This document shows positions 1 through 34,791 of a DNA stretch of 34,791 nucleotides, piece by piece. Positions within the stretch are counted from its first letter, which is position 1. Each line of letters starts with the position of its first letter. The DNA is taken from contig CADEGL010000022.1 of the NCBI GenBank assembly GCA_902826885.1, forward strand, positions 1,504-36,294. The letters run 5' to 3'. The translations under genes were made by a program, and so were the position numbers. The notes beneath the pieces are model-generated. The model did not search any database. It saw only the letters and a list, made by a program, of their open reading frames with translations, and had not been told where the DNA came from. The stretch is from an uncultured Alphaproteobacteria bacterium. Its GTDB lineage: Bacteria; Pseudomonadota; Alphaproteobacteria; CADEGL01.

Positions 1-11
1 CACTCTGTCTT

Positions 12-629
12 TCAAACCTCCCGCACCTGATCGGGCAGTTCGTTCTTGTCGCTCGCCAGCGGGGGAAAATGCGGCGCGAGCAGCGTGGCGGAGTCCTTCA
101 GCGCCGTTTCCATCCCCTCGCCCAATTTCCCCGCCGCGATCGCGGCGGTGAGTTTGTCGATGGTGGCTTGCCACTGTTCTTGCGGCACCGCGTCGGCGAT
201 GCCGCGCTCGACCAGGATCTGAGCGTGGTGTTCGGCCAGCGAGACGAACAGCAGCACGCCCACCTTGCCGTGGGTGCGGCCCTGCACGTGCTGGGCGAAC
301 TGGGCCAGGGCCAGCCGCTCGGCCAGCGCGCGTTTGATGCGCCCGGGCGCCAGGCGGTGGCGCACGCCGGGGAAGCCGAGCGTCACGGCCAGGAGGATGA
401 ACACGGCGGCCACCGCCGAAAGAAGGATCGAGCCCGGCGTCATCGGTCGCGCGAGCATGAGCGCACCGCCCGCGGCCAGCGCCAGCCCCGTGCTCCACGC
501 CAAGGGATAGGCCGCGTAGCGGTCGGACGCGCGCGCCACGGTGACGGCGAACTCGGCCGCCGTGCGCGCTTCCGCCGCCGCCACGGCGGTCTCGATGCGC
601 TTCTTATCCGTTTCGCTCAATCGCAGCAT
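12..629 (-). CDS. TPM-domain membrane protein, third of the lemA cassette
   Basis: The 205-residue product has no signal peptide. It has two hydrophobic segments (about residues 43-60 and 67-87) close to the N-terminus, then a region typical of the TPM fold (TLP18.3/Psb32/MOLO-1, formerly DUF477), with a VGVLLFVSLAEHHAQIL core near 123-139. The family is widespread beside lemA, but its biochemical activity is poorly defined. The ATG at 629 lies three bases past the stop of the preceding TPM gene, so it is the last gene of a lemA-TPM-TPM-TPM operon. It differs in architecture from the other two TPM proteins, which have the domain first and the membrane helix afterwards. The family call is secure; the role is unknown. 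Confidence 0.85.
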   Translation of the reverse strand: MLRLSETDKKRIETAVAAAEARTAAEFAVTVARASDRYAAYPLAWSTGLALAAGGALMLARPMTPGSILLSAVAAVFILLAVTLGFPGVRHRLAPGRIKRALAERLALAQFAQHVQGRTHGKVGVLLFVSLAEHHAQILVERGIADAVPQEQWQATIDKLTAAIAAGKLGEGMETALKDSATLLAPHFPPLASDKNELPDQVREV

Positions 630-632
630 GTC

Positions 633-1400
633 TCACCACCGTCCCGTCGCGCCGCCGCCCCCGGAGGAGCCGCCGCCGCCTGAAAACCCGCCGCCCGAAA
701 ATCCACCGCCGCCGGAGCCGAACCCACCCCCGAAACCGCCATAGGAACGACCGCCGCCGCGATAGGTGCCGCGCGGACCGCCGCCGCCATCGGACATCAC
801 GATGACGATCACGATCACCACGAACAGGATGATGACCCATAGCGGCAGGCCCGTGTCCTCGGCCGGGTGCTGCGCCAGCGGCGCGCCCGCGCCGGTCCAG
901 CCCAACAAACGCAGAACCGCCACCGTGCCGGCCTCGATGCCTTGCTCATAGTTGCCCTGGCGGAAGGCAGGCAGGATGTCGTTCTCGATGATGATGCGGC
1001 TCTGGGCGTCGGTCAGTTCGCCCTCGAGCCCGTAGCCCACCTCGATACGCACCGCGCGTTCAGCGGGCGCCACCAGCAGCATCGCGCCGGTATTCACATC
1101 CTTTTGCCCGATGCCCCACGCGCGGAACAGGCGATTGGCGTAGTCCTCGATCGGCAATCCCTGCAACGTGGTCACGGTGACGACCACGACCTGGCGCTTT
1201 GTCTGCTGCTCGAAATCGGCCAGCCATGCGGTGATGCGTTCCTTCGACGCGGGCGACAAAAGCCCGGCCTCGTCCACCACCCGGCCCGTGAGCGGCGGGA
1301 AGTTCGGCTCGGCCCCCTGCACCGGCAACGCCGCGAACAACGCGAGCATCATCAGAGAGACCGACAGGTAGACGCGCGCAACGATCGCCATGCTCTTCAC
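633..1400 (-). CDS. YgcG-type TPM-domain protein with Gly/Ser-rich tail
   Basis: The 255-residue product has an N-terminal signal peptide ending near residue 30. A TPM domain spans about 34-168 and contains the typical VDEAGLLS opening and the GYGLEGELTDAQS stretch. A single membrane helix follows (185-202, very Ile/Val-rich), then a Gly/Ser/Phe-rich tail (204-255) that ends in GRW. This is the classic YgcG/DUF477 layout: domain in the periplasm, then a membrane anchor. The GTG start at 1400 overlaps the stop of the upstream TPM gene by four bases (GTGA), which indicates translational coupling. An in-frame ATG three codons on is an alternative start. Function inferred from the family: an envelope protein acting with LemA; no enzymatic role can be read from the sequence. 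Confidence 0.88.
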   Translation of the reverse strand: MKSMAIVARVYLSVSLMMLALFAALPVQGAEPNFPPLTGRVVDEAGLLSPASKERITAWLADFEQQTKRQVVVVTVTTLQGLPIEDYANRLFRAWGIGQKDVNTGAMLLVAPAERAVRIEVGYGLEGELTDAQSRIIIENDILPAFRQGNYEQGIEAGTVAVLRLLGWTGAGAPLAQHPAEDTGLPLWVIILFVVIVIVIVMSDGGGGPRGTYRGGGRSYGGFGGGFGSGGGGFSGGGFSGGGGSSGGGGATGRW

Positions 1401-2209
1401 CAGTGTCCCGAAGCGCCGGATTTCGGACGGCGCTTTCTCTTCCTGTTGCCCTTGTGCCGCTTCCGCGACTCTCCCCGCTTCTTCTTTTTTCCGTCCACGA
1501 ACGGAATGAACTCGTCCTCGTGGCCCGGATCGGTCCGGCGCAAGCCCGTGGGCGTCGTCTCATAAGTATAGACGATTTCCGAGCGGCCTTTCGGAAGGCC
1601 GCCGCCTTTGACGATGAGGACGAAGCCCGCCACCGCGAAATCGAAGAGCACCGCCAGCCAATGCGGGATGCGGATGCCGAACAGATAGCGGTCGCGGGGC
1701 GGCGGTTGAAGCGCGCCCGCGGCCTCGCCGGTCCAGCCCAGCCTTCGCATGATGGCGACGGAGCCGCTCTCCATCGCCAGGTCGAGCTGCTGTGCGCGCA
1801 ACGGCGGCAGAATGTCGTTCCGCAGCAGCACGCCACAGATCACGTCCGGCAGCCTGTCCTTGAGACCCGTCCCCACCTCGATCCGCACCCACATCTCGTT
1901 CGGCGCTTCCAAGAGGATGACGCCGTTCGCGATACCCCATTCGGTGCTGAGCCGGCGCGCGACGGGCGTGATGCCCTCGCCGTTCAACGACGGTAAGGTC
2001 GCCACCACCAGGCGATAGCCGGTCTCGCGCTGGAAATCGGCGGTCCAGGCCGCGATCCGCGCCTTGGAATCCGCGGCGAGGACACCGGCCGCGTCCACCA
2101 CGTCGCCGGTCAGCGGCGGGAATTCTCTCGCGTACGCGGGCGCGGACAGGACCAGCGACAGAAGCGCCGCCGCGAGGATGCTTCGCGGCGCGCGCACGGC
2201 GCGGGGCAC
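1397..2209 (-). CDS. TPM-domain protein with basic C-terminal tail
   Basis: The product is 270 residues, read from a GTG that shares one base with the lemA stop codon (TAGTG). Upstream of this GTG the frame only runs antisense-like through lemA, so longer starts are rejected. Residues 1-27 form a signal peptide (AYA cleavage). A TPM domain spans about 30-165 (FPPLTGDVVDAAGVL opening), with one helix at 183-200. The last 30 residues are very basic (241-264, runs of Lys and Arg). It is homologous to the next gene downstream but has a Lys/Arg tail instead of a Gly tail. The GTGLKDRLPD segment replaces the usual GYGLEGxLTD, so the canonical site is altered. Its role within the LemA cassette is unknown. 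Confidence 0.82.
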   Translation of the reverse strand: MPRAVRAPRSILAAALLSLVLSAPAYAREFPPLTGDVVDAAGVLAADSKARIAAWTADFQRETGYRLVVATLPSLNGEGITPVARRLSTEWGIANGVILLEAPNEMWVRIEVGTGLKDRLPDVICGVLLRNDILPPLRAQQLDLAMESGSVAIMRRLGWTGEAAGALQPPPRDRYLFGIRIPHWLAVLFDFAVAGFVLIVKGGGLPKGRSEIVYTYETTPTGLRRTDPGHEDEFIPFVDGKKKKRGESRKRHKGNRKRKRRPKSGASGHW

Positions 2210-2808
2210 TAGAATTTGACTTTGGGCGCCTGCTGGACTTCGTCGGCCACCGTGAAGGTCTCCTTCACCTTGGCGTCGGGGTACATGATCGCCGCGATCC
2301 ACTTGCCGGGGATGGTGCGCAGCTCCGTGTTGTACGCTTGGACGGCCACGATGTAGTCGCGCCGCGCGACGGCGATGCGATTCTCGGTGCCCTCCAACTG
2401 GGATTGCAGAGCGAGGAAATTCTGGTTGGCCTTGAGGTCCGGATAGCGCTCGACCGTCACCAGCAAGCGCGACAGGGCGCCCGAGAGCTGGGCCTGGTTC
2501 TCCTGGAATTGCTTGAAGGCGTCCGGGTTGGTCAGGATGTCGGGCGGGATCTGCATCTGCGTCGCCTTGGCGCGCGCCTCGACCACGGCTTCCAAAGTCT
2601 CCTGCTCGTGCGAGGCATAGCCCTTCACCGTCTCGACCAGATTGGGGATCAGGTCGGCGCGGCGCTGATACTGGTTCAGCACCTCGCTCCACGCGGCCTT
2701 CACCTTCTCGTCCAGCGTGGGCACGTTGTTGATGCCACAGGCCGAAAGGCTGGCCACGAGAAATGCCGCCAGCGCCACGCGCATTGTCTTGCCGAACCGT
2801 CCACCCAT
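2209..2808 (-). CDS. lemA: LemA family lipoprotein
   Basis: The product is 199 residues. The start at 2808 is chosen because GGAGG lies about eight bases upstream and the protein then begins with a normal lipoprotein signal; the frame is open further upstream without such support. The lipobox is LSAC with Cys24 as the acylated residue. The mature part is the helical LemA domain: DEKVKAAWSEVLNQYQRR and LIPNLVETVKGYASHE are hallmark segments, followed by long amphipathic helices. LemA proteins occur widely with TPM/YgcG proteins, and their molecular function is unresolved. The stop codon overlaps the GTG of the next gene, and three TPM genes follow in the same direction. The family assignment is firm. 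Confidence 0.93.
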   Translation of the reverse strand: MGGRFGKTMRVALAAFLVASLSACGINNVPTLDEKVKAAWSEVLNQYQRRADLIPNLVETVKGYASHEQETLEAVVEARAKATQMQIPPDILTNPDAFKQFQENQAQLSGALSRLLVTVERYPDLKANQNFLALQSQLEGTENRIAVARRDYIVAVQAYNTELRTIPGKWIAAIMYPDAKVKETFTVADEVQQAPKVKF

Positions 2809-2948
2809 GTCCGCCTCCGTCATTCGCGCGCGCATCATAGCCGCGACGGGGCGAAAAATCGCCATTTCCCAGCGAGCGCCGAGGGAACCCGGGCCCGTTT
2901 GGATGGATTTAAACCCATAGCACCCTTTTCCCGGCGAAGGAGGCGTCC

Positions 2949-3284
2949 ATGGCGCGCGGCGACAAGTCCGCCTACACGGACAAGCAGAAACGCAAGGCAG
3001 GCTATATCGAGGAGGGTTACGAGAAGCGCGGCGTCGGCCACGAGGAAGCCGAGCGGCGCGCATGGGCCACCGTGAACAAAGAAAGCGGCGGTGGGAACAA
3101 GAGCGGCTCCGGCCGCGGCGTGAAGGACACGCATGTCTCCGCGCGCAAGGGCGGGCGAATTGGCGGCAAAGCGGCGGCGGCGCGTCCCAAGAGCGCGCGC
3201 GCGGCCTCGGCTCGCAGGGCGGCCGCCACGCGCAAGCGCCGTGCGGCGCGGCGCGTTCCCGGCAACAAAAGAGGCCCCCGATGA
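2949..3284 (+). CDS. KGG-motif small basic stress protein ('plasmid stabilization' family)
   Basis: The 111-residue product matches proteins often labelled 'plasmid stabilization protein', with a conserved N-terminus (MARGDKSAYTDKQKRKAGYI, then EEAERRAWATVNKESGGG). A KGG-like element (RKGGRIGGKAAAARP, about 66-80) is followed by an Ala/Arg/Lys tail that resembles a histone H1 tail. The label is historical: there is no toxin or partition motif, and the neighbourhood is chromosomal. The N-terminal half could fold; the C-terminal half looks disordered and nucleic-acid binding (inference). AAGGAGG about six bases before the ATG is a strong ribosome binding site. The gene overlaps the following dehydrogenase by four bases (ATGA). 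Confidence 0.85.
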   Translation: MARGDKSAYTDKQKRKAGYIEEGYEKRGVGHEEAERRAWATVNKESGGGNKSGSGRGVKDTHVSARKGGRIGGKAAAARPKSARAASARRAAATRKRRAARRVPGNKRGPR

Positions 3285-4054
3285 GCGAGCAATGGGCTTT
3301 GGTGACGGGGGCGTCCAGCGGGATCGGCTTTGAACTGGCACGCTGCTTTGCGGTCGACAGACATCATCTGGTGATCACATCCGACGACGACGACGGGTTG
3401 CGCGACGCGGCCGATGTGCTGGCCGACGACGGCGCGGCCAGCGTGCAGTACACGGTGCGCGACCTGTCGCACCCGGACGGTGCGCTGCTTCTTTACCAGG
3501 ACGTGCGCGACATGGGCGTGAAGCCCGACTTCCTGGCCAACAACGCGGGCGTGGGCGTGTTCGGCAACTTCGCGCTGGAGACGGATTTTCAGTCCGAGGC
3601 CGCGATGATCCAACTCAACATCGTCTCGTTGGTGCAACTCACCAAGATGTACGCGCGCGACATGGTGCGGCAGGGCGGCGGTCGCATCCTCTTGACCTCG
3701 TCCGTCGCGGCGGTGGCGCCGACGCCCAACCTGGCCGTCTATTGCGGCACCAAGGCGTTCATCTACGCCTTCGCCGAGGCCATCGCCGATGAGTTGAAGG
3801 AGGCGGGCGTGAGCGTCACCGCGCTGATGCCCGATGCGACGGAAACGCGTTTCTTCGAACGCGCCGGCATGGAGGAGACGGAGCTGTATCAGGCTGACAA
3901 GGCCTCGGCCGCCGAGGTGGCGCAGACCGGATACCGCGCCATGATGCGCGGTGCCGACCACGTGTTGGCACCGCCCTTTATCGCGAACGTGCATGCGGCG
4001 CTGGCCGCCCTGTTCCCGAAACGAATGGTGACAGCCAGCTCGCGGGTGGAATAG
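3281..4054 (+). CDS. Short-chain dehydrogenase/reductase (SDR)
   Basis: The 257-residue product is a classical SDR. TGASSGIG (residues 9-16) binds the dinucleotide, NNAGVG is the structural motif, a Ser in LLTSSVA precedes the catalytic pair, and YCGTK supplies Tyr154 and Lys158. The acidic DDDD stretch after beta-2 (SDDDDG) would disfavour NADP phosphate and suggests NAD(H), although this is only an inference. The C-terminus (MPDATETRFFERAG, then AAEVAQTGYRAMMRG) is typical of the fatty-aldehyde or ketone reductase-like branch. The ATG is inside the stop of the preceding KGG protein, so the two are coupled. The substrate cannot be read from sequence. Confidence 0.9.
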   Translation: MSEQWALVTGASSGIGFELARCFAVDRHHLVITSDDDDGLRDAADVLADDGAASVQYTVRDLSHPDGALLLYQDVRDMGVKPDFLANNAGVGVFGNFALETDFQSEAAMIQLNIVSLVQLTKMYARDMVRQGGGRILLTSSVAAVAPTPNLAVYCGTKAFIYAFAEAIADELKEAGVSVTALMPDATETRFFERAGMEETELYQADKASAAEVAQTGYRAMMRGADHVLAPPFIANVHAALAALFPKRMVTASSRVE

Positions 4055-4070
4055 ACCGCGCGCTCCTTCC

Positions 4071-4113
4071 TATAACGGCGTGAACGCCGGACGTATAATG
4101 GCGGGAACGCCGG
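4071..4113 (+). repeat. Tandem 20-base direct repeat, each copy a hairpin, before allA
   Basis: Two copies, 4071-4090 and 4094-4113, match at 18 of 20 positions with a 23-base period. Each encodes a small hairpin: CGGCG-TGAA-CGCCG at 4076-4089 and GGCG-GGAA-CGCC at 4100-4111, with UGAA and GGAA tetraloops. The second copy contains a perfect TATAAT at 4094-4099, and the allA ribosome binding site (GGGGAGG, 4112-4118) directly abuts the second hairpin. It could be an operator pair, an mRNA structure or an expanded short repeat; no T-tract follows, so it is not an obvious terminator. Confidence 0.75.
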
Positions 4114-4123
4114 GGAGGACCGC

Positions 4124-4633
4124 ATGCCTTCGCTCCAAATTCCGACCGCGCCCTTGACCCGCGCGGCATTCGCGCCGTTCGGCGACGTGGTCGAGACCAA
4201 GGGTGCCGAGAATTTCAGCTACAACGACGGCTATGCCGTGCGTTTCCACGATTTGGCGCGCATCGAATGCACGGCCGAGGGCGGCCGGCCCTTGCTCAGC
4301 ATCTTCCGCGCCAAGCCGTTCGCCATGCCGCTGCGCATCGCGCTGATGGAGCGCCACCCGCTGTCGAGCCAGGCCTTCGTGCCCCTGGGCGAGGCCAAGT
4401 TTGTGGTCCTGGTGGCCGAGAAGTCGGCCCGGCCCGAGCCGGCGGACCTGCGCGCCTTCGTGACCGACGGCAAGCAGGGCGTGAACTATTGGCCCGGCAC
4501 CTGGCACCATCCGCTCATCGCGCTGAAGGAAGGCGACTTCCTCGTTATCGACCGCAGCGGCCCCGGCCCCGGCTTCACCCAGGATTACGACGAAGTGCGC
4601 TTCGACCGGGACGAGGTCACGGTCTCGATCTAG
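4124..4633 (+). CDS. allA: Ureidoglycolate lyase family protein
   Basis: The 169-residue product is the usual AllA length. The opening (PLTRAAFAPFGDVVE) and the core segments MERHPLSSQAFVPL, LRAFVTDGKQGVNYWPGTWHHPL and DFLVIDR are those of the cupin-like ureidoglycolate lyase family, which splits ureidoglycolate into glyoxylate and urea late in purine/allantoin breakdown. GTWHHPL holds conserved histidines of the family. The start has GGGGAGG six bases upstream. No other allantoin genes are adjacent, so the physiological substrate is inferred from family only. A second AllA-family protein lies at 33671-34255. Confidence 0.87.
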   Translation: MPSLQIPTAPLTRAAFAPFGDVVETKGAENFSYNDGYAVRFHDLARIECTAEGGRPLLSIFRAKPFAMPLRIALMERHPLSSQAFVPLGEAKFVVLVAEKSARPEPADLRAFVTDGKQGVNYWPGTWHHPLIALKEGDFLVIDRSGPGPGFTQDYDEVRFDRDEVTVSI

Positions 4634-4686
4634 AAAAACCTCACGCCGCGCCCGTCGAAGCGCGAGGTCCGCAGATTCTATGGAAA

Positions 4687-4703
4687 CTCACCCTTCGGGT
4701 GAG
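4687..4703. terminator. Hairpin between convergent allA and msrA
   Basis: CTCACCC and GGGTGAG pair perfectly (seven base pairs) around a three-base TTC loop. It lies between the allA stop (4633) and the msrA stop (4712). Downstream on the plus strand comes a T-rich stretch (GAGATATTTTA), and on the minus strand TTTCC. A weak two-way terminator is the likeliest reading. Confidence 0.5.
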
Positions 4704-4711
4704 GAGATATT

Positions 4712-5317
4712 TTAATGCCCCGCGGCGTCACCCCAGATCACCTTGAGGCGCGCGTCGCGCCCGCAGCCGTGGCGGTAGAACTCGTACTTCGCCTTGCTCT
4801 TGATGTAGTAGTCCTGATGGTAATCCTCGGCCGGATAGAATGCCCCGGCTTGCATGATCTGGGTGACGACCGGCCCCTTCAATGTGCCGGACTTCGCCAG
4901 CGCGGCCTTGGATTCCTCGGCCGCCTTCTTCTGCGCCTCGTCGGTATAGAAGATGCCCGTGCGGTATTGCGGGCCGGTGTCACAGAACTGGCCGGTCGAG
5001 TTGCCCGGATCGATATTGTGCCAGAACACTTCCAGTAGTTTCTCGTAACTGACCTTGGCCGGGTCATATTCGATCTTCACGGCCTCATAGTGGCCGGTCG
5101 TGCCCGAGGACACGGTGCGGTAGTTCGCCGTCTCCTGCGTGCCGCCGATATAGCCGGAGGTCGTCGAGGACACGCCGGGCAGCACGTCGAACGGCTGCTC
5201 CATGCACCAGAAACAGCCGCCCGCGAAGATGGCCGTCTTGGTTTCGGCCAACGCTTGCGCAGACGCGAAGACGGCGCACAGAAGGATGAAGGAAGCTGCG
5301 AAACGGCGAATCATCAT
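4712..5317 (-). CDS. msrA: Exported peptide-methionine (S)-S-oxide reductase MsrA
   Basis: The 201-residue product begins with a Sec-type signal peptide (cleavage near residue 24, QALA-ET). The MsrA domain follows: GGCFWCME with catalytic Cys35, the SGYIGG motif, GHYEAVKIEYDP, and the WHNIDPGNSTGQFCDTGPQYRTGIFY block. Cys185 near the C-terminus (RHGCGRD) is a candidate resolving cysteine. It repairs the S-form of methionine sulfoxide, here predicted in the periplasm. It follows msrB after 13 bases on the same strand, with AAAGG before the ATG at 5317; an ATG three bases later is an equal alternative. The family call is firm. Confidence 0.95.
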   Translation of the reverse strand: MMIRRFAASFILLCAVFASAQALAETKTAIFAGGCFWCMEQPFDVLPGVSSTTSGYIGGTQETANYRTVSSGTTGHYEAVKIEYDPAKVSYEKLLEVFWHNIDPGNSTGQFCDTGPQYRTGIFYTDEAQKKAAEESKAALAKSGTLKGPVVTQIMQAGAFYPAEDYHQDYYIKSKAKYEFYRHGCGRDARLKVIWGDAAGH

Positions 5318-5331
5318 CGGAGCCTTTCGGA

Positions 5332-5838
5332 TTACGCGGCGGCCGGGACGAAGATCATCGCGACGCCGTTCATGCAGTAGCGCTTGCCCGTCGGCGGCGG
5401 CCCATCGTCAAAGACATGGCCCAAATGCCCGCCGCAACGGCGGCAATGCACTTCCGTCCGTGTCATGAAGAAACTGTTGTCCTCGCTGGTGCCGACCGCG
5501 TTGTCGAGCGGCGCCCAGAAACTAGGCCAGCCCGTGCCGCTGTCGAACTTGGTCTTGGAGGAATAGACGGGCAACTGGCAGCCCGCGCATTGAAAGATGC
5601 CGGCGCGCTTCTCACGGTCCAGCGGGCTCGAACCCGCGCGCTCGGTGCCCTGCTCGCGCAGCACCTTGTACTGCTCGGGCGTCAGAAGCTTCTTCCACTC
5701 GGCGTCGGTACGGGTGATTTCGAACGTTGTTTTCGTGGCAGCCGCCTTCGCACCTCCCGGCCAAAAGCGCGCGGCGGCACCCAGCGCGATCACCGCGCCC
5801 CCCGCCAGCAAGAACTGCCTCCGGTTCAACCTAGCCAT
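5332..5838 (-). CDS. msrB: Tat-exported peptide-methionine (R)-S-oxide reductase MsrB
   Basis: The product is 168 residues from the ATG at 5838, which has GGGAG seven bases upstream; ATGs at 5844 and 5862 are possible but less well spaced. The N-terminus NRRQFLLAGG followed by a hydrophobic stretch is a twin-arginine signal. The MsrB domain has two zinc CxxC pairs (Cys84/Cys87 and Cys132/Cys135), FDSGTGWPSF, GGHLGHVFDDGP, and the catalytic Cys155 in RYCMNG (commonly RYCINS). It reduces the R-form of methionine sulfoxide. Together with the signal-bearing msrA just downstream it forms a two-gene exported repair pair, MsrB by Tat and MsrA by Sec. Confidence 0.95.
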   Translation of the reverse strand: MARLNRRQFLLAGGAVIALGAAARFWPGGAKAAATKTTFEITRTDAEWKKLLTPEQYKVLREQGTERAGSSPLDREKRAGIFQCAGCQLPVYSSKTKFDSGTGWPSFWAPLDNAVGTSEDNSFFMTRTEVHCRRCGGHLGHVFDDGPPPTGKRYCMNGVAMIFVPAAA

Positions 5839-5953
5839 GACCATGCTCCCGCCGTGTTCCAAACACGGGTAATACGTGCGGAGATGCTAGCTTGGATCAA
5901 GGCCGGACGGCATCACATGTCCGTGAGATCACGAATCCGTGAGCGAAACACGG

Positions 5954-6163
5954 CTATTCCGGCGGATACTCGTGCGGCGACTCGCCGACGTGAAACGTCC
6001 CATGTTTGGTGCATCTGACGTCCGTGCAGATCGTCACGTGCTCGCTTTGACCCACATGATATTTGCCGTTGTCCCGGCACTGGCCGTTCTCGCAGAGCGT
6101 CACGTGCTGCCCGGCGTGGTCCTGATTGAACCATTTGCATTTCGTGTTGGTGCACTTCGCCAC
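5954..6163 (-). CDS. Small Cys/His triple-repeat protein, putative zinc binder
   Basis: The product is 69 residues from a GTG at 6163 with an excellent purine-rich ribosome binding site (AGGGGAGGGGG). It consists of three repeats of the form C-x4-C-x6-H-x3/5-H: Cys4/Cys9/His16/His20, Cys24/Cys29/His36/His42 and Cys46/Cys51/His58/His64. The histidine arm is also similar between units (HAGQH, HVGQSEH, HVGESPH). I do not recognise a named family. The regular CCHH spacing strongly suggests three small metal sites (inference). There is no signal peptide. It stands alone between msrB and a PhyH gene, all on the minus strand. Confidence 0.8.
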   Translation of the reverse strand: MAKCTNTKCKWFNQDHAGQHVTLCENGQCRDNGKYHVGQSEHVTICTDVRCTKHGTFHVGESPHEYPPE

Positions 6164-6240
6164 CGCCCCCTCCCCTTACAAGGACGGTTAAAGGCTAAAG
6201 GTCCATCCGCCGAGAGAGCATAAGACGATATTCTTCCGTC

Positions 6241-7056
6241 CTACTCGACCTTGTAGAGCTTCATGGAAGCGTTCATCACCTTTTCGTAGGCGGCCACCGC
6301 CGGCGGGTCGTAGTCGCGGGTGGGCTCGGGTTCCAGGTCGAAATTCCCCGCGCGGTCGCGTCCGCGCACGAGGGTGGCCGACATGAAGCCGCCCTTCTGG
6401 TTCTTCACATGCGGCGGCGCGAACAAGCAGCCGAAGCCGATGCGCGGCCGGTCGGATGTGTTCGGCGCCGAGCCATGCACCACGTTGGCGTTATGGATCG
6501 AGATCTGGCCGGGCTCCAACGCCGCCGTCACGCGGCGGCCATCGCCGGTATCCAGTCCCACCACCTGGCGCGAGAATTTCAGCATGTGGTTCTCGGTCGG
6601 GATCAGCTCGTAGGGCACGTCGCCGAGCGTGTGACTGTTCCTGATGAACTGCATGGCGCCGTTATCGAGCTTGGAATCGGTCAAGGCGATCCACGCGTTG
6701 ATCGCGAGCGGCGGATCGAACTTCATGTAGGAGCTGTCCTGATGCCAGGCCACGAAGCCGGGATCGCGCGCGTCCTTCCACAGGAAGCCGGTCTCCAGGC
6801 ACACAATGTCCGGCCCGATCAAATCCTCGACCACGTCGAGTAGCTTCGGCGTGCGGATCAGCTTGGCCAGCGCGGTCAGCAGCAGATGCGGCTTGCCGCG
6901 CAGATGTTCCTTGGCGCGCTTGCCGCTTTCCTTTTCCCACACACCCGCCGCATCCAGAACCGCTTGCGCGTCCGCTGGCGGCATGACGGTGACCGGCGTG
7001 ACAAAACCCTCGCGGCGGTAATGGGCGACCTGATCTTCGGAAAGACTCTTGGGCAT
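6241..7056 (-). CDS. Phytanoyl-CoA dioxygenase (PhyH) family protein
   Basis: The 271-residue product is a non-haem Fe(II)/2-oxoglutarate oxygenase of the PhyH family. WHQDSS supplies His105 and Asp107 of the 2-His-1-carboxylate triad, and NANVVHGSAPNTSDRPRIG supplies the distal His and the 2-oxoglutarate-binding Arg. Because the Asp is present it should hydroxylate rather than halogenate. The N-terminus (LSEDQVAHYRREGFV) is the usual family opening. The substrate is unknown. The upstream 147 bases are AT-rich with palindromes and are shared with the divergent gene at 7204. It is less similar to the two PhyH proteins at 20.4-22.1 kb than those are to each other. Confidence 0.9.
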   Translation of the reverse strand: MPKSLSEDQVAHYRREGFVTPVTVMPPADAQAVLDAAGVWEKESGKRAKEHLRGKPHLLLTALAKLIRTPKLLDVVEDLIGPDIVCLETGFLWKDARDPGFVAWHQDSSYMKFDPPLAINAWIALTDSKLDNGAMQFIRNSHTLGDVPYELIPTENHMLKFSRQVVGLDTGDGRRVTAALEPGQISIHNANVVHGSAPNTSDRPRIGFGCLFAPPHVKNQKGGFMSATLVRGRDRAGNFDLEPEPTRDYDPPAVAAYEKVMNASMKLYKVE

Positions 7057-7090
7057 GCGGCGCTCCGTTCGTCCTGAAGCCCATCCTAGG

Positions 7091-7141
7091 GGTATACCAG
7101 AATAATCGAAAATCGATTTTTGTAATTGTTATTCAATCAAT
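7091..7141. promoter_or_regulatory. AT-rich divergent regulatory region with two palindromes
   Basis: GGTATACC (7091-7098) is a perfect 8-base palindrome, and AATCGA-AAA-TCGATT (7104-7118) is a perfect inverted repeat with a 3-base spacer. A further AT-rich run, TTGTAATTGTTATTCAATCAATAG, follows (7120-7143). In this GC-rich window the base composition stands out. It lies between the divergent PhyH gene and the 93-aa gene/MFS pair, so it is a likely shared promoter-operator region. No convincing spaced -35/-10 pair can be fixed. Confidence 0.5.
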
Positions 7142-7203
7142 AGGACCGGGGAACCTGCGCGGCCGGCCTCAGTTGAACCCCAATGCACCGACGGGAGTAA
7201 GCC

Positions 7204-7485
7204 ATGCCTTTGTGGGAGATTGAGGCCGTCGTATCGCCGGACGATCCGCGCTGGCTTGGGCGGCGGGTTTGGCGCAGCGTGCTCGTGCGCGCATCCTCGG
7301 CCGCCGCCGCGCGCGTCGTCGCCGGTTCGCTGGAAAACACACACACCGTCGGCAACGAAAGCGACGCCCAGCGCACCGGCTTCAGCGACGAGAAGCTTTA
7401 CTGGGTGAAACAAGTCACGGACGCGCGCGAGGAGGAAGCAGGCCCCGACTCGGTGCTGGCCGCGTCCCCGTATCCCCGCCATTGA
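7204..7485 (+). CDS. Hypothetical protein, 93 aa
   Basis: I do not recognise the family. The product is soluble, with no signal peptide or membrane helix. It opens with MPLWEIEAVVSPDDPRW, followed by a GRRVWRSVLVRASSAAAARVVA stretch that could form a strand and helix, and is Asp/Glu-rich towards the end. GGGAG seven bases before the ATG and codon use like that of its neighbours support a real gene. It ends seven bases before the MFS transporter start, so the two are probably co-transcribed and coupled. It could be a small partner or regulator of the transporter, but nothing in the sequence shows this. Confidence 0.7.
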   Translation: MPLWEIEAVVSPDDPRWLGRRVWRSVLVRASSAAAARVVAGSLENTHTVGNESDAQRTGFSDEKLYWVKQVTDAREEEAGPDSVLAASPYPRH

Positions 7486-7492
7486 TACAGCC

Positions 7493-8929
7493 GTGGCGCA
7501 GAGCGGCACGGTAACGACCGGCGTCCCGGCGCGGCTCGACCGTTTGCCATGGAGCCGCTTCCATTGGCTGGTCGCCGGCACGCTCGGCATCACCTGGCTC
7601 TTGGATGGGCTTGAAGTGACGCTGGCGGGCTCGGTATCGGGAGCGCTCATCGAATCCCCGTCCCTTTCGCTTACGCCCGCGCAGGTCGGCATGACGGCCA
7701 GCGCCTATCTGGCCGGCGCGGTGCTAGGCTCGCTCCTGTTCGGCTATCTGACCGACCGTTTCGGGCGAAAGCCGCTCTTCAGCATCACGCTTGGCCTCTA
7801 TCTGGCCGGCACGGCGCTGACCGCGTTTTCGTGGGACTTCCCATCGTTCATGCTGTTCCGCTTCCTGACCGGCGCGGGCATCGGCGGCGAGTACGCGGCC
7901 ATCAACTCGGCGATCCAGGAACTGATCCCCGCGCGCTATCGCGGCCGCACCGACCTGATCATCAACGGCACCTTCTGGCTGGGCGCGGCGCTGGGCGCGG
8001 GCGGCGCGGTGATCCTGCTCGAGCCGGGGCGTTTCGATCCCGACATGGGCTGGCGCCTCGCCTTTGGCGTCGGCGCGGCGCTCGGCGCCTGCGTGCTCGT
8101 ATTGCGGCGGCATCTGCCGGAAAGTCCGCGCTGGCTGATGACTCACGGAAAGGTGACGGAAGCCGAACGCACCGTGGCGGGTATCGAGGCCGCGATCCTG
8201 CGCGCACGGCCGGGCATCGCGTTGCCCATGCCCGGCAAATCCATCCGCCTCGGCGCCATGACATCGGCGACCATGGCCACGATCCTGTCGACCGTCTTGC
8301 GTCTTTACCCGCGCCGCACATTTCTTTGCATCGTGCTGATGGCGAGCCAAGCGTTCCTCTACAACGCGATCTTCTTCACCTATGCGCTGGTGCTACAAAC
8401 CTTCTACGGCATCTCGGCGGCGTCCGTGGGCTGGTACATCTTTCCCTTCGCGATTGGAAACTTTCTCGGCCCACTTCTTCTTGGGCACCTGTTCGATTCC
8501 GTGGGCCGCCGGCGCATGATCGCCGCGACTTATATTTTGTCGGGTGTATTGCTGGCCGGCACGGCATGGCTGTTCTTCATCGGTGCGTTGGATGCACGCG
8601 AGCAAACTGCCCTCTGGTGCGTCATCTTCTTCTTCGCATCCGCCGCCGCCAGCGCGGCGTATCTGACCGTGGGCGAGATCTTTCCCTTGGAAATCCGCGC
8701 CAACGCCATCGCCCTGTTCTATGCGGGCGGCACGGCGCTGGGCGGTGTCGCCGGTCCCTGGTTGTTCGGCGCCTTGATCGAGGGCGGCGCGCGCGTCGAT
8801 TTGATGTGGGCCTATTTGTTGAGCGCAACACTGATGATCGGCGCCGGCCTCACCGCCTTTTTCCTATGCATCGATGCCGAGCGGCGTCCGTTGGAAGACG
8901 TGGCGCAACCTTTGTCCTGCGGGGATTAG
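7493..8929 (+). CDS. MFS transporter, SP/aromatic-acid symporter type
   Basis: The 478-residue product has about 12 predicted membrane helices. The MFS signature after helix 2 is GYLTDRFGRKPLF, and helix 4 carries GAGIGGEYAAINSAI, a motif of the sugar-porter and NaiP/AAHS-like transporters. In the second half the related DSVGRRR motif appears. The start is a GTG at 7493 without a good ribosome binding site, seven bases after the 93-aa gene, so translation is probably coupled. The C-terminus ends in a short cytosolic tail. A strong hairpin terminator follows at 8946. The substrate (organic acid, sugar or vitamin-like) cannot be determined. Confidence 0.88.
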   Translation: MAQSGTVTTGVPARLDRLPWSRFHWLVAGTLGITWLLDGLEVTLAGSVSGALIESPSLSLTPAQVGMTASAYLAGAVLGSLLFGYLTDRFGRKPLFSITLGLYLAGTALTAFSWDFPSFMLFRFLTGAGIGGEYAAINSAIQELIPARYRGRTDLIINGTFWLGAALGAGGAVILLEPGRFDPDMGWRLAFGVGAALGACVLVLRRHLPESPRWLMTHGKVTEAERTVAGIEAAILRARPGIALPMPGKSIRLGAMTSATMATILSTVLRLYPRRTFLCIVLMASQAFLYNAIFFTYALVLQTFYGISAASVGWYIFPFAIGNFLGPLLLGHLFDSVGRRRMIAATYILSGVLLAGTAWLFFIGALDAREQTALWCVIFFFASAAASAAYLTVGEIFPLEIRANAIALFYAGGTALGGVAGPWLFGALIEGGARVDLMWAYLLSATLMIGAGLTAFFLCIDAERRPLEDVAQPLSCGD

Positions 8930-8945
8930 GGCGACCGGAATGCAA

Positions 8946-8973
8946 AGTGGCGGACCCACGAGGGCCCGCCACT
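8946..8973. terminator. Two-way hairpin terminator after the MFS gene
   Basis: AGTGGCGG and CCGCCACT pair perfectly. After an A/C mismatch, CCC/GGG extends the stem to an ACGA loop. On the plus strand it is followed by CAGACGTTTTC and on the minus strand by TTGCATTCC. It sits between the convergent MFS gene (ends 8929) and the His/Gly protein gene (ends 9002). Confidence 0.7.
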
Positions 8974-9001
8974 CAGACGTTTTCACGAAGACATCGGAAA
9001 A

Positions 9002-9286
9002 TCAGCGATCGTCATCTTCGTGGTTGGAATGGCCGGGAACACCGTCGTGGCCACCATTGCCAAAACCGTTGTTACCATGCCCGTGCCCATGTCCATGGCT
9101 ATGGCCATGGCCATGTCCGCCGCCGCCACCGCCAGAGCCAACATTCGCGTAGCTCCGATGGGAAGCGGACAGCATCAGCGACACCACGGGAGGAGTTACG
9201 ATGGCGAATTTCCCACAATTCGCGAGAAAACGCCGCCGCGCCGCAACCGCAGCCTCCTCGGAAGTTCCACCCTTCACTTTCTCCAT
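9002..9286 (-). CDS. His/Gly-rich small protein with RRRFLxxCGKFAxxTPP motif
   Basis: The product is 94 residues from the ATG at 9286, with GGGAG six bases upstream; the frame is open further upstream without support. Residues 17-43 (RRRFLANCGKFAIVTPPVV, then SLMLSAS) form a conserved-looking hydrophobic segment of a type I associate with small alphaproteobacterial hypothetical proteins. The second half is a run of Gly then alternating His-Gly pairs (about residues 49-72), ending in an Asp/His/Glu tail (NHEDDDR). The His-Gly run would bind Ni, Zn or Cu ions well (inference). RRRFL before a short hydrophobic stretch resembles a degenerate twin-arginine signal, but this is uncertain. It is a separate unit, terminated by the hairpin at 8946. 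Confidence 0.72.
   Translation of the reverse strand: MEKVKGGTSEEAAVAARRRFLANCGKFAIVTPPVVSLMLSASHRSYANVGSGGGGGGHGHGHSHGHGHGHGNNGFGNGGHDGVPGHSNHEDDDR
9075..9117. repeat. Short repeats of CATGGC/CATGCC type coding for His-Gly
   Basis: Six-base units related to CCATGG and CCATGC are reiterated here (CCATGCCCGTGCCCATG, then CATGGCTATGGCCATGGCCATG). They encode the alternating His-Gly run of the small protein on the minus strand. Such tracts can change length by slippage; the units are diverged, so the tract may now be stable. Confidence 0.6.
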
Positions 9287-9443
9287 GGTTATCTCCCAAT
9301 CGACGGCGACCATTCGCCGCCGCTTTCGAGTAATGGAGAGTGTATGGGGCCAGTTCCTTTCGGCCTTGTGACCATTCGAGCGCACAATAAAGCGCCGAAT
9401 CGCAGCGGTTTTAGGAACCCGCGCCCAAATAGATATGCCGGCG

Positions 9444-9548
9444 TTATTCCGCCAGCCATGACCACATGGGGAGGATCGCAAACACGGCCACGGCGATCAC
9501 AATGACGGCAAGATATATCGCCTTGTGACGGCGAATGTGTTCGTTCAT
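9444..9548 (-). CDS. 34-aa single-helix membrane protein behind PBP1A
   Basis: A short reading frame gives MNEHIRRHKAIYLAVIVIAV, then AVFAILPMWSWLAE. It is a basic N-terminus (RRHK) followed by one hydrophobic helix (about 11-27) and an aromatic end, so it should sit in the inner membrane with the N-terminus inside. The ATG at 9548 is preceded by AAGGGGAG at good spacing. It begins 16 bases after the PBP1A stop on the same strand, so it probably belongs to the same transcript. I know of no named family. The strong ribosome binding site and clean single-helix design argue for a real small protein, possibly a partner of the cell-wall synthase upstream (inference). Confidence 0.62.
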   Translation of the reverse strand: MNEHIRRHKAIYLAVIVIAVAVFAILPMWSWLAE

Positions 9549-9564
9549 GGCTCTCCCCTTATGG

Positions 9565-12123
9565 CTAGTACAATCCACCCGTGCCCGTGCTGGTCGCCGA
9601 GCCCGCGCCGCCGAAGTTGGAGCCGGTGCCGGAGCCCGTATCGTCCGTGCCCATGCCCAGCAGAGTCGCGCTGTCGCCAGGGCCCGTACCCGTGCGGAAG
9701 GCCTCCAGGATCACGACGCGGTCGCCAGGCCGGGCGAGCTGTCCCGTATCGTGATTGACGCGCACGAGGGACACTCCGGGCGGCACGCGGAACGGCACGT
9801 CGGGTTTGCCCTTCAGCGCCTCGGCCATGAACTCCTTGAAGATGGGCACCGCGACCGAGGCGCCCTGCTCCTTCTTGCCGAGCGTGGCGGGATGGTCGAA
9901 GCCGACGAACACGCCGACCGCCAGGTCGGCCGTGAAGCCGACGAACCAGGTGTCCATGCTGTCATTGGTGGTGCCGGTCTTGCCCGCGATGGAGCGGCGC
10001 AGCTCGGCGATGCGCGCGCCCGTGCCGCGTTGCACGACGCCTTCCATCATCGAGACCATCTGGTAGGCGCTGACCGGATCGCCGATCTGAGCGCGCGTGT
10101 CCGGTATCGACGGCGGCGGCTGACCGTTCCAGGCGTTGACGCTGCAGCCGTTGCAGGTCCGCTGGTCGGCGCGAAACAGCGTCTTGCCATAGCGGTCCTG
10201 CACACGGTCGATGAAGGTCGGCGTGATCTTCTTGCCGCCGTTGTCGAGCATGGCGTAGGCAGCCGTCAGGCGCAGGAGCGTGGTCTCTGTCGCGCCGAGC
10301 GAGTTGGCAAGGGTCTGCTGCAACTTGTCGACGACGCCGAAGCGTTCGGCCGCATCGGCCACCTTGTCCATGCCGATGGTCTGCGCCAACCGCACGGTCA
10401 TCAAATTGCGCGACTGTTCGATGCCGATGCGCATGGGCGCGGGGCCGTAGAATCTCTGCGTGTAGTTCTCGGGCTTCCATTTGGGCAGCCCCGGTCCCTG
10501 GTCGATCACGATGGGCGCATCGAGGATGCGCGTCGAGGGCGTAAGGCCCGCATCCAGCGCGGCCAGATAGACGAAGGGCTTGAAGGCCGAACCCGGCTGG
10601 CGCTTGGCCTGGGTCGCGCGATTGAACATGCTCATGTCCTGGCTATAGCCGCCGGACATGGCCAGCACGCGGCCCGTGTGGGGATCGAGCGCCACGATGG
10701 CGCCCTGAATCAACGGAATCTGGCGCAGAGCGTAGACGCTCTCGTTATTGTCCTTCTTGATGCCTTCGACGGCGATGAGGTCGCCCGGCTTCACCACATC
10801 GGACGGCGTCTTGGGCGACGGACCGACCTCGGCTTCCGGCAAGGACTTCCGCGCCCACGCCATCTCGGCCATCGCGAGGCGCGCCTTCGCGCCGTCGCCG
10901 AAACCGATTTCAGCGTGATCGTTCGCGACCGACAGCACCACCGCCAGGCGCCATGGCGAAAGCCCGCCCACGGGCGGATGCGCGGCCAGGCGCTTGGCCC
11001 AATCGCCGGAAATGTCCATTGTGCCGATCGGCCCCCGCCAGCCATGACGACGGTCATAGGCGCGCAGGCCCGCGCGCAAGACCCGGTCGGCAATGGCCTG
11101 GAAATGCGGGTCCAGCGAAGTGCGGACCGCGAGTCCGCCGCGATAAAGCGAATCCTCGCCGTACTTGCCGATCAAAATCCGCCGCACCTCTTCCGCGTAG
11201 TAGTCGGCGCGGGCGATATCGGTGTCGTCTCGCAGGCGCACGCCCAGCGGCGCGGCTTCGGCCCTCTGCGCAACCTCGGGCGTGATGAAGCGCTCGTCGC
11301 GCATCCGCTCGATCACCCAATTGCGGCGCGCGATGGCGGCCTGCGGATTGCGGATCGGGTGATAGTTGCTGGGCGCCTTGGGCAGCGCCGCCAAATACGC
11401 GGCCTCCGGCACCGTCAACTCGTCCAGCGACTTGCCGAAATAATTCCCCGCCGCCGCGGCCACGCCATAGGCGCCGTAGCCTAGATAGATCTCGTTCAAG
11501 TACAGCTCGAGAATGCGCTTCTTGCTGAGCGCCTTCTCGATGCGCGTGGCCAGGACGACCTCCTTCACCTTGCGCGCGATCGACAATTCGTTGGACAGCA
11601 GGAAATTCTTGGCCACCTGCTGGGTGATCGTGGACGCGCCGACCGGACGCCGGTTGTCCGCCAGGTTGCTCACGTTCTGAAACGCCGCGCGCACCATGGA
11701 GAAAAAGTTGACGCCGCGGTGGGTGTAGAATTCGGAATCCTCGGCGGCGAGGAAAGCGTCGATGACAACCTTGGGAATCGAATCGATCGCGGTGAAGACG
11801 CGTTTCTCGGTCGCGAACTCCGCGACCAGACGTCCGTCGCCCGCGTAGACGCGGGTGGCGATGGGCGGCTCGTAGGTTTCAAGCTGACTGTAGTCGGGCA
11901 AATCGCGCGCGAAATGCCAGATCAGATATCCGGCCATCACCCCGCCCGCCAGGCCGAGGAAGAGGCACCCGATGACCAGCCGGCGCAGCCAGCGCCAGCG
12001 GCCGGGCTTGCGCGGTGGCTCGGGCGCGTCTCCGCCACCCGGCTTGCGGCCGCGCGGACCACGGGGCGGTTCCGAGGAAGCAGGCCGCCACGCGCGCAGG
12101 ATTTCGTCGGACTTGTCGGCCAT
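9565..12123 (-). CDS. mrcA: Penicillin-binding protein 1A, bifunctional peptidoglycan synthase
   Basis: The 852-residue product has a proline-rich cytosolic N-terminus and one membrane helix near residues 45-65. A GT51 glycosyltransferase domain follows: EDSEFYTHRGVN with catalytic Glu128, STITQQVAKNF, and the RKVKEVVLATRIE and ELYLNEIYLGYGAYGV motifs. The transpeptidase domain has Ser512 in SAFK, the SRN motif and Lys715 in KTGTT. The C-terminal tail is Gly/Ser/Thr-rich. It polymerises and cross-links peptidoglycan at the inner membrane. The ATG at 12123 is chosen over a TTG one codon earlier; the ribosome binding site is weak. It lies downstream of amiC on the same strand, a common alphaproteobacterial arrangement next to rne. 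The symbol is by function; ponA is also used. Confidence 0.95.
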   Translation of the reverse strand: MADKSDEILRAWRPASSEPPRGPRGRKPGGGDAPEPPRKPGRWRWLRRLVIGCLFLGLAGGVMAGYLIWHFARDLPDYSQLETYEPPIATRVYAGDGRLVAEFATEKRVFTAIDSIPKVVIDAFLAAEDSEFYTHRGVNFFSMVRAAFQNVSNLADNRRPVGASTITQQVAKNFLLSNELSIARKVKEVVLATRIEKALSKKRILELYLNEIYLGYGAYGVAAAAGNYFGKSLDELTVPEAAYLAALPKAPSNYHPIRNPQAAIARRNWVIERMRDERFITPEVAQRAEAAPLGVRLRDDTDIARADYYAEEVRRILIGKYGEDSLYRGGLAVRTSLDPHFQAIADRVLRAGLRAYDRRHGWRGPIGTMDISGDWAKRLAAHPPVGGLSPWRLAVVLSVANDHAEIGFGDGAKARLAMAEMAWARKSLPEAEVGPSPKTPSDVVKPGDLIAVEGIKKDNNESVYALRQIPLIQGAIVALDPHTGRVLAMSGGYSQDMSMFNRATQAKRQPGSAFKPFVYLAALDAGLTPSTRILDAPIVIDQGPGLPKWKPENYTQRFYGPAPMRIGIEQSRNLMTVRLAQTIGMDKVADAAERFGVVDKLQQTLANSLGATETTLLRLTAAYAMLDNGGKKITPTFIDRVQDRYGKTLFRADQRTCNGCSVNAWNGQPPPSIPDTRAQIGDPVSAYQMVSMMEGVVQRGTGARIAELRRSIAGKTGTTNDSMDTWFVGFTADLAVGVFVGFDHPATLGKKEQGASVAVPIFKEFMAEALKGKPDVPFRVPPGVSLVRVNHDTGQLARPGDRVVILEAFRTGTGPGDSATLLGMGTDDTGSGTGSNFGGAGSATSTGTGGLY

Positions 12124-12250
12124 CAAGGCACCAAGGCGGCTCGGTTCAGGGCGCGGATCGGCAGGCTATACACCATCGGTTCTGAAAATGCGCGGGCCCG
12201 AAATTACGCAGGATTGAGCTTGGCGCGCGATCACGGCGGGAATGGGGCGG

Positions 12251-13708
12251 CTACTGCGCCTTGGCCTGGCGGTTGGCGAAGAAGGAATCGATCGCTTGAC
12301 GCATGGCCGCCGCCAGCTTGGCCCGCTCGGCGTCCGAGCGCAGTCGCTTTTCATCAGCCCTGTTCGAAAGATATCCCATCTCGACCAGGACGGAGGGAAT
12401 GTCGGGCGCCTTGAGCACGGCGAAACCCGCGAAGCGGTGCGAACGGTCGAGAACCGGCACCACGTCCTTCAGATCGTCGACCAACAAAGCGGCGAAGCGC
12501 CCGGCCTCGTTCATGCTCTCGCGCTGGGCCAGATCGATCAGAATGTTGGAGACGTCGATGCTTTTGCCGCCCAGATCGACGCCCGCGATGATGTCTGCCT
12601 TGTTTTCCTTCGCGGCCAGCGCCTCGGCTTCCTTGTCCGACGCCTGCTCGGACAGCGTGTAGACCGAGGCACCGCGCACGGTCTGGGCGCCGATCGGGCT
12701 ACCCACCGAATCCGCGTGCAAGGAAATGAACAAATCCGCGCCCGCCGCGCGTGCGACCTCGACACGCTCGCGCAAGCGCAGGAAAACATCGGTCGAGCGC
12801 GTCAAGACCGCCTTATAGCGCCCGCCCTGTTCCAGCGCCTTCTTCAGCGCCAGCGCCATGGGCAAGGTGATGTCCTTTTCATAGGCGCCGGTGACGCTGA
12901 TGGCGCCGGGATCGACACCGCCGTGGCCGGCGTCAATGACGATGACCTTGCGATCGTCGTGTTTCTTGCCCTTAGCCGTGGGCGCGGACGGCGGCGGACG
13001 AGTGGCCACGATCTTTGCTTCCGGAGCGGCGGCGGGCTCGGGGGCCGCCGCGGGCGGCGGGCTGGGAGCCGGTGTTTCCGCCGCGGCAACGGCGGGCGCC
13101 GTGGGTGGCGGATTGGCCTGCGCGCCGGCGGCGGCCACGCTTGGCGGGGGCGGATTGGCCCGCGCGCCCGAAGCAGCGGCCTGAGCTTGCGGCACCGGCG
13201 TCTTCTCCGGCGGCGCAGCGGTCTGGGGTCCCGTACCGCTCGGCCCCGGCGCGCCCGCGACCTGCCGCGTTACAATGTCTTCCGCGAAGGATTTGGCCGA
13301 CGTCGGTTCGAGATCGACCACCAGCCGGTGCAACCGGCCGGCGTCCGGCGCCGCTATAAAGGCACTCTGTACTTTGGCTGGTCCCGTCAGGTCGATGACC
13401 ACGCGCTGGGTACCCGGCTCGAACTGGCCATAGCGGTAACGGGCCACCAAGCCGCCGCCCTTGGTTCCCGTCTCGGGCGGCAGCTGCCAGATCACCTCCG
13501 GCAGATCGACGACGATGCGGTACGGGTCCGACAGGGTCAGGACCGTGAAAGACACCGGCTCGGTGAATTCCAAGACGAAACGCGTACGCTCGGGGCTGGG
13601 GCCCAGGCGTGCGGCAATCACGGCTGGCTCTGCGGCCGCCGGCAAAGCCAGCGCGACCCAAACGAGGACCAGGGCCGCCAGGCGCGCAAGATGCTCGGCT
13701 CGGCACAT
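12251..13708 (-). CDS. amiC: N-acetylmuramoyl-L-alanine amidase with AMIN domain
   Basis: The product is 485 residues. The signal peptide ends near residue 26 (PAAA-EP). An AMIN domain (about 27-135; RLGPSPERTRFVLEF and RIVVDLP) would target septal peptidoglycan. A long Pro/Ala-rich linker (about 150-245) follows, then the Amidase_3 domain with zinc ligands His262 (DAGHGG), Glu277 (YEKDI) and His331 (SLHAD) and catalytic Glu443 (VEMGYLSN). It removes stem peptides during cell separation. GGGAG stands eight bases before the ATG. It precedes PBP1A by 127 bases. In E. coli, amidases of this type need EnvC/NlpD activation; whether that holds here is inference. Confidence 0.94.
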   Translation of the reverse strand: MCRAEHLARLAALVLVWVALALPAAAEPAVIAARLGPSPERTRFVLEFTEPVSFTVLTLSDPYRIVVDLPEVIWQLPPETGTKGGGLVARYRYGQFEPGTQRVVIDLTGPAKVQSAFIAAPDAGRLHRLVVDLEPTSAKSFAEDIVTRQVAGAPGPSGTGPQTAAPPEKTPVPQAQAAASGARANPPPPSVAAAGAQANPPPTAPAVAAAETPAPSPPPAAAPEPAAAPEAKIVATRPPPSAPTAKGKKHDDRKVIVIDAGHGGVDPGAISVTGAYEKDITLPMALALKKALEQGGRYKAVLTRSTDVFLRLRERVEVARAAGADLFISLHADSVGSPIGAQTVRGASVYTLSEQASDKEAEALAAKENKADIIAGVDLGGKSIDVSNILIDLAQRESMNEAGRFAALLVDDLKDVVPVLDRSHRFAGFAVLKAPDIPSVLVEMGYLSNRADEKRLRSDAERAKLAAAMRQAIDSFFANRQAKAQ

Positions 13709-13736
13709 CTTGTGGGCTCCCGATACCTTACCCCTA

Positions 13737-13763
13737 GATATACCTATCTTTTTTGGGGATCAA
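13737..13763 (-). promoter_or_regulatory. Candidate amiC promoter in an AT-rich patch
   Basis: On the minus strand TTGATC (13763-13758) is followed after 15 bases by TATATC (13742-13737), about 30 bases before the amiC start. The patch contains an A-tract (AAAAAA) and is flanked by CCCC...GGGG. The spacing is short for a sigma-70 promoter, so confidence is limited. Confidence 0.35.
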
Positions 13764-13818
13764 GCCGATTTACCCTCGACCGCCTCATGGGCGCGGCCAC
13801 CCCGGCTGGAAACAGCCA

Positions 13819-13847
13819 TTGAGATGCAACCGCCTTGTCTCTATTTT
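13819..13847 (+). promoter_or_regulatory. Candidate sigma-70 promoter for rne
   Basis: TTGAGA (13819-13824, five of six consensus) is followed after 17 bases by TATTTT (13842-13847, four of six). It lies about 290 bases before the rne start, in a locally AT-richer patch. Confidence 0.4.
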
Positions 13848-14135
13848 GTAGTGGTGGACACACGCGGTGAGCCGTTTCTCACGAACGAAACGAGACTCGG
13901 TTCCCGTGCGGGCTGCGGCGGCGCCTCATGGCGCTTCCGGCCGCGGACAGTCCCCCTAGGACGCGCATGTTGATTCAATCACCGAAGCCGGCCCTGACGA
14001 ATCGCTCCGGCGTGGCCCATCCGAGCGCGCTTTCGCGCGCCGGGATGCCGCGCCCGGCCGTCGCCGCCTTCGACCGCCCGCCGCTCGCTGCGCTCTTGCG
14101 CGATGCGGCCCGGCGCCTGATGGAGAACCCACTCA

Positions 14136-16997
14136 ATGTCGAAGAAGAATATCCTGATCGACGCGACCCACCGGGAAGAAACCCGCGTGCTGGTCGTGGA
14201 CGGAAACCGGATTGAGGAATACGACCACGAGACCCTTTCCCGAAAGCCCATAAAGGGCAACATCTACCTCGCGAAGGTCACGCGGGTCGAACCGTCGCTG
14301 CAAGCCGCCTTCGTCGATTACGGCGGAAATCGCCACGGCTTCCTGGCTTTCAGCGAAATCCACCCCGACTATTACCGCATCCCCATCGAAGACCGCGAAC
14401 TGCTTCTCGCCGAGGAGCGCGAGCAGGACGACCGCGACCAAGACGAGCCGCAGCGGGAGACATCGGAACGCGAAACCTCCGAGCAGGAGACGTTCGAGCC
14501 GTCGTCGCCGGACGCGCCGGAGGGCGAGCCTTCCGCCACTGAAGCGAGCACGGTCGAGGAAGTCCCCGCCGACATGACGGTCGAGGAGATCGGCGGCGCA
14601 TCCCCTCTTCCGGTCGAAGATCTCGAAACGCCGGCCGAGGCGGCGATCGAGCAAGAGCGCGCCAGCAGCATCGAGCTTTCCGCTAACGATATCTCCACCA
14701 GTGCCTACCCCTCGGAAGAGCCGTTCGCTCCGCAAGACGGCGAGGCGTCCGTATCGGAAGCCGGTGAACCCGTGCTTCCCGCCGAGGGCGGCGAAGCCAT
14801 TCCGGCGCAAACCGGCGAGGAGCAATCCGCGCCCAAGCCCGAATCGGTCGACACCATCGGCAGCGACATGGGCGAAGATCTGCGCCGTCGCCGTCGCCGC
14901 CTGCAGCGCCGCTATAAGATCCAAGAGGTCATCAAGCGCCGCCAGATCATCTTGGTCCAGGTGACCAAGGAAGAACGCGGCAACAAGGGCGCGGCTCTGA
15001 CCACGTATCTGTCGTTGCCCGGCCGCTATTGCGTGCTGATGCCCAACACGGGCCGCGGCGGTGGAATTTCGCGCAAGATCACCAACCAGAGCGACCGCAA
15101 GCGCCTGAAGGCGATCGTCGACGACCTGGACCCGCCCGAGGGCATGTCGCTGATCCTGCGCACCGCCGGCCAGGAGCGCACCAAGGCCGAGGTGAAGCGC
15201 GATTACGAATACTTGATCCGCCTGTGGGACGAGATTCGCGAACGCACGCTGACCTCGACGGCGCCCGCCTTGATCTACGAAGAGGCCGACGTCATCAAAC
15301 GGGCCGTTCGCGATCTGTATGGGCGCGGCGTCGAAGAAGTGATCGTCGCTGGCGACGAAGGCTACAAGACGGCCAAGGCCTTCATGAAGGCCATGATGCC
15401 GAGCCACGCCAAGCGCGTGCGTCTCTACGAAGAGCCCGTGCCCCTGTTCCACCGCTATAACGTGGAGCAACAGCTCGAGACCATCCAAAACCCGGTGGTC
15501 CAGCTCCGTTCCGGTGGCTCGATCGTCATCAATTCGACCGAAGCGCTGGTCGCCATCGACGTGAACTCGGGGCGCGCCACGCGCGAGCGCAATATCGAGG
15601 AAACGGCCTACAAGACGAACTTGGAAGCCGCCGAGGAAGTCGCGCGCCAGCTTCGCCTGCGCGACCTGGCGGGTCTGATCGTCATCGACTTCATCGACAT
15701 GGAAGAGAACCGCAACAACCATGCGGTGGAACGGCGCCTCAAAGAGGCCATGAAGGACGACCGCGCGCGTATCCAGATCGGGCGGATCAGCCATTTCGGT
15801 CTCTTGGAGATGTCGCGCCAACGCCTGCGCGCCAGCCTGGTCGAGACCTCGACCGAGCGCTGCCCCGTCTGCGCGGGCACGGGTCTCGTCCGTTCCACGG
15901 AAACGACCGGCCTACAGGTGCTGCGCGCGATCGAGGAAGAGGCTCTCAAGCGCCGCGCCGGGGAGATCACCGTCACCGTGCCGACGCGCGTCGCCCTTCA
16001 CCTCCTCAACCACGCCCGCCGCTCGCTCGGCGATATCGAAGAGCGCTTCGCGCTGCACATCATCGTGCTGGGCGACGATCATATGACGGCGCCCGCCTAC
16101 AAGATCGAGGTCACCAAGCAACGCGATCCGTCGCTCGCACCGCCGGTGCCGCTGCGTCACGACATCACCGCGGCCGAACGTCGCGCCGAACTGGCGGAAG
16201 AGGCGGAGGAAGCCGACACGTCCGCCGATGAAGCGGAAGAGGCGGAGGAAACCGAAAGCGCCGAGACGGATGACGGGCCTTCCGAGCACGCCGATCACGG
16301 TCAGCGCCCGCCCCGCGAGGACGGTGACGGCGGCCGCCGCCGTCGCCGGCGAGGACGCCGTGGCGGACGCCGCCGTCGCGAGGGAGGCGACGATCGCGGC
16401 CCGCAGCAAGACCATTCCCCGCAACCCCGTCCCGCCCGCGCCGAGCCAGGTAATCAGGGCCAGCAGCAACCGTTCGGCGTGCCGGACCCGTGGGCGGACC
16501 CCACGGACCCCCAGACCTGGGCCAACGCCGTCGACGATGGTGGCGCGCCGGAAGGCGACGCGGCCGAGACCGAAGGCGAACACGGCGCCGCTCCGGCGGA
16601 CGAGAACCGCCAGTCCGGCGCGCCCGGTGAAGAAGGAGAACGGCGTGGACGCCGCCGCCGCCGGCGCGGCCGTCGCGGCGGCCGTCGCTTCCGCGAACGG
16701 CATGGCGCCATGGAAGGCAACGGCGAAGCGGATGCCACGCACGAAAACAGCAGCCACGAGCAGAGCGCGGAGCCGAACGACACAGGCGGGCACGACGAGC
16801 CGGCCGCCGGCATGAACGGCGACGCGCCCGAGCCCGCCGCCGTGCCGTTCGAACAGCCGCGGGAACCGGAGCCCTATCGCCCCGCGGCGCACGAGGAGCC
16901 TGCGCCCCCCGTTCCCGCCGCCGCCGAACCGGCACCGTCGAATGAACCGGCCAAGCCCGCGCGGCGCGGTTGGTGGAATCGATTGACCGAAGGTTGA
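14136..16997 (+). CDS. rne: Ribonuclease E/G with acidic insert in the S1 domain
   Basis: The product is 953 residues. The N-terminus (KNILIDATHREETRVLVVDG) starts the RNase H-like and S1 parts (about 36-83). A Glu/Pro/Ser-rich insert of about 170 residues (about 84-250) then interrupts S1 before the core resumes at RRYKIQEVIKRRQ. Catalytic Asp475 (AIDVNSGR) and Asp518 (VIDFIDM) are 43 residues apart, and the zinc-link Cys576/Cys579 (CPVC) follows 58 residues later. These are the spacings of E. coli D303/D346/C404. The C-terminal 300 residues are disordered, with two Arg-rich RNA-binding patches (RRRRRRGRRGGRRRR types), acidic runs and Pro-rich ends for degradosome partners. It is essential for mRNA decay and rRNA processing. 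Confidence 0.96.
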   Translation: MSKKNILIDATHREETRVLVVDGNRIEEYDHETLSRKPIKGNIYLAKVTRVEPSLQAAFVDYGGNRHGFLAFSEIHPDYYRIPIEDRELLLAEEREQDDRDQDEPQRETSERETSEQETFEPSSPDAPEGEPSATEASTVEEVPADMTVEEIGGASPLPVEDLETPAEAAIEQERASSIELSANDISTSAYPSEEPFAPQDGEASVSEAGEPVLPAEGGEAIPAQTGEEQSAPKPESVDTIGSDMGEDLRRRRRRLQRRYKIQEVIKRRQIILVQVTKEERGNKGAALTTYLSLPGRYCVLMPNTGRGGGISRKITNQSDRKRLKAIVDDLDPPEGMSLILRTAGQERTKAEVKRDYEYLIRLWDEIRERTLTSTAPALIYEEADVIKRAVRDLYGRGVEEVIVAGDEGYKTAKAFMKAMMPSHAKRVRLYEEPVPLFHRYNVEQQLETIQNPVVQLRSGGSIVINSTEALVAIDVNSGRATRERNIEETAYKTNLEAAEEVARQLRLRDLAGLIVIDFIDMEENRNNHAVERRLKEAMKDDRARIQIGRISHFGLLEMSRQRLRASLVETSTERCPVCAGTGLVRSTETTGLQVLRAIEEEALKRRAGEITVTVPTRVALHLLNHARRSLGDIEERFALHIIVLGDDHMTAPAYKIEVTKQRDPSLAPPVPLRHDITAAERRAELAEEAEEADTSADEAEEAEETESAETDDGPSEHADHGQRPPREDGDGGRRRRRRGRRGGRRRREGGDDRGPQQDHSPQPRPARAEPGNQGQQQPFGVPDPWADPTDPQTWANAVDDGGAPEGDAAETEGEHGAAPADENRQSGAPGEEGERRGRRRRRRGRRGGRRFRERHGAMEGNGEADATHENSSHEQSAEPNDTGGHDEPAAGMNGDAPEPAAVPFEQPREPEPYRPAAHEEPAPPVPAAAEPAPSNEPAKPARRGWWNRLTEG

Positions 16998-17005
16998 GGC
17001 CCGCC

Positions 17006-17031
17006 CCGGCGCTGACCCACGTCAGCGCCGG
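17006..17031. terminator. Perfect 11-bp hairpin between convergent rne and aminotransferase
   Basis: CCGGCGCTGAC and GTCAGCGCCGG pair perfectly around a CCAC loop. It starts nine bases after the rne stop and runs into the end of the aminotransferase gene. No T-run follows on either strand, so it may block exonucleases or act with Rho rather than terminate by itself. Confidence 0.5.
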
Positions 17032-18173
17032 CGGGCGACCAGCCGCCGCGCGGCCTCCGCGATTTCCTCCGGCGCGCCTGCGAACGAGATGCGGACATGC
17101 CGGTGGCCGCGCGCGGGGTCGAAGTCGACGCCCGGCGTAATGGCAACGCCTTGTTCGTGGAGCAGCTCGCGGCACAGAGCCTCGCTGTCGTTCGAAAGGC
17201 GGCTGCTGTCGGCATAGATGTAGAAGGCGCCGTCGGCGGGCGCCAAATCCTCGAAACCCGCTTTCGGCAACTGCTCCAGCAAAAGCGCGCGGCTTTCGCC
17301 ATAGCGCGCGACGCGGGCATCCAATTCTTCCCGCGCGCCGAATGCCGCGATGGCCGCATGCTGCGACAAGGACGGCGGCGAGATGAAGAAGTTCTGCGCC
17401 AGCCTTTCCACCGGACGCACCAGATCGGGCGGCAGCACCATCCAACCCAGGCGCCAGCCCGTCATGCAGAAGTATTTCGAGAAGCTGTTGATGACGACAG
17501 CCTCGTCCGTCAGCCCCAAGGCGCTGGTCGCGTCATGGCCGAAAGTGATGCCGTGATAGATCTCGTCGGATACCAGCCGCATGCCGCGCACCCGGCAATG
17601 GGTGACCAGCGCGCGCAGCTCGTTCGGCCCCAGCATGGTGCCGGTCGGATTCGACGGACTGGCCACGATCAAACCGTCGAGGCGGCCTGGAACGGCATCG
17701 AGCAGCGCGGGCGACGGTTGGAACCGCGTCGACGCGTCCACGGGAATCTCGACCGTCTCGATCCCCAGCGCCTTCAGGATGTTCCGGTATGCCGGATAGC
17801 CCGGCGCCGCCATGGCGACCCTGTCGCCCACATCGAACGCGGCCAGGAAGGACAAGAGAAAAGCGCCCGACGAGCCGGTCGTGACCACGATGCGCTCCTG
17901 CGGCACGTCGAGGCCATAAAATTCCCGGTAGTGGCGCCGTATCCGCTCGCGCAGGACGGGCAATCCGAACGCTTCGGTATAACCAAGGCGGTCCGCCGTC
18001 AAAGCGGCGCGCGCGGCTTCCAGCACGGCAGGCGGCGCGCCCATGCCGGGCTGCCCCACTTCCAGATGCAGGACGTCACCGCCGGCGGCCGCGCGCTCGT
18101 TGGCGGCGCGCAGAACCTCCATGACGATGAATGGCGCGATCTCGGCGCGGCTTGCTGTCTTTAGTTTTGTCAC
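17022..18173 (-). CDS. Class I/II PLP-dependent aminotransferase
   Basis: The product is 383 residues from a GTG at 18173 with GAGGA just upstream; another GTG at 18203 would add ten residues. It has the fold type I motifs: SPSNPTGT, SDEIYHGITFG, the PLP-binding lysine in NSFSKYFCMTGWRLGW, and the C-terminal RISFA arginine. The length and the opening (RAEIAPFIVMEVLRAANE, then LEVGQPGMGAPP) fit the aspartate/aromatic aminotransferase-like group. The exact amino acid is unclear. It diverges from the M48 protease gene across only 74 bases. Confidence 0.9.
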   Translation of the reverse strand: MTKLKTASRAEIAPFIVMEVLRAANERAAAGGDVLHLEVGQPGMGAPPAVLEAARAALTADRLGYTEAFGLPVLRERIRRHYREFYGLDVPQERIVVTTGSSGAFLLSFLAAFDVGDRVAMAAPGYPAYRNILKALGIETVEIPVDASTRFQPSPALLDAVPGRLDGLIVASPSNPTGTMLGPNELRALVTHCRVRGMRLVSDEIYHGITFGHDATSALGLTDEAVVINSFSKYFCMTGWRLGWMVLPPDLVRPVERLAQNFFISPPSLSQHAAIAAFGAREELDARVARYGESRALLLEQLPKAGFEDLAPADGAFYIYADSSRLSNDSEALCRELLHEQGVAITPGVDFDPARGHRHVRISFAGAPEEIAEAARRLVARRR

Positions 18174-18193
18174 AGTCCTCGCCCTACCGCACG

Positions 18194-18222
18194 TTGACGG
18201 CACCCTGCGCCGCGCCTACGTT
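18194..18222 (+). promoter_or_regulatory. Candidate promoter for the M48 protease / dsbA pair
   Basis: TTGACG (18194-18199, five of six) is followed after 17 bases by TACGTT (18217-18222, three of six). It sits in the 74-base divergent gap, with the GGAGG ribosome binding site shortly downstream. The -10 match is weak. Confidence 0.35.
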
Positions 18223-18247
18223 CTGTGAGGGGTCTGGAGGACCGCTC

Positions 18248-19588
18248 TTGGTCAAACGCATTGTTAGAGTCCTCGTGGCGGCGGCGCTTTTGGCCGTGGC
18301 CGTGCCGTCCGCGAACGCGCAGCAGATGAACTTCATCCGCGACGCGGAAGCGGAAAATATCATGCGTTTTTACGCTGCGCCAATTTTCCGCGCCGGCGGT
18401 TTCGACCCCAAGGCCATCCAGATCCACTTGATCGCCGACCGCTCGTTGAACGCGTTCGTGTCCAACGGGCTGAACATGTATTTCTTCACGGGCCTGATCA
18501 TGCGCGCCGACAACGCCGAGCAGGTCATGGGCGTGATGGCGCACGAATTGGGCCACATCGTCGGCGGCCACCTGGCGCGCATGGACGAGAAGATGCGCCA
18601 AGCGCAGAAGCAGTCAATCTATGCCATGGCGCTGGGCGCACTTGCCGCTGTTGCGACGGGGAATCCCGGCGCGGCTCCCGCCGCCATCCTGGGCGGGCAG
18701 CAAGCCGTGATGGCCAGCGTGCTGAGCTACAGCCGCACGCAGGAATCCGCGGCCGACCAAGCCGGTTTGAAATATCTCGACGAGGCGGGCATCTCGGCGC
18801 AAGGCCTGTACGACTTCTTCAAGATCCTGGAAGGCCAAGAGTTGCTGGCCGTCGGCCGCCAAGACCCCTACATGCGAACCCACCCGCTCACCCCCGAACG
18901 TATGGCCGCCGTGCAGGCGCACCTGGCCAAGTCGCCCTATACGAACAAGCCGCTGCCGCCCATCTACGCCGTGATGCACAACCGCATGAAGGCCAAGCTG
19001 GCCGGCTTCATGGACCCGCCCGCGCAAGTGATGCGCAAGTACCCGGAAACCGACAACAGCATCGATGCGCGCTATGCCCGCTCGATCGTCTATTACCGCC
19101 AGCCGGACCTGGCGAAGGCGCTGCCGGTGATCTGGGGACTGATCGCCGAAGAACCCAAAAACCCATATTTCCACGAACTCAAGGGCCAGATGCTGTTCGA
19201 AAACGGGCGCGCGGCCGAGGCTATTCCAAATTACCAGCAGGCGGTCGACACCCTGCCCGACAATGCCTTGTTGCGCACCGAACTGGCGCAAGCACAGATC
19301 GAATCGCAAGACATGAGCCTGAACAAAGCCGCCATCGCCAACCTGGAGAAGGCGCGCGACATCGACGACGACAACGCCCAGACCCTGCGCCTCCTGGCCA
19401 CGGCCTATGGCCGCGACGGCCAAGTCGGCATGGCCGCGCTGATCCAGGCCGATCTGGCGCTGGGCTATGGCCGTAACGGCGAAGCGCGCGTCCTGGCCGA
19501 GCGGGCCATGCAGAATCTGCGGCAGGGGTCGCCCGCATGGCAGCGCGCCAACGACATCAAACATGCCGCGGAAACCGAAAAGCAGTAA
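18248..19588 (+). CDS. bepA: Periplasmic M48 metalloprotease with TPR repeats (BepA-like)
   Basis: The product is 446 residues from a TTG at 18248, chosen because GGAGG lies seven bases upstream and the protein then starts with a clean signal peptide (cleavage near residue 23, ANA-QQ). The M48 domain has HELGH with His99, Glu100 and His103; the third ligand is the Glu in SRTQESAADQ. From about residue 300, helical TPR repeats follow (PYFHELKGQMLFENGRAAEA, then NAQTLRLLATAYGRDG). In E. coli BepA/YfgC monitors outer-membrane protein assembly (LptD); the same role is inferred. A DsbA-like gene follows at 34 bases, fitting joint oxidative and proteolytic quality control in the periplasm. Confidence 0.9.
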   Translation: MVKRIVRVLVAAALLAVAVPSANAQQMNFIRDAEAENIMRFYAAPIFRAGGFDPKAIQIHLIADRSLNAFVSNGLNMYFFTGLIMRADNAEQVMGVMAHELGHIVGGHLARMDEKMRQAQKQSIYAMALGALAAVATGNPGAAPAAILGGQQAVMASVLSYSRTQESAADQAGLKYLDEAGISAQGLYDFFKILEGQELLAVGRQDPYMRTHPLTPERMAAVQAHLAKSPYTNKPLPPIYAVMHNRMKAKLAGFMDPPAQVMRKYPETDNSIDARYARSIVYYRQPDLAKALPVIWGLIAEEPKNPYFHELKGQMLFENGRAAEAIPNYQQAVDTLPDNALLRTELAQAQIESQDMSLNKAAIANLEKARDIDDDNAQTLRLLATAYGRDGQVGMAALIQADLALGYGRNGEARVLAERAMQNLRQGSPAWQRANDIKHAAETEKQ

Positions 19589-19622
19589 CGCGGCCGTCCC
19601 TTCCCGTTTCATGGAGACCTGA

Positions 19623-20369
19623 ATGCGCCGTCTGATGGCCCTTGTCCTATTCGCCGCGACGTTGACCGCGGCCGCCGCGCCGGGCCATGCCCAGGACAAG
19701 CGTAGCTTCACGCCCCAGCAGCAGCAGGAAATCGAACGCATCGTGCGCGATTACCTGAAGACCCATCCCGAGGTGATCATCGAGGCTGCCAAGGCGCTGG
19801 AAGCCAAGGAGCAGGAGGCGCAACAACAGCGCGTCAAGGCCGCCATCGACGCCAACCGGGACAAACTGATCAACGACCCGGATTCCCCCGTCATGGGCAA
19901 CCCCAAGGGCGACGTCACCGTGGTCGAGTTTTTCGATTACCAGTGCCCCTACTGCAAGAAAATGACCGCGCCGCTGAACGACGCCATGGCCAAGGACGGC
20001 AAGCTGCGCGTCGTGTTCAAGGAATGGCCGGTCCTGGGGCCCGAGTCCCTGATCGCCGCGAAAGCCTCGCTGGCCTCGCAGAAGCAGGGCAAATACAAAG
20101 AATTCCACAACGCGCTGATGGACACGAAGGGCCGGCTGAACGAAACCGTGATTATGTCGATCGCCGAAAAAAGCGGGCTCGACATCAAGCGTCTGAAAAA
20201 GGACATGGACGCGCCGGACGTCCAGGATGAGCTCAAGCAAAACCAGGCCTTGGCCGCGACGCTTCAGCTCGAGGGCACGCCCGCCTTCGTGATCGGCTCG
20301 CAGATGGCGCCGGGTGCGATCAGCGCCGACACGCTCAAGGACATGATCGACGCCGCGCGCAAGAACTGA
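19623..20369 (+). CDS. DsbA/Com1-type periplasmic thiol-disulfide oxidoreductase
   Basis: The 248-residue product has a signal peptide (cleavage near 23, GHA-QD). An N-terminal helical extension (about 30-90; QQQQEIERIVRDYLKTHPEV) is typical of the Com1/27-kDa outer-membrane-like DsbA group. The thioredoxin-fold domain follows with FDYQCPYCKK (Cys108 and Cys111) and the cis-Pro in EGTPAFVIG. It likely forms or isomerises disulfides in exported proteins. It lies directly downstream of the M48 protease and is convergent with a PhyH gene six bases away. Confidence 0.92.
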   Translation: MRRLMALVLFAATLTAAAAPGHAQDKRSFTPQQQQEIERIVRDYLKTHPEVIIEAAKALEAKEQEAQQQRVKAAIDANRDKLINDPDSPVMGNPKGDVTVVEFFDYQCPYCKKMTAPLNDAMAKDGKLRVVFKEWPVLGPESLIAAKASLASQKQGKYKEFHNALMDTKGRLNETVIMSIAEKSGLDIKRLKKDMDAPDVQDELKQNQALAATLQLEGTPAFVIGSQMAPGAISADTLKDMIDAARKN

Positions 20370-20375
20370 CGGGCG

Positions 20376-21212
20376 TCAGGCCTCGGCGGCGGGCCGGGTC
20401 CACAAACGGGCGAAATACGCGTTGTCGATGGGATCGCCGGACTTGAGGCCGTTGCCCTCATAGGTGGGTTGGATTTCCCGTCCGCGCTCGACATAGACCG
20501 AGTCGTCGCCCACCAGAACGAACGAAACCGCGCGGCGGGGACGCGAGGCCTGGTTGCCCGGCGCGCCGTGCAGTGTCATGCCGTGGAACGCCAGGCAATC
20601 GCCGGGCTGCATGTCCCAGGACACGAGATCGAAATCGCGCCGCGCACGCGTCACGTCCGGCGGCGGCTCGAAACCGTCGTCGTCGCCATAGCCGGCATAC
20701 CAGCCGCCGTTGATGCGTTCGGGCCGGAACTTGCGGCCCCAGCGATGCGAGCCGGGAATTGCCTGAAGCGCGGTGTCCTGCGCGACCGGATCGAGCGGGA
20801 CCCACACCACGCACATCTGATCGCCTTCCATGCAGTAGAAGGGTTGATCGTGATGAAGCGGCGTGCGGCGCGAGGTGCCCGATTCCTTCACCCACATGGC
20901 GTCATGGAGAAGATTGACCCGCCGCGAGCGCATCAGGCGCCCGGCGATTTCGGCCACGGGTGAGCCGGTGATGAACTCGGTGAAGGCCGGCACGCGCCGT
21001 GCCATCTGCAGGTCGCTGAAGAACCCGCCTGTTTCGCCATCAACCGTATGGTTCTGGAAATTGGGTCCGGGGCGCGTGCGGGCGACGGAAACCGCGCCCT
21101 TCAGATGCTCGATCCATTCCGCATCGAACATGCCGCGCAGGCACAGGATGCCGTCGCGCGTGTAGGTTTCGATCGCCTGCTCGGTGACGGGATTCAGCGG
21201 TGTTTTGTTCAT
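20376..21212 (-). CDS. PhyH-family Fe(II)/2-oxoglutarate dioxygenase, copy B
   Basis: The 278-residue product has the iron ligands His120 and Asp122 (LHHDQPFY), a distal His in MTLHGAPGNQ, and an Arg in PRRAVSF for 2-oxoglutarate. The LDPVAQDTALQAIPGSHRWG block closely parallels [20 protein letters not shown] in the gene upstream, so the two are tandem paralogues. The gap between them is 23 bases. The pair is inserted, in the opposite direction, between dsbA and aroQ of the housekeeping series. The substrate is unknown. Asp in the triad indicates a hydroxylase. Confidence 0.9.
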   Translation of the reverse strand: MNKTPLNPVTEQAIETYTRDGILCLRGMFDAEWIEHLKGAVSVARTRPGPNFQNHTVDGETGGFFSDLQMARRVPAFTEFITGSPVAEIAGRLMRSRRVNLLHDAMWVKESGTSRRTPLHHDQPFYCMEGDQMCVVWVPLDPVAQDTALQAIPGSHRWGRKFRPERINGGWYAGYGDDDGFEPPPDVTRARRDFDLVSWDMQPGDCLAFHGMTLHGAPGNQASRPRRAVSFVLVGDDSVYVERGREIQPTYEGNGLKSGDPIDNAYFARLWTRPAAEA

Positions 21213-21235
21213 CGCTTCCCTCTCGCTGCGCGTTT

Positions 21236-22066
21236 CTAGCGCTTGGGCCAGACTTTCGGAAACAGCTCTTCGTCGACCAGCCGCTCGCCCTTTGCGACCT
21301 TCAGCATCGGGTTGTACTGCACTTCCATCTCGCTGCGATGGCCCATCACCGTGTCGTCGCCGAGCCAGGTGGTCGAGACCGCGCGGCGGCGGCGCGATCC
21401 CGACATGTTGCCGCGCGCGCCGTGGACCGCCATGCCGTTAAAGGCGATGCAGTCGCCGGGTTCGACGTCCCACGACAGGATTTCGTAGCGGTCGCCCTCG
21501 GCGTCGAAATCGGGCGGACGGATATGGCCCTGGTCCTGTTGGATGACATCCTCGTCGTCCTTGAGCATGACGGCCGAGAAGGACTTGCCCCACCGGTGGG
21601 AGCCTTTGACCACGCGCAGCGCCGTGTCGGCCGACACGGGATCGAGCGGGAACCACATAATGACGACCTTGTTCCCGTCGACCGGGTAATAGACCTGGTC
21701 TTGATGCCAGGCGCTGGGCCGCGCGGTCTTGGGCTCCTTCACGAACAAACCGTCCATGAAGAAATGGACCTGGGCCGAGCGAGTCAGCCGCGCCGCGATC
21801 TCGCCGCCGGGAGAATTCACGGCGAAGTCGCGAAACGGCGCCAGGCGGCGCCATAGAAAATACTCCGTGTAAAAGAACCCAGGGTCGCCCGGCGCGGACT
21901 GGATGTAATGATGCGGGCCATGATCCTTGAGCGCTTCCTCGGCGCCCGCGGCCAGCCGGGCCAGCCAGGCCGGGTCGACCACACCCCGGAGGCAAACCCC
22001 GCCATCGGCCTCATAGGCCGAAACCTCGGAATCCGTGACCAGGCGGGTTGGGCGGCTACTATTCAT
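21236..22066 (-). CDS. PhyH-family Fe(II)/2-oxoglutarate dioxygenase, copy A
   Basis: The product is 276 residues from the ATG at 22066, which has AGGAG eight bases upstream; an ATG two codons earlier is an alternative. Iron ligands are His121 and Asp123 (WHQDQVYY), with a distal His in [10 protein letters not shown]. The RRRRAVST stretch carries the 2-oxoglutarate Arg. It is a tandem paralogue of the next gene. The 182-base gap to aroQ contains GTATAC palindromes at 22106-22111 and 22143-22148 and a GGCCCCG-ACC-CGGGGCC hairpin at 22151-22167. Substrate unknown; paired PhyH paralogues may act on successive or related substrates (inference). Confidence 0.9.
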
Positions 22067-22105
22067 GGCCATCTCTCCTGCGTCGGGCCGACCGGCGCCG
22101 TACCC

Positions 22106-22167
22106 GTATACGCGCGTACCGCACGCGTTCGTCCTCAAAATCGTATACCGGGCCCCGACCCGGGGCC
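22106..22167. promoter_or_regulatory. Divergent regulatory region phyH pair / aroQ
   Basis: Two GTATAC palindromes (22106-22111, 22143-22148) and a perfect 7-bp hairpin (22151-22167, ACC loop) lie here. On the minus strand TTGGCC followed after 16 bases by TATACG (four of six) is a possible promoter for the PhyH pair. The stretch at 22126-22138 resembles one before the other PhyH gene. Confidence 0.35.
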
Positions 22168-22248
22168 AAACGGGCGGAAGCCAGCATTGCGCCCCTTCCC
22201 GCATTGGGCTATCCCTGTCCCACCGGTCGCCGTTCCGGAGGGTGGGTT

Positions 22249-22707
22249 TTGGCGAAACTACCAACAGTCGTGGTCTTGAACGGCCCCAACCTCAACATGC
22301 TGGGGAAACGGGAGCCCACCATCTACGGCCGCGACACGCTCGCGGACGTGGAAACGGCTTGCCGCGCCCACGCCAAGACTCTGGGCCTGGCGCTCGATTT
22401 CCGCCAGTCCAACCATGAAGGCGAACTGGTCGGCTGGATTCAGGAAGCCCGCGGCAAGGCCGCCGGCCTCGTGATCAACGCCGCGGCGCTGACCCATACG
22501 TCGGTCGCCCTTCTGGACGCGCTTCAGGCAGCCGAAGTTCCGACCATCGAGGTGCATTTGTCGAACATCTACCGGCGTGAGCCGTTCCGCCATCACTCCT
22601 ATATCTCCCGCGCCGCCGTGGGTGTGATCTGCGGCCTGGGCCCGCGCGGCTATCTGATGGCGCTCGACGCGCTGGCCGGCATGGTCAAGGCCAAGGGGAA
22701 GCGCTGA
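22249..22707 (+). CDS. aroQ: 3-dehydroquinate dehydratase, type II
   Basis: The product is 152 residues from a TTG at 22249 with GGAGG seven bases upstream; no better start exists before the conserved [18 protein letters not shown] opening. Other family marks are [15 protein letters not shown] and [17 protein letters not shown]. The usual NPGAYTHTS loop reads NAAALTHTS, a mild variation. It dehydrates 3-dehydroquinate in the shikimate pathway as a dodecamer. The stop overlaps the accB start (TGATG), linking it to the acetyl-CoA carboxylase genes, a common alphaproteobacterial order. Confidence 0.95.
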
Positions 22708-23156
22708 TGCCCAAAAGCCAGATCGATAGCGCGGCCGTGCGCGAGTTGGCCGCGCTTCTGGAAGAGACCGGGCTGACCGAGATCGAATACGCGACCGGCG
22801 AATGGCGCGTGCGCGTGGCGCGCGCGGCCAACGGCGTGATCCATGCCGTGCCCGCGGCCTTGCCGGCGGCTCCGGCCGCTGCGTCGGCGTCTCCCGCCGC
22901 TTCCGTCCCGGATGCCGCGCATGCCGGCGCCGTCCTCTCGCCCATGGTCGGCACCGTCTATATGGCGCGCGAGCCGGGCGCGCCCGCTTTCGTCAAGTCA
23001 GGCGACACGGTCAAGGAAGGCGACACGCTCCTCCTCATCGAGGCCATGAAGACCTACAACGAAGTCCGGGCGCCGAAGGGCGGCCGGATCGCGCGCATCC
23101 TGGTCTCCGACGGAGACCCGGTCGAATTCGGCGCGCCGCTTCTCGTCCTCGAATAG
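22707..23156 (+). CDS. accB: Acetyl-CoA carboxylase biotin carboxyl carrier protein
   Basis: The product is 149 residues: a short N-terminal domain (about 1-45), an Ala/Pro linker (about 50-72) and the biotinyl domain, with Lys115 in EAMKTYNEV as the biotin site and the preceding SPMVGTVY hairpin. It carries carboxyl groups between AccC and AccA/AccD for malonyl-CoA synthesis. The start overlaps the aroQ stop by one base, and accC follows after seven bases. Confidence 0.96.
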   Translation: MPKSQIDSAAVRELAALLEETGLTEIEYATGEWRVRVARAANGVIHAVPAALPAAPAAASASPAASVPDAAHAGAVLSPMVGTVYMAREPGAPAFVKSGDTVKEGDTLLLIEAMKTYNEVRAPKGGRIARILVSDGDPVEFGAPLLVLE

Positions 23157-23163
23157 GCCGCCG

Positions 23164-24525
23164 GTGTTCGAAAAGGTCCTCATCGCGAACCGCGGGGAGG
23201 TCGCGCTTCGAATCCACCGCGCCTGCCGCGAAATGGGCATCGCCACGGTCGCCGTTCACTCGACGGCCGACGCCGACGCCATGCATGTGCGCCTGGCCGA
23301 CGAAAGCGTCTGCATCGGCCCGCCCTCCGCGCGCGAAAGCTACCTGAACATCCCCGCCATCATCTCCGCCGCGACCATCGCCGGGGTCGACGCCATCCAC
23401 CCGGGCTACGGGTTCCTGTCCGAGCGCGCGAACTTCGCCTCGATCGTCGAGGAGCACGGCTTCACCTTCATCGGCCCCTCGCCCGAGCACATCGCCATGA
23501 TGGGCGACAAGCTGGCCGCGCGCGCCAAGATGATCGAGCTGGGCGTGCCCGTGGTGCCGGGCTCGGACGGGCCGGTCTCGGACGAAAACGAGGCCGCCGC
23601 GGTCGCCGACCGCATCGGCTACCCCGTGCTGATCAAGGCCGCGGGCGGCGGCGGCGGCAAGGGCATCCGCCTGGCCAAAGACCGCGCCGAGCTGATGAAT
23701 CAAGTGAAGATGGCCCAGGCCGAGGCGCGCGCGGCCTTCGGCACCGACACGATCTATCTGGAGCGCTTCCTCACGCGGCCGCGCCATATCGAAATCCAGA
23801 TCCTGGCCGACGGGCACGGCAACGTCGTGCACCTGGGCGAGCGCGACTGCTCGCTCCAGCGCAACCGCCAGAAGGTGCTGGAGGAAGCGCCGAGCCCGGC
23901 GCTCAACGCGACCGAGCGCGAAGCGATTGGCGCCATCGCCACCAACGCCATCCGCGAGATCGGCTACCGCAACGCGGGCACCATGGAGTTCCTCTACGAA
24001 GACGGGAAATTCTATTTCCTGGAGATGAACACCCGCCTGCAGGTCGAGCATCCGGTCACCGAGATGATCACCGGCATCGACATCGTCCGTGAGCAGATCC
24101 GCATCGCGGCGGGCGCCAAGCTGGACTACACGCAATCCGATATCGTGATTTCGGGCCACGCCATCGAGTGCCGCCTGAACGCCGAGAACCCGGACACCTT
24201 CGTACCCTCGCCAGGACGCGTATCCGACTATCATCCGCCCGGGGGCTTGGGCGTGCGGATCGATTCCGGCCTCTATGCCGGCTATGTCGTGCCGCCCTAC
24301 TACGACAGCATGGTGGCCAAGCTGATCGTCCACGGCCGCACCCGCAACGAATGTCTTCTGCGTCTGCGCCGCGCCCTCGACGAATGCGTCATCGGCGGCA
24401 TCGAAACCACCCTGCCGCTCCACCGCCGCCTGGCCAACGCGCCGGACTTCATCAACGGCAGCTACGATATCCACTGGCTGGAGCGTTTCATGGCCGGCGG
24501 CGGGGGCACGCGCCGCTCCGGATGA
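23164..24525 (+). CDS. accC: Biotin carboxylase
   Basis: The product is 453 residues from a GTG at 23164. FEKVLIANRGEVALRIHRAC is the family opening. The ATP-grasp domain has the Gly-rich loop (KAAGGGGGKGIR), ERFLTRPRHIEIQ, and EMNTRLQVEHPVTE with metal- and ATP-binding Glu/Asn, plus Arg in NTRLQVEH. It carboxylates biotin on AccB. The stop overlaps the aat start by four bases (ATGA), so accB-accC-aat are coupled. Confidence 0.96.
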   Translation: MFEKVLIANRGEVALRIHRACREMGIATVAVHSTADADAMHVRLADESVCIGPPSARESYLNIPAIISAATIAGVDAIHPGYGFLSERANFASIVEEHGFTFIGPSPEHIAMMGDKLAARAKMIELGVPVVPGSDGPVSDENEAAAVADRIGYPVLIKAAGGGGGKGIRLAKDRAELMNQVKMAQAEARAAFGTDTIYLERFLTRPRHIEIQILADGHGNVVHLGERDCSLQRNRQKVLEEAPSPALNATEREAIGAIATNAIREIGYRNAGTMEFLYEDGKFYFLEMNTRLQVEHPVTEMITGIDIVREQIRIAAGAKLDYTQSDIVISGHAIECRLNAENPDTFVPSPGRVSDYHPPGGLGVRIDSGLYAGYVVPPYYDSMVAKLIVHGRTRNECLLRLRRALDECVIGGIETTLPLHRRLANAPDFINGSYDIHWLERFMAGGGGTRRSG

Positions 24526-25172
24526 GCGCGGTCACGCCGGAGCTGGTGCTCCAGGCCTATTCGGTCGGCCTGTTTCCCATGGCGGAAACGAGGGACGGCG
24601 ATTCCCTCTACTGGATCGATCCGAAGGAACGCGGCGTCCTGCCGCTCGACGGCGTCCATGTGCCGAAGAGCCTCCGCAAGATCCTGCGCAAAGGCACCTT
24701 CGAGCTGCGCGTCGATACCGACTTCGCCCAAGTGCTGGAGCAATGCCGCCGTCAGGCGGACAACCGGCCCGAATCCTGGATCAACGACCAGATCGCCGAG
24801 CTCTATAACGCCTTGCACGCGATGGGCCGGGCCCACAGCGTGGAATGCTGGCAGGACGGCGCGCTGGTCGGCGGGCTTTACGGCGTCTCGCTGGGCGGCG
24901 CTTTCTTCGGTGAAAGCATGTTCACGCGCGTGCGGGATGCCAGCAAAGTCGCTCTGATCCACCTGTGCGCACGCCTAAAACGCGGCGGCTATGCCCTGCT
25001 CGATTGCCAGTTCATCACCGAGCATCTCAAGCGCTTCGGCGCGGTGGAAATTCCGCGCACCGAGTACCGCGAGCGGTTGGCCAAGGCCCTGAAGATCGAA
25101 GGCCGTTTCGACTACGGCTTCGGCGCGGCCGATTTGGAGACGTTCTTACAATCCAGCACCCAGACGTCGTAG
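24522..25172 (+). CDS. aat: Leucyl/phenylalanyl-tRNA--protein transferase
   Basis: The 216-residue product has the family motifs YSVGLFPMAE, YWIDPKERGVLPLD, WINDQI and GGLYGVSLGGAFFGESMF, and DCQFITEHLKRFGAVEI. It adds Leu or Phe to N-terminal Lys/Arg, marking proteins for ClpS/ClpAP. It begins inside the accC stop. The last 61 bases overlap the convergent DUF2155 gene. Confidence 0.95.
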   Translation: MSAVTPELVLQAYSVGLFPMAETRDGDSLYWIDPKERGVLPLDGVHVPKSLRKILRKGTFELRVDTDFAQVLEQCRRQADNRPESWINDQIAELYNALHAMGRAHSVECWQDGALVGGLYGVSLGGAFFGESMFTRVRDASKVALIHLCARLKRGGYALLDCQFITEHLKRFGAVEIPRTEYRERLAKALKIEGRFDYGFGAADLETFLQSSTQTS

Positions 25173-25522
25173 ATCGGGTGCTCCAGCGCCGATAGCGCGG
25201 GCGTGGATGCGAACATCCAGCCGCTGAACACCACGGCCGGCGCGTCGGGCGTTCGCAGGTCGCGGATTTCGAGGAATACCGCCGCCTCGGGCGGGTCTTC
25301 CGGCGGGCGCTTCTTGCAGGCGCGCACGATGATCTCAAGCGTGCCAAACCGCACGGGCTTGTCGCGCGGTGCGTCGATCTCGGATATGCGGGCGTTGACC
25401 TTATCCAACCCCTGCAGCGTCGCGCCCGAGCCATCGAGCCAGTCGGCATCCTGCGCGGCCAACGGCGCCGCGAGGAAAACAGCGCCAAGCGCGGCCAGAA
25501 ATATGCGGCGCGGAGCCAACAC
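25112..25522 (-). CDS. DUF2155 domain-containing exported protein
   Basis: The product is 136 residues from a GTG at 25522, with a signal peptide ending near residue 23 (LAAQ). The mature part matches alphaproteobacterial DUF2155: ATLQGLDKVNARISEID, RFGTLEIIVRACKKRPPEDPPE and PALSALEHPIYDVWVLDCK. Two conserved cysteines (in ACKK and LDCK) could pair in the periplasm. The function is unknown. It is regularly found beside aat and NDUFA12, as here. Its 3' end overlaps the aat 3' end by 61 bases on the opposite strand. Confidence 0.9.
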   Translation of the reverse strand: MLAPRRIFLAALGAVFLAAPLAAQDADWLDGSGATLQGLDKVNARISEIDAPRDKPVRFGTLEIIVRACKKRPPEDPPEAAVFLEIRDLRTPDAPAVVFSGWMFASTPALSALEHPIYDVWVLDCKNVSKSAAPKP

Positions 25523-25536
25523 GGGCGCCTATAAGC

Positions 25537-25986
25537 CTATTGTTCGGTCAGAAGGAAGATGGCGCGGCCGAGGACCTGCTCCAGCACGACGACGTCGCGC
25601 GTCTTGTTGAGCTGTCCATTCGGTTCGAGCAGTTTCTGAGAATGGCCCGGCTCGATGCGGACATACTTGCCGCCGAGCAAGCCGTCGCTCGTGATCGAAA
25701 CGAAGCTGTCTTCGGGGAGCTTGAGATTGTCGGCCACCGTCATCTTCACCACGACGGCGTAGGTCTGGGGGTCGATGGCCAAATCCTCGACGCTGCCGAT
25801 CTTGACACCGCCGATGCGGACGTCGTTGCCGGCCGCCAGCCCGTCGACACTGTTGAAGCGCGCGGAAAGCGGATAGCCCGACACGGGCTGGATGTCCGAG
25901 CCCTTGTAGGCCGAGACGACGAAGACGACGGCCACGATCAGGACCACCGCCCCCAACACCGTTTCGACGACGCTTCTACCCTTCAT
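25537..25986 (-). CDS. mlaD: MlaD-type phospholipid transport protein, second copy
   Basis: The 149-residue product has one N-terminal membrane helix (about 8-27) and an MCE/MlaD domain (about 37-118: LSARFNSVDGLAAGNDVRIGGVKIGSV and DGLLGGKYVRIEPG). Short MlaD proteins form a hexameric ring at the inner membrane that moves phospholipids to or from the outer membrane, normally with MlaE/F. GGGGAG precedes the ATG. The preceding gene encodes a paralogue. The Mla permease and ATPase genes are not in the window. The symbol is used by family. Confidence 0.9.
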   Translation of the reverse strand: MKGRSVVETVLGAVVLIVAVVFVVSAYKGSDIQPVSGYPLSARFNSVDGLAAGNDVRIGGVKIGSVEDLAIDPQTYAVVVKMTVADNLKLPEDSFVSITSDGLLGGKYVRIEPGHSQKLLEPNGQLNKTRDVVVLEQVLGRAIFLLTEQ

Positions 25987-26017
25987 CGATCAACTCCCCG
26001 GACGCACATACGCGCCC

Positions 26018-26557
26018 TCACTGCTTCGGCGCGGCAGGAGCAGCAGGCTCGGTGGACGCGGCACCGGATTGCTGCTTCCGTTCGACCGCGCGCCGCTCCG
26101 CCATCTGCACGATCTGCTGTAGAAGATTCTCGATGATGACCGAGTTCTGCACGTACTGGAACGAATCGCCGTCCTTCATCATCTCGGGCGCGCCGCCAGG
26201 CGAGATCATAACGTACTTGCCGCCCAGCAACCCTTGGCTCACGACCGCGACCGAGCTGTCCTCGGGCAGCTTGACGCCATCGTCGATGCGGAAGGTCAGG
26301 ACCGCCTGCATGTATTCGGGGTCGAGCCGCATCTTGGAGACAGTGCCGATCTTCATTCCCGACAACCAGACAGGCGCGTTCTCGGCGATGCCGTCCACGC
26401 TGGTAAAGCTGGCTTCGAGGGAATAGCCGTTGTTGACGCGCGAATCGACCGTATAGGAGAACGCGAACAAGCCGCCCAATACCGCGAGGGTCAAGGCCCC
26501 CGCAACGATTTCACGCAGGCTTCGCCCGTTGAGCGCTCCCGTTCCGTTCGACGTCAC
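26018..26557 (-). CDS. MlaD-type phospholipid transport protein, first copy
   Basis: The product is 179 residues from a GTG at 26557 that overlaps the NDUFA12 stop (GTGA). It has an N-terminal helix (about 18-36) and an MCE domain (LEASFTSVDGIAENAPVWLSGMKIGTV and QGLLGGKYVMISPGG). A helical tail (VIIENLLQQIVQMAERRAVE) and an Ala/Pro end make it longer than its paralogue. The helical tail could line the hexamer channel (inference). Two MlaD genes in a row suggest a mixed ring or two separate rings. Confidence 0.88.
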   Translation of the reverse strand: MTSNGTGALNGRSLREIVAGALTLAVLGGLFAFSYTVDSRVNNGYSLEASFTSVDGIAENAPVWLSGMKIGTVSKMRLDPEYMQAVLTFRIDDGVKLPEDSSVAVVSQGLLGGKYVMISPGGAPEMMKDGDSFQYVQNSVIIENLLQQIVQMAERRAVERKQQSGAASTEPAAPAAPKQ

Positions 26558-26907
26558 GTGGGCTGCCACGGCTCGTAATCGCCAGTGGCGGGCGAACGGC
26601 GGCCACCACGCAACTCGCTGCCGGGCGGGCGATAGGCCTCGGCCGTACCGGTCAGGTTGGGTTCGTGTGGTTTCTGCCAGGGACGTTTCGGCCGCGCGTG
26701 GACCGGCGCTTCGCCGATCGTATGGTGCAGCCACGCATGCCATTCCGGCGGCACGCGGGACGCCTCGATCTCGCCTGCGTAGATCACCCAACGCCGCTCG
26801 CGCCGGCCCGCGCGCGCGCGCCGGGTTCGGTAATAACGATTGCCGAATTCGTCGCGGCCCACGAAGGCGCCGTTCAGCAGGGTGAACAGGTGGGTGCCGA
26901 TAGACAT
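26554..26907 (-). CDS. NADH:ubiquinone oxidoreductase subunit NDUFA12 (17.2 kDa)
   Basis: The product is 117 residues from the ATG at 26907, where the usual family opening (IGTHLFTLLNGAFVGRDEFGNRYYR) begins; an ATG at 26946 would add 13 residues. The RRWVIYAGEIEASRVPPEWHAWLHH block is diagnostic. It is a supernumerary complex I subunit shared by alphaproteobacteria and mitochondria, and needed for assembly or stability near the hydrophilic arm. It is first in a minus-strand unit with two mlaD genes and DUF2155. Confidence 0.93.
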   Translation of the reverse strand: MSIGTHLFTLLNGAFVGRDEFGNRYYRTRRARAGRRERRWVIYAGEIEASRVPPEWHAWLHHTIGEAPVHARPKRPWQKPHEPNLTGTAEAYRPPGSELRGGRRSPATGDYEPWQPT

Positions 26908-26968
26908 GGCTTGGAGATCGTTCCTTTCGGAAAACACGCCGGACATGGCATTCGCCAGCGGGCGATAA

Positions 26969-26993
26969 GGCGCCGAACTATGCCATCGGCGCC
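26969..26993. other. Perfect 8-bp inverted repeat, NDUFA12 / DMT divergent gap
   Basis: GGCGCCGA and TCGGCGCC flank a 9-base loop. It lies in the 195-base divergent gap between the NDUFA12 start and the transporter at 27103. It may be a regulatory site or a chance GC-rich palindrome. I see no clear promoter pair in the rest of the gap. Confidence 0.35.
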
Positions 26994-27102
26994 GGAGGGC
27001 GTCCAGGCCCGGCTAGCCCCCTAAACCCTTGAAGAAACTGGCTCCCTGTCTCCTTCCTGATAGGATGGCTCGCGCGTCCGCCGCGTTCGGAGCCGCCCGC
27101 CG

Positions 27103-28020
27103 ATGACCGCCGCCCATGCCGCGTCCGCCCGCACCCGTTTCTGGCTCGGCAGCGTCCTGGCGCTGGCCTCCTCGGTCACCTTCAGCCTGAATCTCGCTCT
27201 CGCGCGCCTCTCTTACGATTCGGGCGCCAATCCGCTTTCCGTGAATTTGGTCCGGGCGGCGTTTCTCGTCCTCTGCCTCTACATCTTCCTCAAGGCAAGC
27301 GGGCGTCCGACGGCGCTGCCCCGCCGGGAGCGCACGCTCTGCTTCCTGTTAGGGCTCGTGTGGGCCGTACAGGTGATCGGTCTTTTGCTCGCCATCGCTT
27401 TCATCCCCGTCGGCCTGGCTGTCCTGACCTACTACACCTATCCCTTGCTGATCGCCGCCATGGCAGCGGCGATGGGACGCGAACGGCTCACCGTTTCCTC
27501 TCTCGCGTTGATGGTTCTCGCCTTTGCCGGCTTGATCATCTCGCTCCAGGTGCCCGAAGGCACCCTCGACTGGCGCGGTGTGGCCCTGGCCCTGATATCG
27601 GCCCTGTCCATGGCAACCGTCATGACCCTAAGCGAGCGCTTCATCCACGGCCGGGACAGCCGGACCGTCACGCTTCACATCATGCTGGCCGTGCTCGGCG
27701 TCCTGATCCTGATGGTGCTTGCTGGCAGCGAGCTATCATGGCCGGCCGATTTCGCCGGTTGGGCGGCCGTCGCGGGCGCGGCGATCTTCCTCGCCCTTGC
27801 CATCACGACCCTGTTCATGGCGATCGGCCTAATCGGGCCGTTGCGCACGAGCATGATCGACAACGGCTCGCCCGTCTGGTCGATCCTGTTCGCGGCAATC
27901 CTGCTGGGGGAAATGCTGTCGCCGCTTCAGCTATCGGGAACCGCGCTGGTCATCGCGGCGATCGTCGGCAATCAGGTGCTGCATCACCGTCAAGCCCGCG
28001 CGCACGCGGCCAACCCTTAA
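27103..28020 (+). CDS. EamA/DMT-family transporter
   Basis: The 305-residue product has ten predicted membrane helices arranged as two EamA repeats. The first repeat opens SVLALASSVTFSLNLALARL; the second starts near residue 165 (WRGVALALISALSMATVM). The DNGSPVWSILFAAILLGE segment before the last helices is typical. Such proteins usually export amino acids or metabolites; the substrate is unknown. The stop codon shares TTAA with the convergent M24 gene. Confidence 0.88.
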   Translation: MTAAHAASARTRFWLGSVLALASSVTFSLNLALARLSYDSGANPLSVNLVRAAFLVLCLYIFLKASGRPTALPRRERTLCFLLGLVWAVQVIGLLLAIAFIPVGLAVLTYYTYPLLIAAMAAAMGRERLTVSSLALMVLAFAGLIISLQVPEGTLDWRGVALALISALSMATVMTLSERFIHGRDSRTVTLHIMLAVLGVLILMVLAGSELSWPADFAGWAAVAGAAIFLALAITTLFMAIGLIGPLRTSMIDNGSPVWSILFAAILLGEMLSPLQLSGTALVIAAIVGNQVLHHRQARAHAANP

Positions 28021-29219
28021 GCGGAGACGACGTGCAGGTCGCGCGTCTTCTGGGTCAACGGCTCGCAGCCTTTGTCCGTGATCAACAACGTCTCGCTCAG
28101 ACCGATGCCGAAGCGATTGGGCACCCTGAAGCAGGTTGGGGTGTGAAACACCATGTTGGGCTTGAGCACGGTCTCGTCGCCCTCGGCGAAGAACGCCGAG
28201 CCTTCGACCCACGAGGGCGGGAACTGCGCGCCCACGGTATAGCCGTAGACGCCTGAATGGAACGCCTCGCCCGCGACCGGCGCCAGCGCCTTGCGCGCCT
28301 CGACGGCGACGTCGTGGCAGGTCCGTCCGGGCTTGGCCGCCGCGATGATGCGCGCGACGCAATCCTTCAAGGCTTCATTCACGCGCAGAACCTGTTCGCC
28401 GGGCTTGCCGATGAAAGCCGTGCGCATCATGGGCGAGCAATAGCGCTTGTAGACACCGCCAAACTCCAGGAACACCGTATCCCCCACCTTCAGCGGCACG
28501 CGCAGGAAATGGGTATGCGCCCAGCCATGCCGATGACCGGAACTGACGATGGGCTGGATGCTCATGAATTCGCTGCCCGCCCGCGCCATGGCCTCGTAAG
28601 CCACGCCGGCGACCTCGCCGTCGGTCTTGTGCGGCGCGATCGCCGCCAAGCCCGCCTGGATGCCGGCCCAGGTGATGGCGGCCGCCTCGCGGTGGCACTC
28701 CAGCTCGGCCGCGGACTTCACCACCCGTGATTTGTAGAGGATGTCGCTGGCGTCCACGAATGACGTACCTTCCAGCGCCGCCTCCAGGTCGCGCAGATGC
28801 TGGATTCGAAATCCGGTCGTCAGCGCCTCGATGCCGATGCGCTTGCCGACCAGCCCCCGCGCCCGCAGAAGCCCTTTCAGCTGATCGACGATATCGCCGG
28901 ATTTCGACCAGTCGTAACCGATCACTTCGTCGATCCAGGTCTTTAGGACCGCGACGCCGACCTCGAGCGACGCCACCTGAATCGCGGCGTCGCCTTTCCG
29001 CGGCAGGAGGACGCACCCGTGCAGCGACGTCTCGAAGGTGTAGTAACCGGAAACATAAAACATGTTGCCGGGATCGCTGAGCAGCAACGCGTCCAGATCC
29101 CGCGCGTCCATCTCGGCGTGAAGCCGCTTCACGCGCGCGTCGTATTCCGCCTTCGGAAAGGACAACTCGGAGGGAATTGGCTCGCTCTTCAGCGCCCGCA
29201 CATAGGCCTTATCGTCCAT
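28017..29219 (-). CDS. M24-fold hydrolase lacking metal ligands, ectoine-hydrolase-like
   Basis: The 400-residue product has a creatinase N-terminal domain (about 20-155; MDARDLDALLLSDPGNMFYVSGY) and a pita-bread M24 domain (about 165-390). The five M24 metal ligands (Asp, Asp, His, Glu, Glu) read Glu252, Pro263, Tyr (GVYGYTVG), Thr (VFHTPT) and Glu376, so only two acidic positions remain. His235/His237 (AHTHFLR) are kept. From memory, the LEFGGVYKRY...SPMMRT pattern resembles DoeA/EutD ectoine hydrolase, a metal-free M24 member of about 400 residues. Creatinase is another metal-free relative. A C-N bond hydrolase is the most likely role. Neighbours are a VOC gene 26 bases upstream and a divergent M20 hydrolase; no doeB-like gene of the known type is seen. 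Confidence 0.82.
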   Translation of the reverse strand: MDDKAYVRALKSEPIPSELSFPKAEYDARVKRLHAEMDARDLDALLLSDPGNMFYVSGYYTFETSLHGCVLLPRKGDAAIQVASLEVGVAVLKTWIDEVIGYDWSKSGDIVDQLKGLLRARGLVGKRIGIEALTTGFRIQHLRDLEAALEGTSFVDASDILYKSRVVKSAAELECHREAAAITWAGIQAGLAAIAPHKTDGEVAGVAYEAMARAGSEFMSIQPIVSSGHRHGWAHTHFLRVPLKVGDTVFLEFGGVYKRYCSPMMRTAFIGKPGEQVLRVNEALKDCVARIIAAAKPGRTCHDVAVEARKALAPVAGEAFHSGVYGYTVGAQFPPSWVEGSAFFAEGDETVLKPNMVFHTPTCFRVPNRFGIGLSETLLITDKGCEPLTQKTRDLHVVSA

Positions 29220-29245
29220 GGTTCCCTCCCTGCGAGAAGCCGCGC

Positions 29246-29623
29246 CTATTCGCCGCGGTAATTGAGCTCGATGCGGATACCGTTCGGATCGCGCACGAAG
29301 ATCTGACGCAGATCCGAGTCGGGGACTTGGCGTTCCTCGAAGTCGATGCCCTTCGCGGCCAGATGCTCACGCATCCCGGCGATGCCCTTGGCATCGAAGG
29401 CGATATGGTCGAAACGCCCGGTATCGGCCGGCTTGTCGGCATCCGGCCCGCCGATCAGATGCACCACCGCCGAGTCGCCGGCGTAGAGCCAGGCGCCCGG
29501 AAACTTGAACGGCGGCCGATAGCCGCGTCTCAGCTCCAACACGTCCGCGTAAAACGCCGCGGTCTTCTCCACCGAGTCCGCCGCCAAACGGATTGCGTAG
29601 TGGCTTAATCCCATGAGGGGCAC
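29246..29623 (-). CDS. VOC (glyoxalase/bleomycin resistance) family protein
   Basis: The product is 125 residues from a GTG at 29623 with GGGAGG five bases upstream; an ATG three codons later is possible. It is a two-module VOC protein: LSHYAIRLAADSVEKTAAFY begins module one, and FDHIAFDAKGIAGMREHL begins module two. RDPNGIRIELNY ends it, carrying the conserved Glu. His in LSHY, His in FDHI and that Glu are potential metal ligands. The substrate is unknown. It precedes the M24 hydrolase in the same direction. Confidence 0.88.
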   Translation of the reverse strand: MPLMGLSHYAIRLAADSVEKTAAFYADVLELRRGYRPPFKFPGAWLYAGDSAVVHLIGGPDADKPADTGRFDHIAFDAKGIAGMREHLAAKGIDFEERQVPDSDLRQIFVRDPNGIRIELNYRGE

Positions 29624-29666
29624 GTGCACCTCCCTTGCGCCGTGGCAACGCGGGCCTTTTCGATCA

Positions 29667-29686
29667 TACAATCAGGCCGCGCGGCC
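29667..29686 (+). promoter_or_regulatory. TACAAT box with adjoining 12-bp palindrome before the M20 gene
   Basis: TACAAT (29667-29672, five of six to the -10 consensus) is followed two bases later by a perfect GGCCGC-GCGGCC palindrome (29675-29686). That is about where transcription would start, suiting a repressor site. No good -35 is visible. It lies between the divergent VOC and M20 genes. Confidence 0.4.
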
Positions 29687-29719
29687 GTGCAAAGAGCCGC
29701 CCTCGGGGGAGGACACCGA

Positions 29720-31360
29720 ATGCCGACCAAACGCCGTCACGCGACAAAAGTGCCTGGCTTGACTCCGGCGAAGCGCACCGCCTTCGCCTGGGTCGACGAA
29801 AATCTGCCGCGCCTGTCGGCCTGGAACCAGACCGTCTGGCACTACGCCGAATCGGCGTGGCGCGAATACCGCTCGGCCGCCCTCTATGTCGATCTCTTGC
29901 GCCGGGAAGGTTTCGAGGTCGAGGAAGGCAGCGCGGGCATGCCCACGGCCTTCGTCGCGACCTTCCGAAACGGGCGCGGGCCAACCTTGGCCAGCTACGC
30001 CGAGTACGACGCCATCCCCGGCTGCTCGCAGAAGGCCGCGCCCTATGAAGCGCCGCGCGAGGGCGCCAGCCGCTATGCGCCCGGCCATACCGACCCGCAC
30101 TCGGCGCTGGGTATCGGCGCATTGGGCGGGGTTCTGGCGGCCAAGGAGGCCATGGTCCGCCACAACCTCAAAGGCACGCTCAAACTGTTCGGCGAACCGG
30201 CCGAAAAGGTGTGCGGTTCGAAGGATATCCACGCCCTGCGCGGCTATTACGACGATCTGGACGCGGCCGTCAGCTTCCACCCGACCTACATCGCCGAACT
30301 GAACAACACGGTCGTATGGGAAACGCATGGCGGCTCGTACTGGAGCCGCGTCTACACCTTCGAATGCACCGAGGCGCATACCTGGAACAGCGTGGGCGCC
30401 GTCGCCAGCCCCACGCACACCCATGCGACCTTCATGGCGCGCGCGCCGGGTGCGGTGGACGCGGTGTGCCTGATGCACACGGCGACCAAGTATTTCCGCG
30501 AATCCATGGCGCCCTTCACCGGCAATTGGTGCCTGAACGAGGCCATCCTGGTCGCGGGTCAGGCGACCGCCGACAATCTGCCCGCCCATGTGGGCCAGAT
30601 CCAGTTCGCCGCGCGCGCACCCTCGCTCGACATGCAGGAGCGCATCTGGAGCGTGATCGAGCGCAACGCACGCGAGATCGCCAAGATGACCCACTGCAAG
30701 GTGACGGGCACCTGGGTCGCGAAGACGCGCCCAGCTCTTGCCAATCACGTCATGGCCGATCTGGTCTATGACAACCTGGTTCTGGCCGGACCGCCCGCGG
30801 TGGACGAGGAAGCCCGCGCGTTCGGCCGCGCGATCCAGAAGAACCTGGGCATCAAGCCCATGCGCGATCCGTTCCTGGCCGAGCTGACCGAGCTGTGCCC
30901 GCCGCGCGAATCCGAAGCGCGCGTGCGCAAGTTGACGCCGGAATGGCAGACCCATTTCGGCGTCGACGACTATGTCGAATACACCTGGCATTGCCCGACC
31001 GCGCGCCTGTACATCGCACGGCCGGTGATGCGCCCTGCCCATCCCGGCCAGATGTATCCGGAATGGACGTTCCACGCGCTCGGCGGCGTGCCGGCCTGCA
31101 TCGACCCCATGATCCGCAGCGCCTCGCGTACCATCGGCGCCAGTCTGGTGGAGTTGCTGGCCAAACCGCAGACGTTGACGCGCGCGAAGGCGGAGTTCCG
31201 CCAGCGCACCGGCGGCGGCATCGGGGGCAAGAAATGGCTCGCGCCGCTCCTGCCCAAGAACACCAAGCCGCCATCCTATTTCCGTTGGCCGGAATACGTG
31301 AACACGGCGCGCGGCGAGGATTGGTGGATTCCAGACCAGCCAGGCGACCGGGCGGACTAG
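29720..31360 (+). CDS. M20-type amidohydrolase, AbgB-like
   Basis: The product is 546 residues from the ATG at 29720 with GGGGAGGA upstream. It resembles the AbgB branch of M20 amidohydrolases: FAWVDENLPRLSAWNQTVWHYAE, ASYAEYDAIPGCSQ, the metal loop PGHTDPHSALGIGALGG, and SFHPTYIAELNNTVVWETHGG. The general base motif, usually PAEE, reads EPAEKVCGSK, so the catalytic Glu is kept while the following ligand Glu is Lys. It is about 70-100 residues longer than AbgB at the C-terminus (KKWLAPLLPKNTKPPSYF region). It probably cleaves an amide, but the altered site makes the metal count uncertain. The stop shares CTAG with the convergent BenE gene. Confidence 0.83.
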   Translation: MPTKRRHATKVPGLTPAKRTAFAWVDENLPRLSAWNQTVWHYAESAWREYRSAALYVDLLRREGFEVEEGSAGMPTAFVATFRNGRGPTLASYAEYDAIPGCSQKAAPYEAPREGASRYAPGHTDPHSALGIGALGGVLAAKEAMVRHNLKGTLKLFGEPAEKVCGSKDIHALRGYYDDLDAAVSFHPTYIAELNNTVVWETHGGSYWSRVYTFECTEAHTWNSVGAVASPTHTHATFMARAPGAVDAVCLMHTATKYFRESMAPFTGNWCLNEAILVAGQATADNLPAHVGQIQFAARAPSLDMQERIWSVIERNAREIAKMTHCKVTGTWVAKTRPALANHVMADLVYDNLVLAGPPAVDEEARAFGRAIQKNLGIKPMRDPFLAELTELCPPRESEARVRKLTPEWQTHFGVDDYVEYTWHCPTARLYIARPVMRPAHPGQMYPEWTFHALGGVPACIDPMIRSASRTIGASLVELLAKPQTLTRAKAEFRQRTGGGIGGKKWLAPLLPKNTKPPSYFRWPEYVNTARGEDWWIPDQPGDRAD

Positions 31361-32535
31361 GCGGCGGGTTTCGGCGCCTTGCGCCAGCGCTGGAGCGCCA
31401 GCATGGCGCCGCCCGCGACCAGCCCCCAGAAAGCGCCGCTGATACCGAGGAACGACAGACCCGCTGCCGTCACGATGAAGGTGACGACGGCGGCTTCACG
31501 GCCCTCCGGCGCTGAAACGGCGGCCATCAGCGCCGAGCCGAAGGCGCCGAGCAGCGCCAGACCCGCGACCGCCTCGATGAGGATGGGCGGCGAAGCGCTG
31601 ATGAAGGCCGTGGCGGCGCCCGCCAGCAACCCGAACACGATGTAAAGAAGCCCCGCGACAATGGCCGCCCAATAGCGCCGCTTGGGATCGGGATGCGCGT
31701 CCTCGCCTGCGCACAACGCGGCCGTGATGGCGGCCAGGTTCACCGCATGGCCGCCAAAAGGCGCGGAGAACAGGCTGAAGATGCCCGTCGTGCGGAACAG
31801 GGGACTCGGATCGGGCCGGTAGCCGTTCACGTTCAGCACGGCAATGCCGGGGATGTTCTGCGACGCCATGGTGACGATGAACAACGGCAGAGCGATGCCG
31901 ATCACCGCCGCGAACGAGAAGGACGGCACGACCAGAACCGGATGTGGCCACAACGAGCCCATGGAGGAGGCCGAGATATCCGTGGTCGAGGCGATGAGAA
32001 TGGCGGCGACCAGCACCGACGCCGGCACGGCATAGAGCCGGTTGATTCTGCCGACCACGGCCCAGGTGATGACGATGGCAAGACCAAGCAGCGGCATCTG
32101 GGCGACCGCGCGCACCGGAGCCACGCACAAGCCGAACAGCACGCCCGCCAGCATGGCGTTCGCCAGCGGCGCGGGAATGGCGGCGACCCAGCGGCCGAGC
32201 GGTTTCCACATGCCGGCCAGGACGATCAGCAATCCGGTGACAAGAAACGCCCCCACCGCGACCGCGAAGCCGCCCTCAAGCGCGCCCGAAGTCGCCAGCA
32301 ACGCGGCGCCTGGCGTGGACCAGGCCACGCTGATGGGCAGGCGCGTGCGCAGGCTGAGCCAGATGGCGCAGACGCCCATGGAGATGGAAAGGGCCATGAG
32401 GCCCGAGGCGGCCTCGGCCTGGCTGGCGCCGACCGTCGTCAGGCCCTGGATGATGACGGCGAAGGAACTGGCAAAGCCGACGAAGGCGGCGAGAAGCCCC
32501 GCCGCCAACGCCTGGACCGAGAATGCCCCTTTCAT
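31357..32535 (-). CDS. benE: BenE-type benzoate/H+ symporter family transporter
   Basis: The 392-residue product has 11-12 predicted helices and BenE family blocks: LAAFVGFASSFAVIIQGL, LPISVAWSTPGAALLATSG, TMASQNIPGIAVLNVNGYRP and FSAPFGGHAVNLAAITAA. The family takes up benzoate or related acids, but many members are not linked to benzoate catabolism, and no ben/cat genes are present. It follows ridA at 25 bases on the same strand. Confidence 0.9.
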   Translation of the reverse strand: MKGAFSVQALAAGLLAAFVGFASSFAVIIQGLTTVGASQAEAASGLMALSISMGVCAIWLSLRTRLPISVAWSTPGAALLATSGALEGGFAVAVGAFLVTGLLIVLAGMWKPLGRWVAAIPAPLANAMLAGVLFGLCVAPVRAVAQMPLLGLAIVITWAVVGRINRLYAVPASVLVAAILIASTTDISASSMGSLWPHPVLVVPSFSFAAVIGIALPLFIVTMASQNIPGIAVLNVNGYRPDPSPLFRTTGIFSLFSAPFGGHAVNLAAITAALCAGEDAHPDPKRRYWAAIVAGLLYIVFGLLAGAATAFISASPPILIEAVAGLALLGAFGSALMAAVSAPEGREAAVVTFIVTAAGLSFLGISGAFWGLVAGGAMLALQRWRKAPKPAA

Positions 32536-32560
32536 TCACCCCCCGCGAAGTGAGAGCGGC

Positions 32561-33001
32561 CTAGCGGCGCTTTGCCTTCTTGCCCTTCTTCGCGGGCGCG
32601 CGGCGAGCGGTCGCGGCGCGGCGGGCGGCCTTGCGCGGCGTGGAACGCTCCTTCACCGCGGCGATCACCTTGATCTCGACCAGGCAGCGGTCGTCGAACA
32701 GCTCGGCCGAATGGACGCAGGCGCGCACCGGCGGGTTCTTCGGATCGACCCACTTGTCCCACACCGCGTTCATGGCGGCGAAATCCTTGAAGCTCTGAAT
32801 CCAGATCACGGCGGACAAAAGCTGAGACTTATCCGAGCCCGCCTTGGCCAGCATCTGGTCGATATAGGCCAGCGTCTCTTGGGTCTGCACCGTGATGTTC
32901 GCGTCCATGCTGTCGGCGGCGCTGCCGGACAGATAGACCGTGCCGTTATGCACGACCGCTTCGCTCATGCGTGTGCCGACGTCGATGCGCTTGATCGCCA
33001 T
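32561..33001 (-). CDS. RidA family protein with Lys/Arg-rich C-terminal tail
   Basis: The product is 146 residues. The RidA/YjgF core (about 1-117) has Arg93 (PPVRACVHSAEL) and Glu109 (LVEIKVIAAV), the carboxylate-binding and catalytic positions of enamine/imine deaminases. These proteins hydrolyse reactive 2-aminoacrylate-like intermediates made by PLP enzymes. Residues 118-146 are an unusual basic tail (TPRKAARRAATARRAPAKKG, then KKAKRR), like a histone H1 tail and absent from ordinary RidA. GGGAG precedes the ATG. It lies between a diguanylate cyclase and a BenE transporter, downstream of a PLP enzyme gene. Confidence 0.9.
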   Translation of the reverse strand: MAIKRIDVGTRMSEAVVHNGTVYLSGSAADSMDANITVQTQETLAYIDQMLAKAGSDKSQLLSAVIWIQSFKDFAAMNAVWDKWVDPKNPPVRACVHSAELFDDRCLVEIKVIAAVKERSTPRKAARRAATARRAPAKKGKKAKRR

Positions 33002-33047
33002 TCCCCTGCTCCCTTTTCTCGATATCTCGATAGGACGAGGCCGCACG

Positions 33048-33644
33048 CTAACGCCGCCGCGCGGGCCGGGCAATCGCTTCCGCCTCGATCCGATCGCGCC
33101 CGGCGCGCTTGGCGCGATAGAGCAGCCGGTCGGCCCGGATCATCAGCCGTTCCAGGTTCTCCTTGGGCCGGTGAAAGGCGATGCCGATACTGAGGCTGAG
33201 CGCATGGCCGCGCGCGGCACCGGGCAAGCGGACCCGGCGCGCGGCCTCCCGCAGCCGTTCGGCCAGCACATCGCACGACAGCGCGGACGGGCCGGAGACG
33301 AAGATCGCGAACTCCTCCCCGCCCAGCCGCACGGCCAAGTCCGAGCGTCGCACCCCGCGGCGGATCAGCGCGCCGAGCCGCTTCAGCGCCGCATCGCCGG
33401 CCGGATGGCCGTACGCGTCGTTCAGCAATTTGAAGCGATCCACGTCGCAGACGATCAGCGCCACCGGATGCCCAGGATCGCGGTCGTGGAGCGCCAGCAT
33501 GCGGCCGGCCACATCCTTCATGAAGCGGCGGGTATGGAGGCCGGTCAACGGATCGCGCCCGGCCTGGGCGCGCAGACGCTTGTTCTCTGTTTCCAGCGTC
33601 TTGATGCGCGCGAGAAGCGCGCGGCGTGAAGGCGCTTGGGACAT
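33048..33644 (-). CDS. Stand-alone GGDEF diguanylate cyclase
   Basis: The product is 198 residues from the ATG at 33644 with GGAG seven bases upstream. A short coiled coil (about 5-28; RRALLARIKTLETENKRLRA) would dimerise the GGDEF domain (about 30-185). It has DPLTGLHTRR, the metal Asp67/Asp69 in CDVDRFK, the active site GGEEF (108-112) and the inhibitory RxxD site at 99-102, five residues before. It makes cyclic di-GMP and should be product-inhibited. There is no sensory or membrane domain, so control may be by expression. It lies among metabolic genes on the minus strand. Confidence 0.93.
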   Translation of the reverse strand: MSQAPSRRALLARIKTLETENKRLRAQAGRDPLTGLHTRRFMKDVAGRMLALHDRDPGHPVALIVCDVDRFKLLNDAYGHPAGDAALKRLGALIRRGVRRSDLAVRLGGEEFAIFVSGPSALSCDVLAERLREAARRVRLPGAARGHALSLSIGIAFHRPKENLERLMIRADRLLYRAKRAGRDRIEAEAIARPARRR

Positions 33645-33670
33645 AGGCCGCTCCGATGAGGGAGCGGATG

Positions 33671-34255
33671 CTACCGCTGGGACGTCACCCGGTCCACGAG
33701 GCCGTGGGAATCGACAACGCGGAACCGCGTGTCGGCCAAGGCCTGGAAATCGACGAGTTGGGTGCGCTTGCCGTCGATCGGGTCCTTGGAGGTCTCGATC
33801 TCGTCCTCGGTCTCGACCTCGGTGATGAAGGCGAAGTCGGCGAAGGGCGGCTTGAGCGGAAAACAGTCGAGAGCATGCCACGTGCCGCGCCAGAGCATGA
33901 GGCCGACGGTGCCGTCGATATGGAACGCACGCAGCGAAGCGGGATCGGGCGCCTTGGTCGGCCGCCCGATGGATGTCGGCGGCGCCACGACCATGACGGC
34001 CTGCGCACCCCCCATCGGCACCCGGCTTTCCGTCACCGCCAAATGCCGTTCCATGAGATGGAATTCCGGGGCCTGGTGGTGATAACGCATGACGCGCAGC
34101 TCGGCCTTGCCCTCGATGGCGAAGGTCATCTTCCACGCATCGAGCAAGGGCCGCGTCCAGCCCGGCGTGCCCGGCAACTCGCCGACGATCTGCCCAAACG
34201 GCGCGAAGGCCTCGTGGGTGAGCGGCTCCAGCGGGATATCGATCAACGTGGTCAT
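33671..34255 (-). CDS. Ureidoglycolate lyase family protein, second copy
   Basis: The 194-residue product has the AllA opening PLTHEAFAPFGQIVGE and the MERHLAVTESRVPMGG and LRAFHIDGTVGLMLWRGTWHAL blocks, but it is longer than the allA at 4124 because of a C-terminal extension (about 145-194). The GTWH core is kept. It overlaps the upstream PLP enzyme gene by four bases (ATGA), so the two are coupled and may act in one pathway. Whether it uses ureidoglycolate or a related compound is unclear. Confidence 0.85.
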   Translation of the reverse strand: MTTLIDIPLEPLTHEAFAPFGQIVGELPGTPGWTRPLLDAWKMTFAIEGKAELRVMRYHHQAPEFHLMERHLAVTESRVPMGGAQAVMVVAPPTSIGRPTKAPDPASLRAFHIDGTVGLMLWRGTWHALDCFPLKPPFADFAFITEVETEDEIETSKDPIDGKRTQLVDFQALADTRFRVVDSHGLVDRVTSQR

Positions 34256-34791
34256 GCCGCTTTCTCCGCGCGCGCGTTGAATGCTTCGATCAGGGCGTCC
34301 CAGGCCGGCACCAGATCGCGCAGGCCGCGCCAGAAGGGCTGGCTCCGGCGCGCATCGAACTCGGCCAGCGGAATGCCCTGCTGCTCGACCCAGGTGTAGT
34401 AGCCCAGGTTGAAGATCCGGTCGCGGCCGCGCGAATCCAGCTCGATCAGATGATCGGTCGTGACCGCGGCCAGATCACGGCCCCAGGTTTCGGCCGCCGC
34501 CGTCTCATCGAACGCGCCATCGAAATACTTGGCGCGCGCCTTGTCGCCTTCGCTGGCATAGAGCGTGGCATCGTCGGTCGCTACGGTCATGATGGCCTGG
34601 CCCGCGCCCAGCCCCAGATGCTTGGCCGTCTTGATCGCGGCCAGCACGTTGCAGATGCCGGAAAGACCGAGCCCGCCGAGCGCGTCCAGCGTCTCGCGCG
34701 CGACGCCGTGGCGCTTGGCCAAATAGGCGCGGCCGATATCGGTGTTGAACAGGAGGTTCAGCCGGTCGCAGGACGCATCCGGCACGGCGGT
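34252..34791 (-). CDS. PLP-dependent enzyme, fold type II, C-terminal part (cut by window edge)
   Basis: About 179 residues are visible; the frame stays open to the window end, so the start and the PLP lysine lie outside. The sequence (GLSGICNVLAAIKTAKHLGL, TVATDDATLYASEGDK, TTDHLIELDSRGRDRIFNLGYYTWVEQQG) matches the C-terminal end of proteins labelled PLP-dependent beta-subunit or cysteine-synthase-like lyases. They likely carry out elimination chemistry on an amino acid. It overlaps the AllA-family gene and is upstream of ridA in the same direction, consistent with RidA clearing its enamine product (inference). Confidence 0.8.
   Translation of the reverse strand, partial: TAVPDASCDRLNLLFNTDIGRAYLAKRHGVARETLDALGGLGLSGICNVLAAIKTAKHLGLGAGQAIMTVATDDATLYASEGDKARAKYFDGAFDETAAAETWGRDLAAVTTDHLIELDSRGRDRIFNLGYYTWVEQQGIPLAEFDARRSQPFWRGLRDLVPAWDALIEAFNARAEKAA

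Follow-up and report, generated by a model that had tools for sequence, protein, structure and literature searches.

What does a protein of the M24 fold do once the residues that would bind its metal are gone? This question is raised by one gene in a window of 34,791 nucleotides (the whole stretch of DNA that was analysed) from an uncultured Alphaproteobacteria bacterium, whose genome of 3.87 Mb is assembled in 134 contigs; the gene lies on contig C22. The reading favoured here, which is given a probability of about 60%, is that the product is a metal-independent hydrolase similar to the ectoine hydrolases DoeA/EutD, which would use a covalent glutamate to open a small amidine or amide other than ectoine.

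A complete and conserved M24 gene

The open reading frame described in the earlier note on this DNA was confirmed (Table 1). It begins with ATG and encodes a complete product of 400 amino acids, in which a domain search found both the Creatinase_N and the Peptidase_M24 domains at full length. The score of 117 bits on PF00557 (gathering cut-off 23), along with matches to the pita-bread fold, places the product within the M24 superfamily. Its metal ligands are replaced, as detailed below, by residues that are invariant or nearly so in the 14 members of its clade (39-54% identity to the window protein), and 27 of the 34 near-complete M24 proteins in the same genome are likewise devoid of any ligand. 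Hence, the gene is a conserved one and not a decaying copy.

Table 1. The M24 gene, its proposed active-site codons, its neighbours in the window and its DoeA-like paralogues in the same genome
Feature	Position	Strand	Basis
M24-fold hydrolase gene (predicted), without all five metal ligands; H235 kept	28017..29219	-	ORF, domain matches, alignments
Glu252 codon, aligned with DoeA Glu255; proposed covalent nucleophile (putative role)	28464..28466	-	Alignment
His235 codon, invariant; aligned with DoeA H238 and the active-site His of prolidase	28515..28517	-	Conservation
EamA/DMT transporter gene, convergent; 4 bp overlap with the end of the M24 gene	27103..28020	+	
VOC (glyoxalase-fold) gene, upstream, 26 bp gap; possible operon partner, not conserved in L064	29246..29614	-	
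M20 amidohydrolase-like gene, divergent, beyond the VOC gene; possible functional partner	29714..31360	+	
DoeA-like paralogues L030, L032, L034, L036	Contigs C5, C19, C35, C16		440-562 bits on the DoeA model

Metal ligands and the peptidase annotation

The M24 metallopeptidases, prolidase and aminopeptidase P among them, hold their metal through the ligand set D, D, H, E and E. In an alignment with the prolidase of P. furiosus (1pv9), the window protein keeps 0/5 of these ligands (D→E252, D→P263, H→Y327, E→P361, E→S375). The earlier note had considered most of them lost; the loss is even more complete, as no ligand Glu is retained. It had rightly seen E252, P263 and Y327 at ligand positions, but its last two assignments were each one residue off: the fourth ligand, the Glu of 'IEPG' in prolidase, is aligned with Pro361 and not with Thr, and the fifth, the Glu of 'IED', with Ser375 and not with Glu376. 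E376 pairs with the Asp adjoining the ligand Glu, and several gammaproteobacterial relatives have Asp at this position. One of the replacements, Asp by Glu, is conservative, and it is conceivable that the protein still binds a single metal weakly. His235 and His237, which had been described together as retained, are both in place, but H237 is variable in the clade (T/N/M/S/H). The residues conserved throughout the clade are H235, E252, Y260, Y327, PP-W337 and H359.

The relatives of the window protein are by default named 'Xaa-Pro peptidase family protein'. There is some ground for the name, since both the M24 Pfam family and prolidases are among the matches of the window protein, which has the active-site His and the two-domain architecture of prolidase or Xaa-Pro dipeptidase PepQ (PDB 1pv9, 1wy2). 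An ordinary Xaa-Pro peptidase that depends on metal is nevertheless highly improbable, as every one of the metal ligands of PepQ is replaced, and the warning that such an annotation would mislead is borne out. Even the DMSP lyase DddP (PDB 4b28; structural Z only 33), an M24-like protein that has turned the fold to small-molecule chemistry and is no peptidase, uses metal and keeps its metal-binding residues and binuclear site (PMC4108388).

The absence of all metal ligands would also fit a catalytically dead protein that has kept the fold for binding or regulation. Non-enzymatic proteins of the M24 fold are known, which include Spt16, found among the structural matches, and PA2G4/Ebp1 (PMC3888471). 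Such a pseudoenzyme is unlikely, however, as His235, Glu252, Tyr260, Tyr327 and His359 are conserved as they are in the active DoeA, and one member of the clade is encoded within a catabolic gene cluster.

Likeness to the ectoine hydrolase DoeA/EutD

The favoured reading of a metal-independent, DoeA-like hydrolase draws on both sequence and predicted structure. DoeA is the best match among solved structures by sequence (153 bits). When an AlphaFold2 model of the window protein, made from 50 aligned sequences (pLDDT 94.1, pTM 0.92), was ranked by Foldseek and VIA-align against known structures, those of DoeA came first (Z 48-49.9, rmsd 1.5 Å; best Z 49.9 over 381 residues), with creatinase at about 42 and prolidases at about 41 or less. 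The references were TIGR02993, NF038259 and PDB 6twj, 6twk and 6yo9 for DoeA/EutD, and PDB 1chm, 1kp0 and 7yto for creatinase (creatine amidinohydrolase).

The segment LEFGGVYKRY had reminded the earlier note of the covalent-Glu site of EutD/DoeA, and its Glu, E252, is indeed aligned with residue 255 in the 6twk chain of DoeA. The structural work on EutD by Mais and co-workers from 2020 is said to place the covalent intermediate on this residue, Glu255. Like DoeA, the window protein thereby joins a Glu at this position to the loss of the M24 metal ligands, and the two have in common the predicted fold, the His (238 in DoeA, 235 here), the Tyr (329 and 327), the PP-W motif and a further His (H361 and H359). 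The residues shared by the clades of both proteins are F21, R29, H235, Y260, Y327, P334-P335, W337 and H359.

Creatinase is another enzyme in which the M24 fold hydrolyses a C-N bond of a small molecule without metal, and its fold is also similar. However, it keeps the ligand His and the Glu of its 'MEP' motif, where the window protein has Tyr327 and Pro361, and the identity is about 22-25%. In the tree, where creatinase was represented by its C-domain only, it fell outside the Glu/Tyr clade on a long, partly covered and poorly resolved branch. The earlier proposal of a metal-free enzyme of the creatinase/ectoine-hydrolase type is supported on its DoeA side and not on the creatinase side.

Separation from DoeA proper

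The aligned catalytic residues and the first rank of DoeA among the structures could suggest that the window protein is simply a genuine, if divergent, hydrolase of ectoine or hydroxyectoine. Its scores on the curated NCBIfam models are far below the cut-offs (188 bits against 613 for TIGR02993 and 224.5 against 575 for NF038259), whereas four paralogues in the same genome come far closer to DoeA, just under the cut-off (Table 1). Two of these paralogues, on contigs C5 and C19, adjoin genes of Rieske oxygenases.

A phylogeny with DoeA/EutD, which the earlier note had proposed, sets the two apart. In the IQ-TREE analysis the window protein belongs to its own clade of 14 members (support 100/99), and the DoeA structure 6twj falls in another (98/97). 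Sequences from Marinobacter, Halomonas, Mesorhizobium and MAGs belong to the window clade. The split from DoeA recurred in a quick tree with plasmid relatives, where one Mesorhizobium and one Halomonas protein were found inside the window clade. Eight residues invariant in the DoeA clade (W49, S50, F51, Y52, R70, W157, W241 and W367) are replaced in the window clade and Q222, P361 and R365 are invariant in the window clade only, in a comparison which took in five DoeA-clade sequences by alignment rather than pocket coordinates, so that some of the differences may be incidental.

The ectoine operon is likewise absent, as no eutE/doeB gene adjoins the M24 gene. The nearest DoeB-like gene is on the same contig, which could be taken in favour of a true DoeA/EutD, but it lies 10.4 kb away and scores 303 bits, below its own cut-off of 402.7; at roughly one M24 gene per 110 kb such a distance is unremarkable, and this gene was rejected as a partner. 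On balance, a true DoeA/EutD is quite unlikely. A substrate other than ectoine is likely from the separate clade and the residue differences, rather than from the partner genes.

Proposed mechanism

In the DoeA-like, metal-independent mechanism proposed for the window protein, Glu252 would attack the amidine (or amide) carbon to form a covalent intermediate, while H235 with Y327/H359 may take acid-base roles and polarise the substrate. Water would then hydrolyse the Glu adduct to release an N-acyl, perhaps N-formyl, amine, and a separate deacylase could finish this product. The DoeA-clade paralogue L032 has Gln at the position of Glu252, which counts against the covalent-Glu reading. It is also conceivable, but not very likely, that the protein is a metal-free hydrolase or lyase without a covalent Glu, in which Glu252 would serve, for example, as a general base in the cleavage of an amide, lactam or ester. 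Creatinase, DddP and DoeA demonstrate that the fold supports different chemistries, and the pocket residues differ from those of DoeA; the arrangement of Glu, His and Tyr, however, is the same as in DoeA.

Gene neighbourhood

The VOC gene is the only same-strand neighbour near enough to form an operon with the M24 gene, and a promoter and terminator scan found nothing. The M20-like protein has a weak Pfam match and carries the motifs GHTDPHSALG and GEPAEKVCGSK, which seem to be altered forms of the usual M20 metal-site motifs. No neighbour is common to the window gene and its 54%-identical relative (locus L064), where the M24 gene is preceded by genes of a permease and two solute-binding proteins. 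The argument that unfamiliar partner genes imply a new substrate is therefore weak, and the deduction of a substrate from operon logic (VOC, M20, BenE, RidA and ureidoglycolate-lyase-like genes) was rejected on the same ground.

Across the genome, M20 genes do occur near DoeA-like M24 genes more often than expected: 4 of 12 are located no more than 1.5 kb from one, where 0.47 would be expected (P about 9e-4), a count based on 32 DoeA-like M24 genes or fragments, in which the window's own M20 gene is among the four and the family was chosen after it had been seen. Rieske oxygenases within the same distance number 4 of 20 (P about 7e-3). In four relatives (G001-G004), a hand count placed 14 of 62 M20 genes at 1.5 kb or less from an M24 gene of any ligand state, at loci that are partly orthologous and so not independent. 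AstE/AspA genes beside M24 genes were not significant, and tallies of neighbours against more distant genes gave weak differences only.

A further context comes from Mesorhizobium sp. 131-2-5, where a plasmid-borne clade member of 37% identity (WP_199202775.1) is part of a catabolic cluster. The other genes of this cluster encode an ABC importer, a regulator of the GntR type, sarcosine oxidase, an N-formylglutamate amidohydrolase, and dehydrogenases for aldehydes and alcohols. Both copies of N-formylglutamate amidohydrolase (PF05013) in the window's genome are on contigs C21 and C23, without an M24 match there. In ectoine breakdown, EutD is responsible for ring opening and works together with the deacetylase EutE (PMC8739950). 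By analogy, the M24-M20 and Mesorhizobium contexts may reflect a similar pair, in which a hydrolase would open an amidine and an N-deacylase would follow.

Other gene families were noticed around M24 genes. Asp/Glu/hydantoin-racemase-like genes adjoin M24 paralogues at L012, L017, L023 and L026, with three in a row in L026. PhyH-like (phytanoyl-CoA-dioxygenase) genes were recognised by sequence reading at 6241-7056, 20376-21212 and 21236-22264 of the window, and further homologues are found beside the M24 paralogue of L026. A sponge-symbiont explanation for the abundance of creatinase-like and PhyH genes was dropped for lack of evidence.

Expansion of M24 proteins in the genome and the order

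The genome of the window (G000) has 38 M24 matches, and the five genomes compared in its order, which represent one family and three genera, have 33-39 M24 genes each. Among 190 genomes of the class, most have about 1-8 M24 candidates and the highest count outside the order is 20, against 41 in G000 and 34 in G001. Besides the near-complete M24 proteins of G000 with no ligand, three of the 34 keep two or three ligands and four keep four or five. The intermediate type, with its two or three ligands (Asp and Glu retained, Tyr in place of His), is seen in L011:7309-8541, L014:6476-7669 and L015:6043-7257. Related M24 genes in L041 (G001) and L080 (Marinobacter salarius) appear to be interrupted by frameshifts or by stop codons in frame, and are either pseudogenes or the result of sequencing errors. 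MAGs with the same M24 proteins as the relatives G001-G004 bear the titles LacPavin, SI072, casp40 and AH-24oct19, which suggests aquatic habitats for the relatives in the order.

This order-wide expansion is more surprising than the single gene, and no report of it was found in a literature search of incomplete coverage. It may be speculated, tentatively, that in this order the M24 fold has given rise to some 25-30 covalent-Glu hydrolases per genome that work without metal. Each would act on a different cyclic amidine, formimino or N-acyl compound, and M20 deacylases would often be their partners. The group of the window gene would then act on a new substrate. One example would be an ectoine analogue that is a formamidine and yields a product in need of a deformylase, a possibility hinted at by the Mesorhizobium cluster.

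Implications

Default annotation labels M24 proteins without metal ligands as Xaa-Pro peptidases. If most of them are DoeA-like hydrolases, a considerable number of 'peptidases' from aquatic bacteria and rhizobia would be catabolic enzymes for small nitrogen compounds. Since members of the window clade are present in the culturable genera Marinobacter, Halomonas and Mesorhizobium, their substrate can be sought directly.
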